Shown here one piece after another: positions 1-64,000 of a DNA stretch of 64,000 nucleotides. The position numbers and the translations under genes were made by a program. The stretch is from Acidimicrobiia bacterium (GTDB taxonomy: Bacteria; Actinomycetota; Acidimicrobiia; IMCC26256; PALSA-610), in contig BPGH01000001.1 in the NCBI GenBank assembly GCA_026002935.1, positions 2,219,965-2,283,964 on the forward strand. The letters are read 5' to 3'. Below the pieces are notes generated by a model that saw nothing but the letters and a program-made list of their open reading frames with translations, had not been told where the DNA came from and did not search any database. Every line of letters begins with the position of its first letter. Positions within the stretch are counted from its first letter, which is position 1.

Positions 1-515
1 CGGCGGCGCAGGACGCGTCCACGTCCGCGCCCGCGCCGGACACGGGCACCGTCGCCGCCCCGGCGCCCGTGACGGGCGAGGCGACGACGGTCACCCGCGT
101 CGTGGACGGCGACACGCTCGTCACCGCGGCGGGCCGCGTCCGCCTGATCGGGGTCGACACGCCCGAGACCGTCCACCCCGACCGCGGCGTCGAGTGCTTC
201 GGCCGGGAGGCCTCCGCGTACCTGACGCGGCTCGTCCCGCCGGGCACCCGGGTCCGCCTGGTCTTCGACGCCGAACGGCGCGACCGCTACGACCGCCTCC
301 TCGCCTACGTGTACCGGCAGGACGACGGCCTGTTCGTGAACGCCGAGCTCGTCGCGCAGGGCTACGCGCAGGTCATGACCGTGCCGCCGAACGTCGCGCA
401 CGCCGACGAGCTCGTCGCCCTCGCTCGGGAGGCACGCGAGGCCGGCCGGGGCCTGTGGCGGGCCTGCCCGGACGCCGCCGGGGAAGCAGCAGGTCAGGCC
501 CAGCCGCCGGCGTAG
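1..515 (+). CDS. thermonuclease-like (SNase fold) nuclease, 5' end outside window
   Basis: Secreted or periplasmic Ca-dependent nuclease family that cleaves DNA or RNA phosphodiesters. The frame is open from base 3, and the bases before the internal GTG at 69 encode an Ala/Pro/Thr-rich linker. I therefore think the true start lies upstream, and 69 is only a fallback start. Counting from that GTG, VVDGDT (11-16) and RLIGVDTPE (25-33) carry the conserved Arg, Asp and Glu, and DRYDRLLAYV supplies the second catalytic Arg region. The domain has normal length for the family and is complete; only the N-terminus is missing. Its 3' end overlaps the convergent SDR gene by 22 bp. Confidence 0.85.
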   Translation, partial: AAQDASTSAPAPDTGTVAAPAPVTGEATTVTRVVDGDTLVTAAGRVRLIGVDTPETVHPDRGVECFGREASAYLTRLVPPGTRVRLVFDAERRDRYDRLLAYVYRQDDGLFVNAELVAQGYAQVMTVPPNVAHADELVALAREAREAGRGLWRACPDAAGEAAGQAQPPA

Positions 516-1240
516 GCGACGAACTGGCCCGTCGTGAACCGGCTGGTGCCGTCGACGAACGGCATGCAGAACGCGGCGAACTCCTCCATCGTGCCGAGCC
601 GCCGCAGCGGCACCCGCGCCTCGATGCGGGCGCGGACGCCGGGGTCGGTCGCGCCGGTCGCCCGCAGGAACTCGGGGAAGTCCATGAAGTTGGTGCCGAC
701 GGCGTTGACCTGCACACCGTGACGCGCGACCTCGGCGGCGGCGTTGCGGGCGAGCATCGTCGCGCCGGCGCGCGCCGCCGAGTACAGCGGCGCACCCGGC
801 GTCGGCCGGGCCGCGGCCGCGCTGGTGATCACGAGCACCTGACCGTCATGGCGCTCGACCATCGGCGGGAGCACGGCGCGCAGGAACCGGTACGGTGCCT
901 CGAGGCAGCCGCGCACCACGCGCGCCAGGTCCTCGGCCGTCGAGTCGAGGAACGCCCCGGTGACGATGCGCCCCGAGAACGCGACCGCGGCGTCGAGACG
1001 GCCGAAGCGTGCGAGCGCGGCCTCGACCAGCCGCTCGGCCGCGCCGGGCGTCGCGAGGTCGTCGACGCCGCCGACGGCCTCGACCTGCGCGCCGGCCCGG
1101 TGCAGCTCGGCGAGCAGGTCCTCGCCCGGGTCGCCGAGCACGAGCCGGTGGCCGCGGCCCGCGAGCAGCCGGGCCAGCGCCGGCCCGACGTAGGCCCCCG
1201 CGTCGCCCACGAGCGCGACGCGCCCGTCCGTCCCCTGCAT
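494..1240 (-). CDS. SDR-family protein with Arg replacing the catalytic Lys
   Basis: Short-chain dehydrogenase/reductase fold of 248 aa, normal length. The N-terminal glycine-rich turn is degenerate (VGDAGAYVG, 11-19), and the NNAG segment is replaced by AFSG. Ser140 and Tyr153 are in place, but the expected YxxxK reads YSAAR (153-157). It may be a non-oxidoreductase SDR or use an altered cofactor; substrate unknown. The ATG is preceded by a good Shine-Dalgarno sequence (GGGGAGGA), so the start is secure. Its 3' end overlaps the nuclease gene convergently. Confidence 0.8.
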   Translation of the reverse strand: MQGTDGRVALVGDAGAYVGPALARLLAGRGHRLVLGDPGEDLLAELHRAGAQVEAVGGVDDLATPGAAERLVEAALARFGRLDAAVAFSGRIVTGAFLDSTAEDLARVVRGCLEAPYRFLRAVLPPMVERHDGQVLVITSAAAARPTPGAPLYSAARAGATMLARNAAAEVARHGVQVNAVGTNFMDFPEFLRATGATDPGVRARIEARVPLRRLGTMEEFAAFCMPFVDGTSRFTTGQFVAYAGGWA

Positions 1241-1307
1241 CGTCGTCCTCCCCGGCCGGTGCCGCCCGGACGCTACCGGCCCGGCGGACCCGGACGCCCG
1301 GACGCGC

Positions 1308-2252
1308 TCAGGGCGTCACCTCGACCCGCGCGAGCCCGCCGCCCGGCCGGGTCCGGGCGAGCCGCTCGCGCGCGCCGGCGTCGCCGAGGAGGTACGCGTC
1401 CCAGAACTCCACCGTCAGCGCGCCGACCAGCTCGTCGTGGGGGCTCGGCGCGTCCTCGAACGGCGGTGCGTGCGTGGCGTCGTCGAGGCCGAACAGGAAC
1501 TTCGGCGGCGCCGCGAGCGCGTAGAGCTCGGCGGTGCCCGAGTAGGGGAGCGCGGGGTCGCCCGTCCCGTGCACCAGGAGGAGCGGGCGGCCGGAGAACT
1601 CGTACTCGCCGTCGAACGGCGGTCGCAGCGTCGAGAACGCGCCGACCGCGTCGACGCGCGGGTCGCGGCAGCAGGTGTTGAACCCGACGGCGAGCGCGGT
1701 GGACGTGCCGAGCGAGAAGCCGGCGACGCCGACGCGCCCGGCATCGGCCTGCGGCACGGTCGCGAGGACGCGGTCGAGCACGAACACGAGGTCGGCGGGC
1801 TGGTCCGCGTACGCCCCGGCGTCGACGGTCGGCGCCTCGTCGTTCGTGAGGGGGAAGGCCGGCGCGGCGACCACGTATCCCGCCTCGGCCCAGCGTGCGA
1901 GGAGCTGCGCCCGGAATTTGCGGGGGTGGCCGGCCAGCCCGTGCGCGAACGCGATCACCGGGAACGGCCCCTCCCCCCGGGGGACGTACACGTCCGTGAC
2001 GAGCGTGCGCTCGGGCGCGACGACGGTCCCGTCGGCCCGGCGCGCGGGGCGGCCCGGGTCGACGAACGTCTCGGTCCGCAGTTCGTAGCGGTACGGCCGG
2101 GCCGCGAGGTGCGCCCCCGCGCCGGCCGTCGTCGGCGTCGTCGGCGCCGCGGTGCCGGGCGCGCCGCGATCGGCTCCGGACCCGCCATCGCAGGCGACGA
2201 GTCCCGCCGCCGCGACGACGAGGCCGGCCGCGAGGACGGCACGGGGGGTCAC
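1308..2252 (-). CDS. secreted alpha/beta-hydrolase lipoprotein (dienelactone hydrolase / chlorophyllase-like)
   Basis: 314-aa hydrolase. The GTG start gives a lipoprotein signal: hydrophobic residues 5-20 followed by LVAC with the lipidated Cys at 21, then a Gly/Ala/Thr-rich tether. The fold shows a nucleophile elbow GFSLG, an HG oxyanion motif (FAHGLAG) and a likely catalytic His in DDATHAPP. The enzyme probably hydrolyses esters or small amides outside the membrane; substrate not predictable. The frame stays open upstream to about 2684, but that extension is Arg-rich and antisense to nothing conserved, so I reject it. The start overlaps the stop of the DUF2505-like gene (GTGA). Confidence 0.8.
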   Translation of the reverse strand: MTPRAVLAAGLVVAAAGLVACDGGSGADRGAPGTAAPTTPTTAGAGAHLAARPYRYELRTETFVDPGRPARRADGTVVAPERTLVTDVYVPRGEGPFPVIAFAHGLAGHPRKFRAQLLARWAEAGYVVAAPAFPLTNDEAPTVDAGAYADQPADLVFVLDRVLATVPQADAGRVGVAGFSLGTSTALAVGFNTCCRDPRVDAVGAFSTLRPPFDGEYEFSGRPLLLVHGTGDPALPYSGTAELYALAAPPKFLFGLDDATHAPPFEDAPSPHDELVGALTVEFWDAYLLGDAGARERLARTRPGGGLARVEVTP

Positions 2253-2740
2253 GCACCCTCCCCGAGTCGCGCCGCCAGCGCGGCCGCCTCCGCGTCGAGC
2301 CGGCGCAGCACGCCCGCGACGAGGCCGCGTGCCGCGGCCCCACCGACGAGCGGGACGCGCACCTCGAGGTCGCCCGCGAGGTGCCGGAGCGTCCCGCCGC
2401 CCTCGGCACGGAGGGTCACGGCCGCCCCCGCGCGCAGCCGGTCGGCGGCGCGGTCGGGCGTGATCGTGAGGCGGCCGCGCAGGGTCGAGCGGTCGAGCAC
2501 GAGCGTCTGCACCCACGTGGGTTCGGCGCCCCCGAGGACCCGGCGGGCGACGGGGTCGAGGCCGCCGACGTACGCGTAGCGCAGCGCGAGGGTCGTGCCG
2601 GTGCCGTCGCGGTCGTGGGCGACCAGCTCCACGACGGCGACGTCGGGGAGCGCCGTACCGAGGTGGAACGCCGGGTCGCACCACGCGGCGGCGACCTCCC
2701 CCGGGGCGGCGGCGAAGCGGTGCTCGGCGTCGAAGCGCAC
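2249..2740 (-). CDS. DUF2505-like / SRPBCC lipid-binding family protein
   Basis: 163-aa protein beginning VRFDAEHRFAAAP and ending in an Ala-rich helix. The pattern (a polar beta strand, a helix 'GEVAAAWCDPAF', then alternating beta strands) resembles actinobacterial DUF2505 proteins of the START/SRPBCC fold, which may bind hydrophobic ligands. It has no signal peptide, so it is probably cytoplasmic. The GTG start lies 11 bp after the stop of the MBL-fold gene. Its stop overlaps the start of the lipoprotein hydrolase, so the three genes probably form one minus-strand operon. Family assignment is by recognition only. Confidence 0.65.
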   Translation of the reverse strand: MRFDAEHRFAAAPGEVAAAWCDPAFHLGTALPDVAVVELVAHDRDGTGTTLALRYAYVGGLDPVARRVLGGAEPTWVQTLVLDRSTLRGRLTITPDRAADRLRAGAAVTLRAEGGGTLRHLAGDLEVRVPLVGGAAARGLVAGVLRRLDAEAAALAARLGEGA

Positions 2741-2751
2741 GGTGCGCCCCT

Positions 2752-3576
2752 TCAGCCGACGGTCACCGTCGTGAGGTCGTCGGCGACGACGACCTCGCCC
2801 TCGAAGTGCGCTCGCGCGATCGCCGCCCACTCCCCGGCCCGGCCGGGCGGGCACCCCGGGACGAAGTGCGTGAGCACGAGCGTGCCGACGCCCGCGCGGC
2901 GCGCCGTCCGCGCGGCCTGCTCGACGGTGGAGTGGTAGTCGAGCGTGTCCTGCAGTCGCGGGGCGGGGATCGCCCGCACGAGGTCCTCCCGCAGGACCGT
3001 CTGCACGTAGACGTCGGCGCCCGCGCACAGCCGGTCGAGCCCGGGGCAGGGCACGGTGTCGCCGGCCACGACCACCGAGGCGCCCCCGTGCTCGACGCGG
3101 TAGCCCACGGTCGGCTCGACGGGGCGGTGGTCGGTCGCGCCGACCGTGACCCGCACGCCCCCGACGTCGAGCGTGGACCCGTCCTCGACGTGCACGACGG
3201 GTACCTCCGGGTCCCATGCCAGGTCCGGGTGATGGGCCCGGCGGTACTCGACGTCGGGGCGCAGCATCGCGAGCATGCCCGCGACCACCTCGTCGGTGCG
3301 TGCCGGGCCGTGTACGGGCAGTGCCGTGCGGGCGGGGCTCATCACCCAGTGGGTCGTCACCACGTCGTTCAGGTCGCACAGGTGGTCGCTGTGCAGGTGC
3401 GTGAGGAACACCGCGCGCAGCTGCGCGGGGAACACGCCGGCGGCGGCGAGGCGCATCACGACGCCACGGCCGCAGTCGAACAGCAGGTCCACGCCCGCGG
3501 CCCGCACGAGCGTCGCGGCGCCGGCCCGGTGCGGGTCGGGGATCGGGCTCCCGGTACCGAGGAGCGTGACGTCCAC
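2752..3576 (-). CDS. MBL-fold metallohydrolase (RNase Z / arylsulfatase-like)
   Basis: 274-aa metallo-beta-lactamase fold enzyme. It starts VDVTLLGTGSPIPDP, the classic beta strand and turn of RNase Z-like members, and carries the di-zinc motif THLHSDH near residue 65, a metal Asp in GDTVPC and a late His in LTHFVPG. This subgroup includes tRNase Z, but also many small-molecule hydrolases. It lacks an obvious exosite insertion, so I do not call it Rnz. The GTG start follows AGGAGGG at good spacing. It is the first gene of a run with the DUF2505-like gene and the lipoprotein hydrolase. Confidence 0.8.
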   Translation of the reverse strand: MDVTLLGTGSPIPDPHRAGAATLVRAAGVDLLFDCGRGVVMRLAAAGVFPAQLRAVFLTHLHSDHLCDLNDVVTTHWVMSPARTALPVHGPARTDEVVAGMLAMLRPDVEYRRAHHPDLAWDPEVPVVHVEDGSTLDVGGVRVTVGATDHRPVEPTVGYRVEHGGASVVVAGDTVPCPGLDRLCAGADVYVQTVLREDLVRAIPAPRLQDTLDYHSTVEQAARTARRAGVGTLVLTHFVPGCPPGRAGEWAAIARAHFEGEVVVADDLTTVTVG

Positions 3577-3605
3577 GCGGTCCCTCCTGTCGGGGTGACG
3601 TGCGA

Positions 3606-4487
3606 TCAGGCCAGGAGCCCGAGCACGGCCGCCGAGAAGCGCGCCGGTGCCTCGAGCATCGGGTAGTGCCCGACGTCGTCGAGGACGACGAGGGTCGCGT
3701 CGGGCCGCGCCGCGAGCAGCCGCGTGGTCATCGCGACGACGGCCACCGGGTCGAGTGCTCCCCACACGACGCCGAGCGGCGACGGGTGGCGCTCGATCGC
3801 GCCCGTGAAGCGCTCCTCCTCGGCGCGCCGGTCCTCGATGTAGCGGATCGTCCGCGCCAGCAGCGTGTGGCCGTCGCGCATGGCCGCGAACCGCCACGCC
3901 GCGTCGAGCTCGCGGGCCGGGACCTCGTGGTGCGGGGCGAACGTACCGGCGACGCCGGCCTTGAAGCCCTCGGCCGGGTCGATCCCGACCGACGCGAGGT
4001 CGAAGCGCGCGTCGGGGCGGGCGAGCAGCATCTGCTGGCCGGCCGTGAGCTGCGCCATCCCGAGGTAGATGCTGCCGTTCGTGAGCACCCGCCGCCCGAC
4101 CCGGAACGGCAGGCCGCCCTCCAGGTCGCGCGCGAGGAGCTCGCCGCCGACCGTGTCGCCCATGTCGTGGGTCAGCAGGTCGACGGTCGCGAGGCCGAGC
4201 CGCGCCACCACGTCCTGCGCGGCGTCGGCGTGACGGCGGATCGAGTACCGGACGTCGGGCTTGTCGGAGCACCCGAAGCCCGGGAGGTCGATCAGGACGA
4301 CCCGCCGGGAACGCGCCAGGTCCGCGACGACGAGGTGGAAGTCGAACGAGGACGTCGGGAACCCGTGGAGCACGAGCAGGGGATCGGCACCCGCCGCCCT
4401 CGCCGGGGGGACGTCGACGACGAACACCTCGCCCGCACGCGTCGGGACCCGCTCGCCGCGCGCGACCCACTCCTCCACGGCGTCCAT
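3606..4487 (-). CDS. alpha/beta hydrolase with Asp nucleophile (epoxide hydrolase / haloalkane dehalogenase type)
   Basis: 293 aa. The HGFPTSSFDF motif forms the oxyanion hole, and the nucleophile elbow reads THDMGD, placing Asp where esterases have Ser. This is diagnostic of epoxide hydrolases, haloalkane/fluoroacetate dehalogenases and relatives. The charge-relay Asp is in WGALDPVA and the His in DDVGHYPMLEAP. Cytoplasmic, no signal peptide. The ATG follows GGGAGGAGGC, a strong ribosome-binding site. It is divergent from the oxygenase at 4564. Which substrate class it acts on cannot be told from sequence. Confidence 0.85.
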   Translation of the reverse strand: MDAVEEWVARGERVPTRAGEVFVVDVPPARAAGADPLLVLHGFPTSSFDFHLVVADLARSRRVVLIDLPGFGCSDKPDVRYSIRRHADAAQDVVARLGLATVDLLTHDMGDTVGGELLARDLEGGLPFRVGRRVLTNGSIYLGMAQLTAGQQMLLARPDARFDLASVGIDPAEGFKAGVAGTFAPHHEVPARELDAAWRFAAMRDGHTLLARTIRYIEDRRAEEERFTGAIERHPSPLGVVWGALDPVAVVAMTTRLLAARPDATLVVLDDVGHYPMLEAPARFSAAVLGLLA

Positions 4488-4550
4488 GCGCCTCCTCCCG
4501 ACCCGACGACGTTAGACGGCCGGCCGGTCGCCGTGCCGCCGGGCCCGCAG

Positions 4551-4556
4551 TAGCGT
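4551..4556 (+). promoter_or_regulatory. -10 box (TAGCGT) for leaderless start at 4564
   Basis: TAGCGT ends 7 bp before the GTG of the oxygenase gene, with no Shine-Dalgarno sequence between. This fits transcription starting at or next to the start codon. Confidence 0.6.
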
Positions 4557-4563
4557 CGGTCCC

Positions 4564-5589
4564 GTGAGCAGCACCACCGTCGTGCTCGACCCGCTGTTCG
4601 GCGACGGGACCGCGCGGTCCATGGTCGAGCTGTGCGCACGCTTCGGCCGGTACCGGATGTACCTGGAGCACGAGCGGATCGAGACCGACGTCGGGCGCGG
4701 CCTCGCGCAGCGCCAGGACGCGGTGGGCAACTTCCTCGCCACCGGCGGGCTCGCCGGTGCCGACGAGACGCCGTCGACCCTGGCGGTGCGCACGAGCTAC
4801 TTCCGGGAGGAGTACGCATACGGCCAGACGCCGCGCATCGACGGGATCGAGCCGTTCCTGCACCACGAGGCGTTCGTCGAGGCGGCACGCGCCGTCCACG
4901 GCCGGCCGGTCGTCGAACCGGCCATCGCGTACGCGAACCTCATGGTCCCCGGCCAGGAGCTCGCGGTGCACACCGACGTCCCCGAGTTCCGCGGCGCGAA
5001 CCGCAAGCGCTTCCCCCAGTGGCTCCTGGTGGTCATGCACCACTCGGGGCTGTTCGAGGAGCACCGGATGCCCATCGCGACGGGCATCGCGTGGTTCCAC
5101 GACTGCGACGGCGGCGCACTCGCGTACTGGCCCGACGGGCCCGGCGCCGCGCCGAGCCGCCACGCCGTGCGCTTCGACACGGCCATGGTGCTCGACACCG
5201 ACAGCGTCTTCCACGGCGTCGAGCGCGTCGCGCACGTCCCGCCGGAGGAGCTGCCGAGGCTGCGGCCGGGGATGACGCTCGAGCACGCGGGCGGCTCGGA
5301 GTGGGTCGTGCGCACCGCCGACGGCGGGGAGGTCGCGCGGTACGAGTGGGCGGAGCTGCGGTTCTCGGTCTCGTGGAAGGCCTACTGCTTCGCGGACGAG
5401 CGCGAGCGCGACGCGTGGCGGACGCGCGCGGACGACCTCTCGCTCGACGTCGTGGTCGACCGGCTCGTCGCGGATCTCGCCGCGCGGGGCCGGGTGCCGG
5501 GCCCCGACGTGCCGCGCGACCGCGAGCTGGGCCTGGTGCTGATCGACGAGTACGTGCGGTTCCCGTCCACAGCGCCGTCCACAGGTTGA
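4564..5589 (+). CDS. 2OG-Fe(II)-oxygenase-like protein
   Basis: 341 aa. A facial-triad candidate is visible: HTD (His136, Asp138) and a distal His217 in VFHGVER, followed by Arg residues that could bind 2-oxoglutarate. This is the usual HxD...H arrangement of non-heme iron dioxygenases. The surrounding 'YANLMVPGQELAVHTDVPEF' suggests a prolyl-hydroxylase-like jelly roll. Substrate unknown. The GTG start is set by a TAGCGT -10 box 7 bp upstream. The C-terminus (PSTAPSTG) is encoded by the first units of a 12-bp tandem repeat. Confidence 0.65.
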   Translation: MSSTTVVLDPLFGDGTARSMVELCARFGRYRMYLEHERIETDVGRGLAQRQDAVGNFLATGGLAGADETPSTLAVRTSYFREEYAYGQTPRIDGIEPFLHHEAFVEAARAVHGRPVVEPAIAYANLMVPGQELAVHTDVPEFRGANRKRFPQWLLVVMHHSGLFEEHRMPIATGIAWFHDCDGGALAYWPDGPGAAPSRHAVRFDTAMVLDTDSVFHGVERVAHVPPEELPRLRPGMTLEHAGGSEWVVRTADGGEVARYEWAELRFSVSWKAYCFADERERDAWRTRADDLSLDVVVDRLVADLAARGRVPGPDVPRDRELGLVLIDEYVRFPSTAPSTG

Positions 5590-5610
5590 TCCCCCTGTCG
5601 ATCCACAGGC
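5563..5610 (+). repeat. four tandem 12-bp units with DnaA-box-like cores
   Basis: Units begin at 5563, 5575, 5587 and 5599. Three contain TCCACA (CCGTCCACA twice, CGATCCACA once); the third unit is degenerate. They span the end of the oxygenase gene and the spacer, just upstream of the TACCCT promoter for the gene at 5632. They could be a tandem operator or DnaA sites. Confidence 0.5.
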
Positions 5611-5619
5611 CGGCCGTCG

Positions 5620-5625
5620 TACCCT
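5620..5625 (+). promoter_or_regulatory. -10 box (TACCCT) for leaderless start at 5632
   Basis: TACCCT ends exactly 6 bp before the ATG at 5632, and no Shine-Dalgarno sequence is present. Confidence 0.6.
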
Positions 5626-5631
5626 CCGCAC

Positions 5632-5856
5632 ATGGGGTTCCTGGTGCGCTTCGAGGACGACACGACCGCGGTGGTGCACGGCGCCGACGCGTACGAGCAG
5701 GAGGGCCCGCTGACGACCTTCTTCGACCGCAACGGCGCCGGCCGCCTCGCTTCCGCGTTCGCGGTGCGGATCGCGTCCTACCGGACGAGCCGGATCGTCG
5801 AGATCCGGCGCGTCGGCGCGGAGCCGGGCGGGGAGCCCGCCCGGCTCGTGTCGTGA
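5632..5856 (+). CDS. small conserved-looking protein of unknown function (74 aa)
   Basis: 74 aa, mixed alpha/beta composition, no signal peptide or membrane segment. I do not recognise the family. Codon third positions are almost all G or C as in its neighbours, the ATG sits 6 bp from a good -10 box, and the gene is immediately downstream of a 12-bp tandem repeat. These features support a real gene. It is convergent with the zinc-ribbon gene 19 bp away. Confidence 0.6.
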   Translation: MGFLVRFEDDTTAVVHGADAYEQEGPLTTFFDRNGAGRLASAFAVRIASYRTSRIVEIRRVGAEPGGEPARLVS

Positions 5857-5875
5857 CGGTCGCGCACGGCGCGCC

Positions 5876-6049
5876 TCAGGACCCGTCGAGGTCCTCGTCG
5901 TCGACGACGACGTCCCAGCGCTGGCCACAGTCGCGGCAGCGGTAGACGAGCACGTCGCCCGCCTCGACCGGCTCGTCGTCGCCCGGCGGCTGGACGAGGA
6001 ACGCGTCGCCGCCGCACTCCATGCAGTCGATGCGCTGGGCGAAGGCCAC
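5876..6049 (-). CDS. 57-aa zinc-ribbon protein
   Basis: A very short gene starting GTG (VAFAQRIDCMEC). It has two Cys pairs, CMEC (9-12) and CRDC (38-41), the spacing of a zinc ribbon, and an acidic C-terminal tail (DDEDLDGS). Such small ribbons are often nucleic-acid or protein adaptors; the function here is unknown. A TAGCGT -10 box lies 6 bp before the GTG on the minus strand. Its first three bases are the stop codon of aguB, so the gene may be read from its own leaderless promoter. Confidence 0.65.
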   Translation of the reverse strand: MAFAQRIDCMECGGDAFLVQPPGDDEPVEAGDVLVYRCRDCGQRWDVVVDDEDLDGS

Positions 6050-6055
6050 CGGGCA

Positions 6056-6061
6056 ACGCTA
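6056..6061 (-). promoter_or_regulatory. -10 box (TAGCGT) overlapping the aguB stop codon
   Basis: Read on the minus strand, TAGCGT ends 6 bp before the GTG of the zinc-ribbon gene. Its TAG is the stop codon of aguB. Confidence 0.55.
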
Positions 6062-6985
6062 CCCGCCCGCATGATCGCACAACACCCCGTAGGTCTCCGG
6101 CCGGCGCGTGGCGAGCAGGGGGAACAGCGCGAGCCAGTCGCGGCGCTGGTCGAGGTCGAGGTCCGCGACGAGCAGGGCGGGCTCGTCGCGGGGCGCGCGG
6201 ACCAGCACCCGGCCGTACGGGTCGCTCACGAACGAGGACCCGTAGAACGTCACCGGGCCCTCGGTGCCGACACGGTTGACCGCCACCATGAACGTGCCGT
6301 TCGCGATGCCGTTCGCGCGGATGACCTGCTCCCACAGGGGCTCGGTGTCGAAACCGGGGTGGTCGGGCTCGGAGCCGATCGCGGTGGGGTACACGATCAC
6401 CTCGGCGCCCTGCAGCGAGTACGCGCGCGCCACCTCGGGGAACCACTGGTCCCAGCACGTCGGGAAGCCGACGGCCGTGCCGGCCACCGTGACCACCGGG
6501 TAGCCGGTGTCACCCGGTCGGAAGTACCGGTCCTCGTGGTAGCCGGCCGTGACCGGCAGGTGCACCTTGCGCGTGCGCGCGAGGAGGCGGCCGTCGGGCG
6601 CGACGCAGATCGCCGTGTTGTAGCCGAGCCCCCCGTCGCCGGCGCGCTCGTAGCACGACGCGTGCACCGCGACCCCGTAGCGCGCGGCGAGCGTCGCCGC
6701 GAACTCGTGGGTCGGCCCGCCGGGCAGCGGTTCGGGCTCGACGCCCGCGGCCGCGGGCCCGTCCGGCGTGACCGCGAAGTACCGCGAGAGCGTGAGCTCG
6801 GGCAGGCACACCAGCCGGGCGCCCTCGGCGGCGGCGAGCGCGACCGCCTCGGCGAGCGCGGCGCGCAACGCAGCGGGATCGGGGTCCCAGCGGTGCTGCA
6901 CCGCGGCGACCCGCACCGGCGGGCGCGTCGGGGGCGCGGTGCGCGCCGGCGACGGCGGGACGTCGTAGGCCGTCCGGAGGATCAC
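6059..6985 (-). CDS. aguB: N-carbamoylputrescine amidase
   Basis: 308-aa nitrilase-superfamily amidohydrolase that converts N-carbamoylputrescine to putrescine, CO2 and ammonia in the cytoplasm. The catalytic triad is visible: Glu in LPELTLSRYF, Lys in TRKVHLP and Cys in PTCWDQWFPE. The CWDQWFPE context is characteristic of AguB rather than generic nitrilases. The GTG start overlaps the stop of aguA (GTGA), so the two enzymes are translationally coupled. The frame is open further upstream, antisense-like and Arg-rich; I reject that extension. Confidence 0.9.
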   Translation of the reverse strand: MILRTAYDVPPSPARTAPPTRPPVRVAAVQHRWDPDPAALRAALAEAVALAAAEGARLVCLPELTLSRYFAVTPDGPAAAGVEPEPLPGGPTHEFAATLAARYGVAVHASCYERAGDGGLGYNTAICVAPDGRLLARTRKVHLPVTAGYHEDRYFRPGDTGYPVVTVAGTAVGFPTCWDQWFPEVARAYSLQGAEVIVYPTAIGSEPDHPGFDTEPLWEQVIRANGIANGTFMVAVNRVGTEGPVTFYGSSFVSDPYGRVLVRAPRDEPALLVADLDLDQRRDWLALFPLLATRRPETYGVLCDHAGG

Positions 6986-7980
6986 GCGGGGACCTGCTGG
7001 GTGATGCAGTGCACGCCGCCACCACCGTACGCGAGGACCGCACCGGGCACGGCGACGACGTCCCGTCCGGGGAAGCACGACGCGACGACTGCGAGCACGT
7101 CGTCGTCGGCGGGGTGGCCGACGGTCGGGACGAGCACCCCGCCGTTCACGACGTACAGGTTCACGTAGGGGACCGGGACCCGCCGGCCCGCCACGTCCGC
7201 GTAGGGCAGCACCGGCACCTCGACGACCTCGACGCCCGCGCCCGCCAGCCGCCGGCGGTTCTCGGCGGCGATCGCCGCGTTCGGGTTGGCCGCGTCGTCG
7301 CAGCCCTGGAGCAGGACGCGGCCCGGCGCGTGGAACGCCACGACGTTGTCGACGTGCCCGTCGGTGCCCTCGTCCTCGGCGATCCCGTCGGGGAGCCACA
7401 CCACCCGCCTCGCCCCCAGCCAGCGCCGCAGCTCCGCCTCGACCTCGGCGGGCGACCGCCCGGGGTTGCGGTTGGGGTTCAGGACGCAGCGCTCGGTGGT
7501 GACCAGGGTGCCGTCCCCGTCGACCGCGATGGCCCCGCCCTCGAGCACGAGCGGCGCCTCGTGCACGGGCAGGCCCAGCCGGCGCGCGAGCTCGGCGCCC
7601 GCGCGCGCGTCGGCGTCGAACGGCCGGAACTTCCCGCCCCACGCGTTGAAGCGGAAGTGCACCGCATGGCGCGAGCCGTCGGCCGCCACCACCACGACCG
7701 GGCCGTTGTCGCGGATCCACGCGTCGTCGATCGGCAACGCGACGACCTCGACCGCGTCGCCGCAGCGCCGCCGGGCGTCGGTGGCCTCGACGGGATCGGC
7801 GACCAGGGTCACCGGCTCGAACCGGGCGATCGTGCGGGCGATCGACGCGTAGGCGTCGCGCGCCGGCTCCAGTTGCGACCCCCAGAGCGCGTCGCGCCGG
7901 CGCGCCGTCGGCCAGGCCATGAGCGTCCGCTCGTGCACGGCCCACTCGGCCGGCATCCGCGATCCGGCGGGCGGCGTCAC
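6982..7980 (-). CDS. aguA: agmatine deiminase
   Basis: 332-aa peptidyl-arginine-deiminase-family enzyme that hydrolyses agmatine to N-carbamoylputrescine. Signature segments: the N-terminal HERTLMAWP, WIRDNGP, the metal-independent guanidine-binding EDEGTDGHVDN, and the catalytic Cys in GGGGVHCITQQVP at the C-terminus. With aguB it forms a complete agmatine-to-putrescine route. I chose the GTG at 7980 because a TACCGT -10 box lies 8 bp upstream; an internal ATG at 7956 would give 324 aa. It is divergent from the cyclase gene, and the two promoters overlap. Confidence 0.9.
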   Translation of the reverse strand: MTPPAGSRMPAEWAVHERTLMAWPTARRRDALWGSQLEPARDAYASIARTIARFEPVTLVADPVEATDARRRCGDAVEVVALPIDDAWIRDNGPVVVVAADGSRHAVHFRFNAWGGKFRPFDADARAGAELARRLGLPVHEAPLVLEGGAIAVDGDGTLVTTERCVLNPNRNPGRSPAEVEAELRRWLGARRVVWLPDGIAEDEGTDGHVDNVVAFHAPGRVLLQGCDDAANPNAAIAAENRRRLAGAGVEVVEVPVLPYADVAGRRVPVPYVNLYVVNGGVLVPTVGHPADDDVLAVVASCFPGRDVVAVPGAVLAYGGGGVHCITQQVPA

Positions 7981-7988
7981 GGGACCCG

Positions 7989-7994
7989 ACGGTA
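7989..7994 (-). promoter_or_regulatory. -10 box (TACCGT) for aguA, overlapping the divergent box
   Basis: On the minus strand this hexamer ends 8 bp before the GTG of aguA. It shares its TA with the plus-strand TAGCGT at 7993-7998. Confidence 0.55.
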
Positions 7995-7998
7995 GCGT
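7993..7998 (+). promoter_or_regulatory. -10 box (TAGCGT) for leaderless start at 8005
   Basis: It ends 6 bp before the ATG of the cyclase gene and is part of the ten-base element ACGGTAGCGT, which also serves the divergent aguA gene. Confidence 0.6.
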
Positions 7999-8004
7999 CG
8001 GGGG

Positions 8005-8937
8005 ATGCCGCTCTCCGACGACCTCCGGGCGCTCGCCGCGCGGGTGTCCAACTGGGGCCGCTGGGGTCCCGACGACCAGCGGGGCACGCTCAACCTGATC
8101 ACCCCCGACGCCGTCCGGCGCGGCGTCGCCGCGGTGCGCGACGGGCGGTGCTTCTCGCTCGCGATCCCGTTCGACGCCTCGGGCCCGCAGTGGGACACCA
8201 GGAACATGCCCGAGCGCGTGAACCCGGAGCTGCGCACGTACGCGGTGAACGTCTCGTTCACGGGTGACCCGCGCGACTTCACGACGAGCGACGACTCGTT
8301 CCGGATGGGCACCCAGGCCGCGACCCACTGGGACGCGCTGGCGCACGTCGGCTACGAGGGCCGCCTGTGGAACGACACGCCGATGGAGGTCGTGAGCGAG
8401 GCCGGCGCGCGCCGTCTCGGCGCGGAGCACCTCGGGCCCATCGTGACGCGCGGCGTGCTGCTCGACGTCGCGCGCCTCTACGGCATCGAGCACTTCGACG
8501 ACAACCACCCGATCACCGGCGACGACCTCGATCGTGCCTGCGCCGCCGCGGGCGTGCGCGTCGAGCCCGGCGACGCGGTGCTGGTACGGACGGGTCAGAT
8601 GCACTACCTGCGCGAGGGCGACCGCCGGCGCTACTCGATGCCGTCACCCGGCATCGCGACGAGCGCGATCCCGTGGCTGCGCGACCACGACGTGGCCGCG
8701 GTGGCGACGGACACGATCACCTTCGAGGTCTACCCCTGTGAGGACCCCCGGGTCTTCATGCCGGTGCACATGATCCACCTGCGCGACATGGGGCTCGTGC
8801 AGGGCCAGAACTGGGCGCTCGACGAGCTCGCCGCTGACTGCGCGGCCGACGGTCGCCACGACTTCCTGCTCGTCGCGACGCCGCTGCCACTGACCGGGGC
8901 GGTCGGCGCGCCGGTCGCGCCGACCGCGATCAAGTGA
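8005..8937 (+). CDS. cyclase-family metallohydrolase (kynurenine formamidase-like)
   Basis: 310-aa protein of the cyclase/KynB superfamily. The metal-binding core appears as THWDALAHVGYEG, matching the family HxxxDxxxH pattern; a GDAVLVRTG strand and a C-terminal region of the usual kind follow. Members hydrolyse N-formylkynurenine, isatin or polyketide intermediates. The long form (over 300 aa) with 'NWGRWGPDDQRGTLN' is common in actinobacteria and of unassigned substrate. Leaderless ATG. The divergent placement beside aguAB raises a link to amide or nitrogen scavenging, but that is only inference. Confidence 0.8.
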   Translation: MPLSDDLRALAARVSNWGRWGPDDQRGTLNLITPDAVRRGVAAVRDGRCFSLAIPFDASGPQWDTRNMPERVNPELRTYAVNVSFTGDPRDFTTSDDSFRMGTQAATHWDALAHVGYEGRLWNDTPMEVVSEAGARRLGAEHLGPIVTRGVLLDVARLYGIEHFDDNHPITGDDLDRACAAAGVRVEPGDAVLVRTGQMHYLREGDRRRYSMPSPGIATSAIPWLRDHDVAAVATDTITFEVYPCEDPRVFMPVHMIHLRDMGLVQGQNWALDELAADCAADGRHDFLLVATPLPLTGAVGAPVAPTAIK

Positions 8938-9712
8938 GCGGCGCCTGGGGCTGCACCTCGACCAGCGGCACCCACATGTGGGAGGGCGCGGTGACCGCGG
9001 CCACGACGGTGCGGGCGACGTCGCCGGGCTGCATCACCTCGAAATGGCGCTGGATCCCGAACCGCTGCCAGTAGGGGAACAGCTCGGCGAAGACCTGCGG
9101 GTCCCACCCGGCGCCGAACGCGCTCAGCGTCGGCCCGACCCGTACGACCGTCGACCGGATCCGGTGGCCCTCGCACTCCATCGCGAGCACCGACGCGAGC
9201 GCCTCGAGCCCCGCCTTCGAGACCGTGTAGGTGCCCATGTGCGGGCGGGGGTGCACCACGACGTCGGACGACACGAACACGACGTCGCCCGGCCGCCGTG
9301 CCGCGCGGAGCGCGCCGACGACCCGCTTGGTGATCAGCAGCGGGCCGAGCAGGTTCGTGTCGAGGATGCGGCGGTGGTCCTCGTCGGACAGCTCGTGGAG
9401 CGGCCCCGGGTGGGCGATGCCCGCGTTGTTGACGAGCACGTCGACCGGCCCGAGCGCGCAGGAGGCCGCGGTGACGAACGCCTCCACCGAGGCCGGGTCG
9501 GTGACGTCGAGCGGGTGCGCGAACGGCGTGCCGCCGGCGGCCGAGACGAGGCGCTCGGTCTCGCGCAGCGCGTCCTCACGGCGGGCGCCGACCGCGACCC
9601 CCCAGCCGAGGGCGCCGAACGCCTCGGCGATCGCCCGGCCGATGCCGCTGGACGCGCCGGTGACGATCGCGGCGCGCCGGGCGGGCGGCTCCGGCTCAGC
9701 CAAACCACTCAC
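8930..9712 (-). CDS. SDR-family oxidoreductase
   Basis: 260-aa classical short-chain dehydrogenase with a Rossmann TGASSGIG motif (18-25), NNAG (95-98), Ser148/149, Tyr162 and Lys166 (YTVSK), so it should be catalytically competent and NAD(P)-dependent. The C-terminal half contains an unusual aromatic segment (ELFPYWQRFGIQRHFEV) typical of a lipid- or steroid-handling subfamily. The GTG start overlaps the stop of the next upstream SDR by 17 bp, so the two SDRs are co-transcribed. The 3' end overlaps the cyclase gene by 8 bp. Confidence 0.85.
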   Translation of the reverse strand: MSGLAEPEPPARRAAIVTGASSGIGRAIAEAFGALGWGVAVGARREDALRETERLVSAAGGTPFAHPLDVTDPASVEAFVTAASCALGPVDVLVNNAGIAHPGPLHELSDEDHRRILDTNLLGPLLITKRVVGALRAARRPGDVVFVSSDVVVHPRPHMGTYTVSKAGLEALASVLAMECEGHRIRSTVVRVGPTLSAFGAGWDPQVFAELFPYWQRFGIQRHFEVMQPGDVARTVVAAVTAPSHMWVPLVEVQPQAPLT

Positions 9713-10487
9713 CGCCGTTCACGTCCAGCGTCTGGCCCGTGATCACCCGGGACCACGGCGACGCGAAGAAGACGACGGAGTTCGCGATGTCGTCCTGCGG
9801 CGGGATCTCGCCGAGCGGGATGCGCGCCGTGATCTCGGCCCGGACCTCCGCGGCCGGGACGCCGCGGGCCCGCGACTCCCACTCGATGAAGGTCTCGACG
9901 TTCGGCCCCGCGATCCAACCCGGCGCGACGGCGTTCACGCGCACCCGGCGCGGCCCGAGCTCCAGTGCGAGCGTCTGCACCGCGGTGTGCAGTGCGCCCT
10001 TCGACGTGGCGTAGCCACCCTCGTTGGGCCGGATCTTGCGCATCGACATCGAGAGGATGAACACGACGGAGGCGTCGCCGTGCTCGGCCGCGGCGCGCGC
10101 GAGGTGCGGGACGGCCGCCTGCGTCAGCGTGAGGCTCCCCCACAGGTTCACGTCGAACACCTTGCGCCACTGGTCGAGGTCGGCCTGCTCGAACGGCTGG
10201 CCCCGGTCCATGCGGAACGCGTTGTTGACCAGGACGTCGAGGCGGCCGTGCCGTTCGACGGCGGTGGCGACGAGGGCCTCCACCTGCGCACGGTCCACGA
10301 GGTTCGTCGGCACCGCGTCGGCACGGCCGCCCGCCGACTCGATCTCCGAGCGGACCTGCTCCAGGTAGTCGCGGTTGCGGGCCGCCAGCACCACCGTGGC
10401 GCCCTCGCGGGCGAGCGCGCGCGCGTTCGCCTGGCCGAGCCCCGGCCCGACACCCGAGACGATCGCCACCTTCCCGTCGAGCAGCAC
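9696..10487 (-). CDS. SDR-family oxidoreductase
   Basis: 263 aa. The glycine motif is SGVGPGLG (11-18), with NNA (88-90), Ser146/148, Tyr159 and Lys163 (YATSK). The C-terminal GQTLDVNGGEWFG is the usual SDR end. I chose the GTG that directly follows GGGGGAAGGGA, a clear ribosome-binding site; the frame remains open upstream but is Arg-rich. Together with the downstream SDR it may perform consecutive steps on one lipid-like substrate, which is inference from coupling only. Confidence 0.85.
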   Translation of the reverse strand: MLLDGKVAIVSGVGPGLGQANARALAREGATVVLAARNRDYLEQVRSEIESAGGRADAVPTNLVDRAQVEALVATAVERHGRLDVLVNNAFRMDRGQPFEQADLDQWRKVFDVNLWGSLTLTQAAVPHLARAAAEHGDASVVFILSMSMRKIRPNEGGYATSKGALHTAVQTLALELGPRRVRVNAVAPGWIAGPNVETFIEWESRARGVPAAEVRAEITARIPLGEIPPQDDIANSVVFFASPWSRVITGQTLDVNGGEWFG

Positions 10488-10624
10488 TCCCTTCCCCCTT
10501 CGCCCGGCGTCCCTGCGGCGGGGCGCGAGGCTCGCAGACGCCGCCGCGCGCCCGCAACGCGACCCGCAGGCCACCCCCTCAAGGCGGCGGCCGCGGGCGC
10601 CGATGGTGACGGGCGGGGGCGGGC

Positions 10625-10915
10625 GTGGAGCGGCCCGTGCAGGTGACAGGGATCCAGCCGGTCGGGGCCCGCGGCCCGGCGACCGTCCAACCGCTCGTCG
10701 CGGACCCGCGGGGCGCGGGAGCGGCCCCGGCCGACGCGCCCCGGGCGACGCGTGCCGCGTCCCCGACGTTCGTCGCGGAGGCCGTGACCTTCCCCCGCGA
10801 CGGCCTCCCCGTCGACCACCGGCCGCTCGACCTGCGCCGGGCGCGGGCCGCGGCGCGCTATCGCGAGGCCCAGGAGCTCGCGGCGCGCGGCCGGCCGCAC
10901 CGGCCGCCCCGCTGA
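10625..10915 (+). CDS. orphan 96-aa protein, function unknown
   Basis: I do not recognise this protein. It starts GTG (VERPVQVTGIQPV), has a Pro/Ala/Arg-rich middle and a basic helical C-terminus rich in Arg and Ala (LDLRRARAAARYREAQELAARG). Nearly every third codon position is G or C, like the neighbours, and the competing frames are much less regular. It fills the gap between the SDR pair and the HD gene. No signal peptide or Cys motif is visible. It could be a small regulatory or structural protein. Confidence 0.5.
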   Translation: MERPVQVTGIQPVGARGPATVQPLVADPRGAGAAPADAPRATRAASPTFVAEAVTFPRDGLPVDHRPLDLRRARAAARYREAQELAARGRPHRPPR

Positions 10916-10925
10916 GGCGCGGGTC

Positions 10926-11477
10926 TCAGAAGAGGAAGCGCGGCCTCGCCGTCAGCTCGCGCACGAGCGGTTCGAAGTGCGCGAGGGGCAGCGTGTCGTA
11001 GTCGGGGTCGAACGCGGTCTGGTCCCACGAGTCGGCGAAGCGCGCCGCCAGGTCGAACCACGGCTCGCCCCGGTACCGCTCGCGCGCGTCGGGGTCGCCG
11101 CCGAAGTGGGCGTAGTAGTGGCGTCCCTGGAAGTCCTGGTGGGCGCGGATCGCGTGGTACACGTCGGGGCGTACGTACGGCTTGATCATCGCGGCGGCGA
11201 TCTCGGGGTGGTTCGGGACGCTCACCGCCTTTCCGACGTCGTGCATCAAGGACGCGAACACGAGCTCGGGGTCCGCGCCGTCGCGCTCGGCACGCGTCGC
11301 CGTCTGGAGCGAGTGGGTGAGCTGGTCGACCGCGAACCCGTCGGTGATGTCGGCGAGCGACCGCAGGAGCACCAGCATCCGCTCGGCCACCCGGCCCTGG
11401 TTCGCGGCCGACTCCCGGCCGATCACCGCCCACTGCTCGGCCGTCGACTCGTCCATGCGCGTGAACGTCTGCACCAT
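10926..11477 (-). CDS. HD-domain protein, possible diiron oxygenase (PhnZ/MIOX-like)
   Basis: 183-aa HD superfamily protein. Metal ligands: His55, His79-Asp80 (LMHDVGK with Lys83), His90 and His108. The single-domain architecture, HSLQTA at the first His and a Lys three residues after HD resemble the mixed-valent diiron oxygenases PhnZ/TmpB and myo-inositol oxygenase rather than classical phosphohydrolases. However, no phosphonate genes lie nearby. The ATG is 6 bp from a TAGCCT -10 box that overlaps the box of the divergent rhodanese gene. Confidence 0.65.
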   Translation of the reverse strand: MVQTFTRMDESTAEQWAVIGRESAANQGRVAERMLVLLRSLADITDGFAVDQLTHSLQTATRAERDGADPELVFASLMHDVGKAVSVPNHPEIAAAMIKPYVRPDVYHAIRAHQDFQGRHYYAHFGGDPDARERYRGEPWFDLAARFADSWDQTAFDPDYDTLPLAHFEPLVRELTARPRFLF

Positions 11478-11483
11478 GTCCCA

Positions 11484-11489
11484 AGGCTA
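11484..11489 (-). promoter_or_regulatory. -10 box (TAGCCT) for the HD gene, overlapping divergent box
   Basis: On the minus strand it ends 6 bp before the ATG at 11477. Its TA (11488-11489) is shared with TACAGT on the plus strand. Confidence 0.6.
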
Positions 11490-11493
11490 CAGT
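11488..11493 (+). promoter_or_regulatory. -10 box (TACAGT) for leaderless rhodanese gene
   Basis: It ends 6 bp before the GTG at 11500 and overlaps the divergent HD-gene box by two bases. Confidence 0.6.
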
Positions 11494-11499
11494 CCGGGT

Positions 11500-12009
11500 G
11501 TGGCGAGGGTCGACGAGCTGCTCGCGGCCGCGCGGTCCCGCCTCACGCGCCTGACGGCGAGCGAGGCCCACCGGCGGGCCGCGGCGGGCGCGCTGCTCGT
11601 CGACGTCCGCACCGGCGAGCAGCGGGCCGCCGACGGCGCGATCCCGGGCGCCCTCGTGATCGCGCTCAACCACCTCGAGTGGCGCCTCGACCCGACGAGC
11701 CCCCACCGCGTCCCCGAGGCGACGGGCCCCGACGTCGAGGTCGTCGTGTGCTGCGACGAGGGCTACTGCTCGAGCCTCGCCGCCGCGCGGCTGCAGGACC
11801 TCGGGTTGCACCGGGCGACCGACGTGATCGGCGGGTTCCGCGCGTGGGTCGCCGCGGGGCTACCCGTCGAGCCGGGCGCGCAGCAGCGCGGCGAGCTCCA
11901 GCGGCCGGTCGCCCTGGATGCTGTGGCCGGCGCCGTCGACGACCTCGACGCGGGCGGCGGGGTTGCGGCGGCGCAGTTCGGCGACGTCGGCGTCGTCGAC
12001 AACGGGTGA
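11500..12009 (+). CDS. rhodanese-like protein with antisense-encoded C-terminal tail
   Basis: 169 aa as read. Residues 1-125 form a single rhodanese domain: LLVDVRT, the active-site loop CCDEGYCSS (catalytic Cys at 84/85) and the closing helix GGFRAWVAAGLPV. These proteins carry sulfur as a persulfide. Residues 126-169 have no family counterpart and lie antisense to the last 150 bp of the convergent hydrolase gene. The stop has probably drifted, or one of the two ends is mis-sequenced. The GTG start is fixed by a -10 box 6 bp upstream. Confidence 0.75.
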   Translation: MARVDELLAAARSRLTRLTASEAHRRAAAGALLVDVRTGEQRAADGAIPGALVIALNHLEWRLDPTSPHRVPEATGPDVEVVVCCDEGYCSSLAAARLQDLGLHRATDVIGGFRAWVAAGLPVEPGAQQRGELQRPVALDAVAGAVDDLDAGGGVAAAQFGDVGVVDNG

Positions 12010-12759
12010 CAGGGCGCCGCGCACGAGCGTGAGCGGCACGGCGAGCCGGCCGATCGCGTCCCACAGCGCGTCGAGGCCGGGCAGGATCCGGCCGTCGTCG
12101 CCCTCGCCGCTGCCGCGCCGCGGCAGGTCGTAGCGCCACCGCCAGCGGCCGTCGGGGAGCTGCAGCGCGTTGTGGAGCACGCCGCGGCGCAGCGACGCGA
12201 CCGACCGGGTCGGGTTGAAGCGGACCGTCCGCTCGAGGATCTCCTCGAAGCTGTCGAAGTGCTCTGGGCCGTCGACGAACTGCGCGATCGCGGAGGCCTT
12301 CTCGCGGTCGACCCCCGGTGTCACGTCGACGAGCACGAGCTCCCGCACGAGGTCGGGGGCGCGGTCCGCGAGGGCGAGCGCGGTCAGGCCGCCGAGCGAC
12401 ATGCCGACGACGAGCTGCGCGTCGGGGGCGAGTGCGCGCACGGCGATCTCGACCGCGGCGGCGTTCTCGGCGGGCCAGTAGGCGTGGTCGTCGCGGTGGG
12501 ACGAGTGCCCGTGGCCGGGCAGGTCGATCGCGACGAGCGGGACGCGCAGTGCGAGCGCGACGGTGTCCCACGTGTGGGCGTTCTGCGCGCCCCCGTGGAG
12601 GAGGACGAGCCGCGGCGACCCGGTGTCCCAGACCAGCGCGCTCACCGTGCGGCCGTCACCCACGTCGACGTGCTCGCGGCGGACCACCGGGGGCGGGTCG
12701 TGAGGGAGGCCGAACTCCTCGGCGTTCTCGCGCAGGAGCGCGAATTCGTCGTAGTGCAC
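11860..12759 (-). CDS. alpha/beta hydrolase (Ser nucleophile)
   Basis: 299 aa. Motifs: LLHGGAQNAHTWD (oxyanion hole), VAIDLPGHGHS, the nucleophile elbow GMSLGG, a late Asp in RGALSPVVDDADV and the catalytic His in VDGAGHSIQGDRP. A typical cytoplasmic carboxylesterase or C-C hydrolase of the alpha/beta family; substrate not determinable. The GTG start is 14 bp after the stop of the CapA-like gene, so the two are likely co-transcribed. Its 3' end overlaps the rhodanese gene by 150 bp. Confidence 0.8.
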   Translation of the reverse strand: MHYDEFALLRENAEEFGLPHDPPPVVRREHVDVGDGRTVSALVWDTGSPRLVLLHGGAQNAHTWDTVALALRVPLVAIDLPGHGHSSHRDDHAYWPAENAAAVEIAVRALAPDAQLVVGMSLGGLTALALADRAPDLVRELVLVDVTPGVDREKASAIAQFVDGPEHFDSFEEILERTVRFNPTRSVASLRRGVLHNALQLPDGRWRWRYDLPRRGSGEGDDGRILPGLDALWDAIGRLAVPLTLVRGALSPVVDDADVAELRRRNPAARVEVVDGAGHSIQGDRPLELAALLRARLDG

Positions 12760-12773
12760 GCGGGTAGTCGACC

Positions 12774-13883
12774 TCAGGGCGCGAGTCCCGTGCAACCGCG
12801 CAGCGCGTCCCATTGCGCGATCGCCGCGGCCGCCGCCTCGCCGGTCAGGGGGTGGGGCACGCCGTCGCGGATCTCGGCCGGCCGCCACTCGTAGCGCTGC
12901 ACCTCGCGGCCGTTCACGGTGACGAGGAGGACGCCACTGCGCGCGCCCGGCCCCGGCCGCGTCGAGAACGCGAAGTTGCCGAGTCCGTACGCGACGAGCG
13001 CGCCGCCGAGGCGCCCGGCGCCCTGGAGCCGGTGGGCGTGGCCGCCGACCACCACGTCCGCGCCGGCCTCCACGAGGCGCCGCGCGAGCTCCTGCTGGTC
13101 CGCCGTGGGGCACTCCTGGCGCTCGACGCCCCAGTGCAGGAACACGACGACCGTGTCGCTCGTCGCACGCGCCGCGGCGACGGCGGCGACGAGCCGGTCC
13201 ACCTCCTTCGCGGACGCGAGGCCCGGCTTGCCGTCCGCGGCGGTCCACGCGTCGATGAGGTGGCTGTCGAGCACCTGGGTGGCCGCGAGCACCGCGACCC
13301 GCCGGCCCGCGATCACCGCCCGGTACGGCCCGTAGGCCTGGGCCGCGTCGCGGCCGATGCCGACGACCGGGAAGCCGGCCTGCGCGGCGGCGGCGAGCGA
13401 GTCCTCGAGGCCGACGGGGCCGTAGTCGAGGCCGTGGTTGTTGGCCATGCTCGCGACGTCGACGCCGGCCGACGCGAGTGCAACGAAGGCGGTCGCCGGC
13501 GCCCGGAAGGTGAACTCCTTCGGGGCCGGCTCGCCGCGCTCGGTCACCGCCGTCTCCAGGTTGACGACCGCGAGGTCGGCGCCGCGCAGGTCGGCGGCGA
13601 CCGGCGCGAGCACCGACGCGGGGTCCGACGCGAGCCGCGCGCGCAACGACCCCTCGAAGTGGACGTCACCTGCGAACGCGAAGGTGACCGGGCGGCCCTG
13701 GTCGCGCGCGCCGGTCGTGCCCGGGCTCCTCCCGGTCGTGGGCGGTGCGGGGCGGGTCGCCGGGCCGCCCGAGGCCTGCAGGTCGCGGGCCGGTCCGTCG
13801 CCGTCGAGCGCGACCGTGAGCACGACGGACGCCGACGCGAGCACGATCGTTGCGGCCACGACCACCCGGGTCCGCCGGGGCAC
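12774..13883 (-). CDS. CapA-family protein (poly-gamma-glutamate synthesis type metallophosphatase fold)
   Basis: 369-aa secreted protein. The N-terminal hydrophobic segment (about 6-26) is a signal peptide or membrane anchor, followed by a Pro/Thr/Gly linker and a PGA_cap domain from about residue 66: GDVHFEG, NLETAVTE, MANNHGLDYG, LHWGVE and GGHAHRLQG. These motifs carry metal-binding Asp, Asn and His residues of the calcineurin-like fold. There is no capB/capC nearby, so it is probably a stand-alone CapA-like hydrolase acting at the cell surface. The GTG start has a TAGCAT -10 box 6 bp upstream. Confidence 0.85.
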   Translation of the reverse strand: MPRRTRVVVAATIVLASASVVLTVALDGDGPARDLQASGGPATRPAPPTTGRSPGTTGARDQGRPVTFAFAGDVHFEGSLRARLASDPASVLAPVAADLRGADLAVVNLETAVTERGEPAPKEFTFRAPATAFVALASAGVDVASMANNHGLDYGPVGLEDSLAAAAQAGFPVVGIGRDAAQAYGPYRAVIAGRRVAVLAATQVLDSHLIDAWTAADGKPGLASAKEVDRLVAAVAAARATSDTVVVFLHWGVERQECPTADQQELARRLVEAGADVVVGGHAHRLQGAGRLGGALVAYGLGNFAFSTRPGPGARSGVLLVTVNGREVQRYEWRPAEIRDGVPHPLTGEAAAAAIAQWDALRGCTGLAP

Positions 13884-13889
13884 GCGACG

Positions 13890-13895
13890 ATGCTA
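13890..13895 (-). promoter_or_regulatory. -10 box (TAGCAT) for the CapA-like gene
   Basis: On the minus strand it ends 6 bp before the GTG at 13883, with no Shine-Dalgarno sequence. Confidence 0.6.
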
Positions 13896-13924
13896 CCGAT
13901 CCGGGCCGACGGCACGGCCGTCCG

Positions 13925-13930
13925 TACACT
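13925..13930 (+). promoter_or_regulatory. -10 box (TACACT) for ctaA
   Basis: It ends 8 bp before the ATG at 13939 and shares the layout of other leaderless starts in the window. Confidence 0.5.
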
Positions 13931-13938
13931 GGTGGCCG

Positions 13939-14877
13939 ATGCGCGTCCCGAGGCCCGATCCGCGCGCGTTCCGCCGGTTGACCCTCGTCGACCTCGTGCT
14001 CGTGGTCGCGGTCATCGTGACCGGCGCCGCCGTGCGGCTCACCGGCTCCGGACTCGGCTGCTCCGACTGGCCGGGCTGCAACCCCGACGACTTCGTGAGC
14101 GTCGGCACGCGCCACGAGGCGATCGAACAGCTCAACCGGCTGTACTCGGGCGCGATCGGGGTCCCCCTCGCCCTGACCGTCCTCTTCGCGCACCGGCGGG
14201 TGCCGCGCCGGCGCGACCTCGTCGCCGGCGCGTGGGCGATGCTCGCGCTGTTCCTCGCGAACGCGGTGGTCGGGGGGATCTCGGTGCTCGTGGACCTCGC
14301 GTGGGTGAGCGTGATGGGCCACTTCCTGCTCGCCGTCGCGCTCGTGGGGGTGGCCCTGACGACCTTCCGCCGGGCGGGCGAGCCCGGCGGACCGCGCGCC
14401 CCGGTGGTGACGCCGGGCACGCACGCGCTCGCGCGTCTCGTCTACGCCGGGACCGTGTGGGTGCTGGTCGCGGGGACGCTCGTCACCGCGGCCGGTCCGC
14501 ACGGCGGCGACGAGCGCGCGCAGCGCCTCGCGTGGCCGATCGACGACGCCGCCCGGGTGCACGCGGTGTCGGTCGACGTCCTCGTCGCCGTCGTGCTCCT
14601 GCTCGTCGCGATGCTCGTGCGCGAGCGCGCACCGCGGCCCGTGATCGTGTCCGCGTCGTGTGCGCTCGGCGCGATGGTCGCCCAGGGCGTGCTCGGCTAC
14701 GTGCAGTACTTCAACGCGATCCCCGCCGTGCTCGTCGCGTTCCACGTCGCGGGCGCGGTCACGGTGTTCATCACGGTGCAGTGGCTCCTGCTGTCGATGC
14801 GCGAGGTCGTGGCGCCCGCGCCCGGAGCGGCGCCCGCGGCGGAATTGCGGACCGATCCGGTCATCGCCGTCGGGTAG
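13939..14877 (+). CDS. ctaA: heme A synthase (CtaA/COX15 family)
   Basis: 312-aa membrane enzyme that oxidises the C8 methyl of heme O to give heme A for aa3-type cytochrome oxidase. It has about eight transmembrane helices in two repeats. The first external loop has Cys41 and Cys47 (CSDWPGC), and the helix after it carries His59 and E63xxN66, the E-x-x-N form I associate with actinobacterial CtaA. Further His residues lie in VMGHFLL, ARVHAVS and VAFHVAG. An ABC-2 exporter follows; ctaA next to an ABC ATPase/permease pair is also seen in mycobacteria. Its partner ctaB is at 28009. Confidence 0.9.
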   Translation: MRVPRPDPRAFRRLTLVDLVLVVAVIVTGAAVRLTGSGLGCSDWPGCNPDDFVSVGTRHEAIEQLNRLYSGAIGVPLALTVLFAHRRVPRRRDLVAGAWAMLALFLANAVVGGISVLVDLAWVSVMGHFLLAVALVGVALTTFRRAGEPGGPRAPVVTPGTHALARLVYAGTVWVLVAGTLVTAAGPHGGDERAQRLAWPIDDAARVHAVSVDVLVAVVLLLVAMLVRERAPRPVIVSASCALGAMVAQGVLGYVQYFNAIPAVLVAFHVAGAVTVFITVQWLLLSMREVVAPAPGAAPAAELRTDPVIAVG

Positions 14878-14880
14878 CTT
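14875..14880 (+). promoter_or_regulatory. -10 box (TAGCTT) formed by the ctaA stop codon
   Basis: The TAG stop of ctaA is the first half of TAGCTT, which ends 6 bp before the ATG of the ABC ATPase gene at 14887. Confidence 0.55.
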
Positions 14881-14886
14881 CGCCCG

Positions 14887-15843
14887 ATGGCCCACGCACC
14901 GATCGAGGCGACGCGCCTGCGCCGCACCTTCGGCGAGACGGTCGCGGTCGACGGCGTCGACCTCGCGGTCGAACCCGGCGAGATCTTCGGCTTCCTCGGG
15001 CCGAACGGCGCCGGCAAGTCCACGACCGTGCGGATCCTGTGCACGCTGCTCACCCCGAGCGGAGGGGCCGCTCGCGTCGCCGGGCACGACGTCGAGCGGG
15101 AGCCCGGCGCGGTGCGCCGGCGCATCGGCGTGGCGCTCCAGGAGGCCGCGCTCGACGACCGCCAGACCGGGCGCGAGCTCCTGACGCTGCAGGCGCGGCT
15201 GTTCGGCCTCACCCGGGCGGAGACGGACCGGCGCATCCGCGAGCTCGGCGGCCTCATCGACCTCGGCGACGCGCTCGACCGCCGCATCGGCACCTACTCG
15301 GGCGGCATGAAGCGGCGGCTCGACCTCGCGGCGGCGCTCGTGCACAACCCGGACATCCTCTTCCTCGACGAGCCGACCACCGGACTCGACCCGGTGAGCC
15401 GGGCGCGCGTCTGGGAGGAGGTGCGCCGGTTGAACACCGACCTCGGGATGACGATCTTCCTGACCACCCAGTACCTCGAGGAGGCGGACGAGCTCGCCGA
15501 CCGGGTCGCCATCATGGACCGCGGCCGGATCGTCGCCCAGGACACGCCGCTCGCGCTCAAGCGCTCGCTCGGTGCGGACATGATCGTCGTCACGGTCGAC
15601 GGCGACGCGGGCGCCGCGGCGGCGTCCGTCGCGGCGCTCCCGGGCGTCGAACAGGTGTCGAGCCACGGCGACGAGCTCCTCGTGCGCGTCACGAACGGGG
15701 ACGCGACGATCGGGCCGGTCGCGGTCGCGCTGCACGGCTGCGGCGTCCCGGTCCGCAGCCTCACCCTGCGCACCCCGACCCTCGACGACGTGTTCCTGGA
15801 GCTCACGGGCGGCCACCTGCGACCCGCGGAGGACGAGCAATGA
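14887..15843 (+). CDS. ABC-2 type exporter, ATP-binding subunit (DrrA-like)
   Basis: 318-aa ATPase. Walker A GPNGAGKST, signature YSGGMKRR, Walker B ILFLDEPTTGLDP and a switch region are all intact. A C-terminal domain of about 90 aa, the DrrA-type extension, ends LDDVFLELTGG. It should power export of a lipophilic compound or drug through the permease encoded next, to which it is coupled by an ATGA overlap. The gene directly follows ctaA and may be co-expressed or have its own leaderless promoter. Confidence 0.9.
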   Translation: MAHAPIEATRLRRTFGETVAVDGVDLAVEPGEIFGFLGPNGAGKSTTVRILCTLLTPSGGAARVAGHDVEREPGAVRRRIGVALQEAALDDRQTGRELLTLQARLFGLTRAETDRRIRELGGLIDLGDALDRRIGTYSGGMKRRLDLAAALVHNPDILFLDEPTTGLDPVSRARVWEEVRRLNTDLGMTIFLTTQYLEEADELADRVAIMDRGRIVAQDTPLALKRSLGADMIVVTVDGDAGAAAASVAALPGVEQVSSHGDELLVRVTNGDATIGPVAVALHGCGVPVRSLTLRTPTLDDVFLELTGGHLRPAEDEQ

Positions 15844-16667
15844 GCGCGGTCACGACCGAGGCGCCGGGCACCGCAGGGGCGCCGGCGGGGATCCGGGCCC
15901 GCCGGTCGTCGTTCGTCCACGACCTCACCACGATCGCCGGCCGGGCGCTGCGGGCCGCGCCCCGCGAGCCGGAGGCCATCGTGCCCGCGCTCGTCATCCC
16001 ACTGTTCTTCTTCATGGTCAACACGGGCGCCCTGCAGGACCTCGCGGAACAGGGCGGCGTCGTCCCCGACTTCAAGGCGTTCCAGCTCCCGGTCGCGATC
16101 CTGTTCGCGGTGACGGGCGTGTCGCGGGCCCCCGCGCTCGTGACCGACATCCAGAACGGATACTTCGACCGCCTGCTGCTCACGCCGGTCCGCCGCCTCG
16201 CGTTGCTCCTCGGGCTGATGGTCGCCGACTTCGCGCTCGTGATCGCCCTCGCGATCCCGGTGGTGCTGCTCGGCTTCGTGGTCGGTGTCACGTTCGCGAC
16301 CGGGCCGGCCGGGATCCTCGTGTTCCTCCTGCTCGCGGGCTGCTGGGGCGTCGCGTTCAACGGGTTCGCGTACGCGATCGCGCTCAAGACCGGCAACCCG
16401 GCGGCGGTGAACTCGTCGTTCGTGCTCTTCTTCCCGTTCCTGTTCCTCACCACGTCGTTCCTCCCCCAGGAGGCGTTGACGGGCTGGCTCGCCACCGTCG
16501 CCGACTTCAACCCGGTCACGTACCTGCTCGCCGGGATGCGCGCGCTCGTGATGGACGGGTGGGAGGCCGAGCCCATCGCGCAGGGGGTCGCCGCGATCGC
16601 CGGGGTCGGCACCGTGGCGATCCTGCTGTCGCTGGTCGCGCTGCGCGGCCGCACCCGCCGCTCCTGA
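15840..16667 (+). CDS. ABC-2 type exporter, permease subunit
   Basis: 275-aa integral membrane protein with six predicted hydrophobic segments, including AIVPALVIPLFFFMVNTGA, a long VADFALVIALAIPVVLLGFVVGV and the conserved late motif FLTTSFLPQEALTGWL...NPVTYL typical of DrrB/ABC-2 permeases. It starts at the ATG overlapping the ATPase stop. A GC-rich hairpin follows the stop. The transported substrate is unknown; linkage to ctaA is the only clue. Confidence 0.88.
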   Translation: MSAVTTEAPGTAGAPAGIRARRSSFVHDLTTIAGRALRAAPREPEAIVPALVIPLFFFMVNTGALQDLAEQGGVVPDFKAFQLPVAILFAVTGVSRAPALVTDIQNGYFDRLLLTPVRRLALLLGLMVADFALVIALAIPVVLLGFVVGVTFATGPAGILVFLLLAGCWGVAFNGFAYAIALKTGNPAAVNSSFVLFFPFLFLTTSFLPQEALTGWLATVADFNPVTYLLAGMRALVMDGWEAEPIAQGVAAIAGVGTVAILLSLVALRGRTRRS

Positions 16668-16671
16668 GCCT

Positions 16672-16697
16672 CGCCCGGCGCGGCGGCGCACCGGGCG
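16672..16697 (+). terminator. GC hairpin after the ABC exporter genes
   Basis: Perfect 7-bp inverted repeat CGCCCGG (16672-16678) / CCGGGCG (16691-16697) with a 12-nt loop, just after the permease stop. No U tract, as is common in high-GC genomes. Confidence 0.35.
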
Positions 16698-16721
16698 GGG
16701 CCCGTGTGACAGGCTCCGCCC

Positions 16722-17621
16722 GTGGTCGTCCACCTCGTCGACGGCACCTACGAGCTGTTCCGCCAGTACCTGGCGCCACGCCCGGGGCACCGCGACCCCG
16801 ACGGCGTCGAGGTCGGGGCCACCCGCGCCGTCGTCACGTCGGTGGTGCAGATGCTCGAGGAGGGGGCGACCCACGTCGGCGTCGCGACCGACCACGTGAT
16901 CGAGTCGTTCCGCAACGACCTGTGGCCCGGGTACAAGACCGGCGAGGGCATCGACCCGCTGCTGCTCGCCCAGTTCCCGCTGCTCGAGGAGGTCCTGCGC
17001 GCCCTCGGCGTCACGGTGTGGGCGATGGTCGAGTACGAGGCGGACGACGCGCTCGCGAGCGCGGCGCGCGTCGCGGCGGGGGACCCGCGCGTCGAGCGGG
17101 TCGTGATCTGCACCCCCGACAAGGACCTCGGCCAGTGCGTCGGCGGGAAGGTCGTGCAGCTCGACCGCCGCACCGGCACCGTGATCGACGCCGAGGGCGT
17201 GCGCCGCAAGTTCGGGGTGCCGCCCGAGTCGATCCCCGACTGGCTCGCGCTGGTGGGCGACAGCGCCGACGGCTTCCCCGGCCTGCCGGGCTGGGGGGCC
17301 AAGACCGCGGCCGCCGTGCTCGCGCGCCACCACCACGTCGAGGCGATCCCCGACGATCCCGGCGCCTGGGGCGTGCCGGGGGTGCGCGGGGCCGAGCGCC
17401 TCGCCGCGACGCTCGCCGCCGGGCGCGAGCTGGTCGCGTGCTTCAAGGTCCTCGCGACGCTGCGCACCGACGCGGCGGTCGGCACGGTCGACGACTGGGA
17501 GTGGCGCGGCCCCCGGGACGACTTCCCCGATTGGTGCGAGCGCTTCGGCGCGCCGAGACTGGCGGCCCGCGTCGAGCAGCTCGCGCGCGACCGCGCCGCA
17601 GGGGGGAGGGACAGCTCGTGA
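16722..17621 (+). CDS. 5'-3' exonuclease / flap-endonuclease-like PIN-H3TH protein
   Basis: 299 aa. The N-terminal PIN domain starts VVHLVDGTYELFRQYL, with acidic metal ligands in EYEADDALAS and TPDKDLGQ. A helix-3-turn-helix DNA-binding region follows (DWLALVGDSADGFPGLPGWGAKTAA). This is the architecture of the polymerase I 5' nuclease domain as a stand-alone protein, probably acting on flaps or primers. Compared with classic 53EXO proteins the helical arch is short. A CAGGCT element lies 6 bp before the GTG, an imperfect copy of the local -10 boxes. Confidence 0.85.
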   Translation: MVVHLVDGTYELFRQYLAPRPGHRDPDGVEVGATRAVVTSVVQMLEEGATHVGVATDHVIESFRNDLWPGYKTGEGIDPLLLAQFPLLEEVLRALGVTVWAMVEYEADDALASAARVAAGDPRVERVVICTPDKDLGQCVGGKVVQLDRRTGTVIDAEGVRRKFGVPPESIPDWLALVGDSADGFPGLPGWGAKTAAAVLARHHHVEAIPDDPGAWGVPGVRGAERLAATLAAGRELVACFKVLATLRTDAAVGTVDDWEWRGPRDDFPDWCERFGAPRLAARVEQLARDRAAGGRDSS

Positions 17622-18424
17622 CGGATCCCGTCGTCGTCGAACCGGTCCGGCCCGGCATCGTCAAGCTCACGCTGAACCGGCCGGAGAAGCTCAACGCGAT
17701 GAACCACGCGCTCGTCGCGGGCCTGTACGACGCGTTCGACCGGCTCGCCGCCGACCGCTCCTGCCGCGTCATCGTGCTCACCGGCGCGGGCCGCGGGTTC
17801 TGCGCGGGCCTCGACCTCGGGGAGGGGGCCACGCCGCCCGCGGCGGCCGGGCTCGGCCGCGCCCAGGCGGGGATGACCGTGCAGAAGCTCATCGCCGGGC
17901 TGGTGCCGCGGATGCGGGCCGTCCCGCAGCCGATCGTCGCCGCGGTGAACGGCGCGGCGTCGGGTGGGGGCCTCGCGCTCGCCCTCGCGAGCGACGTCCG
18001 CATCGCCGCGCGCAGCGCCCGCTTCAACGTCGCGTTCGTGCGGGTGGGCCTGTCGGGGTGCGACATCGGGGTGTCGTGGCTGCTGCCCCGGCTCGTCGGC
18101 GCCTCCCGGGCGTTCGAGCTGCTGCTCACGGGGCGGCTCATCGACGCGGCGGAGGCCGACCGGATCGGGCTCGTCACGCGCGTCGTCCCCGACGACGAGG
18201 TCCTCGACGCCGCGCTCGAGACCGCCGACCTGATCGTCGGCAACAGCCCTTTCGGGATCCGCATGACGAAGGAGGTCATGTGGAGCCAGCTGGAGGTCGG
18301 GAGCCTCCAGGCCGGCATCGACCTCGAGAACCGCACCCAGGTGCTCGCCAGCTTCACGGGCGACCTGGAGGAGGCGATGGCGGCGTTCCTCGAGAAGCGG
18401 CCGCCGCGGTTCTCCGACCGCTGA
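17618..18424 (+). CDS. enoyl-CoA hydratase/isomerase family protein (crotonase fold)
   Basis: 268 aa. Crotonase motifs: LNRPEKLNAMN, AGRGFCAGLDL (oxyanion hole), NGAASGGGLALALASDVRIA and SWLLPRLVG. The Glu usually found before the LLPR segment is replaced (GLSGCDIG), so hydratase activity is uncertain and isomerase or hydrolase chemistry is possible. GTG start overlapping the exonuclease stop (GTGA), preceded by GGGGGGAGGG. The SDR gene follows 16 bp later, suggesting a small acyl-CoA module. Confidence 0.85.
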   Translation: MTDPVVVEPVRPGIVKLTLNRPEKLNAMNHALVAGLYDAFDRLAADRSCRVIVLTGAGRGFCAGLDLGEGATPPAAAGLGRAQAGMTVQKLIAGLVPRMRAVPQPIVAAVNGAASGGGLALALASDVRIAARSARFNVAFVRVGLSGCDIGVSWLLPRLVGASRAFELLLTGRLIDAAEADRIGLVTRVVPDDEVLDAALETADLIVGNSPFGIRMTKEVMWSQLEVGSLQAGIDLENRTQVLASFTGDLEEAMAAFLEKRPPRFSDR

Positions 18425-18440
18425 CCGGGGGGCCGGGGCG

Positions 18441-19199
18441 ATGACGCTCGAGGGGAGGGTGGCGCTGGTCACCGGCGGCGGCCGGGGGATCGGGCGCGCG
18501 ATCGCGCTCGCGCTCGCCCGCGACGGTGCGCACGTCGCCGTCAACTACCGCCGCGACGCGGAGTCGGCCGCGGCGGTGGTCGCCGAGATCGAGGGGCTCG
18601 GCCGAACCGCGCGGGCCTACGCGGCGCCGGTCGACGACTACGAAGCGTGCGCCGGGATGGTCGACGCGGTGCTCGCCGACTTCGGGAAGGTCGACATCCT
18701 CGTCAACAACGCGGGGATCGCGTCGCGCGGGCAGTCCGTCGCCGACACCGACCCCGCGGAGCCGCTGCGGCTGTTCGCCACGCACGCCTACGGCGCCTGG
18801 GCGCTGTCGAAGCTCGTCATCCCGTCGATGCGCGAGCAGGAACGCGGCGACATCGTCATGATCTCGTCGGCCGCGGTCGTGCACATGGGGCCGAACTCGG
18901 CGCCGTACAACATGGCGAAGGCCGCGCTGGAGGCGCTCGCGTGGACGCTCGCGAAGGAGGAGCGCCGGCACGGCATCCACGTGAACGTCGTCGCCCCGGG
19001 CCTCGTCGACACGGAGATGGGCCGTCGGCTCGTGAAGGGGGCGATGGGCGTCCACGACATCCGCACCATGGACGCCCGGGCGCCGTTCGGGCACGTGTGC
19101 ACGCCCGATGAGGTCGCTTCGGTCGTGGCCTTCGTCGTCTCCGGCGCGGCGTCCTACGTGACCGGCCAGCGCATCGGCGTCGACGGCGGGGCGTTCTGA
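18441..19199 (+). CDS. SDR-family oxidoreductase (FabG-like)
   Basis: 252-aa classical SDR: TGGGRGIG (11-18), NNAG, Ser in MISSAAVV, Tyr and Lys in YNMAK, and the C-terminal GQRIGVDGGAF. It is probably an NADPH-dependent 3-oxoacyl or related ketoreductase. ATG start after GGCCGGGGCG, a weak ribosome-binding site, 16 bp behind the crotonase gene with which it likely works. Confidence 0.87.
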   Translation: MTLEGRVALVTGGGRGIGRAIALALARDGAHVAVNYRRDAESAAAVVAEIEGLGRTARAYAAPVDDYEACAGMVDAVLADFGKVDILVNNAGIASRGQSVADTDPAEPLRLFATHAYGAWALSKLVIPSMREQERGDIVMISSAAVVHMGPNSAPYNMAKAALEALAWTLAKEERRHGIHVNVVAPGLVDTEMGRRLVKGAMGVHDIRTMDARAPFGHVCTPDEVASVVAFVVSGAASYVTGQRIGVDGGAF

Positions 19200-19242
19200 G
19201 CGCGACGGGACGCCGCGCCGGCGGCGACCGGCGGCGCCGCGG

Positions 19243-21129
19243 TCACGACGGCGACACCCGCAGGATCTGGTCCCGGCCGCCGCCATTGGAGGTCGTCACG
19301 TAGAGGCTGCCGTCGGGCCCCTGGACGACGCTGCGCAACCGGCCGTAGCCGGTCAGCCGGACCCACTGCGCGACGACCGCGTCGCCGCCGACGTCGAGGA
19401 CCATGATGCGCAGCTGGCTCCCCTTCAGGGCCGCGACCGCGAGCGCGCCGTTCCAGTCCCGCCACTGCGGGCCCGACAGGAAGGTGGCGCCCGCCGTCGC
19501 GATCGTCGGCGCGCCGCTGCTCCACACGGCGGGGCGGTCGCCGGGCCGGGTCATCGGGACCGACTCGTCGTAGCCGGGCACCGGGTCCCACCCGTAGTTG
19601 CCGCCCGCCACGAGCCGGTTCACCTCGTCGTCGCGGTCCGGGCCGTGCTCCACCGAGTAGGGCGTGCCGCTGCCGGGCCGGAAGGCGAGACCCTGCACGT
19701 TGCGGTGCCCGCGCGTGTACCAGCGCAGGCCGAACGGGTTCCCGGGCGCGGCGGCCCCGGTGAACCGGTCGACGCGCAGCACCTTGCCGCCGAGGCTGTG
19801 CACGTCCTGGGGGTGCGTCCCGGTCGCGGCGTCGCCGGTGCCGACCCACAGGTGGCCGTCGGGGCCGACGCGCGGCCGGCAGCCCGAGTGGCGGCCCGTC
19901 GCGCTCTGGGGGATCCCGTCGACGAGCGTGCGCACCGGGACCGCGGACGTGACGGCGGCGTCGACGACCCACGCGACGACCTCGATGTCGCCGCCGGTCG
20001 TGTTGTGGCACGTGTAGATGCGGCGGTTGCCGGCGAACGCCGGGTCGACCGCGAGGCCGAGCATCCCGCCCTCGCCGCCCGGCCGCACGTCGCCCGGCGC
20101 GGCGAGCGTCCGGACCGAGCCGCCGACGAGCGCGTGGATCCGCCCCGCCCGCTCGGTGAACACCATCACCCCGCCCGGCAGGAACCCGACGTCCCACGGG
20201 ATGTCGCGCCCCGTCACGACCGGGGTGACCGTCAGCGTGGGCACGCCGCCGGGCGGCAGCCCCGGGCCCGGGAACGTGAAGACGCCGCCGTCGCCCCCGA
20301 GCATCCAGTACCCGTCGCCGGACGGCGTGAGCGCCACGTCGACCACCGGCGCCTGCAGCGTGGCGCCGGCGATCGAGCCGTGGAAGCGCGCGCTGCCCAG
20401 CGCGTACGCGCCGCCGGCCGCGGTGACGAGCAGGAGCCCGCGTCCGTCGGGGGCGGGCTCGGCGGCGACCACCGGCGAGTCGAGCGGGCCCGGCTCGCCC
20501 ACGGCCGGGGCCGCGCCGAACGCGAACGTGCGCCCGTCGCGCAGCACGATCCAGTAGCCGTCACCCTGGGGCCGCAGCGCGAGGCCGGTCGCGGGGACGC
20601 CGCCCGTGCGGCCGGCGAGCGAGCCCGACCAGCGCGCGCCGCCGAACGCGAACACACCCCCGTCGGCGCCGAGCATCACGTAGCCGCGGCCGTCGGCCGT
20701 CGCCTCGATCGCCACGATCGGGGCGGCCAACCGCAGCCCGCCGAGCGACCCGCGGAACACCGCGTCGCCGAACGCGAACACGCCGCCGTCGCCGCCGACC
20801 ATGTAGTAGCCGCGCCCGGACGCGGTCCGCGCGCCGTCGACGATCGGCCCGTTGAGCGGGATCCCGCCGAGCGACCCGCGGAACACCGCGTCGCCGAACG
20901 CGAACACGCCACCGTCGCGCGCGAACACGTGGTAGCCGCGGCCCGTCGCGGTCGCGACGATCGTGGTGACCGGCGCGTTGAGCCGCATCCCGCCGAGCGA
21001 ACCGTGGAACGTCGGCGCGGCCGGCGCGGGTTCGGGCGTCAGACCCGTGAGCGCGATCGCGACCGCGAGCGCCGCGCACGCGCGCGCCGGCGCGGAACGG
21101 GACCGGGATCGGCGGGGGCGACGCATCAC
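19243..21129 (-). CDS. secreted fusion: six DGGVFAFGDA repeats plus PQQ-type sugar dehydrogenase
   Basis: 628 aa. Signal peptide about 1-38 (Arg-rich start, ALAVAIALTGLTP, APAAP cleavage). Residues 41-290 are six degenerate 42-residue repeats with the core GRGYxxxxxDGGVFAFGDA and xGSLGGxxLxAPI, probably a beta-propeller. From about 291 to the end is a glucose/sorbosone dehydrogenase-like domain: GGEGGMLGLAVDPAFA, LGGKVLRVDRF, RGHRNVQGLAF and GGNYGWDPVPGYDE. The pair is extracellular; the second domain likely oxidises a sugar with PQQ, and the repeats may bind a polymer. The start is GTG-ATG at 21129/21126 after GAGGAG. Confidence 0.8.
   Translation of the reverse strand: MMRRPRRSRSRSAPARACAALAVAIALTGLTPEPAPAAPTFHGSLGGMRLNAPVTTIVATATGRGYHVFARDGGVFAFGDAVFRGSLGGIPLNGPIVDGARTASGRGYYMVGGDGGVFAFGDAVFRGSLGGLRLAAPIVAIEATADGRGYVMLGADGGVFAFGGARWSGSLAGRTGGVPATGLALRPQGDGYWIVLRDGRTFAFGAAPAVGEPGPLDSPVVAAEPAPDGRGLLLVTAAGGAYALGSARFHGSIAGATLQAPVVDVALTPSGDGYWMLGGDGGVFTFPGPGLPPGGVPTLTVTPVVTGRDIPWDVGFLPGGVMVFTERAGRIHALVGGSVRTLAAPGDVRPGGEGGMLGLAVDPAFAGNRRIYTCHNTTGGDIEVVAWVVDAAVTSAVPVRTLVDGIPQSATGRHSGCRPRVGPDGHLWVGTGDAATGTHPQDVHSLGGKVLRVDRFTGAAAPGNPFGLRWYTRGHRNVQGLAFRPGSGTPYSVEHGPDRDDEVNRLVAGGNYGWDPVPGYDESVPMTRPGDRPAVWSSGAPTIATAGATFLSGPQWRDWNGALAVAALKGSQLRIMVLDVGGDAVVAQWVRLTGYGRLRSVVQGPDGSLYVTTSNGGGRDQILRVSPS
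20737..20784 (-). repeat. 48-bp direct repeat, copy A
   Basis: This copy is identical over 48 bp to 20863-20910. The two lie 126 bp (42 codons) apart inside the DGGVFAFGDA repeat region. It marks recent duplication or gene conversion of one repeat unit. Confidence 0.8.
20863..20910 (-). repeat. 48-bp direct repeat, copy B
   Basis: Second identical copy of the 48-bp element at 20737-20784. The period of 42 codons equals the protein repeat length. Confidence 0.8.
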
Positions 21130-21151
21130 GACTCCTCGGGTCCCCGCACGG

Positions 21152-21157
21152 TAGCGT
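21152..21157 (+). promoter_or_regulatory. -10 box (TAGCGT) inside bidirectional ACGGTAGCGT
   Basis: It ends 7 bp before the GTG at 21165. The reverse strand of the same ten-base element reads TACCGT at 21148-21153, facing the fusion gene that starts at 21129 with a Shine-Dalgarno sequence. Confidence 0.6.
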
Positions 21158-21164
21158 CGGCCGC

Positions 21165-22733
21165 GTGTCCGAGCCGACGCGGGCCGAGCGGGCCGGGCGT
21201 GCCGCCCGCCGGGCCCGTGGGCGCCGGGGTGTCCTCGCCGTCGTCGCCGGCGGCTGCGTCGCCCTGGGGATCGGGCTGCTCGTGGTCACGCCCGGTGAGC
21301 GCACCGCCCGCCCGGCGACCCCGGGCCCCGGCCCGCGCGTCGACGCGCCGGACGACGCCGCGACCACCGCCCCGGCGACGACCACGACACCCCTGCGCAC
21401 CGACCTCCTCGCCGACCCGGCCGGCTTCGGCCGGCCGTGGGGCACCGAGGTCGAGGGCCTCCTGACCTTCCGCGGCAACCCGACCCGCTCCTACCACGGG
21501 CGCGGCCCCGTGCCGGTCGCGCCGACGGTGCGCTGGTCGTTCCCCGAGTCGCCGATGTGCGGACCGTCGAGCGAGGGCGGCCGGACGCGCACGTGGTGCG
21601 GGATGGGCTGGACCGGCCAGCCCGCCGTGTTCGAGCGGGCCGGGCGCACCTGGCTCGTGTTCGGCGCCTACGACCACCACGTGCACTTCGTCGACGCACA
21701 CACCGGCGAGCGGATCCTGCCGGACTTCCCGACCGGCGACATCATCAAGGGATCGGTCACGGTCGACCCCGACGGCTACCCCCTCGTCTACGTCGGCTCG
21801 CGCGACGACCGCCTGCGGGTCCTGGCGATCGACCGCCCGGCCGCGACGGAGCTGTGGGCGCTCGACGCGTCGGCCGTGGGCCCCACGCTGTGGAACGACG
21901 ACTGGGACGGATCGCCGCTCGTCCTCGCGGACCACCTGATCGAGGGCGGCGAGAACAGCCGGTTCCACGTCGTTCGCCTGAACCGGGCGATCGGGCCCGA
22001 CGGGCTCGTCACCGTGGCGCCGGAGGTCGTGTTCCACGCGCCCGGATGGGACGACGAGCTGCTCGCCGACGTCGGCGACCGCAACGTGTCGATCGAGCAG
22101 TCGGTGACGGTCGCGGGGGACACCGCCTGGTTCGCCAACTCGGGCGGGCTCCTGCAGGGGTGGGACCTCTCGTCCGTCCGCACCGGCGCCGGGACGCCGT
22201 CCCGCGCCTTCCGGTTCTGGCTGGGCGACGACGCCGACGCGTCGATCGTCGCGGACGCCGACGGCTTCCTGTACGTCGGCGTCGAGTACGAACGCGCGAC
22301 GGCGCGTGCCACGCAGGTCGGCCAGCTGCTCAAGATCGACCCGCGCCGCCCGGACGACCCGGTGGTGTGGTCGGTCCCCAGCACCGGCGGCGACAAGGGC
22401 GGCACCTGGTCGACCCCGGCCGTCCTCGACGACGTCGTCATCTGGCCCACCCGGCCCGGCACCGTGTTCGGGCTCGACCGCGCCACGGGCGCGACGCTCT
22501 GGGAGGTGGAGCTGCCGGCCCCGCTGATGGGCTCGCCGGTCGTCGTCGACGACGTGTGGATCCAGGGTGACTGCGCGGGCGTGCTGCACGGCTTCGACGT
22601 GTCCGAACCCCGGGCGGCCCCCACGCGACGGTGGTCGGTCGAGCTCGGCGGCTGCATCGAGGCGACCCCGGCGGTGTGGAAGGGCCGCATCTACGTCGGC
22701 ACCCGCGCGGGCCGGCTGCACGCCCTCGGCTGA
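21165..22733 (+). CDS. membrane-anchored PQQ-like beta-propeller protein (BamB-like)
   Basis: 522 aa. Short cytoplasmic Arg-rich N-terminus, one transmembrane segment (about 23-41), a Thr/Ala-rich linker, then an extracytoplasmic propeller. Blades are seen as repeated strand patterns such as PAVFERAGRTWLVFGAYD, GSPVVVDDVWIQGDCAGVLHGFD and ATPAVWKGRIYVGTRAGRLHALG. The last ones match PQQ-repeat blades, but no quinone-binding signature is evident, so a scaffold role is as likely as dehydrogenase. It is divergent from the sugar-dehydrogenase fusion, sharing a bidirectional promoter. Leaderless GTG start. Confidence 0.75.
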   Translation: MSEPTRAERAGRAARRARGRRGVLAVVAGGCVALGIGLLVVTPGERTARPATPGPGPRVDAPDDAATTAPATTTTPLRTDLLADPAGFGRPWGTEVEGLLTFRGNPTRSYHGRGPVPVAPTVRWSFPESPMCGPSSEGGRTRTWCGMGWTGQPAVFERAGRTWLVFGAYDHHVHFVDAHTGERILPDFPTGDIIKGSVTVDPDGYPLVYVGSRDDRLRVLAIDRPAATELWALDASAVGPTLWNDDWDGSPLVLADHLIEGGENSRFHVVRLNRAIGPDGLVTVAPEVVFHAPGWDDELLADVGDRNVSIEQSVTVAGDTAWFANSGGLLQGWDLSSVRTGAGTPSRAFRFWLGDDADASIVADADGFLYVGVEYERATARATQVGQLLKIDPRRPDDPVVWSVPSTGGDKGGTWSTPAVLDDVVIWPTRPGTVFGLDRATGATLWEVELPAPLMGSPVVVDDVWIQGDCAGVLHGFDVSEPRAAPTRRWSVELGGCIEATPAVWKGRIYVGTRAGRLHALG

Positions 22734-22764
22734 TCCGCGACGGGGCCGCCGCGGGCGACACCGC

Positions 22765-22770
22765 TAGCCT
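22765..22770 (+). promoter_or_regulatory. -10 box (TAGCCT) for leaderless fxsA
   Basis: It ends 6 bp before the GTG at 22777, with no Shine-Dalgarno sequence. Confidence 0.6.
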
Positions 22771-22776
22771 GCCGGG

Positions 22777-23196
22777 GTGCTCCTGGTGCTCGTCGTGGCC
22801 TTCGTGGTCGTACCGCTCGTCGAGCTGTACGTCATCGTCCAGGTCGGCCAGGCGATCGGCGTGCTCGAGACCCTCGCGCTGATGCTCGTCGTCTCCTTCG
22901 TCGGCGCGTGGCTCGCCAGGCACGAGGGCACCTGGGTGTGGACCCGCGTCCGCGAGCAGGTCGCCGCCGGCCGGGTACCGGCCGACGAGCTCCTCGACGG
23001 CGCGCTCGTCCTCGCCGCCGGGCTGCTGTTGCTGACCCCGGGCTTCGTGAGCGACGCCGTGGGGATCGTCGCCCTGTTCCCGCCCACACGGGCGGTGCTC
23101 CGCCGCCTCGTGAAGCGGCGGTTCACCTTCGTGGCCCTCGGGCGCCCCGGCAGCGGGCGCGGGCCCTCGGGACCCGACGACGTGATCGACGTCTGA
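22777..23196 (+). CDS. fxsA: FxsA family membrane protein
   Basis: 139-aa inner-membrane protein. The start LLVLVVAFVVVPLVELYVIV contains the family's PxxE in the first helix. Two further segments follow (TLALMLVVSFVGAWLAR and LVLAAGLLLLTPGFVSDAVG with the characteristic TPGFxTD-like motif), then a basic cytoplasmic tail. FxsA is named for suppressing F exclusion of phage T7 in E. coli; its cellular role is unknown. It is single-gene and convergent with the eIF2B-like gene. Confidence 0.88.
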   Translation: MLLVLVVAFVVVPLVELYVIVQVGQAIGVLETLALMLVVSFVGAWLARHEGTWVWTRVREQVAAGRVPADELLDGALVLAAGLLLLTPGFVSDAVGIVALFPPTRAVLRRLVKRRFTFVALGRPGSGRGPSGPDDVIDV

Positions 23197-23203
23197 GGTC
23201 GTG

Positions 23204-23216
23204 CCCCCGCCGGGGG
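23204..23216 (+). terminator. short GC hairpin between convergent genes
   Basis: CCCCC (23204-23208), loop GCC, GGGGG (23212-23216), located between the stops of fxsA and the minus-strand eIF2B-like gene; could act in both directions. Confidence 0.3.
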
Positions 23217-23226
23217 GACCCTGCGC

Positions 23227-24030
23227 TCAGTCGAGCGGGCGGAGCAGCTCGGGTGCGACCGGGCAGTCGACGCGGGCCACCGCGTCGACCGGTGCCTCGA
23301 CGCCGTGCGGCCCGGCGACCCGGTCGAATTGCTCCAGCGCCACGACCTCGTGGGGCGACCCGTCGGCGTCGGCCGCGCCGGACGGCACGCACGCGGCGAC
23401 GAGCGCGTCGAACAGGCGCCCCGGCAGGACGCGCCCGACGCCGCCGACGAGCCACACCGCGCCGGCGGCGCGGCCCGCGCCCGCGAGGACCTCGCCGGTC
23501 CCCGCGGGGACGAGCGCCCCCGTCGGACCGATCGCATCGGCCGCGACCAGCAGCCGCGCGACCCGACCCGGGACCGGTTCGGAGGTCCCGACGACCTCGA
23601 CGGCCCGCCGCAGGGGTCCCCGCCCGGGCCCTCCCGGCGGCGCGGCCGCCGCCTGCAGGGCGAGCACCGGCAGGTCGGCCCGCTCGGCGAGCGCGGCGTC
23701 GAGGGCGTCGCTCCAGCCCACGACCGCCACGACCTCGCCGTCGTCGACCAGCGGGAGCGCCGCGGCGAGCCGCCGCGGCGTCGGGTCCTCCTCGATGCGG
23801 CGGGCCGCGTCGCGGGCGGCGGTCGCCGGCTCGGCGGCGGCGAGGATCCGCGCGCACACCCACCACAGCGTGCCGTGGGCACGGTGGTGGGAGAGCACGC
23901 GCCGGCAGGCCACGACGAGGCTCGCGGGCTCGGACGCGAACCCGGCGAGCGCGTCCGCCGCCTCGGCGGCGAGCGCACCGTCGCCGAGCGTGCGCCGCGT
24001 GATCGCGCGCAAGCGCTCGGCCGGCGTCAC
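23227..24030 (-). CDS. protein resembling the eIF2B alpha/beta/delta (ISOCOT) fold, function unknown
   Basis: 267 aa. The N-terminal half is helical (VTPAERLRAITRRTLGDGALAAEAADALAG). The C-terminal half is alternating beta/alpha with VVGWSDALDAALAER, VLLVAADAIGPTGALVPAGT and AAGAVWLVGGVGRVLP. This order resembles the GADAV-x-DG...N-K-x-GT...PFYV core of eIF2B-related sugar-phosphate isomerases, but the catalytic Cys and Asp of MtnA-type isomerases are not evident. GTG start chosen at the end of the Arg/Pro-rich open frame. It may have a long leader (24031-24180). Confidence 0.5.
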   Translation of the reverse strand: MTPAERLRAITRRTLGDGALAAEAADALAGFASEPASLVVACRRVLSHHRAHGTLWWVCARILAAAEPATAARDAARRIEEDPTPRRLAAALPLVDDGEVVAVVGWSDALDAALAERADLPVLALQAAAAPPGGPGRGPLRRAVEVVGTSEPVPGRVARLLVAADAIGPTGALVPAGTGEVLAGAGRAAGAVWLVGGVGRVLPGRLFDALVAACVPSGAADADGSPHEVVALEQFDRVAGPHGVEAPVDAVARVDCPVAPELLRPLD

Positions 24031-24229
24031 CTCACCCCACACCGCCGGACCCCGCGTCCCCGGGCCCCACGCCGGGCGCGCACGCCGGGCCGGCCGGGCG
24101 CCGCCCGCGGCCGGTACCACCACCGGCCCCCTCGCCCGCCGGGCACCATGCACGCCTGCTGCAGCCCACTCGCGCGGCAGGCTAGCGCCGCGGCCGCCCG
24201 GCCGGACCCGGCCCCAGTCGCACACGGCC
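24031..24229. other. largest gene-free stretch in the window (199 bp)
   Basis: It lies between the start of the eIF2B-like gene and the stop of the SCP2-like gene, both on the minus strand. It holds dense GC-rich inverted repeats around 24060-24140 and, on the minus strand, a TAGCCT hexamer at 24178-24183 that could start a leader of about 140 nt. I see no convincing gene. Confidence 0.4.
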
Positions 24230-24613
24230 TCAGTCGAACGTGGTCGCGTCCCGGACCCGCGCGAACACGTCGCCGAGCGCGTCGAGCACCCCCGCGACGG
24301 CGACGAGCGCGCCGACGTCACCGCCGACCCGCAGGCGGCCGGCCGCGAGCAGGTGCTGCGCGGTCGTCTCGCCGCGCGCGAGCGCGACCGCGCCCGCGTG
24401 GTCGGTCGTCAACGTCACGTCCGGCCGGTCGGCCGGCCCGGACCGGACGCGCAGTCCCCGGCCGCCGACGACGACGTGGTACGCGACGTCGCCCCGCCCC
24501 GGCACGTCCCGCACCCGCTGCTCGAGCACGAGCTCCGGCCGCGCGCCGGCACCGGCCTCGCGGCCCGCCGCGTCGAGCGCCTCGATCCAGGAGTCGGAGA
24601 GGAACGCCGGCAC
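24230..24613 (-). CDS. SCP2 sterol-carrier-like protein
   Basis: 127 aa. The pattern of one N-terminal helix (PAFLSDSWIEALDAAGRE), five beta strands, then DVTLTTDHAGAVALARGETTAQHLLAAGRLRVGGD matches the SCP-2 fold, where the segment around '...GRLRVGGD' precedes the C-terminal helix. These bind fatty acids, sterols or CoA esters. Cytoplasmic. The GTG start has a TAGCCT -10 box 7 bp upstream. It is divergent from the polyprenyl synthase, with separate -10 boxes only 9 bp apart. Confidence 0.7.
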   Translation of the reverse strand: MPAFLSDSWIEALDAAGREAGAGARPELVLEQRVRDVPGRGDVAYHVVVGGRGLRVRSGPADRPDVTLTTDHAGAVALARGETTAQHLLAAGRLRVGGDVGALVAVAGVLDALGDVFARVRDATTFD

Positions 24614-24620
24614 GAGACGC

Positions 24621-24626
24621 AGGCTA
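24621..24626 (-). promoter_or_regulatory. -10 box (TAGCCT) for the SCP2-like gene
   Basis: On the minus strand it ends 7 bp before the GTG at 24613. Confidence 0.6.
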
Positions 24627-24635
24627 GGGCGCCGG

Positions 24636-24641
24636 TAGCCT
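24636..24641 (+). promoter_or_regulatory. -10 box (TAGCCT) for polyprenyl synthase
   Basis: It ends 6 bp before the ATG at 24648. It forms a divergent pair with the box at 24621-24626; the two start codons are only 34 bp apart. Confidence 0.6.
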
Positions 24642-24647
24642 CGCACC

Positions 24648-25712
24648 ATGCGCTCGCGCGACGCGACGTTCCCGGCGACGCTCGTCGAGGTCGCCGCCCA
24701 CGTGGAGGCCCGCATCCTGCAGCTCCTCGACGCGGAGCTCGAGCGCTGGGCCGCGGTCGACGCGGCGCTCGCCGAGCCCCTCGCGGCCCTGCGCGGCTTC
24801 GTGGCCGCAGGCGGCAAGCGGCTGCGCCCGGCGTTCTGCCACTGCGCGTTCGTGGGCGCGGGCGGGGACCCCGACGACCCGCGCGCGCTCGACGCGGCGG
24901 CCGCGCTGGAACTCGTCCACACGTTCGCGCTCGTGCACGACGACGTGATGGACGGGTCGGCGCTGCGGCGGGGCGCCGACGCCGTGCACCGCGACTTCGC
25001 CCGCCGTCACGCCCGCCACGCCTGGCGCGGCGAGGCCCGCCGGTTCGGGGAGGGGATGGCGATCCTGGTGGGTGACTTCGCGGTCACCTACGCGGACCTC
25101 CTCGTGCGCGGCGCGCCCGCCGACGCGCTGGAGGTCTTCGACACGCTGCGGGTCGAGCTGTGCGTCGGGCAGGCGCTCGACCTCGTGTGCACGGCCCGGG
25201 CGGCGACCGACCGCGACGTCGCCCGGCGCATCTCGACGTACAAGTCGGCCAAGTACACCGTCGAGCGGCCGCTGCACCTCGGGGCCGCGCTCGCCGGCCG
25301 CCTCGCCGAACTGCGCGCGCCGTTGAGCGCGATCGGCCTGCCGCTCGGCGAGGCGTTCCAGCTCCGCGACGACATCCTCGGCGCCTTCGGCGACGCGGAC
25401 GTCACCGGCAAGCCGGTCGGCGACGACCTGCGCGAGGGGAAGACCACCCCGCTCGTCGCCCACGCCACCGCGCACGCCGAACCGCACGACCTCCCGCTGC
25501 TGCAACGGCTCGGGTCCCCCGACCTGCGCCTCGAGGAGGTGGCCGCGCTGCGCGACCTGTTCGTCCGCACCGGTGCGCTCGACGCCGCGGAGGCCGAGAT
25601 CGAACGCCTCGTGACCGCGGCGCACGACGCCATCGACGCCGCGCCGATCAGCCCGCTCGCCCGGGAGCAGCTCCGCGAGCTCGCCGACTACGTGGCGTGG
25701 CGCGACCGGTAG
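24648..25712 (+). CDS. polyprenyl diphosphate synthase (GGPP-synthase type)
   Basis: 354-aa trans-prenyltransferase that extends allylic diphosphates with isopentenyl diphosphate. GGKRLRP (55-61), first Asp-rich motif HDDVMD (Asp98, Asp99, Asp102) and second motif RDDILG (Asp241, Asp242) are intact; the second is the shortened DDxxG form common in actinobacterial enzymes. An insertion RRHARHAWRGEARRFGEG follows the first motif. It likely feeds quinone, carotenoid or cell-wall lipid carriers. An ABC-2 exporter is encoded next, its GTG overlapping this TAG stop. Confidence 0.88.
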   Translation: MRSRDATFPATLVEVAAHVEARILQLLDAELERWAAVDAALAEPLAALRGFVAAGGKRLRPAFCHCAFVGAGGDPDDPRALDAAAALELVHTFALVHDDVMDGSALRRGADAVHRDFARRHARHAWRGEARRFGEGMAILVGDFAVTYADLLVRGAPADALEVFDTLRVELCVGQALDLVCTARAATDRDVARRISTYKSAKYTVERPLHLGAALAGRLAELRAPLSAIGLPLGEAFQLRDDILGAFGDADVTGKPVGDDLREGKTTPLVAHATAHAEPHDLPLLQRLGSPDLRLEEVAALRDLFVRTGALDAAEAEIERLVTAAHDAIDAAPISPLAREQLRELADYVAWRDR

Positions 25713-26683
25713 TGGGGCGGGTCGGGACGACCACGGTGGACGGGCCCGCGATCGCGGTCGACGGGCTCGTGAAGCACTACGGCCCCGTCCGGGCCGTCGA
25801 CGGCGTGTCGTTCGCGGTCCGGCCGGGCGAGGTGTTCGGACTGCTCGGCCCGAACGGCGCGGGCAAGACGACGACCGTCGAGATCCTGGAGGGCTACCGC
25901 CGGCCCGACGGCGGCACCGTACGCGTGCTCGGCCTCGACCCGTCCCGCGACGGCCGCCGCCTCCGAGCGCGCATCGGCGTCATGCTGCAGGAGGGCGGGC
26001 TGGCGCCGGGGCTCACACCGACCGAGCAGCTCCGGTGCCTCGCCGCGTTCTACGAGACGCCCCACGACCCCGACGTGCTGATCGACCGTCTCGGCCTGCG
26101 CGGCCGCGCGCGCGTGCCGATCCGGCGGCTGTCGGGCGGTGAGGCGCAACGGGTGTCGCTGGCGTGCGCGCTCGTCGGCCGGCCCGCCGTCGCGTTCCTC
26201 GACGAGCCGACGGCGGGCATGGACCCCCACGCGCGCCTCACCACCTGGGAGCTCGTGCGCGACCTCGCCGCGTCGGGGACGACCGTGCTGCTCACGACCC
26301 ACGCCATGGACGAGGCCGAACAGCTGTGCGACCGGATCGCGATCCTCGCGGGCGGGCACGTCGCGGCGATCGGTGCGCCCGGCGAGCTCACCCGCGCCGG
26401 CGCCGGGGAGGAGGTGGTGTTCGCGGCGTCGGGCCCGCTCGACGTGGCCGAGCTCGCCGCCGCGCTGGGGGTCGACGTCGCGCGCGTCGCGCGGACCCGG
26501 ACGGGGGAGTACCGGGTGCGGGCCGCCGCCGACCCCGCGCTCGTCGCCGCGCTCGCGCTCCACCTGCGCGACCGCGGCGCGACGCTGACCGAGTTCCGTG
26601 CGGGGCGCCGCTCGCTGCAGGACGTGTTCCTGCGCGTGACCGCGGAGGCGGGGCCGGCCCCGGCAACGGCGGACGAGCCGTGA
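25712..26683 (+). CDS. ABC-2 type exporter, ATP-binding subunit
   Basis: 323-aa ATPase with Walker A GPNGAGKTT, a Q-loop (MLQEGGLAPGLTPTEQ), signature RLSGGEAQR, Walker B VAFLDEPTAGMDP and switch LLTTHAMDEAE. A C-terminal regulatory region ends SLQDVFLRVTAEAG. The start may be the GTG at 25712, overlapping the previous stop, or the GTG at 25736. It forms a transporter with the permease encoded next; coupling to a polyprenyl synthase suggests export of an isoprenoid-linked compound, which is inference. Confidence 0.88.
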   Translation: MGRVGTTTVDGPAIAVDGLVKHYGPVRAVDGVSFAVRPGEVFGLLGPNGAGKTTTVEILEGYRRPDGGTVRVLGLDPSRDGRRLRARIGVMLQEGGLAPGLTPTEQLRCLAAFYETPHDPDVLIDRLGLRGRARVPIRRLSGGEAQRVSLACALVGRPAVAFLDEPTAGMDPHARLTTWELVRDLAASGTTVLLTTHAMDEAEQLCDRIAILAGGHVAAIGAPGELTRAGAGEEVVFAASGPLDVAELAAALGVDVARVARTRTGEYRVRAAADPALVAALALHLRDRGATLTEFRAGRRSLQDVFLRVTAEAGPAPATADEP

Positions 26684-27408
26684 CCCGGCGCGCCGTCGCC
26701 GCCCAGGCACGCGTCGAGATGCTCCTGACGGCGCGCCGCGGCGAGAACGTGCTCGTCACGCTGGTGATCCCGATCGGCGTGCTCGTCTTCTTCGCGAAGG
26801 TGGACGCCGTCGACACCGGATTCGCGCAGCCGGTCGACTTCCTCGTCCCCGGCGTGCTCGCCCTGTCGGTCATGGCCGCCGCGATGGTGTCGCTCGGGAT
26901 CGCCACCGGCTTCGAGCGCCGCCAAGGTGTCCTGAAGCGCCTCGGGGCGACGCCGTTGGGCGGGGGCGGACTGCTGGCGGCGAAGACCGTGACCGTGCTG
27001 CTCCTCGAGGCCGTGCAGCTCGCGCTGGTCGCCGCGGTCGGCGCCGCGCTCGGGTGGGAGCCGACCGCGGGGCTCCTGCCCGCGGCCGGGTTGATGGCGC
27101 TCGGCACCGTCGCGTTCGCGGGCGTCGGCCTGCTGCTCGCGGGCACACTCCGCGCCGAGGCGAACCTCGCGGTCACGAACGGGCTGTTCCTCGTGCTCGT
27201 GTTCCTCGGGGGGATGGCCTACCCGCTCGACCGCCTGCCGGCCGCGCTGGAGGCGCTGGCCCGCCTCACCCCGGCAGCCGCGCTCGCCGAGACGCTGCGC
27301 GGCGCGCTCACCCCGGAACCGGTCCCGGGCGGCGCGCTGGTGGTGCTCGCGGGGTGGGCGATCGCGGCGCCGCTCGCCGCGTCCCGCTGGTTCCGCTGGG
27401 AGGAGTGA
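26680..27408 (+). CDS. ABC-2 type exporter, permease subunit
   Basis: 242-aa membrane protein with six hydrophobic segments. VEMLLTARRGENVLVTLVIP forms the N-terminal coupling region, and LVLVFLGGMAYPLDRLPAAL matches the late ABC-2 motif. GTG start overlapping the ATPase stop (GTGA). It is convergent with the TlpA-like gene only 5 bp away, so transcription ends of both units must overlap. Confidence 0.87.
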   Translation: MTRRAVAAQARVEMLLTARRGENVLVTLVIPIGVLVFFAKVDAVDTGFAQPVDFLVPGVLALSVMAAAMVSLGIATGFERRQGVLKRLGATPLGGGGLLAAKTVTVLLLEAVQLALVAAVGAALGWEPTAGLLPAAGLMALGTVAFAGVGLLLAGTLRAEANLAVTNGLFLVLVFLGGMAYPLDRLPAALEALARLTPAAALAETLRGALTPEPVPGGALVVLAGWAIAAPLAASRWFRWEE

Positions 27409-27413
27409 CCGCC

Positions 27414-28034
27414 TCAGCCCGAGAGCAGCGCGTCGAGCGGCTCGTCGAGCGCCTCACGCGTCGTGATGCCGAAGACGCGGTCGCGCAGCACGCCCTGCGC
27501 GTCGACGAAGAAGGTCTGGGGGATGCCGCGCAGCGCGTAGCGGTCGCGCACCGTGTCGTCGACGTCGAGCAGGACCGGGAAGGTGACGCCGAGGTCCTCG
27601 ACGAACTGCCGGCTGTCGCGGGCCAGGTCGTCGTAGCTGACGGCGACCGCCGTGAACTCGTCGCGGCGCTCCCGCCAGGCCTCCTCGAGGACCGGGAGCT
27701 CCTCCTGGCAGGGGAAGCACCACGAGGCGAAGAACGTGAGGACGACGGGGCGGCCGCGCAGGTCGGACAGTCGCACCGGGTCGCCGTCGAGGTCCTCGAG
27801 GACGAAGTCGGGGAGCGGCTCGCCCACCTCGACGCCGGCGCCCGCCTGCTCGAGCGGCGCCGCCGTGCCGCCGACCGTGCCCGCACCCGCCGGGCCGCGG
27901 TCGTCGTCACCGCCGGAGGTGGTGATCCAGGCGAGCAGCGCGAGCGGCACGAGCACGGACACCGCGGCGACGGCGGCGACGGCGGCGCGCGAGGGCCGGC
28001 GCGGCGCGTCAGGAGACGAGGGCGTCGACGGCAA
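27414..28034 (-). CDS. TlpA/ResA-type membrane-anchored thioredoxin
   Basis: 206 aa. N-terminal anchor (about 22-40), an acidic linker GGDDDRG, then an AlkA/TSA-like thioredoxin fold with the redox motif ASWCFPCQEELP and a cis-Pro segment RGIPQTFFVD. The enzyme should act as a thiol-disulfide reductant outside the membrane, for example on apocytochromes or oxidase copper sites. The first in-frame start is TTG at 28034, overlapping ctaB by 26 bp; this start is less certain than others. It sits in a run with ctaB and the cupredoxin. Confidence 0.82.
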   Translation of the reverse strand: MPSTPSSPDAPRRPSRAAVAAVAAVSVLVPLALLAWITTSGGDDDRGPAGAGTVGGTAAPLEQAGAGVEVGEPLPDFVLEDLDGDPVRLSDLRGRPVVLTFFASWCFPCQEELPVLEEAWRERRDEFTAVAVSYDDLARDSRQFVEDLGVTFPVLLDVDDTVRDRYALRGIPQTFFVDAQGVLRDRVFGITTREALDEPLDALLSG

Positions 28035-28914
28035 CGGCGACGAAGACCAGCATCAGGTACACGTTCGAGGACAGGAAGAAGCGCATCGCCCGTGCCGGCG
28101 ACGGGTCGCGGCGCAGCGCGAGCGCCTGCAGCACGAACGCGACGCCGAGCGCCGCAACGCACACCGCGTAGACGCGCCCGACCGCGGCCGTGGCCGTCAG
28201 CGCGAAGGTGAGCGCGACCGTGAGCATCGCGTACCCGGCGATCTGGCGCACGGTCTCCTCGGTGCCGCGCACCACCGGGAGCATCGGGATGCCCGCGGCG
28301 GCGTAGTCGTCGCGGTACCGCAACGCGAGCGCCCAGAAGTGCGCGGGCGTCCACATGAACACCACCGCGAAGAGCACCCACGCGGGCGCGGCGAGCTCGC
28401 CGCGTACCGCGGCCCAGCCGACGAGCGCGGGGACGGCGCCCGCGGCGCCGCCGATGACGATGTTGTGGACCGTGCGCGGCTTCAGCCAGACCGTGTAGAC
28501 GAAGACGTAGAAGAGGGTCGCGGACAGCGTGAGCGCCGCGGCGAGGAGGTTCACGACCCCGGCGAGCAGCACGAAGGCGACGGCGTTGCAGGCGATGCCG
28601 AAGGCGAGCGCGTGGGCGGGCGGGATCTCGCCCGCGGGGAGCGGCCGCCCGTGCGTGCGGCGCATGAGGCGGTCGCGGTCACGCTCGATCCAGCAGTTGA
28701 TCGCGTTGGCGCCGCCGGCCGCGAGCGCGCCGCCCACCACGACCGCGGCGATCAGCCACCACGGCGGCAGGCCCTGGTGCGCGAGCAGCATCGGTGGCAC
28801 CGCGGTGACGAGCAGCAACTCGATGACGCGCGGCTTCGTCAGCCGGAGGTACGCGCCCAGGGTCGCGGCCGGGGGCCGGCGGGCGGTGTCGAGGCGGAGC
28901 GCGGGCTGCACCAT
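28009..28914 (-). CDS. ctaB: heme O synthase (protoheme IX farnesyltransferase)
   Basis: 301-aa UbiA-superfamily membrane prenyltransferase that adds a farnesyl group to heme B. Polytopic, about nine helices. The two Asp-rich loops are NAINCWIERDRDRLMRRT and YRDDYAAAGIPML, with RTHGRPLP and KPRTVHNIVIGG also family-typical. Its product is the substrate of CtaA at 13939. ATG start. Neighbours (TlpA-like, cupredoxin) also fit cytochrome oxidase assembly. Confidence 0.93.
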   Translation of the reverse strand: MVQPALRLDTARRPPAATLGAYLRLTKPRVIELLLVTAVPPMLLAHQGLPPWWLIAAVVVGGALAAGGANAINCWIERDRDRLMRRTHGRPLPAGEIPPAHALAFGIACNAVAFVLLAGVVNLLAAALTLSATLFYVFVYTVWLKPRTVHNIVIGGAAGAVPALVGWAAVRGELAAPAWVLFAVVFMWTPAHFWALALRYRDDYAAAGIPMLPVVRGTEETVRQIAGYAMLTVALTFALTATAAVGRVYAVCVAALGVAFVLQALALRRDPSPARAMRFFLSSNVYLMLVFVAVAVDALVS

Positions 28915-28933
28915 CTGATCGGTCGCCGACGTC

Positions 28934-29335
28934 TCACCCGACGACGAGCGTCCCCTCCATGCCCTGTGCGCGGTGGCCGGGGACGTCGCAGTAGTACGCG
29001 TACTCCCCGGGGGCGAGCTCGTAGGCGCCGGAGTCCTCCTTGGTCGCGTTGGAGACCGACAGCTTGCCACCGACCCGCGCCCCGTCGGCGTCCTCCACCA
29101 GGAACGTGTGGTTCTGGACCCCCTTCTGCACGAGGGTGACCTCGAGGGTGCCCGGGGGCGTCTCGATCCGGCCGATGTCGAACGAGACGTCGCGCGCCTC
29201 GACCGTGACCCGGCCGTTCGTGACCGTGACCGTCTCGCCGCCACCACCGCCACCGCCGTCACCGCCACCGCACGCCGACCCGAGGACGGCGGCCGCCGCG
29301 CAGGCGGCGAGCACCACGGGACGCGAGAGCTGCAT
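28934..29335 (-). CDS. cupredoxin-domain lipoprotein (type 1 copper)
   Basis: 133 aa. Lipoprotein signal with the lipobox GSAC (Cys22) and a Gly-rich tether, then a blue-copper fold. Copper ligands are visible: His in QNHTFLVE, then Cys, His and Met in YYCDVPGHRAQGM, the usual C-x4-H-x4-M spacing. It likely shuttles electrons or copper near the oxidase. ATG preceded by GGAAGGAGTC. The gene precedes ctaB in the same orientation with a 19-bp gap. Confidence 0.87.
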   Translation of the reverse strand: MQLSRPVVLAACAAAAVLGSACGGGDGGGGGGGETVTVTNGRVTVEARDVSFDIGRIETPPGTLEVTLVQKGVQNHTFLVEDADGARVGGKLSVSNATKEDSGAYELAPGEYAYYCDVPGHRAQGMEGTLVVG

Positions 29336-29454
29336 GCGCCGACTCCTTCCGGCTGGCGGGGCGGGCGGAGCCCGAGGCTACCGGGCCGCGACCGGTACGC
29401 CCCGAATCGCGCGGGCCCGGCGGGCGGTTCGGGGCCCACGGGGGCCGCGGTCTG

Positions 29455-29460
29455 TAGCCT
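29455..29460 (+). promoter_or_regulatory. -10 box (TAGCCT) for the groES-like gene
   Basis: It ends 8 bp before the ATG at 29469. Confidence 0.5.
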
Positions 29461-29468
29461 GGCGCCGC

Positions 29469-29795
29469 ATGCCCGACCAGGACGAGAAGCAGTCGATCCG
29501 CATGACGGCCGACCGGCTGCTCGTGACCCCCGGGAAGGAGGCCGGTGAGCGCAAGTCGCGGGCCGGCATCCTCATCCCCGCCACCGCGAACGTGAACCGC
29601 CGGCTCGTGTGGGGCGAGGTGGTGGCCGCCGGGCCGACGGTGCGGACCGTCGAGCCCGGAGACCAGGTGCTCTTCTCGCCCGAGGCCGGCTTCGAGGTCG
29701 AGATCCGCGGTGAGGAGTACCTGATCCTGCGCGAGCGCGACGTGCACGCGGTCGCGTCCTCCCGGACCGAGGGCCAGTCCGGGCTCTACCTGTGA
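29469..29795 (+). CDS. GroES-family co-chaperonin (stand-alone paralogue)
   Basis: 108 aa. It has the GroES beta-barrel pattern: RMTADRLLVTPGKEAGERKSRAGILIP with mobile-loop residues GILIP, GEVVAAGP, GDQVLFSPEAGFEVEI and EYLILRERDVHAV. A C-terminal extension (SSRTEGQSGLYL) is longer than in classic GroES. There is no groEL beside it; the gene is coupled to an SDR by a GTGA overlap. Probably a second, divergent GroES, common in actinobacteria. Confidence 0.85.
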   Translation: MPDQDEKQSIRMTADRLLVTPGKEAGERKSRAGILIPATANVNRRLVWGEVVAAGPTVRTVEPGDQVLFSPEAGFEVEIRGEEYLILRERDVHAVASSRTEGQSGLYL

Positions 29796-30568
29796 TCGAC
29801 CCGGCCGCGGCGCTCCGCCTCGACGGCCGCGTCGCGGTCGTCACGGGAGGCACCCGCGGCATCGGCAGGGCGATCGCCGAGGCGTTCGCCGCGGCCGGCG
29901 CCGGCGTGGTGGTCGTCGCCCGCAAGGCGCACGAGCTGGCCGAGACGCAGGCGGCCCTCGAGGCGCTCGGCGCGCCCGCGGCGACCGTCCAGGGCTCCGT
30001 GTCCGACCCCGACGTCGCCACGCGGTCGGTGGCGGCGGCCGTCGAGCGCCTCGGCCGCTGCGACGTCCTCGTCAACAACGCGGCCGTCAACCCCGCGTTC
30101 GGGCCCCTCGTCGACGCCGACATGGGTGCGGTCGCGAAGGTGCTCGACGCGAACGTGATGGGGCCGTTGCGGTTCGCCCGCGCGGCCTGGGACGGCTGGA
30201 TGCGCGGGCACGGCGGCGTCGTCTGCAACATCGCGTCGGTCGGCGGCATCCGGCCGGGGCCGTTCATCGGCGCCTACAACGTCTCGAAGGCCGCGCTGAT
30301 CCACCTCACCCGCCAGCTCGCGCAGGAGCTCGCACCGACGGTGAGGGTCAACGCCGTCGCGCCCGCGCTGGTCAAGACCGACATGGCGCGCGCCCTGTGG
30401 GAGCCGAACGAGGAGGCCATGGCCCGCGCCCACCCGCTCGGACGGCTCGGCACCCCCGACGACGTCGCGGCCGCGGTCCTCTACCTCTGCTCCGACGCGG
30501 CGGCGTGGGTGACCGGCGAGGTCGTGGTCGTCGACGGCGGCGCGGCGGTCAGCGCGCGCGGCGGCTGA
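29792..30568 (+). CDS. SDR-family oxidoreductase
   Basis: 258-aa classical SDR: TGGTRGIG, VLVNNAAVN, Ser in IASVGG, and Tyr-Lys in YNVSKAAL. The C-terminus ends WVTGEVVVVDGGAAVSARGG. NAD(P)-dependent; substrate unknown. GTG start overlapping the stop of the groES-like gene, so the two are co-translated. Its last 20 bp overlap the convergent BON gene. Confidence 0.86.
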   Translation: MIDPAAALRLDGRVAVVTGGTRGIGRAIAEAFAAAGAGVVVVARKAHELAETQAALEALGAPAATVQGSVSDPDVATRSVAAAVERLGRCDVLVNNAAVNPAFGPLVDADMGAVAKVLDANVMGPLRFARAAWDGWMRGHGGVVCNIASVGGIRPGPFIGAYNVSKAALIHLTRQLAQELAPTVRVNAVAPALVKTDMARALWEPNEEAMARAHPLGRLGTPDDVAAAVLYLCSDAAAWVTGEVVVVDGGAAVSARGG

Positions 30569-30926
30569 GGCCGGCGCCGGGCCCGCCGACCCGCCGGATG
30601 CGGTCGTCGACGAGGCCGACGCCCTCGACCCCTTCGGCGAGCGCCACCGCGACGTCGGCGACGTCGGACGCGACCACGCCGTCGAGCGACGCGACGCCGC
30701 CGCGCACCGCGACGCGCAGGCCGGGCGCGCGCCGTGTCCGCCGGTCGCGGGCGAGGGCGTACCGCAGGCGGGCCTCCGCCTTCACGTCGTCGGGCCCGTC
30801 GCCCCCGGGAGCGAGGGCGAGGAGCGCGCGGAAGCCGAAGCCGGCCCACTCGGCGAGCTCGTCGCGGTTGCGCCAGGCGAGCGCGGCGAGGGCGGGGAGC
30901 GTCATGCGCAAGGTGCGTCGGATCAC
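30549..30926 (-). CDS. BON-domain protein
   Basis: 125 aa. A basic N-terminal helix (VIRRTLRMTLPALAALAWRNRDELAEWAG) is followed by a BON domain: LRYALARDRR, LRVAVRGGVASLDGVV with the central conserved Gly, then VEGVGLVDDRIRR. BON domains bind phospholipids or other ligands at membranes. No cleavable signal is evident; the N-terminus may lie along the membrane. GTG start after GGAAGGATCGGAG. The stop overlaps the SDR gene. Confidence 0.7.
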   Translation of the reverse strand: MIRRTLRMTLPALAALAWRNRDELAEWAGFGFRALLALAPGGDGPDDVKAEARLRYALARDRRTRRAPGLRVAVRGGVASLDGVVASDVADVAVALAEGVEGVGLVDDRIRRVGGPGAGLSRRAR

Positions 30927-30943
30927 GCTCCGATCCTTCCCGC

Positions 30944-31474
30944 TCAGTCGCCGAGGTACTCGACGCCGTTCTTGTGGCGTTGCGCCAGCTCCGCGTAGGC
31001 GCCCGGATTCACCTGCACCCAGGTCTCGGCGCCCGTGCCCTGCACGGGTCGCTTGACGGTCGCGGGCACGCCCGCGACGAGCATGCCACCGGGGATCCGG
31101 GACCCCGCCGCGACGACCGATCCGGCCGCGACGAGCGAGCGCGGGCCGATCGTGGCGCCGTCGAGGACCACCGACCCGTTCGCGACGAGGCACTCCTCCT
31201 CCAGGATCGCGCCGTGCACGACGCAGTTGTGCGCGACGGTGACGCCGCGCCCGATGTCGGTGGTCAGGCCGGGAGGCCCGTGGATCACGGCGTTCTCCTG
31301 GACGTTCGCGCCCGCGCGGACGATGACCGGCGCGTAGTCGGCCCGGATGACCGCGCCGTACCAGATCGACGCCCCCGCCTCCACGATCACGTCACCGACG
31401 AGCGTCGCCGTCGGGGCGACGAAGGCCTGTGCGTGGACCTGCGGGCGGAGCCCCTCGAACGCGAACAGCGGCAT
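30944..31474 (-). CDS. gamma-class carbonic anhydrase family protein
   Basis: 176-aa left-handed beta-helix (hexapeptide repeats such as VIVEAG, VTVAHN, SLVAAG). The three zinc-ligand histidines are His65, His82 and His87, the normal H-x16-H-x4-H spacing, so the metal site is intact. Such YrdA/CaiE-like proteins may be carbonic anhydrases or CoA-linked enzymes; activity is not certain. It is 17 bp upstream of the BON gene in the same direction. ATG start after GGGAGGATGGCCG. Confidence 0.88.
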   Translation of the reverse strand: MPLFAFEGLRPQVHAQAFVAPTATLVGDVIVEAGASIWYGAVIRADYAPVIVRAGANVQENAVIHGPPGLTTDIGRGVTVAHNCVVHGAILEEECLVANGSVVLDGATIGPRSLVAAGSVVAAGSRIPGGMLVAGVPATVKRPVQGTGAETWVQVNPGAYAELAQRHKNGVEYLGD

Positions 31475-31495
31475 CGGCCATCCTCCCGGGGACGT

Positions 31496-32200
31496 TCACA
31501 GGTACGCGCGCGCGACGCGGAGCGCGCGACCGGCGGCATCGCCGACCGCCTGCAGCCCGCGCGCGTCCGCGGGGCGCATCCGCCGGACGAAGACACGGCA
31601 GTACTCCCCGGCGGGGCCCGTGATGCGCGCCGGCGCGTCCTCGGGCCCCGAGACCCAGGTCGCACCCGACGGCAGCGTCAGCTCGACCCGCAGCGGTTCG
31701 GCGGGCGGATCGATCCCCGCGACGGAGTGGGCATACGGGAGCGCGCGCGTCGCGAGCCACGCGACGTGGGCGAGCCGGTCGGTGTCGACCGGCTCGCGGC
31801 CGAGGGCCGCGTGCACGTCGAGGCCGTGGGCCCAGGTCTCCATGAGGCGCGCCGCGACGAACGACGTCGCCTTCATCCCGAGCCCCCAGGGCACGCGCGT
31901 CGCCGGGTCGAGCGCGCCGAGCACCTCGAGCGCGCGCGCCGACGCCCGCTCCCACCACGCCAGCACCCCCGCGCCGGGGAGCCGGCGGCCGCGCAGCACG
32001 CCCCGGTAGGTCGTGTCCTCCGGCGACGTGCTCTGCGCGGCGACCGCGGCCAGCGCGCGCGGCCCGCCGGTCGCCGTGTCGGCGGCCATCTCGTCGGTGT
32101 CGGCGAGGTGCGCGATCGTGTCCCGCACGTCCCAGCCCCACGCCGGGGTCGGCGCGAGCCAGGCGTCGGGGTCGAGACCGCGGACCAGCTCCCACAGCAC
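31496..32200 (-). CDS. DinB/mycothiol-isomerase-type metal-binding protein (TIGR03084-like)
   Basis: 234 aa from the GTG at 32200. N-terminal four-helix DinB/maleylpyruvate-isomerase fold: WDVRDTIAHLADTDEMA has the first metal His, and LMETWAHGLDVHAALG the others. A C-terminal SCP2-like part (RVELTLPSGATWVSGPEDA) follows. Such proteins are thought to use mycothiol or act as metal-dependent enzymes. This GTG leaves only six residues before LDPDAW, whereas homologues have about 20. The in-frame extension reaches a CTG at 32245 that overlaps the upstream stop as CTGA, a possible non-standard start. Confidence 0.72.
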   Translation of the reverse strand: MLWELVRGLDPDAWLAPTPAWGWDVRDTIAHLADTDEMAADTATGGPRALAAVAAQSTSPEDTTYRGVLRGRRLPGAGVLAWWERASARALEVLGALDPATRVPWGLGMKATSFVAARLMETWAHGLDVHAALGREPVDTDRLAHVAWLATRALPYAHSVAGIDPPAEPLRVELTLPSGATWVSGPEDAPARITGPAGEYCRVFVRRMRPADARGLQAVGDAAGRALRVARAYL

Positions 32201-32241
32201 GCGCTGCTCGGCGCGCAGGTCCTCGACCGTCGCGGGCGCGC

Positions 32242-33009
32242 TCAGCTCACCGGCCTCCGGGCTCGGGTGCGGCCGAGCACCACGGGCACCTCGGCGGGAT
32301 GCGGCAACGGCGCCGACCCGCTCGCGAGCCGCGCGTCGAGGTACTTCGCGACCTCCTCGTAGACGGCGTCGCCGAGCATCGCACGCAGCTCGGTCTCCAT
32401 CGACTTGTACACCGGCTCGTGCGCGGTGAAGGCCTCACGCGCCTCGGTGCACCACCAGGCGAACTCCTCGCCGCCCTCGCCCCAGCCGTCGCGGGAGAAC
32501 TCGGTGAGCACCGTCGTGATCGACCCGTCCTCCTCCTCGCGCTCGACCGCACGCAACGGGAGCTGCCAGCACACCGTGGGCTTGGTCTCGCTGAAGTGCA
32601 GGCCCCGGTTGAGCGCGTGGAGGTGCAACGCACAGCCCGGCCCGGCCGGGAAGCCCGTGCGGTTCAGGAAGATGCACGCGTCCTCGTGCAGCCGCGTGCG
32701 CCACTCGTCCCTGCCGACCTTCGCCCACACGCCCTTCTTGGCCCCGATCCGGCGGAACTGCCACTCGTCGTCGGTGAGCCGCCGCGCGAGCTTCTCGACC
32801 TTCGCCTTGTCCTTCTTGTCGGACGCGTGCGCCCCGTAGGAGCAGCAGCCGTGCACGAGCTCGGGCGCGGGCTCCGTCAGCACCCCCTGGCACCCCTGCC
32901 CGAAGATGCACCGGTACGAGGACGCGAGGAAGGTGACGTCCACCTGCCACTGCCGCTTGTCCTTCCCGGGGACCGGGACGGTGATCCACTCGCGCGCGGG
33001 AGCCGGCAT
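32242..33009 (-). CDS. cysteine-rich protein, DUF3109-like, function unknown
   Basis: 255 aa. The N-terminal half has a cysteine cluster: YRCIFGQGCQG, HGCCSYGAH, DACIF and GPGCALH, then TVCW and WWC. This spacing could hold an iron-sulfur cluster or zinc, as in CxxCxxCC/YkgJ-like families. KKDKAKVEKLARRL is a basic helix. No signal peptide. I chose the ATG at 33009 because a TACCCT -10 box lies 8 bp upstream; a TTG at 33051 would extend it by 14 residues. Confidence 0.6.
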   Translation of the reverse strand: MPAPAREWITVPVPGKDKRQWQVDVTFLASSYRCIFGQGCQGVLTEPAPELVHGCCSYGAHASDKKDKAKVEKLARRLTDDEWQFRRIGAKKGVWAKVGRDEWRTRLHEDACIFLNRTGFPAGPGCALHLHALNRGLHFSETKPTVCWQLPLRAVEREEEDGSITTVLTEFSRDGWGEGGEEFAWWCTEAREAFTAHEPVYKSMETELRAMLGDAVYEEVAKYLDARLASGSAPLPHPAEVPVVLGRTRARRPVS

Positions 33010-33017
33010 GCCCGGCG

Positions 33018-33023
33018 AGGGTA
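33018..33023 (-). promoter_or_regulatory. -10 box (TACCCT) for the Cys-rich gene
   Basis: On the minus strand it ends 8 bp before the ATG at 33009. Confidence 0.5.
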
Positions 33024-33038
33024 ATCGGTCGGGGTCGG

Positions 33039-33044
33039 TAGGCT
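33039..33044 (+). promoter_or_regulatory. -10 box (TAGGCT) for glcD
   Basis: It ends 6 bp before an in-frame ATC at 33051, the proposed non-standard start of glcD. Its TAG is also the in-frame stop that bounds the glcD frame. Confidence 0.5.
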
Positions 33045-33050
33045 GCGCCA

Positions 33051-34475
33051 ATCGCGACCGATGCGCTGCTCGAAGACCTCCGGCGTGTGCTCGGCACGGC
33101 GAACGCGACTGCCGAGCCGCTGGAGCTCGCGCTCTACGCGAGGGACGCCGGGGTTGCCGAGGGTCACGCCGTCGCGGTCTGCTGGCCCGCCACCGGTGCG
33201 CAGCTCGCCGCCGCGGTACGCGTCGCCCGTGCGCACGGGCGGCCGTTCGTCGTGCGGGGCAGCGGCACCGGTCTCGCCGGCGGCGCCACCCCGCTCGGGG
33301 ACCCGGTCGTCATCGTGACGACGCGCCTCGACCGGATCCTCGAGGTCGACGCGCGGTCGCGGGTCGCATGGGTCGAACCCGGGGTCCTCAACCTCGACCT
33401 GTCGCGCGCCGTGCGGCACCTCGGCCTGCACTACGCGCCCGACCCGTCGTCGCAGCAGGCGTGCACGATCGGCGGCAACGTGGGCACGAACGCCGGGGGG
33501 CCGCACTGCCTCGCGTACGGGGTCACGAGCGCCCACGTGCTCGCGGTCGAGGTGGTGCTTCCCGACGGCGAGGTGGCGCTGCTCGGCGGGCTGGCGCCCG
33601 ACGAACCCGGCTACGACCTGCGGGGGTGCTTCGTCGGCTCGGAGGGGACCATGGGCGCGGCGACGCGCATCGCGGTGCGCCTCACCCCCGACCCCCCGGA
33701 GGTCGCGACGATGCTGTGCGCGTTCGCCTCGGTGGAGGACGCGGCGGCGACCGTCAGCGAGACGATCGCGTCCGGCGTCCTGCCGGCGGCGCTCGAGATG
33801 ATGGACGCGCCGATCACCCGCGCGGTCGAGGACTTCGTGGGTGCGGGCTACCCGCGCGACGCGCAGGCGGTGCTCCTCGTCGAGGTCGACGGGCTCCCGG
33901 CGGGGGTCGCCGAGCAGGCGGCGCAGGTCGAGGCGATCGCGCGTGCCCACGGCGCGACCGCGGTGCGCACCGCGGCCGACGAGGCGGAGCGCGCGCTGCT
34001 GTGGAAGGGCCGCAAGTCGGCGTTCGGCGCGATCGCACGGATCGCACCCGACTACTACCTGCACGACGCGGTCGTGCCGCGCACCCGCCTGGTCGAGGTG
34101 CTCGGCGAGATCGCACGCATCGCCGCGGCGCACCGGCTGCTCGTGATGAACGTGTTCCACGCGGGCGACGGCAACCTCCACCCGCTGATCGTGTTCGACG
34201 GGCGCGAGCCCGGCACCTGGCAGCGGGTGCGCGCGGCGGGCACCGCGATCCTCGAGGCCTGCCTCGACGCCGGCGGTGTCCTCACCGGCGAGCACGGGGT
34301 CGGCGTCGAGAAGCGCGACCTGATGCCGCGGCTGTTCGGTCCCGACGACCTCGACGCGCAGGCCCGCCTGCGCGACGCCTTCGACCCCGACGGCGCCGCG
34401 AACCCGATGAAGGTGCTCCCGCGGGGGAGCCGCTGCGGGGAACTGCAGCGCGTCCCGGAGGGCACGTGGATCTGA
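33051..34475 (+). CDS. glcD: glycolate oxidase FAD subunit (GlcD-like)
   Basis: 474 aa if started at ATC 33051, 462 aa from GTG 33087. FAD-binding (PCMH) domain: RPFVVRGSGTGLAGG, CTIGGNVGTNAGG, GSEGTMGAATRI. The C-terminal oxidase domain has NVFHAGDGNLHP and GEHGVGVEKRDLM. It oxidises glycolate or D-lactate with GlcE and GlcF. The residues ALLEDLRRVLG before the GTG match the usual N-terminal helix of GlcD, so the true start is upstream. There only ATC (33051) and CTG (33066) exist before the in-frame stop, and ATC sits 6 bp after a -10 box. Confidence 0.9.
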   Translation: MATDALLEDLRRVLGTANATAEPLELALYARDAGVAEGHAVAVCWPATGAQLAAAVRVARAHGRPFVVRGSGTGLAGGATPLGDPVVIVTTRLDRILEVDARSRVAWVEPGVLNLDLSRAVRHLGLHYAPDPSSQQACTIGGNVGTNAGGPHCLAYGVTSAHVLAVEVVLPDGEVALLGGLAPDEPGYDLRGCFVGSEGTMGAATRIAVRLTPDPPEVATMLCAFASVEDAAATVSETIASGVLPAALEMMDAPITRAVEDFVGAGYPRDAQAVLLVEVDGLPAGVAEQAAQVEAIARAHGATAVRTAADEAERALLWKGRKSAFGAIARIAPDYYLHDAVVPRTRLVEVLGEIARIAAAHRLLVMNVFHAGDGNLHPLIVFDGREPGTWQRVRAAGTAILEACLDAGGVLTGEHGVGVEKRDLMPRLFGPDDLDAQARLRDAFDPDGAANPMKVLPRGSRCGELQRVPEGTWI

Positions 34476-35467
34476 CGCCGTTGCAGGAGGCGGTCGCGTC
34501 GGCCCGCACCGTCGTGGCGGTGGGGGCGCGCACGCAGTGGCGGATCGGCGAGCCGGTCGCGCCGGACGCCGCCGTGGTGCGCGCCCCGGCCGGGGTCGTG
34601 CGCCACGAGCCCGCGGACATGACGGTCACGGTCGGAGCCGGCACACCGTTCGGGGACCTCGACCGCGTGCTCGCGGCCGCCGGGCAGGAGTGCCCGCTCG
34701 ACCCGGCCGACCCGCGGGCGACCGTCGGCGGCGTCCTGGCGGCCGGCCTGTCGGGGCTGCGCCGGCTGCGTCTCGGCCCGCTGCGCGACCTGGTGCTCGA
34801 GGTGCGGGTGGTGCTCGGCGACGGGCGGGTCGTGAAGGGCGGGGGACCGACGGTGAAGAACGTGACCGGCTACGACCTGCCGCGCCTGTACGTCGGGTCG
34901 CTCGGCACGCTCGGCGTCCTCGCGCAGGTGACGTTGCGGTGCCGGCCGCGCCCGACCGTGTCGCGCTGGTGCCGCGCGCCCGAACCGCCGCCCGCCGGCA
35001 CGCGGCCGTCCGCGGTGCTGTGGGACGGCGAACGGGTGCAGGTGTGCTTCGAGGGGGTCCGGGCGGACGTCGACGCGCAGTGCCGGGGGCTCCCGGAGAT
35101 CGACGGGCCGGTGCTGCCCGCCGGCGCCCACCGGGGGCGGATCTCGGTCCCGCCGGGCGCGGTCCGCCCGCTCGCCGCGTCGCTCGCGGCACTGCGCGGG
35201 CTGCGGTGGTGCGCACAGCTCGGCGTCGGCACCGTGCACGTCGCGACCGACGACGTGCCCGCGCTGGTCGCCGCGCGAGAGGCCGCGCACGCGCACGGCG
35301 GGTGGCTCCTGTGCGAGCAGGGGGCGCCGGGTCTCCCCGCGTTCGGCCGCCCGCTGCCGAACGCCGCGCTGATGCGGCGCGTCAAGGACGCGTTCGACCC
35401 CGACGGCAAGTTCGCGCCCGGGCGGCTCCCCCTCGCCGGGGCCCCGGCGGCCGGGGCGCGCGCGTGA
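34466..35467 (+). CDS. glcE: glycolate oxidase FAD-binding subunit (GlcE-like)
   Basis: 333 aa. A shorter PCMH FAD fold: VTVGAGTPFGDLDRVL, DPRATVGGVLAAGLSG, VKGGGPTVKNVTGYDLPRLYVGSLGTLGV. The end FDPDGKFAPGRLP is family-typical. It is thought to bind a second FAD in the GlcDEF complex. GTG start overlapping glcD by 10 bp; the stop overlaps glcF (GTGA). Confidence 0.9.
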   Translation: MDLTPLQEAVASARTVVAVGARTQWRIGEPVAPDAAVVRAPAGVVRHEPADMTVTVGAGTPFGDLDRVLAAAGQECPLDPADPRATVGGVLAAGLSGLRRLRLGPLRDLVLEVRVVLGDGRVVKGGGPTVKNVTGYDLPRLYVGSLGTLGVLAQVTLRCRPRPTVSRWCRAPEPPPAGTRPSAVLWDGERVQVCFEGVRADVDAQCRGLPEIDGPVLPAGAHRGRISVPPGAVRPLAASLAALRGLRWCAQLGVGTVHVATDDVPALVAAREAAHAHGGWLLCEQGAPGLPAFGRPLPNAALMRRVKDAFDPDGKFAPGRLPLAGAPAAGARA

Positions 35468-36627
35468 GCGGCCCGCTGCGCCTCGACCCGGACGGCCTCG
35501 TCGCCTGCGTCGCGTGCGGGCTGTGCCTGCCGCACTGCCCGACCTACCGCGTCACCGGGCGCGAGATCGCCTCGCCGCGCGGCCGCATCGCCGCGATGCG
35601 GGCCGTCGAGGCGGGCGCGGCGCCCGCCGACGATGCGTTCGTCCGGGCGATCGACGAGTGCATCCAGTGCCGGGGCTGTGAGGCCGCGTGCCCGTCGGGG
35701 GTGCCGTTCGGGCACCTCGTCGAGGCGACGCGCGCCGCGCTCGGGCCGGTCGGGCCCTGGTGGCGCCGCGCGGCCGAGGCCGTCGCGCTCCGGCTCCTGG
35801 CGCCCCGGCACACCCTCCTCGTGGCCGCGACGTGGGTGCTGCTCGCCGCCCAGCGGCTCCGCCTCGTGCCGGCGCGCCTCGGCCTCCCGAGACTGCGCGC
35901 CGCCTCGCTGCGCCCGCTCGACCTGCCCGCGGGCGGGTCGCCCGACGCGTGGCTCTTCCCGGGATGCGTGATGGACGCATGGATGCGCGACACGCACCGC
36001 GCGGCGGCGCGCGTCATTCGCGCGACCGGCGCGGTGGTCGCCAGGCCGGGCGCCGGCGCGGACTGCTGCGGTGCGCTCCATCTCCACACCGGCCGCATTG
36101 CGCTCGCCCGCCGCCTCGCGGCGCGCGTCGTCCGTTCGATGCCGGGCGACGCGCCGGTCGTCGTCGACAGCGCGGGGTGCGGCGCGGTCATGAAGGACTA
36201 CGGCCGCCTGCTCGGGACGCCCGAGGCGGGCGCGTTCGCGGCGCGGGTGCACGACTTCTCCGAGTGGCTCGCGACGCGCCCGCCGCCCCCGGTCGCGCGC
36301 ACGGGCCGCACCGTCGTCGTGCAGGACCCGTGCCATCTCCGGCACGTGCAGCGGGCCCACGGCGCGGTGCGGTCCGTGCTGCGCGACGCGTACGAGATCG
36401 TCGAGACCGACGACGACGGGCTGTGCTGCGGCGCCGGCGGCCTCTACGCGGCCACCCGGCCGGCGCTCGCGTCGGCAGTGCGGGACCGGAAGGTCGCGGC
36501 GATCGGCCGGGCCGCGCCCGGCGCGGTCGTGGCCTCCGCGAACCCGGGGTGCACGATGCACCTCCGGGCCGCCGGGCTCGACGTGCGCCACCCGGCCGAA
36601 CTGCTGGCGGAGGTGTTGGATGGCTGA
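35464..36627 (+). CDS. glcF: glycolate oxidase iron-sulfur subunit (GlcF-like)
   Basis: 387 aa. Two [4Fe-4S] ferredoxin motifs, CVACGLCLPHCPTYR and CIQCRGCEAACPSG, feed electrons on. Two CCG (heterodisulfide-reductase-type) domains follow with the ligands PGCVMD...ADCCGALHLH and DPCHLRHVQ...LCCGAGG. A hydrophobic segment (TLLVAATWVLLAAQRL) may sit at the membrane, which would let the complex reduce quinone. Start by GTGA overlap with glcE. Confidence 0.92.
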   Translation: MSGPLRLDPDGLVACVACGLCLPHCPTYRVTGREIASPRGRIAAMRAVEAGAAPADDAFVRAIDECIQCRGCEAACPSGVPFGHLVEATRAALGPVGPWWRRAAEAVALRLLAPRHTLLVAATWVLLAAQRLRLVPARLGLPRLRAASLRPLDLPAGGSPDAWLFPGCVMDAWMRDTHRAAARVIRATGAVVARPGAGADCCGALHLHTGRIALARRLAARVVRSMPGDAPVVVDSAGCGAVMKDYGRLLGTPEAGAFAARVHDFSEWLATRPPPPVARTGRTVVVQDPCHLRHVQRAHGAVRSVLRDAYEIVETDDDGLCCGAGGLYAATRPALASAVRDRKVAAIGRAAPGAVVASANPGCTMHLRAAGLDVRHPAELLAEVLDG

Positions 36628-36823
36628 CGGGCGCGACCGCTACGACGGGATCGTCTCCCGGCTCGCGGGCATCGAGGAGGAGCTGCGCGACCTCGCGTTC
36701 GAGCGGCTGCAGGAGGCGGCGGCCGACCCCGACGGCGACACGGTCGAGGACCTGCGGCGCGAGGAGAAGCGCCTGCTCCAGGCGCGGCGCGCGGTGGCGA
36801 AGGCGATCCAGGCGCTGTCGTAG
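36620..36823 (+). CDS. 67-aa helical protein of unknown function
   Basis: 67 aa, almost wholly helical with heptad-like charge patterning (IVSRLAGIEEELRDLAFERLQEAA, LRREEKRLLQARRAVAKAIQ). It resembles short coiled-coil proteins seen behind actinobacterial operons. The ATG overlaps the last 8 bp of glcF, so it is translated with glcDEF. A role in that complex is unproven. Confidence 0.65.
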   Translation: MADGRDRYDGIVSRLAGIEEELRDLAFERLQEAAADPDGDTVEDLRREEKRLLQARRAVAKAIQALS

Positions 36824-36856
36824 CGCGCCCGGCCCCGCGCCGTGCGCCCGCGCCGG

Positions 36857-37903
36857 TCAGGGCGCGGGCCGGCCGTTGAGCCGGTCGATCAGCGTGCGCA
36901 GCCGCGCGTAGCCCTGCCGGTCGAACCGGAACCGCAGGCGCGCGAGGTGGGGCACGTCGCCGTCGGCGAGCTCCGCCCTGCTCGTCTCGGCGAGCTCGAT
37001 CCGGCCCCGGGCGACGATGTCGGCGAACTCCTCGTTCAGGCGTTCCAGGTCGGCGGGGGCCGGTGCGGTGTGCAGGCGCAGCACGAGGTCGCCGTCGACG
37101 AACCGCAGCGAGTGGTAGTTGCGGTAGAAGGTCGTGATCTCCTCGAGTGCGACGTCCACGTCGTCGGTGATCTTCACGAGGTCGAGGTCGTGGGGCGACA
37201 CGTAGCCGCGGTCGCGCAGCTCCGACTGCACGAACCGGGCCCAGGTGAGCCAGTACGTCCCGCCCGGGACGTCGAGCAGGACGATCGGCGCCGGCGGCGC
37301 CTTGCCGGTCTGGACGAGCGTCAGGGTCTCGAACGCCTCGTCGAGCGTGCCGAACCCGCCCGGGAGGAGCACGAACGCGTGCGCCTCCTTGACGAAGGTG
37401 ACCTTGCGGGTGAAGAAGTACCGGAAGTTGATGAGCTTCGGGTCGTCCGCGAGGAACTGCGAGGTCGAGGCCTCGAACGGGAGCCGGATGCTGACGCCGA
37501 ACGAGTTCGCGGCGCCCGCGCCCTCGATGCCGGCCTCCATGATCCCGGGGCCGGCGCCCGTGATGACCATCCAGTCGGCCTCGGCCAGCCGGCGGGCGAG
37601 CAGCACCGTCTGCTGGTAGAGCGGGTCGTCGCGCTTGGTCCGCGCGGAGCCGAAGATCGCCGCCTTGCGGGCGCCGCGGTACGGCTCGAACACGGAGAAC
37701 GCGTACCGCATCTCCTTGAGCGCGGCGTTGGCCATCTTCAGGTCACCCCGCGACGCCCGGTCGCGCGCGAGACGGACCGTCGACACGATGAGCTCGAAGA
37801 GCAGGTCGGCATTCGCGACCTCCGGCCCGAGGCGGGCGATGAACTCCGCGATCTGCCGGTCGAGCTCGGGGTCGCCGGTGCGGTAGCGGGGTAGCCGCGG
37901 CAC
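36857..37903 (-). CDS. LOG-family protein (TIGR00730-like Rossmann fold, long form)
   Basis: 348 aa. The central LOG domain has AIFGSARTK (82-90), VITGAGPGIMEAG (113-125) and PGGFGTLDE (181-189), the phosphoribohydrolase motif of cytokinin-activating and PpnN-type enzymes. N-terminal (1-78) and C-terminal (about 250-348) helical extensions make it longer than the usual 190 aa and recall nucleotide 5'-monophosphate nucleosidases. The GTG start has a TAGCCT -10 box 6 bp upstream. Confidence 0.85.
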   Translation of the reverse strand: MPRLPRYRTGDPELDRQIAEFIARLGPEVANADLLFELIVSTVRLARDRASRGDLKMANAALKEMRYAFSVFEPYRGARKAAIFGSARTKRDDPLYQQTVLLARRLAEADWMVITGAGPGIMEAGIEGAGAANSFGVSIRLPFEASTSQFLADDPKLINFRYFFTRKVTFVKEAHAFVLLPGGFGTLDEAFETLTLVQTGKAPPAPIVLLDVPGGTYWLTWARFVQSELRDRGYVSPHDLDLVKITDDVDVALEEITTFYRNYHSLRFVDGDLVLRLHTAPAPADLERLNEEFADIVARGRIELAETSRAELADGDVPHLARLRFRFDRQGYARLRTLIDRLNGRPAP

Positions 37904-37909
37904 CCCCAG

Positions 37910-37915
37910 AGGCTA
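37910..37915 (-). promoter_or_regulatory. -10 box (TAGCCT) for the LOG gene
   Basis: On the minus strand it ends 6 bp before the GTG at 37903, with no Shine-Dalgarno sequence. Confidence 0.6.
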
Positions 37916-37951
37916 GGACGGGCGCCGGGCCCGGCCGCGCCACGACGCGGC

Positions 37952-37976
37952 GAGCACGCGGCGGCGTGCCGTGCTC
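37952..37976 (-). terminator. GC hairpin at the end of the phosphohexomutase gene
   Basis: Inverted repeat GAGCACG (37952-37958) / CGTGCTC (37970-37976), with a nested GCACGC/GCGTGC stem. It starts at the mutase stop codon and precedes the LOG gene promoter. No U tract. Confidence 0.35.
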
Positions 37977-39616
37977 AGCCGCCGGACGCGCCGAACTGCG
38001 CCGCGAACGACCGCCGGAGCGCGTCGAGCCGCTCCCGCGCGCGTCGCTCGTCCCCGTCGGCCCGCACGACCTCGAAGTAGCACTTCACCTTCGGCTCCGT
38101 GCCCGACGGGCGGACGAGCACCTGCCCGCCGTCGGCCAGCTCGAGCGCGAGGAGGTCGGCCGGCGGGAGCCCGGCGGCGCCGTCGCGGTGGTCGCGCACG
38201 CCGCTGACCGGCGTGCCGGCGAGCTCCCGCGGCGGCCGGGCGCGGACGTTTGCGACGAACGCCGCGGCCGCATCGGCGTCCGCGAAGCGCACCGACCACT
38301 GGCCGCTCACGTGGACCCCGTGCGCGGCCGTGAGGCGCGCGAGCGCGTCGGTGAGGTGCTCGCGTGCGGCGAGCGCCACGACGCCGAGCGCGGCGCTGAG
38401 GCCGTCCTTGTCCCGCACCACCGGGGTGACCCCGTACCCGAGCGCCTCCTCGTAGCCGAACACGAGTCGGCGACCGTCCGCGTCACCCGCCCGTGACACC
38501 CACTTGAACCCCGGCAGCGTGACCCGCGCCGGGACGCCGTGCGCGGCCGCGACGCGGTCGAGCATCGACGACGAGACGACCGACCGGGCGACGACGCGGT
38601 CGTCGCCCGCGGTGGTCGCGAGCACGTGGTCACCGAGCAGTACCCCGAGCTCGTCGCCGGTGAGGACCCGCCAGTCGCGCCCGTCGGGCACCGCGACCGC
38701 GAGGCGGTCGGCGTCGGGGTCGTTGGCGAGCACCAGGTCGGCGCGCCGGCGGCGGGCGAGGTCGAGGGCCAGGTCGAGCACTCCCGGCTCCTCGGGGTTG
38801 GGGAAGGGCGCGGTGGGGAAGTCGGGGTCGGGCTCCGCCTGCTCCACGACGACGACCGGGTCGCGCAGGCCGACGCGCTCCCACAGCTCGCGCAGCACGC
38901 CGAGCCCCACGCCGTGCAGCGGCGTGTAGACGACCTTCAGGTCGCGCGCCGCGGCCGGTACCGGCACCGACCCGAGCACGTCGGCGAGGTACTCCTCGAC
39001 GGCCTCGCGCCCCAGGGGCTCGATGCGGGGCGAGGCCGGGTCGTACGGGATCGACGCGGCGGGTCCCGCCGCGTCGATCCCGGCCGCGATCTCCGCGTCG
39101 TCCGGCGGGACGATCTGCGAGCCGGTCGCGTCGTACACCTTGTACCCGTTGTCGGGCGCCGGGTTGTGGCTGGCCGTCACCATCACGCCCCGCGCCGGCG
39201 CCGCCGCGGCGCACCGCGTGGGCCGTCACCGGCGTCGGCCACGCCCCCGTGGCGAGCCGGACCGGGACCCCCGCCGCGGCGAGCACCGCGGCGGTGTCAC
39301 GCGCGAACCCGGCCGACCCGTGCCGGTGGTCGTGGCCGACGACGACGCCGCGCGCCGCGACGCCGTGCGCGTGCAGCCAGCGCGCGAGCGCCCACGACGC
39401 CCGCCGCACCACGGCGGTGTTCATGCGGTTCGGGCCGCCGCCGAGCGGGCCCCGCAGCCCGGCCGTGCCGAACCCGAGCCGGTTGCGGAAGCGGCCCGCG
39501 AGCGTCGTCAGGTCGTTCGCGTCGAGCAACGCCTGGAGCTCGCGGCGGGTCTCGGGGTCGGGGTCGCCCGCGATCCATTCCCTGACGCGGGCCGCGAGGG
39601 CACCGGCGTCGGTCAC
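37975..39616 (-). pseudogene. phosphoglucomutase/phosphomannomutase, interrupted by a +1 frameshift
   Basis: Alpha-D-phosphohexomutase. The N-terminal part (39616 down to about 39190) has GFGTAGLRGPLGGGPNRMN and stops making sense after TPVTAHAVRR. The remainder resumes in another frame with MVTASHNPAPDNGYK, the phospho-Ser loop, followed by NDPDADRLA (Mg site), GYEEALGYG and RPSGTEPKVK. Removing one base from the C run at 39188-39191 joins both halves into a 546-aa protein of normal length. All motifs are intact, so a sequencing or recent mutational indel is likely. It is coupled to the kinase gene upstream (GTGA). Confidence 0.85.
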
Positions 39617-40599
39617 GCGTGCAGCAGCGTCCGCGCGAGCTCGGCGAGGTCCGCCTCGGGACGCGCGCCGAGGTGCGAGATCACCTCCGACGCGGCCAGC
39701 GAGCCGAGCCGTGCGCAGGTCGCCAGGTCGGCGCCGTTCGTGTACCCGAACAGGAAGCCCGCGGCGTACAGGTCACCGGCGCCGGTCGTGTCGACGAGGC
39801 GTTCCACGGGGTGTGCGGGGACGACGTGGACCCGGTCGCCCGCGACGACGACCGACCCGTGTTCCGAACGGGTCAGCGCGGCGACGCGGCAGTGCCCGCG
39901 GACCCGCGCCAGCGCGCCGTCGAAGTCGGTCTCGTACAACGCCTCGATCTCGGCCTGGTTCGCGAAGAGGAGATCGACCTCCTCCTCGACGAGCGCGAGC
40001 CACTCGGCACGGTGGCGTTCGACGCAGAACGAGTCGGAGAGCGTGAGCGCCACCTCGTTGCCCGCGTCGTGGGCGAGCCGGGCCGCCCTGCGGTACGCCT
40101 CCCTCGCCACGGGTTGGTCCCACAGGTAGCCCTCGAGGTACACGACCCGCGCGGCGGCGACGAGGTCCGGGTCGACGTCGTCGGGGCCGAGGAACGCGGA
40201 GGCGCCGAGGTACGTCGCCATCGTCCGCTGCGCGTCGGGGGTCACGACGACCAGGCACCGGCCGGTGCTCGCGCCGTCGTCGGCCATCGCACAGTCGAAG
40301 TGCACGCCCATCGAGCGGATGTCGTGGGTGAACACCTCGCCGAGCTGGTCGTCGCGGACCTTGCCGAGGTACGCGGTGCGGGCCCCGAAGGAGGCGAGGC
40401 CGACGATCGTGTTCGCGGCGGACCCGCCCGAGATCTCGACGGCCGGCCCCATCGCCGCGTACAGCTCGTGGGCGCGCGCCTCGTCGACGAGCGTCATCGC
40501 CCCGCGGCTGAGCCCCATCCGCTCCACGAACTCGTCGGTCTCGTGCGAGAGCACGTCGACGAGCGCGTTGCCGATGCCGAGCACGTCGATGTCGGGCAC
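39613..40599 (-). CDS. PfkB-family carbohydrate/adenosine kinase
   Basis: 328 aa. Ribokinase-fold motifs: DVLGIGNALVDVL at the N-terminus, GGSAANTIVGLASFG, and the C-terminal DTTGAGDLYAAGFLFGYTNG with the catalytic Asp. The sequence is closest to the adenosine-kinase-like branch often annotated as sugar kinase. GTG start after GAGGGGAGC, 11 bp behind the FO synthase stop. Coupled to the mutase gene, which could link it to sugar-phosphate turnover. Confidence 0.88.
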   Translation of the reverse strand: MPDIDVLGIGNALVDVLSHETDEFVERMGLSRGAMTLVDEARAHELYAAMGPAVEISGGSAANTIVGLASFGARTAYLGKVRDDQLGEVFTHDIRSMGVHFDCAMADDGASTGRCLVVVTPDAQRTMATYLGASAFLGPDDVDPDLVAAARVVYLEGYLWDQPVAREAYRRAARLAHDAGNEVALTLSDSFCVERHRAEWLALVEEEVDLLFANQAEIEALYETDFDGALARVRGHCRVAALTRSEHGSVVVAGDRVHVVPAHPVERLVDTTGAGDLYAAGFLFGYTNGADLATCARLGSLAASEVISHLGARPEADLAELARTLLHA

Positions 40600-40610
40600 G
40601 GGCGCTCCCC

Positions 40611-42980
40611 TCAGGCGAGCGTGGCGGCGGGCTTGCGGGAGAGCACGATAGGCGTCGGGCCGCCGTCGCCGTCGCCGGTGACGTGGCCGGCCGCGGCCCG
40701 CAGCCGGCGGCCGACCGTGGTGACCCGCCCGTAGACGGTGGTCCGTTGCACGAGCGTGCGCCCGATGGGCTCCACGATCCCGCGGAACTCGTCCTCGCCC
40801 AGCTCCTGGCCGTGGGCGGCGCCCGCCGCACGCGAGATGTTCTCGTCCATGAGGGTGCCGCCGAGGTCGTTCGCCCCCGCCTGCAGCACCTGCCGGGCGC
40901 CGTCGACGCCGCACTTCACCCACGACACCTGGACGTTGTCGATCCAGCCGGCGTAGGCGATGCGCCCGACCGCGTGGACGAGCAGCACCTCGCGGAACGT
41001 CGGGCCGCGCCGGGCGCGCCCCTGCAACCAGATCGGCGTCGCCATGTGCACGAACGGCAGCGGCACGAACTCGGTGAACCCGCCGGTCTCCTTCTGCAGC
41101 TCGCGGGTGCGCACGAGGTGCCGTGCGACGTGGACGGGCCGCTCGACCGTCCCGTGCATGATCGTGACGTTCGAGCGCAGGCCGACCCGGTGGGCGGTGC
41201 GGTGGGCCTCGAGCCACTCGTCGGTCGTCAGCTTGTCGGGGCAGATGACGGCGCGCACCTCGTCGTCGAGGATCTCGGCGGCGGTGCCGGGCAGCGTCGC
41301 GAGGCCCGCGTCCTTGAGGCGGCCGAGGTACTCGGCGAGCGGCATCCCGAGACGGCGCGCGCCCTCGGTCACCTCGAGCGCGGTGAACCCGTGGACGTGG
41401 ATGCCCGGGGCCGCCTCCTTCACCGCCCTCACGACGTCGACGTAGAAGTCGCCGTCGAAGTCCGGGTGGATGCCGCCCTGCAGGCACACCTCGGTCGCCC
41501 CGCACTCGACCGCCTCGACCACCCGGCGCCGGATCTCGTCGAGCCCGAGCAGGTACGGGGCGCCGCGCAGGTTGAGCGAGAGCGGGCCCTTCGAGAAGGC
41601 GCAGAACCGGCACTTGAACGTGCACACGTTCGTGTAGTTGATGTTGCGGTTGCGGACGAACGTGACCTCGTCGCCGACCGCACGGCGGCGCAGCTCGTCG
41701 GCGGCCTCGGCCACCGCGGCCACCTGGGGGCCCCGCGCGCCGAGGAGGGTCACGATCTCGTCGACGCCGACCTCCTCCCCGGCGAGCGCGCCGTCGAGGA
41801 CGGCGCCGACGGCGTCGCCGGCGCGGGCGGGGACCGGCGGTGGCAGCAGCCGCGGCGGCGCGAGGTCGTCGCGCCCGGGGGCCCAGTCCGTGTCGCGGGC
41901 GAGACCCTCGGCGTCGGACGCCGCGAGCACGGCGGCGCGCACGTCGGGGTGCAGCCATTCCTCGGGCCGCGCGACGTACTCCGGGTAGACGGTGAGGCGC
42001 GCCACGAGCACCTTGCCGGCGGCCTCGGTCGCCGCGCGCAACCGGTCGAGGGCCGGCCACGGCCGCTCCGGGTTGACGTGGTCGAGCGTGACGGGGGAGA
42101 CGCCGCCCCAGTCGTCGATGCCGGCGGCGACGAGGGGCGCGAGGTCGTCGCTGAGGTTCGGCGGCGCCTGCACGTGCACGTCGTCGGGCAGCACGAGGCG
42201 CGCCACCGCGATCGACCACAGCAGCTCCTCGGGCGGGCACGGGGCGGCGCGGTGCATCGCGGTGCCCGCCTTGGGCAGGAAGTTCTGGACGATCACCTCC
42301 TGCACGTGCCCGTACCGCTCGTGGGCGGCGGCGATCGCGAGCAGGGCGTCGAGCCGCTCCTCGCGCGTCTCGCCGATGCCGACGAGGATCCCGGTGGTGA
42401 ACGGCACGCGTGCGCGCCCCGCGGCGTCGAGCGTCGCGAGCCGCCGTGCCGGGGACTTGTCCGGCGCGCCGTGGTGCGGCCCGCCCGGGGCGGCGAGCCG
42501 CGCCGCGAGCGTCTCGACCATCATGCCCTGGGACGGGCTCACGGCCCGCAGCCGCTCGAGCTCCGGCTGCGAGAGCGCGCCGGCGTTCGCATGGGGGAGC
42601 AGCCCCGTCTCCTCGATCACGAGCCGGGCGACGTCGACGAGGTGGTCGACGGTGCTCGCGTGGCCGTGGCGCGCGAGCCACTCCGCCGCCTGCGGGTAGC
42701 GGGCCTCGGGCGCCTCCCCGAGGGTGAACAGCGCTTCGCGGCAGCCGACCGCGGCGCCGCGCCGCGCGATCGCGAGCACCTGCTCGGCGGTCAGGTAGGG
42801 CGCGTCGAGGCGCGCGGGGGGCTTCGCGAACGTGCAGTAGCCGCACCGGTCGCGGCACAGCATCGTCAGGGGGACGAAGACCTTCGGCGAGAAGGTGATC
42901 CGGTCGCCGTGGCGCGCGTCGCGCCGGCGCGCCGCCTCGGCCATCAGCTCGGCGAGGGGCAGGTGCAGCAGGTCGCGCAC
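40611..42980 (-). CDS. fbiC: FO synthase, fused CofH/CofG (7,8-didemethyl-8-hydroxy-5-deazariboflavin synthase)
   Basis: 789 aa, two radical-SAM halves. One half has CRDRCGYC (Cys42, Cys46, Cys49) and the other CTFKCRFC (Cys453, Cys457, Cys460). The first resembles CofG, the second CofH (NRNINYTNVC). It makes the deazaflavin chromophore of coenzyme F420 from tyrosine and a ribityl-uracil. The fused form is typical of actinobacteria (FbiC). I chose the GTG at 42980 because a TAGGGT -10 box lies 7 bp upstream; a GTG three codons earlier is also possible. Confidence 0.94.
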   Translation of the reverse strand: MRDLLHLPLAELMAEAARRRDARHGDRITFSPKVFVPLTMLCRDRCGYCTFAKPPARLDAPYLTAEQVLAIARRGAAVGCREALFTLGEAPEARYPQAAEWLARHGHASTVDHLVDVARLVIEETGLLPHANAGALSQPELERLRAVSPSQGMMVETLAARLAAPGGPHHGAPDKSPARRLATLDAAGRARVPFTTGILVGIGETREERLDALLAIAAAHERYGHVQEVIVQNFLPKAGTAMHRAAPCPPEELLWSIAVARLVLPDDVHVQAPPNLSDDLAPLVAAGIDDWGGVSPVTLDHVNPERPWPALDRLRAATEAAGKVLVARLTVYPEYVARPEEWLHPDVRAAVLAASDAEGLARDTDWAPGRDDLAPPRLLPPPVPARAGDAVGAVLDGALAGEEVGVDEIVTLLGARGPQVAAVAEAADELRRRAVGDEVTFVRNRNINYTNVCTFKCRFCAFSKGPLSLNLRGAPYLLGLDEIRRRVVEAVECGATEVCLQGGIHPDFDGDFYVDVVRAVKEAAPGIHVHGFTALEVTEGARRLGMPLAEYLGRLKDAGLATLPGTAAEILDDEVRAVICPDKLTTDEWLEAHRTAHRVGLRSNVTIMHGTVERPVHVARHLVRTRELQKETGGFTEFVPLPFVHMATPIWLQGRARRGPTFREVLLVHAVGRIAYAGWIDNVQVSWVKCGVDGARQVLQAGANDLGGTLMDENISRAAGAAHGQELGEDEFRGIVEPIGRTLVQRTTVYGRVTTVGRRLRAAAGHVTGDGDGGPTPIVLSRKPAATLA

Positions 42981-42987
42981 GGACGGC

Positions 42988-42993
42988 ACCCTA
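42988..42993 (-). promoter_or_regulatory. -10 box (TAGGGT) for fbiC
   Basis: On the minus strand it ends 7 bp before the GTG at 42980. It also contains the next possible GTG start, which argues for the shorter protein. Confidence 0.5.
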
Positions 42994-43638
42994 CCCGTTC
43001 GGTGCCGCGTCCCGGCCCACCAGCCACAGCACCCGGTCGGCCCGGATGCGCGCCGCGGGCAGGTCGGCGCCCCGTGCGATCGCCTCCAGCACCTCCCGCT
43101 TGGAGCGGCCCGCGACGGTCACCAGCGCGACGCGCGCGCGGGCGATCGCCGGGTACGTGAAGGTGAGGCGAGGGTGCGGGTGGGTGTCGTCGCCGGTCGC
43201 GACGACCAACCGGACCCGCTCCTCGAGCGCCCGCGCCCCGGGGAACAGCGAGGCCGTGTGCCCGTCATCGCCGACGCCGAGGTGGACGACGTCGATCGGC
43301 GGGGCGGCGCGTACCAGCCGGTCGTACGCCCGGGCGGCCGCGCCGACCGGACCCGGGCGGTACATCGGGTGGACGGCGCCGGTCACGACGTGGGCGAGCA
43401 GCGCGCGGCGGGCGAGGCCCTCGTTCGAGTCGGGATGGCCGGGGGGCACGAAGCGCTCGTCGCCGAAGAACACCTCGACGCCGGAGAGGTCGGGGCGGCG
43501 CGCCGCGAGCGCCTCGTAGCAGCGGCGCGCGGTGGCGCCACCCGACAGCGCGACCGAGCGCGGGGCGAGCGCGCCGAACAGCGCCGCGAACGCGGCGGGC
43601 ACGTCGTCGACGACGGTGACCTCGCCGGGCAGCGCCAC
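42991..43638 (-). CDS. pgl: 6-phosphogluconolactonase
   Basis: 215-aa NagB/SOL-type hydrolase opening the lactone ring of 6-phosphogluconolactone in the pentose phosphate pathway. Motifs: VALSGGATARRCYEAL (phosphate binding), FFGDERFVPPGHPDSN and LGVGDDGHTASLFPG with the catalytic His. GTG start. In mycobacteria pgl lies with zwf, opcA, tal and tkt; here zwf and opcA are not between pgl and tal. Confidence 0.9.
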   Translation of the reverse strand: MALPGEVTVVDDVPAAFAALFGALAPRSVALSGGATARRCYEALAARRPDLSGVEVFFGDERFVPPGHPDSNEGLARRALLAHVVTGAVHPMYRPGPVGAAARAYDRLVRAAPPIDVVHLGVGDDGHTASLFPGARALEERVRLVVATGDDTHPHPRLTFTYPAIARARVALVTVAGRSKREVLEAIARGADLPAARIRADRVLWLVGRDAAPNG

Positions 43639-43691
43639 GCTCGTCAGCCTCGCCCGTGCCGCCGCGCGCCGACCTGCCCCATCATGTGCGG

Positions 43692-44747
43692 GTGGACCGC
43701 GCGACCGTCGACGTGTACGAACGCAACGCGCGCCGCTGGCGCCGGGCCCGGCGGCGACCGGAGCCCCCGGGCCTGCGGGCGTTCGCGGCGCGCGTCCCGC
43801 CCGGCCCCCGTGCCGACCTCGGGTGCGGGCCGGGCTGGCACTGCGCCGCGCTGGGCACGCCGGTCGTCGCGCTCGACGCGGCGATGGCGATGCTCGCGCA
43901 GGTCCCCGAGTTCGCGCCCGGGGCCCTGCGCGTCCGGGCCGACCTCGAGCACCTGCCCTTCGCGCCCGCGGCGCTCGCCGGGGCGTGGGCGCACAAGTCG
44001 CTGATGCACGTCCCGGCGGCACGCGTGCCGATGGCGCTCGCCGAGATCCACCGGGCGCTGCGGCCCGGCGCGCCGCTCGCGCTGCGCATGACCTGTGACC
44101 AGCTCCAGGAGCCGTGGGACGACCCGTTCCCGGGACGCCACTTCACCCACTACCGCACCGAGGAGCTGCGCGACCTCGTGGAGGGAGCGGGGTTCGAGGT
44201 CACCCGCGCCACGGACGACGGTGCCGAGTGGATCGACGTGGAGGCGACGCGCGCCCGCATGCTGGCGGACACGGTCGGACCCGGGATGCGGCTCCTCGTC
44301 GTCGGGCTCAACCCGAGCCTCGCCTCCGCCGACGCCGGCGTCGGCTTCGCGGGCCCGGGCAACCGCTTCTGGCCGGCCGCGCTCGCCGCGGGGCTCGCGA
44401 CGAGGACCCACGACCCGTTCCACCTGCTGCGCGTCGACGGCGTCGGCATGACGAACCTCGTCCGGCGCGCGACGGCGCGCGCGGCCGAGCTGGCCGCGCC
44501 CGAGTACCGCGCCGGGTACGCACGCCTCGAACGGCTCGTGCGCCGGTTCGCGCCGCGCGCCGTGTGCTTCGTCGGGATCACGGGGTACCGGCTCGCGCGC
44601 GACCGGCGGGCCGGCTACGGGTGGCAGCCCGAGCCGGTGGCCGGCGTGCCCGCCTACGTGATGCCGAACACGAGCGGGCTCAACGCCCACGCGCGGCCCG
44701 AGGACTTCGTCAGCCACCTGCGGGCCGCGCTCGACCCGCCCCGGTGA
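43692..44747 (+). CDS. fusion: SAM methyltransferase plus Mug-type uracil-DNA glycosylase
   Basis: 351 aa. Residues 1-185: class I methyltransferase with ADLGCGPG (41-48), LDAAMAML and a motif-IV-like AWAHKSLMHV. Residues 190-351: mismatch-specific (Mug/TDG) DNA glycosylase with VGLNPS (204-209; Asn207 in the catalytic position), FAGPGNRFW, DGVGMTNLVRRAT and the C-terminal MPNTSGLNA. The glycosylase should excise U or ethenocytosine opposite G. The role of the methyltransferase half is unknown. A GTG at 43686 would add two residues. It is convergent with transaldolase (38-bp overlap). Confidence 0.8.
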   Translation: MDRATVDVYERNARRWRRARRRPEPPGLRAFAARVPPGPRADLGCGPGWHCAALGTPVVALDAAMAMLAQVPEFAPGALRVRADLEHLPFAPAALAGAWAHKSLMHVPAARVPMALAEIHRALRPGAPLALRMTCDQLQEPWDDPFPGRHFTHYRTEELRDLVEGAGFEVTRATDDGAEWIDVEATRARMLADTVGPGMRLLVVGLNPSLASADAGVGFAGPGNRFWPAALAAGLATRTHDPFHLLRVDGVGMTNLVRRATARAAELAAPEYRAGYARLERLVRRFAPRAVCFVGITGYRLARDRRAGYGWQPEPVAGVPAYVMPNTSGLNAHARPEDFVSHLRAALDPPR

Positions 44748-45831
44748 CCGCCCGGCCCCGCTCCTCGAGGGTCGCGAGCGCGGCGCGGTAGGAGGCGCTG
44801 AACGCCGCGACGCCCTCCCGTTCGAGCGTCGCGGTCACGTCGTCGAGGTCGACCCCGGCCGCCGCGAGCCCGGCGACGACGGCGCGCGCGCCCTCGACGT
44901 CCTCGGTCACGGTGCCGGGCCGCAGGGTGCCGTGCCCGGCGACGAGCGCGTCGAGCGACGCGTCGGCGAGCGTGTTCACCGTGTTCGGGCCGATGAGCTC
45001 GTCGACGTACAGCGTCGGCGGGTAGGCCGGGTTCTTCGTCGAGGTGGACGCCCACAGGGGCCGCTGCAGCCGGGCCCCGGCGGCGGCGAGCGCCTCCCAG
45101 CGGGGGCCGGCGAACGCCCCGAGGAACACCTGGTAGGCGAGCTTGGCGTTGGCGACGGCGGCCCGGCCCCGCAGCGGGTGGCCCTCCGGCAGCCGCCGGT
45201 CGGTCTCGGTGTCGACCCGGCTGACGAAGAACGACGCGACGGACGCCACGTCCGCGAGCGGCTCGCCCCGCGCGGCCCGGGCCTCGAGCCCGGCGAGATA
45301 GGCCTCGATCACCGCTCGATACCGGTCGAGGCTGAAGATCAACGTGACGTTGACGTTGATGCCCTCCGCGATCGCCCGGGTGATCGCGGGGATGCCCGCC
45401 GCGGTCGCCGGGATCTTGATCATCAAGTTGGGCCGGGCGAGGCGCCCGAACAGGTCGCGGGCCTGGGCGACGGTGCCGTCCGGGTCGTGCGCGAGGCCGG
45501 GGTCGACCTCCACCGACACGTAGCCGTCGGCGTGGCCCCACTCCTCGTACCAGGGCCGCAGCACGTCGGCGGCGTCCGCGATGTCCCGCTCGACGAGGGC
45601 CCAGTAGGCGCGCCGCACGTCGCCGTGACGGGCGAGCTCCTCGCGCAGCTGCTCGTCGTAGTCGCCGCCGGCGGCGATGGCCTTCTCGAAGATCGTCGGG
45701 TTCGAGGTGACCCCGCGGATGCCGTGCTCGGACACGAGCCGCGCGAGCCCGCCGCGGGCGAGCGGGCGCGTGAGGTTGTCGTACCAGGGGCTCTGGCCGA
45801 GCTCGGCCAGGCGCGCGACCGGGCTCCCCAT
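44710..45831 (-). CDS. tal: transaldolase
   Basis: 373-aa class I aldolase of the pentose phosphate pathway, transferring dihydroxyacetone units. Family motifs: GVTSNPTIFEKAI, the substrate strand EVDPGLAHDPDG, MIKIPAT with the Schiff-base Lys, GINVNVTLIFS, and WASTSTKNP. This is the long actinobacterial/cyanobacterial form. The ATG overlaps the transketolase stop (TGATG), so the pair is translationally coupled. Its 3' end overlaps the methyltransferase-Mug gene. Confidence 0.94.
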   Translation of the reverse strand: MGSPVARLAELGQSPWYDNLTRPLARGGLARLVSEHGIRGVTSNPTIFEKAIAAGGDYDEQLREELARHGDVRRAYWALVERDIADAADVLRPWYEEWGHADGYVSVEVDPGLAHDPDGTVAQARDLFGRLARPNLMIKIPATAAGIPAITRAIAEGINVNVTLIFSLDRYRAVIEAYLAGLEARAARGEPLADVASVASFFVSRVDTETDRRLPEGHPLRGRAAVANAKLAYQVFLGAFAGPRWEALAAAGARLQRPLWASTSTKNPAYPPTLYVDELIGPNTVNTLADASLDALVAGHGTLRPGTVTEDVEGARAVVAGLAAAGVDLDDVTATLEREGVAAFSASYRAALATLEERGRAVTGAGRARPAGG

Positions 45832-47813
45832 CAGCGCCGCCCCAGCAGTGCCCGCGCCCGCTCGGCCACGTGCTCGGGCGTGAACCCGAGGCGCGCGAGC
45901 GCCACGTCGCCCGGTGCCGACTCGCCGAACCGGTCGATCGCGACCACCTCGTCGGCCCAGCGCGACCACCCGAGGCTCGCGGCCGCCTCCACGGCCAGCG
46001 TCGGGACGCCGGCCGGGAGCACCGTCCGCCGGTACGCGTCGTCCTGTGCCTCGAACAGCTCCCACGACGGCATCGAAACGACCCGCACCGCGAGGCCGTC
46101 CGCGGCGAGCACCTCGCGTGCCCCGACGCAGACGGCGACCTCCGACCCGGTGCCGATCAGGACGAGCTCGGGTGTCTCGGCCGCCTCGTCGACGAGCACG
46201 TACGCGCCGCGGGGGACGCCGGCCGGGGCGCGCTCCGCGGTGCCCTCGAGCACCGGCACCTTCTGGCGGGTGAGCACGATCCCCGTCGGCCCGTCACCGT
46301 CGAGGTGGACGCGCCAGGCGGCGGCGACCTCGTTCGCGTCGGCGCAACGGATGCAACGGAACCCCGGCATGGCGCGCAGCGACGCGAGGTGCTCGACCGG
46401 CTGGTGCGTCGGGCCGTCCTCCCCGAGCCCGACCGAGTCGTGCGACCACACGAAGGCGGTCTTGGCGCGCATCATGGCCGCGAGCCGCACCGCCGGGCGC
46501 ATGTAGTCGGAGAACACGAAGAAGGTGCCGACGAAGGGCAGCAGGCCGCTCAGCGCCATCCCGTTGCCGATCGCGGCCATGGCGTGCTCCCGCACGCCGA
46601 AGTGCACGACGCGCCCGGCGGCGTCCCCCGGCGTCAGCGCGCGTTCCCCCGCCACGAGCGTGCCGGTGTTGGCGGTGAGGTCGGCGCCCCCGCCGACCAG
46701 ACCCGGGACGACGTCGAACACCGCGCCGAGGACGTCCGCGCTCGCCACCCGCGTCGCGACCGCCGTGCCGGGCTCCCACCGCGGCAGCTTGTGCTCCCAG
46801 CCCGCGACGCCGCGGCCGGCGACCGTCGCCTCGTACTCGTCGAACCGCTCGCGGTGTGCGCGCGCGTACTCGCGGCGGCGCTCCTCCCACGCCGCCCGGG
46901 CCGCGGCGCCCCGCCGCCCCGCGTCGCGGTAGAAGGCGAGGACGTCGCCGGGCACCCAGAACTCCTCGCGGGGGAGCCCGAGGATGTCCTTGACCCGGGC
47001 GACCTCGTCCGCCCCGAGCGGGTTGCCGTGCGCCTCCGGCGTGTCCTGGTACCTCGGCGACGGGTACCCGATGTGCGACCGCAGCACGAGCAGCGACGGC
47101 CGGTCCTCCACCGCGACCGCCGCGCGCAGCCCCGCCTCGAGCGCGTCGAGGTCCTCGGCCACCTCGCCGAGCTCGACGACGTGCCAGCCGTAGGCGCGGA
47201 ACCGTCCGGCGACGTCGTCGGAGCAGGTCAGGTCGGTCGATCCGTCGATCGTGATGCGGTTGTCGTCGTAGATCGCGACCAGGTGGCCGAGGCGGAAGTG
47301 GCCCGCGAACGACGCCGCCTCGTGGCTGACGCCCTCCATCAGGTCGCCGTCGCTGCACACGACGAACACGCGGTGGTCGGTCAGCTCCGCGCCGAAGCGG
47401 TGGCGGAGGTGCTGCTCGGCGAGGGCCATGCCGACCGCGTGGGCGAGCCCCTGGCCGAGCGGGCCGGTCGTCGTCTCGACGCAGTCGGTGTGCCCCTTCT
47501 CCGGGTGGCCCGGGGTGCGCGACCCCCACTGGCGGAACTCGCGCAGGTCGTCCAGCTCGAGCCCGAGCCCGCACAGGTAGAGCATCGAGTACAGGAGCAT
47601 CGAGGCGTGGCCCGCGGACAGCACGAAACGGTCGCGGTCGGGCCAGTCGCCGTCGCCCGCGTCGTACTCCATCACGCGCGTGAACAGGACGTGCGCGAGG
47701 GGCGCGAGCGCCATGGGGGTGCCCGGGTGGCCGGACTCGGCGCGTTGGACGGCGTCCATCGCGAGGCCCCGCACCACGTTCACGGCGCGCTGCTCGAGTG
47801 CGTCGGTTCCCAC
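45831..47813 (-). CDS. tkt: transketolase
   Basis: 660 aa, thiamine diphosphate enzyme. Thiamine-binding motif GDGDLMEGVSHEAASFAGH...YDDNRITIDG, with an early AESGHPGTPM and TTGPLGQG. The pyrimidine-binding domain has REHAMAAIGNGMAL and SHDSVGLGEDGPTHQPVEHL. A C-terminal transketolase domain is present. GTG start after GGAGAAGGGGG. It forms an operon with tal and gives the non-oxidative pentose phosphate branch. Confidence 0.95.
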   Translation of the reverse strand: MGTDALEQRAVNVVRGLAMDAVQRAESGHPGTPMALAPLAHVLFTRVMEYDAGDGDWPDRDRFVLSAGHASMLLYSMLYLCGLGLELDDLREFRQWGSRTPGHPEKGHTDCVETTTGPLGQGLAHAVGMALAEQHLRHRFGAELTDHRVFVVCSDGDLMEGVSHEAASFAGHFRLGHLVAIYDDNRITIDGSTDLTCSDDVAGRFRAYGWHVVELGEVAEDLDALEAGLRAAVAVEDRPSLLVLRSHIGYPSPRYQDTPEAHGNPLGADEVARVKDILGLPREEFWVPGDVLAFYRDAGRRGAAARAAWEERRREYARAHRERFDEYEATVAGRGVAGWEHKLPRWEPGTAVATRVASADVLGAVFDVVPGLVGGGADLTANTGTLVAGERALTPGDAAGRVVHFGVREHAMAAIGNGMALSGLLPFVGTFFVFSDYMRPAVRLAAMMRAKTAFVWSHDSVGLGEDGPTHQPVEHLASLRAMPGFRCIRCADANEVAAAWRVHLDGDGPTGIVLTRQKVPVLEGTAERAPAGVPRGAYVLVDEAAETPELVLIGTGSEVAVCVGAREVLAADGLAVRVVSMPSWELFEAQDDAYRRTVLPAGVPTLAVEAAASLGWSRWADEVVAIDRFGESAPGDVALARLGFTPEHVAERARALLGRR

Positions 47814-47862
47814 CGTGACCCCCTTCTCCGCGCGACGCAGCCTAAGCGCGCGCGTCCACCGA

Positions 47863-49008
47863 TCAGCGGTCGAACACCGCCACGCTCGCGGTGAAGCCGT
47901 GGAGGAAGTTCCGGCCGCCGACGGGGCCGATCTCACCCGCGCAGAACGCGCCGGCGAGCGGGACGGGCCCGACGATCTCCTCCACGGCCGCGGCGTCGTG
48001 GTGGGGCGCCCCGAACAGCGCCTGCCCGCGGCCGTTGCAGGTGAACAGGAGTGCCCCGGCCCCCTCGACGCCCGCGAGGAGGTGGCGGAGGTCCTCGTCC
48101 GCCGACGCGGCGTCGCGCACGTGGAACTGGACGGTCCGGCCGACCTCGACCACGTCCCCGACGGCGAGCGCACCGGTACGCCGGTCGGCGCCGAGGACGT
48201 TGCGCACGAGGAAGTCCCCCCGGCCGAAGTCGGAGCGGTGCTCGTCGACGACGACGCCGACGTGCAGGCCCTGGCGCATCAGGTCGCGCTCGGCCTCGTC
48301 GGCCGCGACGACGACCTCCTGGAGGCGCTCCACCGCGGGCCGGCCCGCGAGCTCGAGCAGCAGGTTCCGCTCGGCGCGTGTGACGGTGAGCGGCCGGCCG
48401 ATCGGGCGGCACCCCTGCGAGACGACGGTGCGCACCGGGATCTCCTCGGAGCACAGCACCGCGACGCAGCCGGTGCTCGCGACCCGGTCGCCGAGCGCGA
48501 GCCGGTTCCCGCCCGGCCCGCGCGCCGACGACGCGAGCCCGCCGACGACCGCGAGGCCGGGAGCGCCCTCGTTGCACGCCGCCAGCACATCCGGCACCGG
48601 GAACGAGAAGGGGTCCGCGAGCATCACCAGGGTGCCGCGGTCGGGTACGTCGTCGGGCCAGCCGGTCACGCGGTACCCGTCGGGGGCCGCGTGCGCGTCG
48701 AGGGCGAACGCCTCGACCCGCCCGGCCGGGAAGCGCGCGGCGAACACGCTGATCGCGGGCGCGTCCTCGATCTCCCGGCCGCCGCCGGCGACGGCGACGG
48801 CCGTGCAGCCGACGAGGGCGCGCGGGTCGAGCAGCTTGCGCAGACCGGCGGCGACGTCCTCGAACACCCCGACGTGGTGCGGCGACGCGAAGCACACGAG
48901 CAGGTCGGGCGGGTCACCGTCGAGACGCTCCAGGACCTCGCCGGCGACCTCGCCGACCGCCTCGAACGCCGAGGGGTGCGAGGAGAGCGCGGCGGCGTAC
49001 CGGTTCAC
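47863..49008 (-). CDS. FIST-domain protein (FIST_N/FIST_C), stand-alone sensor-like
   Basis: 381 aa. FIST N part: FAALSSHPSAFEAVGEVAGEVLERL-like helices, LLVCFASPHHVGVFEDVAAGLR, LVGCTAVAVAGGG. FIST C part: ALLFTCNGRGQALFG...PLAGAFCAGEIGPVGGRNFLHGFTASVAVF. FIST domains are proposed to sense small ligands such as amino acids; here none of the usual signalling domains is attached. Some homologues are annotated as histidine-kinase partners. The GTG start lacks a strong ribosome-binding site, so the exact N-terminus is uncertain. Confidence 0.8.
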   Translation of the reverse strand: MNRYAAALSSHPSAFEAVGEVAGEVLERLDGDPPDLLVCFASPHHVGVFEDVAAGLRKLLDPRALVGCTAVAVAGGGREIEDAPAISVFAARFPAGRVEAFALDAHAAPDGYRVTGWPDDVPDRGTLVMLADPFSFPVPDVLAACNEGAPGLAVVGGLASSARGPGGNRLALGDRVASTGCVAVLCSEEIPVRTVVSQGCRPIGRPLTVTRAERNLLLELAGRPAVERLQEVVVAADEAERDLMRQGLHVGVVVDEHRSDFGRGDFLVRNVLGADRRTGALAVGDVVEVGRTVQFHVRDAASADEDLRHLLAGVEGAGALLFTCNGRGQALFGAPHHDAAAVEEIVGPVPLAGAFCAGEIGPVGGRNFLHGFTASVAVFDR

Positions 49009-49075
49009 GGCGTCCGTGCCCCGGCGGCCCCGGCGGCCGCGCCCCTCCGGTCGGGCGGCGTCGGGCGGCCGGGGC

Positions 49076-49462
49076 TCACGGCGCCGGGAGTGCCGTGAGC
49101 GGCACCGTGACCGAGGAGCCGCTCTCGAGGATCGTGCAACGGGCCTCGATCGTGCCGGGGCCGGGGAAGTCGAGCTCGCCCCGTACGAGCCGGTAGCCGA
49201 ACCGGCCCGGTTCGACGAAGAACTGCTGGCGGTTGCGCCCGACCTCCTCGCCGCTCTCGCGGACGAACACCGTCTCGAGGGTCGCGTCGCCGTCGGAACC
49301 GGCCGGGGACCGGACGAGCACGACGAGGTGCGGCTGCAGCTGCGCCGGGTACCGGTCGACGGCCGTCGAGAAGAACGCGCCGGTGATGTCGATGCGCGTG
49401 GAGGGCCCGGCCACCTGGCGGAACTCGATGCCCTCCACGAACAGCGCGGCGACGATCTCCAC
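49076..49462 (-). CDS. conserved hypothetical beta-rich protein (DUF6941-like)
   Basis: 128 aa. A beta-strand-rich pattern: VEIVAALFVEGIEFRQVAG, IDITGAFFSTAVDRYP, QPHLVVLVRSPAGSDGD, VFVRESGEEVGRNRQQF and a last GTIEARCTILESGSSVTVPL. I recognise it only as an actinobacterial family whose members open with such a segment; function unknown. No signal peptide. The GTG start (49462) sits 7 bp from a TAACGT -10 box; another GTG lies inside that box and is rejected. Confidence 0.62.
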   Translation of the reverse strand: MEIVAALFVEGIEFRQVAGPSTRIDITGAFFSTAVDRYPAQLQPHLVVLVRSPAGSDGDATLETVFVRESGEEVGRNRQQFFVEPGRFGYRLVRGELDFPGPGTIEARCTILESGSSVTVPLTALPAP

Positions 49463-49469
49463 GGATCGC

Positions 49470-49475
49470 ACGTTA
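49470..49475 (-). promoter_or_regulatory. -10 box (TAACGT) for the DUF gene at 49462
   Basis: On the minus strand it ends 7 bp before the GTG at 49462. Confidence 0.5.
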
Positions 49476-50138
49476 CCGCCCCGGCGGCGATCGCCGGCGT
49501 GCGCCGCGCCCCGTCCTCGCGCGCCCGCCCGCGTCGTCGCCCGCGGCGCCCTCGGGGAGCACGCGGATGCCGCACGCGGAGGCCAGTGCGGGAGCGAGCA
49601 CGACGAGGTGCTCCGGTGCGACGGTCGCGTTGCGGAGCGCGCCGACCCCACGGATGCCGTCGAGCCGCGCGCCGCGTAGGTCGACACGATCGCAACGGGC
49701 GTCCGTGAAGTCGGCGCCCGTGCAGTCGCACGCGACGAGCACGACGTCGCGAAGTTCGGCACCGACCAGGTCGGCGGAGACGAGGACGCACTCCTCGAAG
49801 CGCGAACGATCGACGTGCGAGAGGCGGAGGTTCGCATCGTCGAGCCGTGAGCGCACGAACGCGGTGTCCCGGACGCACACCTGCGCGAGCTCCGCGCCGG
49901 TGAGGCGGCAGTCCTCGAAGCGGCAGCTCGACATCGTCGCCTCGGAGCAGTCGACGCCCGAGAGGTCGCAGTCACGGAACACGACGCGGGTGAGTCGCGC
50001 GGCCTCGAGCCGGGCGGCGGCGAGTCGGACCCGTTGGAAGCGGACGTCGGTGAGCTCCGCGCCCACGAGCGACGCTCGCGTCAGGTCGTGATCCTCGTGG
50101 TCGACGTCGAACATCTCGACGCCGTCGCTCAACTCCAT
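49473..50138 (-). CDS. pentapeptide-repeat protein
   Basis: 221 aa. Residues about 18-165 are tandem A(D/N/E)LxX-type pentapeptides (for example LTRAS LVGAE LTDVR, LTGAELAQV, ADLVGAELRD, ADFTDARCDRVDLRGARLDG), folding as a right-handed quadrilateral beta-helix. A basic, Gly/Arg-rich tail follows. Some pentapeptide proteins protect DNA gyrase; most have no assigned role. The ATG is 6 bp from a TACGGT -10 box. Confidence 0.85.
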   Translation of the reverse strand: MELSDGVEMFDVDHEDHDLTRASLVGAELTDVRFQRVRLAAARLEAARLTRVVFRDCDLSGVDCSEATMSSCRFEDCRLTGAELAQVCVRDTAFVRSRLDDANLRLSHVDRSRFEECVLVSADLVGAELRDVVLVACDCTGADFTDARCDRVDLRGARLDGIRGVGALRNATVAPEHLVVLAPALASACGIRVLPEGAAGDDAGGRARTGRGARRRSPPGR

Positions 50139-50144
50139 TCCGGC

Positions 50145-50150
50145 ACCGTA
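50145..50150 (-). promoter_or_regulatory. -10 box (TACGGT) for the pentapeptide gene
   Basis: On the minus strand it ends 6 bp before the ATG at 50138. Confidence 0.6.
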
Positions 50151-50161
50151 CCCGCCCGGCC

Positions 50162-50167
50162 TAGGCT
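50162..50167 (+). promoter_or_regulatory. -10 box (TAGGCT) for the EamA gene
   Basis: It ends 8 bp before an in-frame CTG at 50176, the proposed start of the transporter gene; no ATG, GTG or TTG lies between this box and the first membrane helix. Confidence 0.45.
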
Positions 50168-50175
50168 CCGGAGCC

Positions 50176-51111
50176 CTGAGCCGCCGCGTACTGTCGACGA
50201 CCGAGGGGACGCACCACGACCACGCGTTCGGCGCGGTCGAGTGGGGTCTGTTCGCGATCCCGCCGCTCGTCTGGGGCTGCTCGTTCTTGTTCATCGCGAT
50301 CGCCATCGAGGACTTCGCCCCTTCCGTCGTGACCGCCGGCCGGGTGCTCTTCGGTGCGCTCGCGATCGGCGTGCTGCCGGCGGCCCGCCCGGGCATCGCC
50401 CGCGCCGACTGGCCCCGCGTCGGCTTCCTCGGCGTGACGTGGCTCGCGGTTCCGTTCGCCTGCTTCTCGGTCGCGGAACAGTGGATCGACTCGTCGCTCG
50501 CCGGGATGCTCAACGGCGCGATGCCGCTCACGACCGCCGCCGTCGCGGCGGCGATGCTGCGCCGCGCGCCGGGTGTCCCGCAGTTCGCGGGGCTCGCGGT
50601 CGGCTTCGCCGGCGTCGTCGCCGTGACGCTCCCGGCGCTCGGGACGGGATCGTCGTCGAGCGTGACCGGTGTCGCGCTCGTGCTCGTCGCGATCACCTGC
50701 TACGGCCTCGCCGCGAACGTCTCGGTGCCCCTGCAGCAGCGCTACGGGCCGGTCCCGGTGCTGCTGCGCGCCCAGCTCGTCGCGCTCGCCCTCACCGCGC
50801 CCTTCGGGGTCGCGGGCCTTCGCCGCTCGACGTTCGACGCGGACGCGCTCGCCGCCGTCGCGGTGCTCGGCGCGCTCGGCACCGGGCTCGCGTTCGTCGC
50901 CCTCGGCGCGCTGCTTGCTCGCGTGGGCGCGGCGCGCGGCGCGGTGGCGGTCTACCTCGTGCCGGTGGTCGCGGTCGCCGCGGGCGTCGCGGTGCGCGGC
51001 GAGGACGTGGCGCCGCTGTCGCTCCTCGGGACGGCGCTCGTCGCCGCCGGTGCGGTGCTCACGTCGCGAGCGGAGCGCCGCCCGACCAGCACGCCCGCAC
51101 CGCGAGCGTGA
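50176..51111 (+). CDS. EamA/DMT-family transporter
   Basis: 311 aa from CTG 50176, or 274 aa from TTG 50287. Ten hydrophobic helices in two EamA repeats; the first begins WGLFAIPPLVWGCSFLFIAIAIEDF and the second repeat includes VLGALGTGLAFVALGALLARVGAARG. Function: drug/metabolite-type permease, substrate unknown. The TTG would cut the first helix in half, so I place the start upstream. The frame there has no ATG, GTG or TTG, and the CTG lies 8 bp after TAGGCT. The 3' end overlaps nagA by 53 bp. Confidence 0.78.
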   Translation: MSRRVLSTTEGTHHDHAFGAVEWGLFAIPPLVWGCSFLFIAIAIEDFAPSVVTAGRVLFGALAIGVLPAARPGIARADWPRVGFLGVTWLAVPFACFSVAEQWIDSSLAGMLNGAMPLTTAAVAAAMLRRAPGVPQFAGLAVGFAGVVAVTLPALGTGSSSSVTGVALVLVAITCYGLAANVSVPLQQRYGPVPVLLRAQLVALALTAPFGVAGLRRSTFDADALAAVAVLGALGTGLAFVALGALLARVGAARGAVAVYLVPVVAVAAGVAVRGEDVAPLSLLGTALVAAGAVLTSRAERRPTSTPAPRA

Positions 51112-52156
51112 CGGGGTCGAGGGCCACCAGGTCGGCGCGGCACCCGGGCGCGACCCGTCCCCGGTCGGCCGCACCGAGCGCCCGGGCCGCGTTCCCGGTC
51201 GCCATCCGCACCGCCTGGCCCGCCGCGACACCCGCCGCCGCGAGGTTGCGCACGCAGCGGTCGATGGTCACGAGCGACCCGGCGAGCGTCCCGTCGGCCA
51301 GGCGCGCGGCGTCCGCGCCGGGCGGGCCGGTCGCCGCGACGGCGTCGGACACGACGACCGCGTCGGGCCGCGCGGTGGCGACGAGCCGCACGACCGCCGG
51401 GTGCACGTGGACCAGGTCACCGACGACCGTCGGGACGAGGCGCCGGTCGTCGAGCGCCGCACCCGCCACGCCCGGCGCCCGGTGGTGCAGCGGACCCATG
51501 CCGTTGAACACGTGCGTGACCATCGTCGCGCCCGCGTCCGCGGCCGCGACGGCCTCCTCGTAGGACGCGCGCGTGTGGCCGAGCGCCACCACGACACCCC
51601 GCGCGCGCAGCCGCCGCGTCGCCTCGAGGCCCGGGTCGGCCTCCGGCGCGAGGGTCACGAGCCGCACGAGCCCCGGGTGGCGGTCGCAGAGGGCGTCGAG
51701 CCACGCCGGGTCCGCGGGCCGCAGGTGCTCGACGGGGTGCGCGCCCGGCGCGCCGCCGAGGAACGGGCCCTCCAGGTGCACGCCGAGCACGAGGCCCGGA
51801 CGGGCGTCCCGCGCGGCGGCGAGCCGGGCGCACGCCGCGTGGTACGCGTCGAGCGGCGCCGACACGAGGGTCGGCAGGCACCCCGTGCAGCCGGCGGCCG
51901 CGAGCGCGTCGAGCGCGTCCACCACCTCCGCCACCGTCGCCGTCGCGAAGTCGACCGTCCCGGTGCCGTTCACCTGGAGGTCGCAGAACCCGGGGGCGAG
52001 GAGCGCGTCCCCCAGGTCCACCGCCGGGCCGTCCCCGGCGGGCGGCGCGCCGGTGCCGATCGCCGCGATCCGGCCGTGCTCGACGGCGACCCACGCGGGC
52101 GCCGCGGTGACGCCCCCGTCACCGGTGACGACGCGCGCCGCGACGAGGACCGTCAC
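51059..52156 (-). CDS. nagA: N-acetylglucosamine-6-phosphate deacetylase
   Basis: 365-aa amidohydrolase that removes acetate from GlcNAc-6-phosphate to give glucosamine-6-phosphate. Metal and active-site motifs: APGFCDLQVNG, HLEGPFLGG, LGHTRASYEEAVAAADAGATMVTHVFNGM and VVSDAVAATG with the catalytic Asp. GTG start coupled to the glycosyltransferase gene (GTGA). It is the last gene of a GH84-GT2-nagA operon; no nagB lies nearby. Confidence 0.92.
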   Translation of the reverse strand: MTVLVAARVVTGDGGVTAAPAWVAVEHGRIAAIGTGAPPAGDGPAVDLGDALLAPGFCDLQVNGTGTVDFATATVAEVVDALDALAAAGCTGCLPTLVSAPLDAYHAACARLAAARDARPGLVLGVHLEGPFLGGAPGAHPVEHLRPADPAWLDALCDRHPGLVRLVTLAPEADPGLEATRRLRARGVVVALGHTRASYEEAVAAADAGATMVTHVFNGMGPLHHRAPGVAGAALDDRRLVPTVVGDLVHVHPAVVRLVATARPDAVVVSDAVAATGPPGADAARLADGTLAGSLVTIDRCVRNLAAAGVAAGQAVRMATGNAARALGAADRGRVAPGCRADLVALDPVTLAVRACWSGGAPLAT

Positions 52157-52872
52157 GCGCGGTCGCGCCACAACGCGACGCGCAACCTCACCAGCCCGAC
52201 CAGGGTGCGCGGCACGCGGCGCAGGATCGAGGTGCGGGCCGGCCGCCGCTCGACGACGGCGACGGGGATCTCGTCGGTGCGGTGCCCCGCGCGCTCGACC
52301 CGCAGCACGAGCTCGGTGTCGAACAGGTCCTTGCCGAACCGGCACCGGCCCGCGAACGGCTGCACGGTCTCGCGGCGCATCGCCTTGACCCCGTGCGTGT
52401 CGGAGACGCGCAGGCCGAACGCCACCCGCAGGACCGTGCTGAAGGTCGCCGTCACGAGGCGCCGCAGCCACGAGCGCGTGTCGTTCGCCCCGGCGCCGCG
52501 CTTCGAGCCGACCACGATCGCCGGCCCGCCCGGCGCGAGGACGCGGTCCACCGCGGCGCGCAGGAAGTCGAGGTCGTAGTAGTCCGCGTCGAAGTTGACG
52601 ACCGCGTCGCCACGCGCCGCGAGGAGCCCCGCCCGCAACGCCCGCCCGTAGTCGGGCTCGGCCAGGTGCAACGTGCGCAGCTCCTCGTACTTGCCCTCGA
52701 GCTCGCGTGCCAGCGCGAGCGTCCCGTCGGTCGAGCCGTTCTCGCAGACGAGCACCTCGAAGTCGAGGCCGCGGTCGCGCAGCCCGTCGACCACGTCCGC
52801 GAGGGACGCCTCGAGGATCTCCGCCTCGTTGTAGGCGGGCATGACCACGCTGACGACCGGCACCCCGCTCAC
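52153..52872 (-). CDS. family 2 glycosyltransferase (DPM/ArnC-like)
   Basis: 239 aa. GT-A motifs: VSVVMPAYNEAEILEASL, LVCENGSTDGTLALA, and a metal-binding DADYYDLDFL (DxD-type) with VSDTHGVKAMRRE. There is no membrane-spanning C-terminal domain, so it is a soluble or peripheral enzyme adding a sugar to a lipid or polymer. GTG start and stop overlap its two neighbours (GTGA on both sides), placing it between a hexosaminidase and NagA. Confidence 0.85.
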   Translation of the reverse strand: MSGVPVVSVVMPAYNEAEILEASLADVVDGLRDRGLDFEVLVCENGSTDGTLALARELEGKYEELRTLHLAEPDYGRALRAGLLAARGDAVVNFDADYYDLDFLRAAVDRVLAPGGPAIVVGSKRGAGANDTRSWLRRLVTATFSTVLRVAFGLRVSDTHGVKAMRRETVQPFAGRCRFGKDLFDTELVLRVERAGHRTDEIPVAVVERRPARTSILRRVPRTLVGLVRLRVALWRDRA

Positions 52873-54473
52873 GGCAACCTCGGTTCGTACATCGGCAGCG
52901 GCCCGTCGACCCGGGTCGCGTACCGTCCCCACCGCACGAGCGTCATGGTGCCCGCGCCGGCGGGCGCGCCGCCGTCGCCCACCTCGCGCTCCTCGCCGTC
53001 GACCACCGCGCGCACGCGGTCGTCCGGCTGGCGGGACCAGTCGTCGTAGACGGCCAGCGCCAGCCGGCACAGGCGGTCGATTGCGTTGGCGTCCTCGCGC
53101 ACGGTCGCCCCGACGTCGATGCCGGGACGGCCGTCGTCGAGCTGCACCACGCCGGGGTAGACCGCGAAACGGGGGCCGTACACGACCCGATTGTTCGTCC
53201 GGGCCCCGCTCCAGCTGAAGCACATCGCCAGCACGGCCTCCATCGCGCGCTGCGCGTCCGGACCGGCGGCGCGGGCGGGGCTGCCGCCGGCCGCGGCGCG
53301 CCCGACCGGGCGGCACTGCTGCACGACGCGCAGGGCGGCGAGCCCGGCCTCGGCCTCCCGGCCGGCGGCGGCCGCCCACGGCGCCACCTCACCCGCGAGC
53401 CCGGGCGCGCCGGCCGGGAAGGCCCCGGCGAGCGCCCGGGCGGCCCGCAGCTCGGCCGCCAGGGCGCGCGCGGGCCCGACCCAGCCCGGATCGTCGACGG
53501 CCGCGGCCAGCGCGTCGACCAGCCCTGCGAGCGGCAGGTCCCGGGGCTCGCGCAACGGGCTGTCGGCACAGGCCCGGGCGAGCACGCCGAGCGCCTCCGC
53601 GTGCGTGCCGCCCACGCGGCCCAGCGCGCCGCGCCAGGCCTCGTCGGCGCGGTATCCGGCCGGGTCCGCGAGGAACGCCGCGGCGGTCGCGAGGGCGACC
53701 TTCGAGGCGCGGGCCTGCACCATCGGGTTGCACAGGACCCCGGCCAGCACGCCGGCGAGCGCCGGGTCGCGCCCCTCGTAGGGCCCGAGGTGGAGCGACG
53801 CGGCCATCGTGCCGTCGTTCACCGGGAAGTTGTCCCACAGCACCGGGGGCCGGCCGCCGAGCGCCTCCGCGCGGGCGCGCGCGTCGGCGGCGCGGATCGC
53901 CGGCGAGCACACGGTCGGGCCGGTCCACATCACCGCGACGTCGGGCGACAGGTCGCGCGCGAGGGCCCGGAGGTAGGGGGAGGCGCGGACCCCCACGTAC
54001 TCCGTCGGGCAGATCCCGAGCGTCGCGCCCGGCGCCCGCGCCCGCAGCGCGTCGAGCACGGCGTTGGCGAGCGCGGCCTGGCGCGGCGCGAGGCCGGGCC
54101 GTACGGGGATGTCGTCGAGCAGCAGCCAGAACCAGTCGACCCCGGCGTCGAGCAGGCCCGCGAACTTCGCCACGAGCGCGGCGCGATCCGACGGCGAGCC
54201 GTAGTCGACGTCGAGCCCGGGGGAGACCGCGAACGCGAAGCGCACGCCGGCCGCGGCCGCGACGTTCGCGAGCTCGGCGAAGCGGGCCGACTCGAACCGG
54301 TCGTACGGTTCGCGCCAGGCCCCCCGGTGCTTCGGGTCGTCCTTCGGCGCGTAGACGTACGCGTTCATCCCGCACGCGCCGATGAATTCCACGAGCTCGA
54401 GGCGCGCGTCGTGCGACCAGGGTGGCCCGTAGAACCCTTCCACGACGCCGCGGACGGCGAACGCCTGCTGCAC
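52869..54473 (-). CDS. GH84-type beta-N-acetylglucosaminidase (NAGidase domain)
   Basis: 534 aa. N-terminal RGVVEGFYGPPWS (8-20) and YVYAPKDDPKHRGAWREPY, followed by the catalytic Asp-Asp pair Asp120-Asp121 in WLLLDD, the substrate-assisted mechanism residues of GH84 and O-GlcNAcase. ICPTEYVG and PVLWDNFPVNDG also belong to the domain. The C-terminal half is helical. There is no signal peptide, so it should act inside the cell, unusual for a chitin-degrading enzyme. The GTG start has a TACCCT -10 box 7 bp upstream. It leads the operon with GT2 and nagA. Confidence 0.88.
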   Translation of the reverse strand: MQQAFAVRGVVEGFYGPPWSHDARLELVEFIGACGMNAYVYAPKDDPKHRGAWREPYDRFESARFAELANVAAAAGVRFAFAVSPGLDVDYGSPSDRAALVAKFAGLLDAGVDWFWLLLDDIPVRPGLAPRQAALANAVLDALRARAPGATLGICPTEYVGVRASPYLRALARDLSPDVAVMWTGPTVCSPAIRAADARARAEALGGRPPVLWDNFPVNDGTMAASLHLGPYEGRDPALAGVLAGVLCNPMVQARASKVALATAAAFLADPAGYRADEAWRGALGRVGGTHAEALGVLARACADSPLREPRDLPLAGLVDALAAAVDDPGWVGPARALAAELRAARALAGAFPAGAPGLAGEVAPWAAAAGREAEAGLAALRVVQQCRPVGRAAAGGSPARAAGPDAQRAMEAVLAMCFSWSGARTNNRVVYGPRFAVYPGVVQLDDGRPGIDVGATVREDANAIDRLCRLALAVYDDWSRQPDDRVRAVVDGEEREVGDGGAPAGAGTMTLVRWGRYATRVDGPLPMYEPRLP

Positions 54474-54480
54474 CCCGGGT

Positions 54481-54486
54481 AGGGTA
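54481..54486 (-). promoter_or_regulatory. -10 box (TACCCT) for the GH84 operon
   Basis: On the minus strand it ends 7 bp before the GTG at 54473, with no Shine-Dalgarno sequence; it should drive the GH84-GT2-nagA operon. Confidence 0.6.
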
Positions 54487-54526
54487 ACGGTGCCGCCCGC
54501 GAGGCGGACCGGACCGGGGGGAAACG

Positions 54527-56086
54527 ATGAACGCGACGCCCGACGTGCTCGCCCTGCACGCGCAGGCGCAGCCCGACCGCACCGCCGTGGTCGTCGACGC
54601 CGGCGGCGCGCGGGGCGAGGTGGTCGGGTTCCGCGAGCTCAACGCCCGGGTCAACCGGCTCGCGCACGGGCTCGTCGCCTCGGGCGTGCAGCCGGGCGAG
54701 CGCCTCGTGTGGTGCGGTCCGAACTCGCTCGAGGTGCTCGTGACGATCCACGCCGCCCGCAAGCTGGGGCTCGTCGCGGTGCCGCTGTCGTACCGGTTCA
54801 ACCCGGACGAGATGGCGTACGTGATCGACAACTCGGACGCGACGACGGTCGTCGTCGACGCCGAGCAGGCGCCGCTCGTGGCCGAGGTGCGCGACCGGCT
54901 GCCGAAGGTCCGCACCGTCGTCGTGTACGGCGGTGAGGCGCCCGCCGGGTTCGCCGCGTGGGACGACGTGTGCGCGGGGCACGGCGACGCAGAGCCCGCG
55001 GTGGCCGTCGACGCGTCCGTCGCGGGCGCCGCGATGATCTACACCTCGGGGACCACCGGACGGCCGAAGGGCGCGTTGCGGACCTCCACCGACCGGGACC
55101 TGGTGTTCGCCCTGCTGGCCGAGCTGAACCTGCTGCACGAGAACCCGGTGCACCTGACCACCGGGCCGCTGTACCACTCCGGGCCGCTCGCGTTCGCGTC
55201 CCTCGCCCACACGCTCGGGTCGCCGATCGTGGTGCTGCGCAAGTTCGACCCGGTCCGGTGGCTCGCGCTGGTGAAGGAGCACCGCGTCACGAACACGTTC
55301 TCCGCACCCACCCAGCTCAAGCGGATCGTGTCGCTGCCGCCCGAGGAGCTCGCGAAGGCCGACATGTCGTCGATGGTGTGCCTCATCGCGAACGCCGCGC
55401 CCGTCCCGTACTCGCTCAAGCAGGAGATCGTGGAGAAGCTCGGCGACGGGTTCCTCTACGAGGTGTACGGGTCGACCGAGCTCGGCGTCGACACGGTGCT
55501 CAAGCCGGAGGACCAGCTCCGGAAGCCGGGCTCGTGCGGCAAGCCCTACGGCGGCATCCAGGTCCGCATCGTGCGGGACGACGGCACCGTTGCCGGCCCG
55601 AACGAGCCGGGTGAGCTGTTCGTGCGCACGACGCTCGCGATGGACGGCTACCACCGGACCGACGAGCAGCTCACCGAGCTGGACGACCGCGAGTGGAAGT
55701 CGGTCGGGGACGTCGCGTACGTCGACGAGGAGGGTTACGTCTACATCTGCGACCGCAAGAAGGACATGATCATCTCGGGCGGCGTCAACATCTACCCGGC
55801 CGAGATCGAGGCGGTGCTGCACGCGCACCCCGACGTGATGGACGCCGCGGTGTTCGGCGTCCCCGACGACGAGTGGGGCGAGCGGGTGCACGCGGTGGTG
55901 CAACCGAAGCCGGGCGCCACCGTCGACCTCGACGCACTTCGCGCGTTCGTCGAGCCGCGCCTCGCCCGCTACAAGCACCCGCGCTCCTACGAGGTGCGCG
56001 ACACCCTGCCGCGGACCGACTCGGGCAAGCTCCTCAAGCGCGTCCTGCGCGACGAGCACTGGCAGGGGCGCCAGCGCGCGATCTGA
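54527..56086 (+). CDS. AMP-forming acyl-CoA synthetase
   Basis: 519-aa ANL-superfamily ligase that activates a carboxylate as acyl-AMP then acyl-CoA. P-loop YTSGTTGRPKG (172-182), YGSTELGVDT, GELFVRTTLAMDGYH, the hinge DRKKDMIISGGVNIYPAEIE and the C-terminal catalytic Lys in RTDSGKLLKR. Likely substrate a medium- or long-chain or aromatic acid. ATG start after CCGGGGGGAAACG. A GC hairpin follows the stop. Confidence 0.92.
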   Translation: MNATPDVLALHAQAQPDRTAVVVDAGGARGEVVGFRELNARVNRLAHGLVASGVQPGERLVWCGPNSLEVLVTIHAARKLGLVAVPLSYRFNPDEMAYVIDNSDATTVVVDAEQAPLVAEVRDRLPKVRTVVVYGGEAPAGFAAWDDVCAGHGDAEPAVAVDASVAGAAMIYTSGTTGRPKGALRTSTDRDLVFALLAELNLLHENPVHLTTGPLYHSGPLAFASLAHTLGSPIVVLRKFDPVRWLALVKEHRVTNTFSAPTQLKRIVSLPPEELAKADMSSMVCLIANAAPVPYSLKQEIVEKLGDGFLYEVYGSTELGVDTVLKPEDQLRKPGSCGKPYGGIQVRIVRDDGTVAGPNEPGELFVRTTLAMDGYHRTDEQLTELDDREWKSVGDVAYVDEEGYVYICDRKKDMIISGGVNIYPAEIEAVLHAHPDVMDAAVFGVPDDEWGERVHAVVQPKPGATVDLDALRAFVEPRLARYKHPRSYEVRDTLPRTDSGKLLKRVLRDEHWQGRQRAI

Positions 56087-56118
56087 GCCGGCCGCCCACC
56101 GGCCGTCGCCCGCGGGCA

Positions 56119-56139
56119 CGGCGCTCGCGGGGAGCGCCG
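56119..56139 (+). terminator. perfect 8-bp GC hairpin after the acyl-CoA synthetase
   Basis: CGGCGCTC (56119-56126), loop GCGGG, GAGCGCCG (56132-56139). It is 32 bp after the stop and upstream of the TAGCCT box of the next gene. No U tract. Confidence 0.5.
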
Positions 56140-56151
56140 GACGGCGCCCGC

Positions 56152-56157
56152 TAGCCT
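56152..56157 (+). promoter_or_regulatory. -10 box (TAGCCT) for the NDP-forming ligase
   Basis: It ends 8 bp before the GTG at 56166. Confidence 0.5.
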
Positions 56158-56165
56158 TCGCGCCC

Positions 56166-58331
56166 GTGCCCACGCTGTCGGAACGCGCGTCGAAGGAGCT
56201 GCTCGCGCACTACGGGGTGCCCGTACCGGACGAGCGGCTGGCGCGCGACCCCGCGGGCGCGGCCGAGGCCGCCGCGGCGATCGGCTACCCCGTCGTCGTC
56301 AAGCTCTGCGGCGCCGCGATCGCGCACAAGACCGAACGGGGCCTCGTCCGCCTCGGGCTGCACGACGAGGCGGCGGTGCGGGCGGCGGCGGCCGAGCTGC
56401 TCGCGGCCGCGCGCCCCGACGACGGCGAGGTCGAGCTCCTCGTCGCCCCGATGGTGCGCGGCAGCCGGGAGCTCATCGCGGGGCTCGTGCGCGACCCCCA
56501 ATTCGGGCCCTGCGTGATGCTCGGCGTCGGCGGGGTGCTCGCCGAGGCGCTCGGCGACGTCGCGTTCCGGCTCGTGCCGCTCACCGACGCCGACGCCGAC
56601 GCCCTCGTCGAGGACCTCGCCACCCAGCGCCTGCTCGGGCCGTTCCGCGGCGAGCCGCCGGTCGACCGTGACGCCCTCCGGTCGGTGCTCGGCGGCCTGT
56701 CGCGCCTCGCCCGGGAGCGCCCCGACGTCGTGTCGGTCGACGTCAACCCGTTGATCGTGGCCGGCGGCCGCCCCGTCGCCGTCGACGCGCTGGTCGAGCT
56801 CGCCGGTCCGGCGGCCGGGGCCGCGGACGCGGCGCGCCCGGCGTCCGCCGCGGTCACCCGCCCGCTGCGCGACGACGCCTTCCGCGCGCTGTTCGAGCCC
56901 CGCGGCGTGATCGTCGCCGGCGCGTCGACCCACCCCGGCAAGTTCGGGTTCGTCGCGCTCCACAACATCCTCGCCGCCGGGTACCCCGGGCGGGTCGCGG
57001 CGACGAACCTCGAGGGGTCGCCCGTCCTCGGTGTCGACACGGTGCCGGCCGTCGACGACGTGCCCGACGGCCCCTGGGACCTCGTGTTCGTGTGCACACC
57101 GGCCGCGGCGAACGCGGACCTGCTGCGCGCGTGCGCGAAGAAGGGCGTGCGCGCCGCGTTCGTCACCAGCGCCGGCTACGGGGAGGCGGGCGAGCAGGGA
57201 CGCGCGGCCGAGCGCGAGCTCGTGGCGCTCGCCGACGAGCTCGGGATGCTGCTCGCCGGACCGAACGGTCAGGGGGTGGTCAGCACGCCGGCCTCGCTGT
57301 GCGCGCAGATCGTCGCGCCCTATCCGCCGGCAGGGCGCATCGGCATCGCGAGCCAGTCCGGCAACTTCGTGTCCTCGTTCCAGAACTGGGCGGTGCAGAC
57401 GGGCGTCGGGGTGAGCCGCGCGGTGTCGGCGGGCAACGCCGCCGCGGTCGGCATCGCCGACTACCTGGAGTGGTACGCGTCCGACGACGCGACGGCGGTC
57501 GGCCTCGCGTACGTGGAGGGCGTCGCCGACGGGCGGGCACTGTTCGAGCGGCTGGCGGCCGTGACCCGCCGCAAGCCGGTCGTGCTCGTGAAGGGCGGCA
57601 CGACACCGGGCGGTCAGCGCGCCGCCGCGAGCCACACGGGCTCGCTCGCGAGCGACGACCGCGTGTTCGACGGCATGTGCCGCCAGGCCGGGATCACCCG
57701 GGCCGTCACCGTCGAGGAGGCGTTCGAGGCGGCCGCGACCTTCGCGACGCAGCCGCTGCCGCGCGGGCCCCGCACGGCCGTGCTCACCACCGCCGGGGGC
57801 TGGGGGGTCGTGACCGCGGACGCGATCGTCCGCACCGGCTCGCTCGTGCTCGCGCCGCTGCCCGACGACCTGCGCGCGGCGATCGACGCGAAGCTCCCGC
57901 CGCGCTGGAGCCGCAACAACCCGATCGACCTCGCGGGCGGCGAGACGCGCGACACGATCCCCGAGGTGATGGAGCTCGTCGCGTCCCATCCCGACGTCGA
58001 CGCGATCGTGTACCTCGGGCTCGGGATCCAGTCGAACCAGGCGCGGCTGATGCGCGACGGCCCCTTCTATCCCGACCACGGCCTCGAGCGGATCGTCGCC
58101 TACCACGAGCGCCAGGACGCGCGCTTCGCGGCGGCCGCCGCGGAGATCTCCGACGCCACCGGCAAGCCGATCCTGACGGCCACCGAGCTCGCCGTCGCGA
58201 GCCCGCAGAACCCCGGTCCCGCGACCGTCCGGGCGACCGGACGGCTCTGCTACGCGTCCGCGAACCGCGCGGTCACCGCGCTCGCACACCTCTGGCGTTA
58301 CGCACGGTTCCGCGCGCGCCACGACGGGTGA
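56166..58331 (+). CDS. NDP-forming acyl-CoA synthetase (acetate-CoA ligase family)
   Basis: 721 aa. Domains are in the order ATP-grasp (about 1-220), CoA-binding Rossmann (about 240-350), then succinyl-CoA-ligase-like (about 370-700). The phosphorylatable His lies in QRAAASHTGSLA, and ATP-grasp residues in GYPVVVKLCG and DVNPLIV. The domain order, with ATP-grasp first, is permuted relative to the archaeal ACD alpha subunit but common in bacteria. It makes acyl-CoA with ADP or GDP formation. GTG start; a PBP4 gene follows by GTGA overlap. Confidence 0.88.
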   Translation: MPTLSERASKELLAHYGVPVPDERLARDPAGAAEAAAAIGYPVVVKLCGAAIAHKTERGLVRLGLHDEAAVRAAAAELLAAARPDDGEVELLVAPMVRGSRELIAGLVRDPQFGPCVMLGVGGVLAEALGDVAFRLVPLTDADADALVEDLATQRLLGPFRGEPPVDRDALRSVLGGLSRLARERPDVVSVDVNPLIVAGGRPVAVDALVELAGPAAGAADAARPASAAVTRPLRDDAFRALFEPRGVIVAGASTHPGKFGFVALHNILAAGYPGRVAATNLEGSPVLGVDTVPAVDDVPDGPWDLVFVCTPAAANADLLRACAKKGVRAAFVTSAGYGEAGEQGRAAERELVALADELGMLLAGPNGQGVVSTPASLCAQIVAPYPPAGRIGIASQSGNFVSSFQNWAVQTGVGVSRAVSAGNAAAVGIADYLEWYASDDATAVGLAYVEGVADGRALFERLAAVTRRKPVVLVKGGTTPGGQRAAASHTGSLASDDRVFDGMCRQAGITRAVTVEEAFEAAATFATQPLPRGPRTAVLTTAGGWGVVTADAIVRTGSLVLAPLPDDLRAAIDAKLPPRWSRNNPIDLAGGETRDTIPEVMELVASHPDVDAIVYLGLGIQSNQARLMRDGPFYPDHGLERIVAYHERQDARFAAAAAEISDATGKPILTATELAVASPQNPGPATVRATGRLCYASANRAVTALAHLWRYARFRARHDG

Positions 58332-59722
58332 GGACGCGGCTCACGCGGCGCGGGCGCGTGGTGCTGCGCGTGTTGGCGTCCGCGATGGTCGCGGCCGCGG
58401 CCGTGCTGACCGCGACGGTCGCCGCGCGCGACGAGCCCGCGGTCGCGGCACCGCCGGACGAGCGCCGTGCCGCGACGCCGCTCCTGTCGGCGCGCCGCCT
58501 CCCGCACCTGTTCACCGACGAGCTCGCACGCCGGCGCCTGCAGGAGTCCCTCGACGCGTTCGCGGCGCGTCTCGGGGGCGACGTGTGCATCGCGGTCGAC
58601 GACGCACCCGGCGACGGCGTGCTCGCGCGCGTCGGCCCGGGGACGGCCCACGCGCCCGCCTCGGCGATCAAGCTCCTGACCGGCGCCGCCGCGCTCGAGG
58701 TCCTCGGCCCGGCGCACCGGTTCACGACCCGCGTCGCGCTCGACGGCCGCACCCTGCACCTCGTGGGCGGCGCCGATCCCGTCCTCACCACCCCGGCGTA
58801 CGAGGCGCGGCTGCGGGCGGACCCGGTGACGCAGGCCGCGCCGGTCACGCCGCTCGCCCGCCTCGCGGACGACACCGCCGCCGCGCTGCGCGAGCGGGGC
58901 GTCACGGCCGTGGACGCGGTCGTCGGCGACGGCACCCGCCACACCGACGCCGACTTCCTCCCCGGCTGGCGCGAGAGCTACCGCGACGACGTCGGCCCGC
59001 TCGGCGCGCTCGCCGTCGACGACGGCACCGAGCCGGCCGGCCGCGCGGCCGACGCCGCGTCGTCGGCCGCCGCGCAGTTCGCCGCGCTGCTCGCCGCGCG
59101 CGGCGTCGCGGTCGGTGGCGTCGCCGCGGCCCCGGCACCGGCCGACGCGCCGGACGTCGCGACCATCGAGTCGCCACCCCTCGAGGTGCTCGTCGCCGCG
59201 ATGCTCACGTCGAGCGACAACTACACGGCCGAGATCCTGCTCCGGGAGGTCGGCCGGGCGCGCGGGGGCGCGGCCACCACGGCGGCCGGGGCGGCGGCCA
59301 CCGCGGCGGTGCTGCGCGCGGTGGGCGTGCCCACCGACGGGCTCACGATGCTCGACGGCTCGGGGCTGCACCCCGGCAACCGGGTGACCTGCGAGACGCT
59401 GCTCGCGGTGCTGCAGCTGCGCGAGCCCGGGCTCGAGGCCCTCGACTCCGGGCTCGCGGTCGCGGGACGCAGCGGCACCCTGCGCACGCGCGTCGCGCCC
59501 GATGACCCGCTCGCCGGCGTGCTGCGGGCCAAGACCGGCCAGATCCGCGGCGTGGTCGCCCTCGCCGGGGTGGTGGACGACGCCGAGCGCCTGCGGTTCG
59601 CGTTCGAGCACGCCGGCGCCTTCTCCACCGCCGAGGGCCACGCCCACCAGCTCGAGCTCGCCCGCATCGTCGCGGCGTACCCCGAGGCCCCCGCCGCCCC
59701 CGACCTCGTGCCGGCGCCCTGA
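58328..59722 (+). CDS. dacB: D-alanyl-D-alanine carboxypeptidase/endopeptidase (PBP4, S13)
   Basis: 464 aa. N-terminal basic segment and a signal/anchor (about 11-33). The penicillin-binding motifs are complete: SxxK is S112-A-I-K115, SxN is S296-D-N298, KTG is K402-T-G404. It trims peptidoglycan stem peptides outside the membrane. GTG start overlapping the previous stop. Short for PBP4 but includes the domain between SxxK and SxN. A strong hairpin follows the stop. Confidence 0.92.
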   Translation: MRTRLTRRGRVVLRVLASAMVAAAAVLTATVAARDEPAVAAPPDERRAATPLLSARRLPHLFTDELARRRLQESLDAFAARLGGDVCIAVDDAPGDGVLARVGPGTAHAPASAIKLLTGAAALEVLGPAHRFTTRVALDGRTLHLVGGADPVLTTPAYEARLRADPVTQAAPVTPLARLADDTAAALRERGVTAVDAVVGDGTRHTDADFLPGWRESYRDDVGPLGALAVDDGTEPAGRAADAASSAAAQFAALLAARGVAVGGVAAAPAPADAPDVATIESPPLEVLVAAMLTSSDNYTAEILLREVGRARGGAATTAAGAAATAAVLRAVGVPTDGLTMLDGSGLHPGNRVTCETLLAVLQLREPGLEALDSGLAVAGRSGTLRTRVAPDDPLAGVLRAKTGQIRGVVALAGVVDDAERLRFAFEHAGAFSTAEGHAHQLELARIVAAYPEAPAAPDLVPAP

Positions 59723-59733
59723 GCGCACGGGCC

Positions 59734-59764
59734 GTGGGGGCGCGCGGGTTGCGACCGCCCCCAC
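59734..59764 (+). terminator. perfect 9-bp inverted repeat after dacB
   Basis: GTGGGGGCG (59734-59742) / CGCCCCCAC (59756-59764), 13-nt loop, 11 bp after the dacB stop. No U tract; it probably ends the transcript. Confidence 0.5.
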
Positions 59765-59825
59765 CGGGGGAGAAGACTCCCGTGCTCGGCATCGAGGCCG
59801 CCGACGCGGCGTCGGGAGGAGGCGC

Positions 59826-60134
59826 GTGGCGCAGGACCCGCAGCAGACGATCCGGGAGCTGAAGGACCTGGTCGTCGCGTACGCCAAGCAGGAGACCGTC
59901 GACGAGCTGCGGGGGATGGGCCGCTACGTCGGCTTCGGCCTCGCCGGGGCGGTGCTCCTCGGCACGGGCATCGCCATGCTCGCGCTCGGCGGGCTGCGCG
60001 CGCTGCAGACCGAGACCGGCGACGCCTTCACCGGCGACTGGTCGTGGGCGCCCTACGGCATCGTCGTCGCGGCGCTGCTCGTGCTCGCGATGCTGTCGTG
60101 GTGGGCACGCGGGAAGCGGAGGGCCCGCACGTGA
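59826..60134 (+). CDS. small membrane protein, Holin-X / phage-holin-superfamily-III-like
   Basis: 102 aa. An N-terminal soluble helix (QTIRELKDLVVAYAKQETVDELRGM) is followed by two transmembrane segments (YVGFGLAGAVLLGTGIAMLALGG and APYGIVVAALLVLAMLSWWARG) and a basic tail. It is like the chromosomal 'Actinobacterial Holin-X' family, which is not evidence of a prophage. GTG start after GGGAGGAGG. First of three overlapping small genes. Confidence 0.72.
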   Translation: MAQDPQQTIRELKDLVVAYAKQETVDELRGMGRYVGFGLAGAVLLGTGIAMLALGGLRALQTETGDAFTGDWSWAPYGIVVAALLVLAMLSWWARGKRRART

Positions 60135-60361
60135 GCCGCAAGCCGGCGGTGGGGGAGCCGCCCCGGAGGGTCACCCGCGACGACATCGAGGAGAAGCTGC
60201 GCGAGCTGCGCGGCGAGGTCGACCAGCGCGTCGAGGGCGTGAAGGTCTCGGCGGCGGTCGTCGGCGTCGCGGTCGTCGTCGGCGCGGTCGTCGTCGCGTA
60301 CTGGCTCGGGCGCCGGCGGACGCGCCGGCAGCGCACCGTGCTCGAGATCCGGCGGATCTGA
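60131..60361 (+). CDS. 76-aa single-membrane-helix protein
   Basis: 76 aa. A charged, helical N-terminus (TRDDIEEKLRELRGEVDQRVEGVK) leads into one hydrophobic segment (VSAAVVGVAVVVGAVVVAYWLG) and an Arg-rich tail. I do not recognise the function. Start by GTGA overlap with the Holin-X-like gene, which indicates co-translation. It may form a membrane complex with its neighbours. Confidence 0.65.
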   Translation: MSRKPAVGEPPRRVTRDDIEEKLRELRGEVDQRVEGVKVSAAVVGVAVVVGAVVVAYWLGRRRTRRQRTVLEIRRI

Positions 60362-60362
60362 C

Positions 60363-60557
60363 GTGCTCGACTACGTCCTGCGGCGCCTGACGAACCTCGG
60401 CGCGCGTCGCGGCTCCGCGGGCTCCAACGTGTGGCTGGCCGTCGCGGTGGTCGCCGTCGGCGCCCGCGCGATCCGCCGGATCAGCCACCCCGCCTCGGAC
60501 GTGCTCTACCGCACCCGCATCCGGCCCGGCGACCGGTTCGAGATCACCGCCCGCTGA
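60363..60557 (+). CDS. 64-aa basic membrane-associated protein
   Basis: 64 aa, GTG start (LDYVLRRLTNLGARRG). A central hydrophobic stretch (VWLAVAVVAVGARAI) and an Arg-rich C-terminus. Function unknown. It lies 1 bp after the previous gene, so the three small genes form an operon. Confidence 0.6.
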   Translation: MLDYVLRRLTNLGARRGSAGSNVWLAVAVVAVGARAIRRISHPASDVLYRTRIRPGDRFEITAR

Positions 60558-60575
60558 CCGCGCCGGTCCCGCCGG

Positions 60576-60581
60576 TACGCT
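60576..60581 (+). promoter_or_regulatory. -10 box (TACGCT) for the ttuB-like gene
   Basis: It ends 9 bp before the ATG at 60591, the longest spacing in this set. Confidence 0.4.
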
Positions 60582-60590
60582 GGGGCAGCC

Positions 60591-60791
60591 ATGAAGGTCG
60601 TGCTCCGCAACCCGCGCCGCGAGCTCGAACTGCCGGCCCCCCGCGACGTCGAGGCGCTGCTGCACGAGCTGGGCGTGGTCCCCGAGTCGGTGCTCGTGAT
60701 CCGCAACGACACCCTCGCGACCCGCGACGAGCACCTCGACGACACCGACGTCGTCGAGATCCGGCCGGTCGTCTCGGGGGGTGCCCGGTGA
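60591..60791 (+). CDS. TtuB-like ubiquitin-fold sulfur carrier ending GG-Ala-Arg
   Basis: 66 aa, beta-grasp (ThiS/MoaD/TtuB-like). MKVVLRNPRRELELPAPRDV, LLHELGVVPESVLVIRNDTLATRDE and DDTDVVEIRPVVSGG align well with the Thermus TtuB pattern. Sulfur carriers end with a C-terminal GG that is adenylated and thiocarboxylated, but here GG is followed by Ala-Arg. The extension may need a protease to expose GG, or activity may be altered. The stop overlaps ttuA (GTGA). Confidence 0.78.
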   Translation: MKVVLRNPRRELELPAPRDVEALLHELGVVPESVLVIRNDTLATRDEHLDDTDVVEIRPVVSGGAR

Positions 60792-61717
60792 AGTGCCGGC
60801 GCTGCCGCGACCGGGCGGTCGTCGACGTCCGGCGCCACAACGCGGCCTTCTGCGGCCCGTGCTTCCTCCACCACTGCCGCGAGCAGGTGCGGCGGGCGAT
60901 CGACGACTTCGACATGATCCGCCCCGGCGAGCGGGTCCTCGTGGCGGTGTCGGGCGGCAAGGACTCCCTCGGCCTGTGGGACCTCCTGCGCGAGCTCGGC
61001 CACGACGCCGACGGCCTCTACGTCGGACTGGGCATCGGTGCGTACTCCGACGAGTCGGGCCGGTACGCCCGCGAGTTCGCGCACGCGCGCGGCCTGAAGC
61101 TCGTCGAGGTCGACCTCGAGGCCGACCACGGCTTCTCCGTCCCCGACGGTGCCCGGGCGGCGCGGCGCGCGCCGTGCTCCGCCTGCGGCCTGTCGAAGCG
61201 CCACGTCTTCAACGAGACCGCGATCGCGCACGGCTACGACGTGCTGGCGACCGGCCACAACCTCGACGACGAGGCCGCCGTGCTGTTCGGCAACGTCCTG
61301 CGCTGGGAGACCGGCTACCTCGGGCGCCAGCACCCCGTGCTGCCCGCCGCGCCGGGCTTCGCGCGCAAGGTCAAGCCACTCGTCCGGCTCGGCGAGCGCG
61401 AGCTCGCCGCGTACTGCGTGCTGCGGGGGATCGACTACATCGTCGAGGAGTGCCCCATGGCGCACGGCAACCGTCACCTCGGGTACAAGGAGGCCCTCAA
61501 CGCCATCGAGGAGCGGTCGCCGGGCACGAAGGCGTCGTTCCTCTTCGGGTTCCTGGAGCGCGGCCACCCCCGCTTCGCGGCCGACGCCCGGGACGAGCGC
61601 GAGGGCCTGGAGCCGTGCCTGCGGTGCGGCGCACCCACGCCCGGCGACGGCCGCGGCGAGGCCCTGTGCGCGTTCTGCCGCCTGCAGGCACGCGCGACCG
61701 GGTCGGGCCGCCCGTGA
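60788..61717 (+). CDS. ttuA: TtuA-like tRNA-2-thiouridine synthase (TtcA/TtuA family)
   Basis: 309 aa. N-terminal zinc finger (Cys3, Cys6, Cys22, Cys25), PP-loop SGGKDS (55-60), cluster cysteines Cys130-x2-Cys133 and Cys222, and a C-terminal zinc finger (Cys277, Cys280, Cys294, Cys297). As I recall, Cys130, 133 and 222 are also the [4Fe-4S] ligands in Thermus TtuA. The family thiolates U54 of the tRNA T-loop. Coupled to the ttuB-like gene and trmI. A TtcA-like enzyme for C32 is less likely given the two zinc fingers. Confidence 0.85.
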   Translation: MKCRRCRDRAVVDVRRHNAAFCGPCFLHHCREQVRRAIDDFDMIRPGERVLVAVSGGKDSLGLWDLLRELGHDADGLYVGLGIGAYSDESGRYAREFAHARGLKLVEVDLEADHGFSVPDGARAARRAPCSACGLSKRHVFNETAIAHGYDVLATGHNLDDEAAVLFGNVLRWETGYLGRQHPVLPAAPGFARKVKPLVRLGERELAAYCVLRGIDYIVEECPMAHGNRHLGYKEALNAIEERSPGTKASFLFGFLERGHPRFAADARDEREGLEPCLRCGAPTPGDGRGEALCAFCRLQARATGSGRP

Positions 61718-62496
61718 AGCGCGGACCGTTCGGCCCCGGCGACCGGGTGCTGCTCGTCGACAGCCGCCGCCGCCGCCACCTCATCACCCTCGCCCCGGGG
61801 GACCGGTTCCACACGCACGCCGGCATCGTCGAGCACGACGCGCTCCTCGGCCGGGACGAGGGCTGCACGGTGCGCACCTCGAAGGGCGCGCGGCTCGTCG
61901 CTCTCCGCCCCACGCTCGCCGAGTACGTGCTCGAGATGCCGCGCGGCGCGCAGGTGATCTACCCGAAGGACCTCGGCCCGATCCTCGTGCTGGCCGACGT
62001 GTTCCCCGGGGCGCGGGTCCTCGAGTCGGGCATCGGGTCGGGTGCGCTCACGACCGCCCTGCTGCGGGCCGTGGGCCCCGGCGGCCACGTGACCGGCTAC
62101 GAGATCCGCGACGACTTCGCGCAGCGCGCCGTGCGCAACGTGCACGGGTTCCTCGGGCCGGACGTCCCGCTGCACGTCGAGGTCCGGGACGTGTACGAGG
62201 GCATCGACGCGACCGGCCTCGACCGCGTCGTCCTCGACCTGCCCGAGCCCTGGCGGGTCGTGAAGCACGCGGTCGAGGCCCTGCGGCCGGGCGGCATCCT
62301 GGTCGCCTACCTGCCGACGATCCTGCAGGTCGGCCGCCTGCGCGAGGAGCTCGCGGGGTCGCCCTTCGGGCTGGTCGAGACCCTCGAGGTGCTGCAGCGG
62401 GGCTGGCACGTCGAGGGGCAGTCGATCCGGCCCGACCACCGGATGGTGGCGCACACCGGGTTCCTCACCCACGCGCGCCTGCTGCAACGCGACTGA
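61714..62496 (+). CDS. trmI: tRNA (adenine-N1-)-methyltransferase TrmI (m1A58)
   Basis: 260 aa. An N-terminal small barrel (FGPGDRVLLVDSRRRRHL) with the TrmI-type VIYPKDLGPIL motif is followed by a class I SAM domain: ESGIGSGALT (104-113), TGYEIRDDFAQRA and the catalytic DLPEPW (175-180). It methylates A58 in the T-loop of most tRNAs. GTG start overlapping ttuA. Placement with ttuA and ttuB puts two T-loop modifications in one operon. Confidence 0.93.
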   Translation: MKRGPFGPGDRVLLVDSRRRRHLITLAPGDRFHTHAGIVEHDALLGRDEGCTVRTSKGARLVALRPTLAEYVLEMPRGAQVIYPKDLGPILVLADVFPGARVLESGIGSGALTTALLRAVGPGGHVTGYEIRDDFAQRAVRNVHGFLGPDVPLHVEVRDVYEGIDATGLDRVVLDLPEPWRVVKHAVEALRPGGILVAYLPTILQVGRLREELAGSPFGLVETLEVLQRGWHVEGQSIRPDHRMVAHTGFLTHARLLQRD

Positions 62497-62502
62497 ACCC
62501 CG

Positions 62503-63667
62503 ATGAACGGCCTCGACGCCGCGATCGTCGCCGCCGCCCTCGCCGCCGCCGTCGGGGGCTGGCGGCTCGGCTTCGTCGCCCGGGCCCTGGCGTGGGTCGG
62601 GGTCGCCGTCGCGCTCGCGATCGGCGTCCGCTACGTGCCGCGGGTCGTCACCGAGTTCGGCGGCACGAGCGCCGACGACCGGGTGACCGTCGCGGTGTTG
62701 TTCCTCCTGCTCGTCGCGACCCTGGGCCAGGCCGTCGGCCTCGGGCTGAGCCTCGCCCTGCACCGCCCCCGCCCCGAGGGCCCGATGCACCTCGGCGACC
62801 GCGCGGCGGGCGCCGCGCTCGGGGTCCTCGGCGTGCTCGCGCTCGTGTGGATGATCGCGCCCTCGCTGACGACCGCCCGCGGGTGGCCGGCGCGCCTGGC
62901 CCGCGACTCGGCGGTCGTCGCGACCCTCGACCGCTTCGCGCCCGAGCAGCCGGCGCGCTTCGCGGCCTGGGGCCGGGCGATCTCCGAGGCGCCCTACCCG
63001 TCCGCGCTCGGGCCGCTCGAGGAGCCCCCCGACCCCGGGCGCCCGCCGGCGGTCGGGTTGGCCCCGGCCGTCGACGCGAGGGTGCGGGAGTCGGTCGTGA
63101 AGGTCGTCGGGCGCGCCTGCGGGCAGATCCTGGAGGGCAGCGGCTGGGTGACGACGACCCGGCCGGGTCGTGACGAACGCCCACGTGGTCGCCGGGTCGT
63201 CGTCCACGATCGTCGAGGACGCGGACGGCCGCGAGCACGAGACGAGGGTCGTCGCGTTCGACCCGGTGCGCGACCTCGCGATGCTCGCCGTGCCGACGCT
63301 CGACGCCCCGGGCCTCGAGCTGCGCCGGGGCCGCGAAGGCGACGTCGGGGCCGTCTACGGCCACCCGGGCGGTGGCGCGCTCCGGGCCGCCCCGGCGCGC
63401 GTGGGCGAGGAGATGAACGCGGTCGGCTCCGACATCTACCGCACGAGCGAGAGCACCCGGGCGATCCTGGTGCTGGCCGCGTCACTGGAGCCGGGCGACT
63501 CGGGCGCGCCGCTCGTCGACGTCGAGGGGCGGGTCATCGGGGTCGCGTTCGCGATCGACCCGGCACGCGAGGGCACGAGCTACGCGCTCGCGTACGAGGA
63601 GGTGCTGGGCGTGCTCGGGCTGGTCCAGGAGGCCGGCGTGAGCACCGGGGGGTGCCTGATCGGCTGA
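62503..63667 (+). pseudogene. MarP-like membrane serine protease, interrupted by a +1 frameshift
   Basis: N-terminal CvpA/colicin-V-like domain with about four transmembrane helices (MNGLDAAIVAAALAAAVGG onward). A trypsin-like domain follows after GQILEGSGWV. The frame then breaks and resumes with VTNAHVVAG (His of the triad), DPVRDLAML (Asp) and EPGDSGAPLV (Ser). Removing one G from the GGG at 63165-63167 restores RPVVTNAHVVAG and gives 387 aa, near the MarP length. MarP is a periplasmic acid- and stress-linked protease. The start ATG is 6 bp after trmI. Confidence 0.82.
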
Positions 63668-63675
63668 GCCCCGGG

Positions 63676-63697
63676 CCCGCCGGGGGCCCGCCGGGGG
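63676..63697 (+). repeat. tandem 11-bp direct repeat
   Basis: CCCGCCGGGGG occurs at 63676-63686 and again at 63687-63697, in the spacer after the protease gene. Probably a replication-slippage product. Confidence 0.6.
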
Positions 63698-63704
63698 CGA
63701 GGCA

Positions 63705-63729
63705 CCCCGCCGCCGGACCGACGGCGGGG
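63705..63729. terminator. 8-bp GC hairpin between convergent genes
   Basis: CCCCGCCG (63705-63712) / CGGCGGGG (63722-63729) with a 9-nt loop, between the protease gene and the minus-strand ferredoxin gene; it could terminate both. Confidence 0.45.
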
Positions 63730-63735
63730 CCGGGT

Positions 63736-63972
63736 TCAGTCGACCTCGATGAAGATGCACTCCCCGGGGCACTCCTCGGCGGCCTCGACGACGGCGTCGA
63801 GCTGGCCCTCCGGGATGGTCGCGAGGCCCTCGGCGCCGCCGGGGTCGGAGAACACCTTGTCGCCCTCCTTGACGTAGGCGAGCCCGTCGTCGAGGAGGGT
63901 GAAGACGTCGGGAGCGATCTCCTCGCACAGCCCGTCGCCGGTGCAGAGATCCTGGTCGATCCAGACCTTCAT
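63736..63972 (-). CDS. [3Fe-4S]-type ferredoxin
   Basis: 78 aa. Cluster motif CTGDGLC (Cys10, Cys16) and a C-terminal CPGEC (Cys68, Cys72), with the family APDVFTLLDDG segment. This pattern matches actinobacterial single-cluster ferredoxins that often serve cytochrome P450s; the two central Cys of a second cluster are absent. Strongly acidic and cytoplasmic. ATG start preceded by GTGAGGACAC. Its redox partner lies outside the window. Confidence 0.88.
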   Translation of the reverse strand: MKVWIDQDLCTGDGLCEEIAPDVFTLLDDGLAYVKEGDKVFSDPGGAEGLATIPEGQLDAVVEAAEECPGECIFIEVD

Positions 63973-64000
63973 CGGGGTGTCCTCACTTTGTGCTCGCGAT

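Follow-up and report, generated by a model that had tools for sequence, protein, structure and literature searches.

A ten-base pattern carrying two opposed -10 boxes on one TA as a probable bidirectional promoter core for divergent leaderless genes in an Acidimicrobiia bacterium

The window, a stretch of 64,000 nucleotides at positions 2219965–2283964 of contig 1 of the surveyed genome (G000), contains three copies of the ten-base pattern ANNNTANNNT, and all three sit in gaps between divergent genes (Table 1). The pattern can be read as TANNNT on both strands from one common TA, and the opposed -10 elements thus overlap on the two strands, as they do in bidirectional promoters with a shared -10 element. 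Each of the six genes flanking the three ten-mers is backed by a Pfam match, and the proposed start of the aguA-like gene is further supported by an ortholog in another genus that has a GTG at a similar distance. The rhodanese-domain ORF has a 150-nt tail-to-tail overlap with a well-scoring ORF on the minus strand (11860–12759), and one of the two ends may be misjudged.

Table 1. Genes, ten-mers and -10-type boxes at the three sites in the window.
Feature	Position	Strand	Basis and start
aguA-like gene, agmatine/peptidyl-arginine deiminase family PF04371, 332 aa	6982–7980	-	Pfam; leaderless-type GTG
Ten-mer ACGGTAGCGT, aguA/cyclase gap	7989–7998		Sequence; TA at 7993–7994
-10-type box TACCGT for aguA	7989–7994	-	Sequence; N8, then GTG at 7980
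-10-type box TAGCGT for cyclase gene	7993–7998	+	Sequence; N6, then ATG at 8005
Putative cyclase gene PF04199	8005–8937	+	Pfam; leaderless-type ATG
HD-domain gene	10926–11477	-	Pfam; TAGCCT-N6-ATG, ATG at 11477
Ten-mer AGGCTACAGT, HD/rhodanese gap	11484–11493		Sequence and offset listing; TA at 11488–11489
Rhodanese-domain gene	11500–12009	+	Pfam; TACAGT-N6-GTG, GTG at 11500
Glucose/sorbosone-dehydrogenase-domain (GSDH-type) gene	19243–21126	-	Pfam; leadered
Ten-mer ACGGTAGCGT, GSDH-type/beta-propeller gap	21148–21157		Sequence; TA at 21152–21153
PQQ-type beta-propeller gene	21165–22733	+	Pfam; leaderless-type GTG

A sequence-only reading of this DNA had described 7989–7998 as TACCGT in one direction and TAGCGT in the other, serving aguA and the cyclase gene, and had noted that the same ten bases recur at 21148–21157; both statements hold in the sequence. 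The ten-mer at 11484–11493 had been assigned to the HD and rhodanese genes, and the spacing of six nucleotides on both of its sides agrees with that assignment. At 21148–21157, the plus side is of the leaderless type (TAGCGT-N7-GTG at 21165) and the minus side is leadered, with 21 nt, including the Shine-Dalgarno sequence GAGGAG, between TACCGT and the ATG at 21126. A TANNNT box therefore stands 6–9 nt upstream of the start codon in all four genes at 7989 and 11484 and in one of the two at 21148. The same reading had proposed that both genes are leaderless in two of the three pairs, which is right by spacing, with the caveat that the N8 of aguA allows a leader of 0–2 nt.

For the survey, a 2.46 Mb stretch of the contig that holds the window was covered for the most part; the genome has 75% GC and 12.5% A, and a simple hexamer-based caller identified 2293 genes in the stretch. 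Among 698 divergent-gene starts, TANNNT peaked 6, 7, 8 and 9 nt before the start codon (54, 55, 40 and 23 starts, respectively) and was found at 0–5 starts for each of the other distances. This concentration corresponds to the spacing expected of leaderless genes. Across the 2.46 Mb, ANNNTANNNT occurs 73 times, and 25 of these copies fall in the 3% of the sequence around divergent starts. Its enrichment in divergent gaps was 11.5-fold, and three controls with swapped AT or swapped flanks reached 4.5- to 5.1-fold; TANNNTA was enriched 10.0-fold and a pattern with the A shifted by one base 9.1-fold, and these near-equal values indicate that location in gaps is not specific on its own. Within the window the pattern is not enriched as such (three matches versus 5.4 expected from shuffles). 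Given the lack of window enrichment and the non-specific gap location, motif abundance alone was dropped as evidence.

The pattern is distinguished from its controls by the ORFs on its two sides. At 12 of the 73 ten-mers (16%), an ORF of 100 codons or more starts 5–9 nt out in each direction, versus 1 of 171 sites when TA is swapped to AT and 1 of 135 when the pattern is read backwards. When the core TA was changed to AT, TT or AA, or the flanks were swapped, 0–3% of sites had such double ORFs. Counted at divergent genes in the 2.46 Mb, as the sequence-only reading had suggested, the element thus lies far above the control patterns.

Boxes were also listed without gene boundaries, as TANNNT followed after 5–10 nt by the start codon of a coding-like ORF, which yielded 283 boxes on the plus strand and 218 on the minus strand. 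In this one genome (2.46 Mb), 11 opposed leaderless-type pairs stand at offset 0, where the TA is common to both boxes; ACGGTAGCGT at 7989–7998 is one of these 11 double-leaderless sites, and the start codons of the pairs are 22–28 bp apart. The remaining 33 opposed pairs are distributed over 24 offsets between -5 and +60, with a maximum of four per offset, and the 2.46 Mb listing holds no pairs at offsets -4 to -1 or +1 to +5. Six pairs of opposed leaderless-type boxes lie 17–18 bp apart; this small secondary group may be due to chance.

The base that completes the reverse box is an A at position -4. It is present at 11 of the 18 distinct sites with a divergent gene start 5–10 nt beyond, versus 22 of 472 sites (4.7%) without one (P = 5e-10). 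None of the other positions from -1 to -8 in the leaderless-type boxes has a link to a divergent start, and position -9 has a weak one (P = 0.03). TANNNTA, the 18-bp-type geometry, was found in a single double-leaderless pair versus the 11 with the common-TA, 23-bp-type geometry. One likely cause of this rarity is the scarcity of A directly after the -7T, which occurs in 13 of 501 leaderless-type boxes versus 12.5% A genome-wide. The earlier claim of two -10-type boxes on a single TA, each correctly spaced from its start codon, is supported by these sequence statistics, namely the distance from box to start, the spike at zero offset and the dependence on the completing A, together with partial conservation of the element.

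Conservation was seen most fully in the aguA/cyclase gap, where sequences of another genus keep the A-NNN-TA-NNN-T arrangement with changed inner bases (AAGATAGCGT, AAGCTAGCGT), as well as the 6–7 nt distances and both start codons. This set (L007/L180, L008/L176, L009 and L177) apparently comprises four distinct sequences, with approximately 76% identity in the cyclase, and TAGCGT is kept upstream of the cyclase orthologs at L007–L009, L176, L177 and L180. For the HD gene, four sequences of the other genus keep the gene's own box with the outward T changed to C (TAGAAC/TAGAGC), and no divergent ORF abuts at these four loci. For 21148, a pair of orthologs from one further genus (L287) retains ANNNTA, and the outward plus-side T is absent there. 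In this small sample, the second half of the element thus tends to accompany a divergent gene that uses it and to be missing where none does. Elsewhere, the gene for the mismatch-repair endonuclease NucS (L047:7606–8991) is served by the ten-mer AGGTTACTCT, with a divergent partner that has no Pfam match, and a perfectly palindromic AGCCTAGGCT, flanked on either side by a start codon at a distance of 6 nt, lies outside the window and the surveyed stretch (G000:C1:2717980–2718007).

Counts made beyond the surveyed genome are no more than suggestive. Class-wide, the strict pattern was found 197 times versus 139 for its control outside family f21 (114 genomes), a moderate excess, and 112 versus 129 times within that family. 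With G/C-only spacers, the pattern and control counts were 12 versus 3 in 22 class genomes and 27 versus 20 in 225 other genomes of the phylum, the phylum figures for this pattern being a hand count from a table. At 12 of 30 class loci, an ORF of 80 codons or more opens on each side, a proportion that stands without a matched control.

Taken at the level of sequence, our data make it likely that ANNNTANNNT acts as the core of bidirectional sigma-70-type promoters, placed so that both mRNAs would be leaderless. The sequence-only reading, correct in its description of the bases, is very probably also correct on their meaning. In such a core, the two opposed TANNNT -10 boxes would draw their -12T and -11A from the one TA, and their respective -7T from the outer T and the outer A. 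RNA polymerase could engage the core facing either way, with only one polymerase bound at any moment, and would flip out the -11A on the strand concerned. A distance of about 6 nt between the -7T and +1 would put the predicted start sites 23 bp apart, a separation that at this 6-nt spacing coincides with a known 23-bp class. Where a start codon lies 5–10 nt beyond each box, both transcripts would begin at the codon or a few bases from it and would be leaderless, so that the whole intergenic gap would essentially be promoter. Transcription in both directions, the positions of the starts, and the orientation and mutual exclusion of the polymerases are what we infer from this arrangement.

The overlap could also be a matter of economy, the second gene having gained its promoter by a single A mutation without functional interplay between the two, and we give this account an even chance. 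It is an evolutionary explanation of the same structure and can hold together with the bidirectional-core reading. Only one extra base is required, and because a common TA costs no more than this once one box exists, part of the spike at offset 0 would be expected on grounds of economy. Where genes stand further apart, their boxes are 6–60 bp apart, and the paired genes belong mostly to functionally unrelated families, such as endonuclease III with an acetyltransferase or an AMP-binding enzyme with a methyltransferase. Full independence of the two genes is nevertheless impossible, since the TA is physically common and the polymerases must exclude each other. The offset-0 spike would appear to speak for two-way function more than for selected sharing. 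We regard it as unlikely that the Acidimicrobiia have a distinct promoter class in which selection keeps the common TA as a switch, so that two leaderless genes compete for a single polymerase site and are expressed in individual cells in a coupled manner or to the exclusion of each other.

That only one direction is real and the reverse box reflects a chance A is distinctly unlikely. An A does occur at -4 in leaderless-type boxes that lack a divergent start, but at the rate given above roughly one such A would be predicted among the 18 sites with a close divergent start, where 11 were found; chance may still apply to single sites such as 21148. The ten-mer is roughly symmetric and located between divergent genes, as would be expected of a near-palindromic operator for a dimeric regulator. 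However, its inner bases vary among sites, with A, TA and T as the only fixed elements, both start codons are 5–10 nt away, and regulators are rare as partners, with one PaaX-like protein among the eleven offset-0 pairs, and we consider an operator very improbable. It is likewise hard to credit that the start codons were assigned wrongly and that GC-rich ORFs gave rise to the pattern as an artefact. The starts are predicted and GTG is common in DNA of 75% GC, yet composition-matched swaps of the core fail to reproduce the pattern, and the protein families in the window begin near the proposed starts.

If the bidirectional-core reading is right, these loci would represent a minimal natural case in which one ten-base element sets the transcription and translation starts of two genes. 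The element would also allow bidirectional promoters to be found from sequence alone in leaderless genomes of high GC content, and the ten-mer loci would be ready test sites for polymerases sharing one -10 element.

Bacterial bidirectional promoters with shared -10 elements were reportedly described by Warman et al. in 2021 (cited in PMC12825309). A case with shared -10 elements is also available from Salmonella (PMC10268837). Start sites at shared -10 elements in E. coli lie 18, 10 or 23 bp apart, with 18 bp the commonest and 23 bp also named as common, opposing polymerases are unable to bind together at bidirectional promoters, and basal firing was too low for competition at the five promoters tested (PMC12825309). 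Leaderless genes are frequent among the Actinobacteria (PMC3160421), and TANNNT is found next to the start codon of leaderless genes in Actinobacteria and Deinococcus-Thermus (PMC3160421, PMC12340547). The genes described here have the same box and the same start-codon spacing; those two papers treat single genes, whereas ours are gene pairs, and the terms divergent and bidirectional are absent from both. Our search of the literature for overlapping promoters of divergent leaderless genes returned nothing relevant. As in the E. coli bidirectional promoters, the opposed -10 elements overlap, and the 23-bp class fits a shared -12T and -11A. Unlike in E. coli, where the 18-bp class is commonest, the 23-bp type accounts for 11 pairs here and the 18-bp type for one, and both mRNAs are predicted to be leaderless. 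The geometry is therefore known from E. coli, and the variant part is its doubly leaderless use.

Follow-up and report, generated by a model that had tools for sequence, protein, structure and literature searches.

We propose that translation of glcD in this Acidimicrobiia genome begins at an AUC codon, at position 33051 of the window (the whole 64,000-nucleotide stretch of DNA analysed here), with a probability of about 0.87. Sequence comparison indicates that this start is kept across families of the order and is neither a mutation nor a sequencing error: among 36 genomes of the order, 29 carry ATC at the equivalent place, whereas a canonical codon (ATG, GTG or TTG) is available in 62 of 63 genes from outside it. 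The position of the codon relative to the promoter suggests that the glcD mRNA would be leaderless.

The glcD locus and its promoter

Read from the ATC, glcD (33051..34475, + strand) encodes 474 residues, and the frame is open across the entire gene. The product contains the FAD_binding_4 domain (PF01565), which begins at residue 42, and the FAD-oxidase_C domain (PF02913), and it matches the solved glycolate oxidase 9qgz with an E value of 6.5e-72. These two domains, together with adjacent GlcE- and GlcF-like genes, identify it as the FAD-binding subunit of glycolate oxidase. Matches to the NCBIfam GlcD models fall short of the cut-off scores (TIGR00387, 458.7 of 567.9 bits; PRK11230, 467.7 of 897 bits), and glycolate is therefore the likely, but not the certain, substrate. 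Downstream, the glcE-like gene (34466..35467, +; PF01565) starts with GTG and shares 10 bases with the end of glcD. The gene for the glcF-like iron-sulfur subunit (35464..36627, +; PF02754 and Fer4 families) also starts with GTG and shares 4 bases with the end of glcE. On the opposite strand lies a divergent gene (32242..33009, -) that matched no family in a Pfam search and appears leaderless from its upstream sequence (TACCCT-N8-ATG). The short region from 33009 to 33051 accordingly holds two leaderless-type promoters, with -10 boxes about 15 bp apart: TAGGCT on the + strand (33039-33044) and TACCCT on the - strand (33018-33023).

An in-frame TAG at 33039-33041, inside the putative -10 box TAGGCT, closes the glcD frame upstream. 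From there to the GTG at 33087..33089 (codon 13), the first canonical codon in the frame, there is no ATG, GTG or TTG; a CTG is present at 33066. The ATC at 33051..33053 follows TAGGCT by 6 bp, and its A would be the first transcribed base. Each of these landmarks is as the original prediction had described it. No Shine-Dalgarno sequence is present before the ATC, and a promoter scan found neither a sigma-70 consensus promoter nor a -35 consensus for glcD.

The same prediction held that a 6-bp spacing between a -10 box and a leaderless start is used elsewhere in the window. We analyzed 864 kb of the host genome (G000), consisting of the window and 40 further stretches, by collecting the coding frames that follow TAnnnT at each spacing. 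The share of frames initiated by ATG or GTG peaks at 6-8 bp (53 of 81 at 6 bp, 38 of 60 at 7 bp and 27 of 49 at 8 bp) and tails off at 9 bp (12 of 78) and 10 bp (8 of 60). At spacings of 0-5 and 11-15 bp, only 0-3 such starts occur per spacing. The 6-8 bp range contains 118 distinct ATG/GTG starts, 16 of them within the window, as well as 3 CTG and 2 ATC starts. Leaderless starts are common in this genome, the claim about spacing holds, and glcD, with TAGGCT-N6-ATC, falls within the preferred range.

ATC itself is not enriched at these spacings (2 of 190 frames at 6-8 bp versus 6 of 395 at 10-15 bp and 1 of 376 at 0-5 bp); at other spacings, it is mostly an internal codon beside a canonical start. 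A genome-wide habit of leaderless ATC starts was considered and rejected, given 118 ATG/GTG starts versus 2 ATC starts in 864 kb. In 200 kb from each of four other genomes, ATC at 6-8 bp was found at glcD in G002 and G001, at one internal codon in G005 and nowhere in G021. The scan applies coding-score cut-offs and misses genes: glcD was lost at a stricter setting, and the glcD of G005 was missed. Because ATC is not enriched in the genome scan, the case for glcD rests on conservation; one genome could not settle it.

Conservation of the proposed ATC start

A search of 58 genomes of the order identified an ortholog with an E value of 1e-150 or better in 34. Together with a copy cut by a contig end (G013) and one in pieces (G030), this gives 36 readable glcD genes, one per genome. 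Relatives show 68-82% protein identity to the host copy. At the place equivalent to the host start, TAnnnT-N6/7-ATC is present in 29 of the 36, the host genome included, a comparison that favors the predicted reading of a leaderless ATC start. By comparison, 56.8 kb of flanking sequence, counted on both strands, contains 2 matches to the motif. The ATC is in frame in all 29 genes and out of frame in none, despite six different distances to the domain anchor (28, 29, 30, 31, 33 and 41 codons). As the aligned rows were picked for ATC, the invariance of that column is no evidence, and the unbiased figure is 29/36.

The other seven genes have ATG at the exact spot (L007), ATA with an ATG two codons later (L014), GTG (L015 and L170), TTG (L058) or a start that is not clear (L031 and L032). 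Thirty-one genes carry an ATN triplet at the spot: 29 ATC, one ATA, one ATG and no ATT. A relative with ATG or GTG at this position had been named in advance as a sign that the host codon is a mutation or an error. Such a relative exists in L007, yet with ATC in 29 of 36 genomes the mutation or error is not borne out. The glcD of L170 (G030:C1:2448500-2451500) appears to lie in three pieces in different frames, through either disruption of the gene or faulty assembly.

For a wider view, we compiled 99 rows, 36 from the order and 63 from outside, after removal of 15 duplicate contigs; L166 and L167 duplicate L055 and L058, and L169 is truncated by a contig end. Of these rows, 96 entered a tree built by a quick method, with L165, L169 and L170 dropped as short. 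The order forms a single clade (SH-aLRT 96), and every one of the 27 ATC rows in this tree falls within it. The start label needs 6 changes on this tree, of which 3 are forced by well supported branches, a pattern that would fit one gain followed by several losses. Outside the order, where the presence of a canonical codon rather than the start itself was scored, 62 of 63 rows have such a codon 20 or more codons ahead of the anchor; in the remaining one (L068), the only canonical codon found adjoins the anchor. Three marine rows from outside (L064, L065 and L067) have ATC at leaderless spacing, but with an ATG immediately after it.

In many of the relatives, the reading frame offers no usable canonical start. 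In 26 of the 29 ATC-bearing relatives, the open frame upstream of the ATC contains no canonical codon; L019 has a GTG directly before the ATC. Downstream, a canonical codon occurs within the first 8 codons in six ATC relatives (L009, L011, L016, L017, L027 and L168) and at codon 12 in L006. It is absent before codon 13 in 22 of 29, from codons 2-20 in 16 of 29, and before codon 43 in 11 of 29, so the ATC is kept in relatives without a usable ATG, GTG or TTG. In an alignment of 25 GlcD proteins, a start at codon 43 would lose the invariant residues L10, L28, Y29, D32 and G38 and the beginning of the FAD domain. The alignment with 9qgz begins at query residue 6, which corresponds to residue 4 of 9qgz, placing the N-terminus of that protein close to the one given by the ATC start. 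Two other solved relatives, 8jdc and 3pm9, have about 11 extra N-terminal residues.

Base composition also bears on where the protein begins. In codons 2-5 after the ATC, the GC content at the three codon positions is 0.72, 0.51 and 0.76, and the excess of GC3 over GC2 has a p value of 6e-5 (4e-5 after removal of five near-duplicates). In the five codons above the -10 box, the values are 0.57, 0.70 and 0.56, and 9 of the 145 codons are in-frame stops. The coding signature begins directly after the ATC.

These observations bear on three other accounts of the locus. Translation could start at GTG 33087, with the ATC serving as a mere transcription initiator of a short-leader mRNA. In favor of this account, the host gene has no canonical codon ahead of that GTG, but we regard it as very improbable. 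A start there would remove the invariant L10 and the nearly invariant L6, in agreement with the earlier argument that it would cut off an N-terminal segment. Many relatives have no canonical codon in codons 2-20, or even before codon 43, and a noncoding leader would not be expected to hold ATC in frame in every case over six lengths or to show GC3 above GC2 from codon 2 onward. Still less credible, to the point of being negligible, is a mutation, assembly error or pseudogene confined to the host. Its genome is a draft of 4 contigs and 85% completeness, but the ATC recurs in genomes from separate assemblies and the host frame is fully open. A somewhat better chance, though still a small one, belongs to an mRNA that has a leader with the AUC internal to it, which would make only the word leaderless wrong. 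The 5' end is deduced from the promoter, for which no -35 consensus was found; against a leader stand the lack of a Shine-Dalgarno sequence and the TAnnnT located 6-7 bp before the ATC, within the 6-8 bp range of the 118 host ATG/GTG starts. We therefore favor initiation at AUC 33051.

Other putative noncanonical starts and the initiation machinery

The sole other ATC at a spacing of 6-8 bp in the host genome scan belongs to a gene for a DtxR/IdeR-type regulator outside the window (L119:13812-14513 = G000:C1:713812), with the domains Fe_dep_repress, Fe_dep_repr_C and FeoA. Its upstream sequence reads TAAGTT-N6-ATC, in which the TAA is an in-frame stop, and no canonical codon occurs in the next 40. 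Fifteen genomes matched this gene, 13 of them with a 5' end (L179, L184 and L185 are without one). An in-frame leaderless ATC at a spacing of 6 or 7 bp is present in 11 of the 13, the host included, and absent in L173 and L181. In 6 of the 11 loci (L172, L174, L175, L176, L177 and L186), however, a canonical codon is found 3-7 codons further down, and the distance from ATC to the domain is constant at 11 codons. Because of these nearby codons and the invariant distance, the dtxR-like case is weaker than that of glcD. Upstream of the gene are also TTGACT and an imperfect palindrome, TTTTGGGGTTCCAAAA, the latter a candidate for its own operator.

The trpC gene of the host provides a contrast. 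It has a CTG at the conserved start place, in the context TACAAT-N8-CTG (L202:13175 = G000:C1:2143175, outside the window). Among 29 relatives, 27 have ATG, GTG or TTG at that codon, two (L255 and L259) have an ATG 8-9 codons upstream, and none has ATC. Judged by these relatives, the trpC CTG appears to be an isolated case, in contrast to glcD.

We also analyzed infC, the gene for the start-codon proofreading factor IF3, at 30 loci (L164 and L277-L305) out of 57 matches. In 28 of the 30, a Shine-Dalgarno sequence is followed by ATC (19), CTG (4), ATA (3) or ATT (2); the other two are L290, which is cut at a contig end and whose context reads CTG, and L303, which is without the motif. In the host, infC starts with CTG. 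At three of the ATC loci (L292, L293 and L295), a GTG and an ATG also stand in frame two to three codons upstream, within the Shine-Dalgarno region. With ATC at 19 of the infC loci, AUC apparently functions as a start codon in the order.

The initiator tRNA looks ordinary. ARAGORN, run on 30 of the 46 tRNA loci, identified three Met-CAU genes and one Ile-GAT gene, and among these 30 loci no unusual initiator tRNA whose anticodon would read AUC was seen. One of the Met-CAU tRNAs (L156) we take to be the initiator from its appearance, so that an ordinary initiator-type tRNA with a CAU anticodon looks to be present.

Proposed mechanism and relation to known systems

Based on these observations, we suggest the following model. 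With 6 bp separating the -10 box from the gene, the glcD mRNA would begin at the AUC or about one base from it, as judged from the promoter. Translation would then begin on an AUC at or next to the 5' end. The initiator fMet-tRNA, with its CAU anticodon, would pair with the first two bases, A and U, leaving a mismatch at the third, and the initiating residue is presumably fMet. Since glcE and glcF overlap their preceding genes, the output of all three genes could depend on this one start, and a weak AUC start could throttle glcDEF as a whole. A weak start in the dtxR-like gene would hold its repressor at a low level.

The most likely purpose of such a start would be a built-in low initiation rate that can be tuned by IF3. 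IF3 discriminates against noncanonical starts and represses them; infC itself has a rare, IF3-repressed start, ATC in Streptomyces and ATT in E. coli (PMC5472188). Raised IF3 also inhibits some leaderless mRNAs in E. coli (PMC9031893). By analogy with these cases, a leaderless AUC start may be tunable by IF3. More tentatively, and with somewhat less than even confidence, we put forward AUC as a third class of leaderless start in the order, deliberately kept in a handful of genes (glcD and the DtxR-type regulator) as an IF3-tuned throttle. If this is true, these genes, doubly disfavored by IF3, would see their translation rise when ribosomes outnumber the available IF3 or when 70S ribosomes build up, and glycolate oxidation and metal regulation would be tied to the state of the translation machinery.

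The AUC start may also be real but lack regulatory meaning, being a tolerated weak start that became fixed a single time in an ancestor and persisted through inertia. This account concerns the purpose only and is compatible with initiation at AUC; we consider it doubtful, though not to be dismissed. In its favor, the ATC rows fall in one clade, with 6 changes of start label on the tree, 3 of them forced by well supported branches. Set against it are the deep divergence of the genes, across which 29 of 31 ATN triplets are nevertheless ATC and none is ATT, the same start in a second gene, and the fact that ATG is just one base change away.

Rare starts and leaderless starts are each known. In the passages of open-licence papers examined, we found no leaderless AUC start and no conserved AUC start that combines the two, which does not prove their absence from print. 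One of these papers describes an ATG-to-ATC mutation (PMC10210955). As gene finders rely on ATG, GTG and TTG, their models of glcD and the DtxR-type repressor are probably truncated or given the wrong start in genomes of this kind.

The infC gene resembles glcD in having AUC as a conserved start (PMC5472188), a feature that extends to the ATC, ATT, ATA and CTG starts of infC in the order. It differs in that a Shine-Dalgarno sequence precedes the infC codon, including in the order, whereas glcD, a metabolic gene, has none and looks leaderless. Streptomyces sigR is likewise an actinobacterial gene with a conserved noncanonical start, the first of an overlapping pair, in which the weak start limits output and is repressed by IF3 (PMC5472188). 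Its start codon, however, is GTC with an extensive ribosome-binding site, and it is not leaderless; the authors of that study saw no evidence for it in other genera of actinobacteria (PMC5472188). In the archaeon Staphylothermus marinus, an ATC start was inferred from alignment for ribosomal protein L12ae, a single archaeal gene described with no mention of leaderless initiation (PMC2678158). The leaderless AUG and GUG mRNAs of actinobacteria share with glcD the lack of a leader (PMC9031893) and, as measured here, a -10 box just before the start. The start codons named in the available part of that review are AUG, GUG, UUG and CUG, with no mention of AUC; non-AUG codons are described as weak on leaderless mRNAs in E. 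coli, and GUG as working in some actinobacteria (PMC9031893). A conserved leaderless AUC would contradict the view, based mostly on E. coli, that a leaderless mRNA must start with AUG, or with GUG in some actinobacteria (PMC9031893), and glcD would offer a natural system for the study of how the ribosome recognizes a start without a Shine-Dalgarno sequence or full codon-anticodon pairing.
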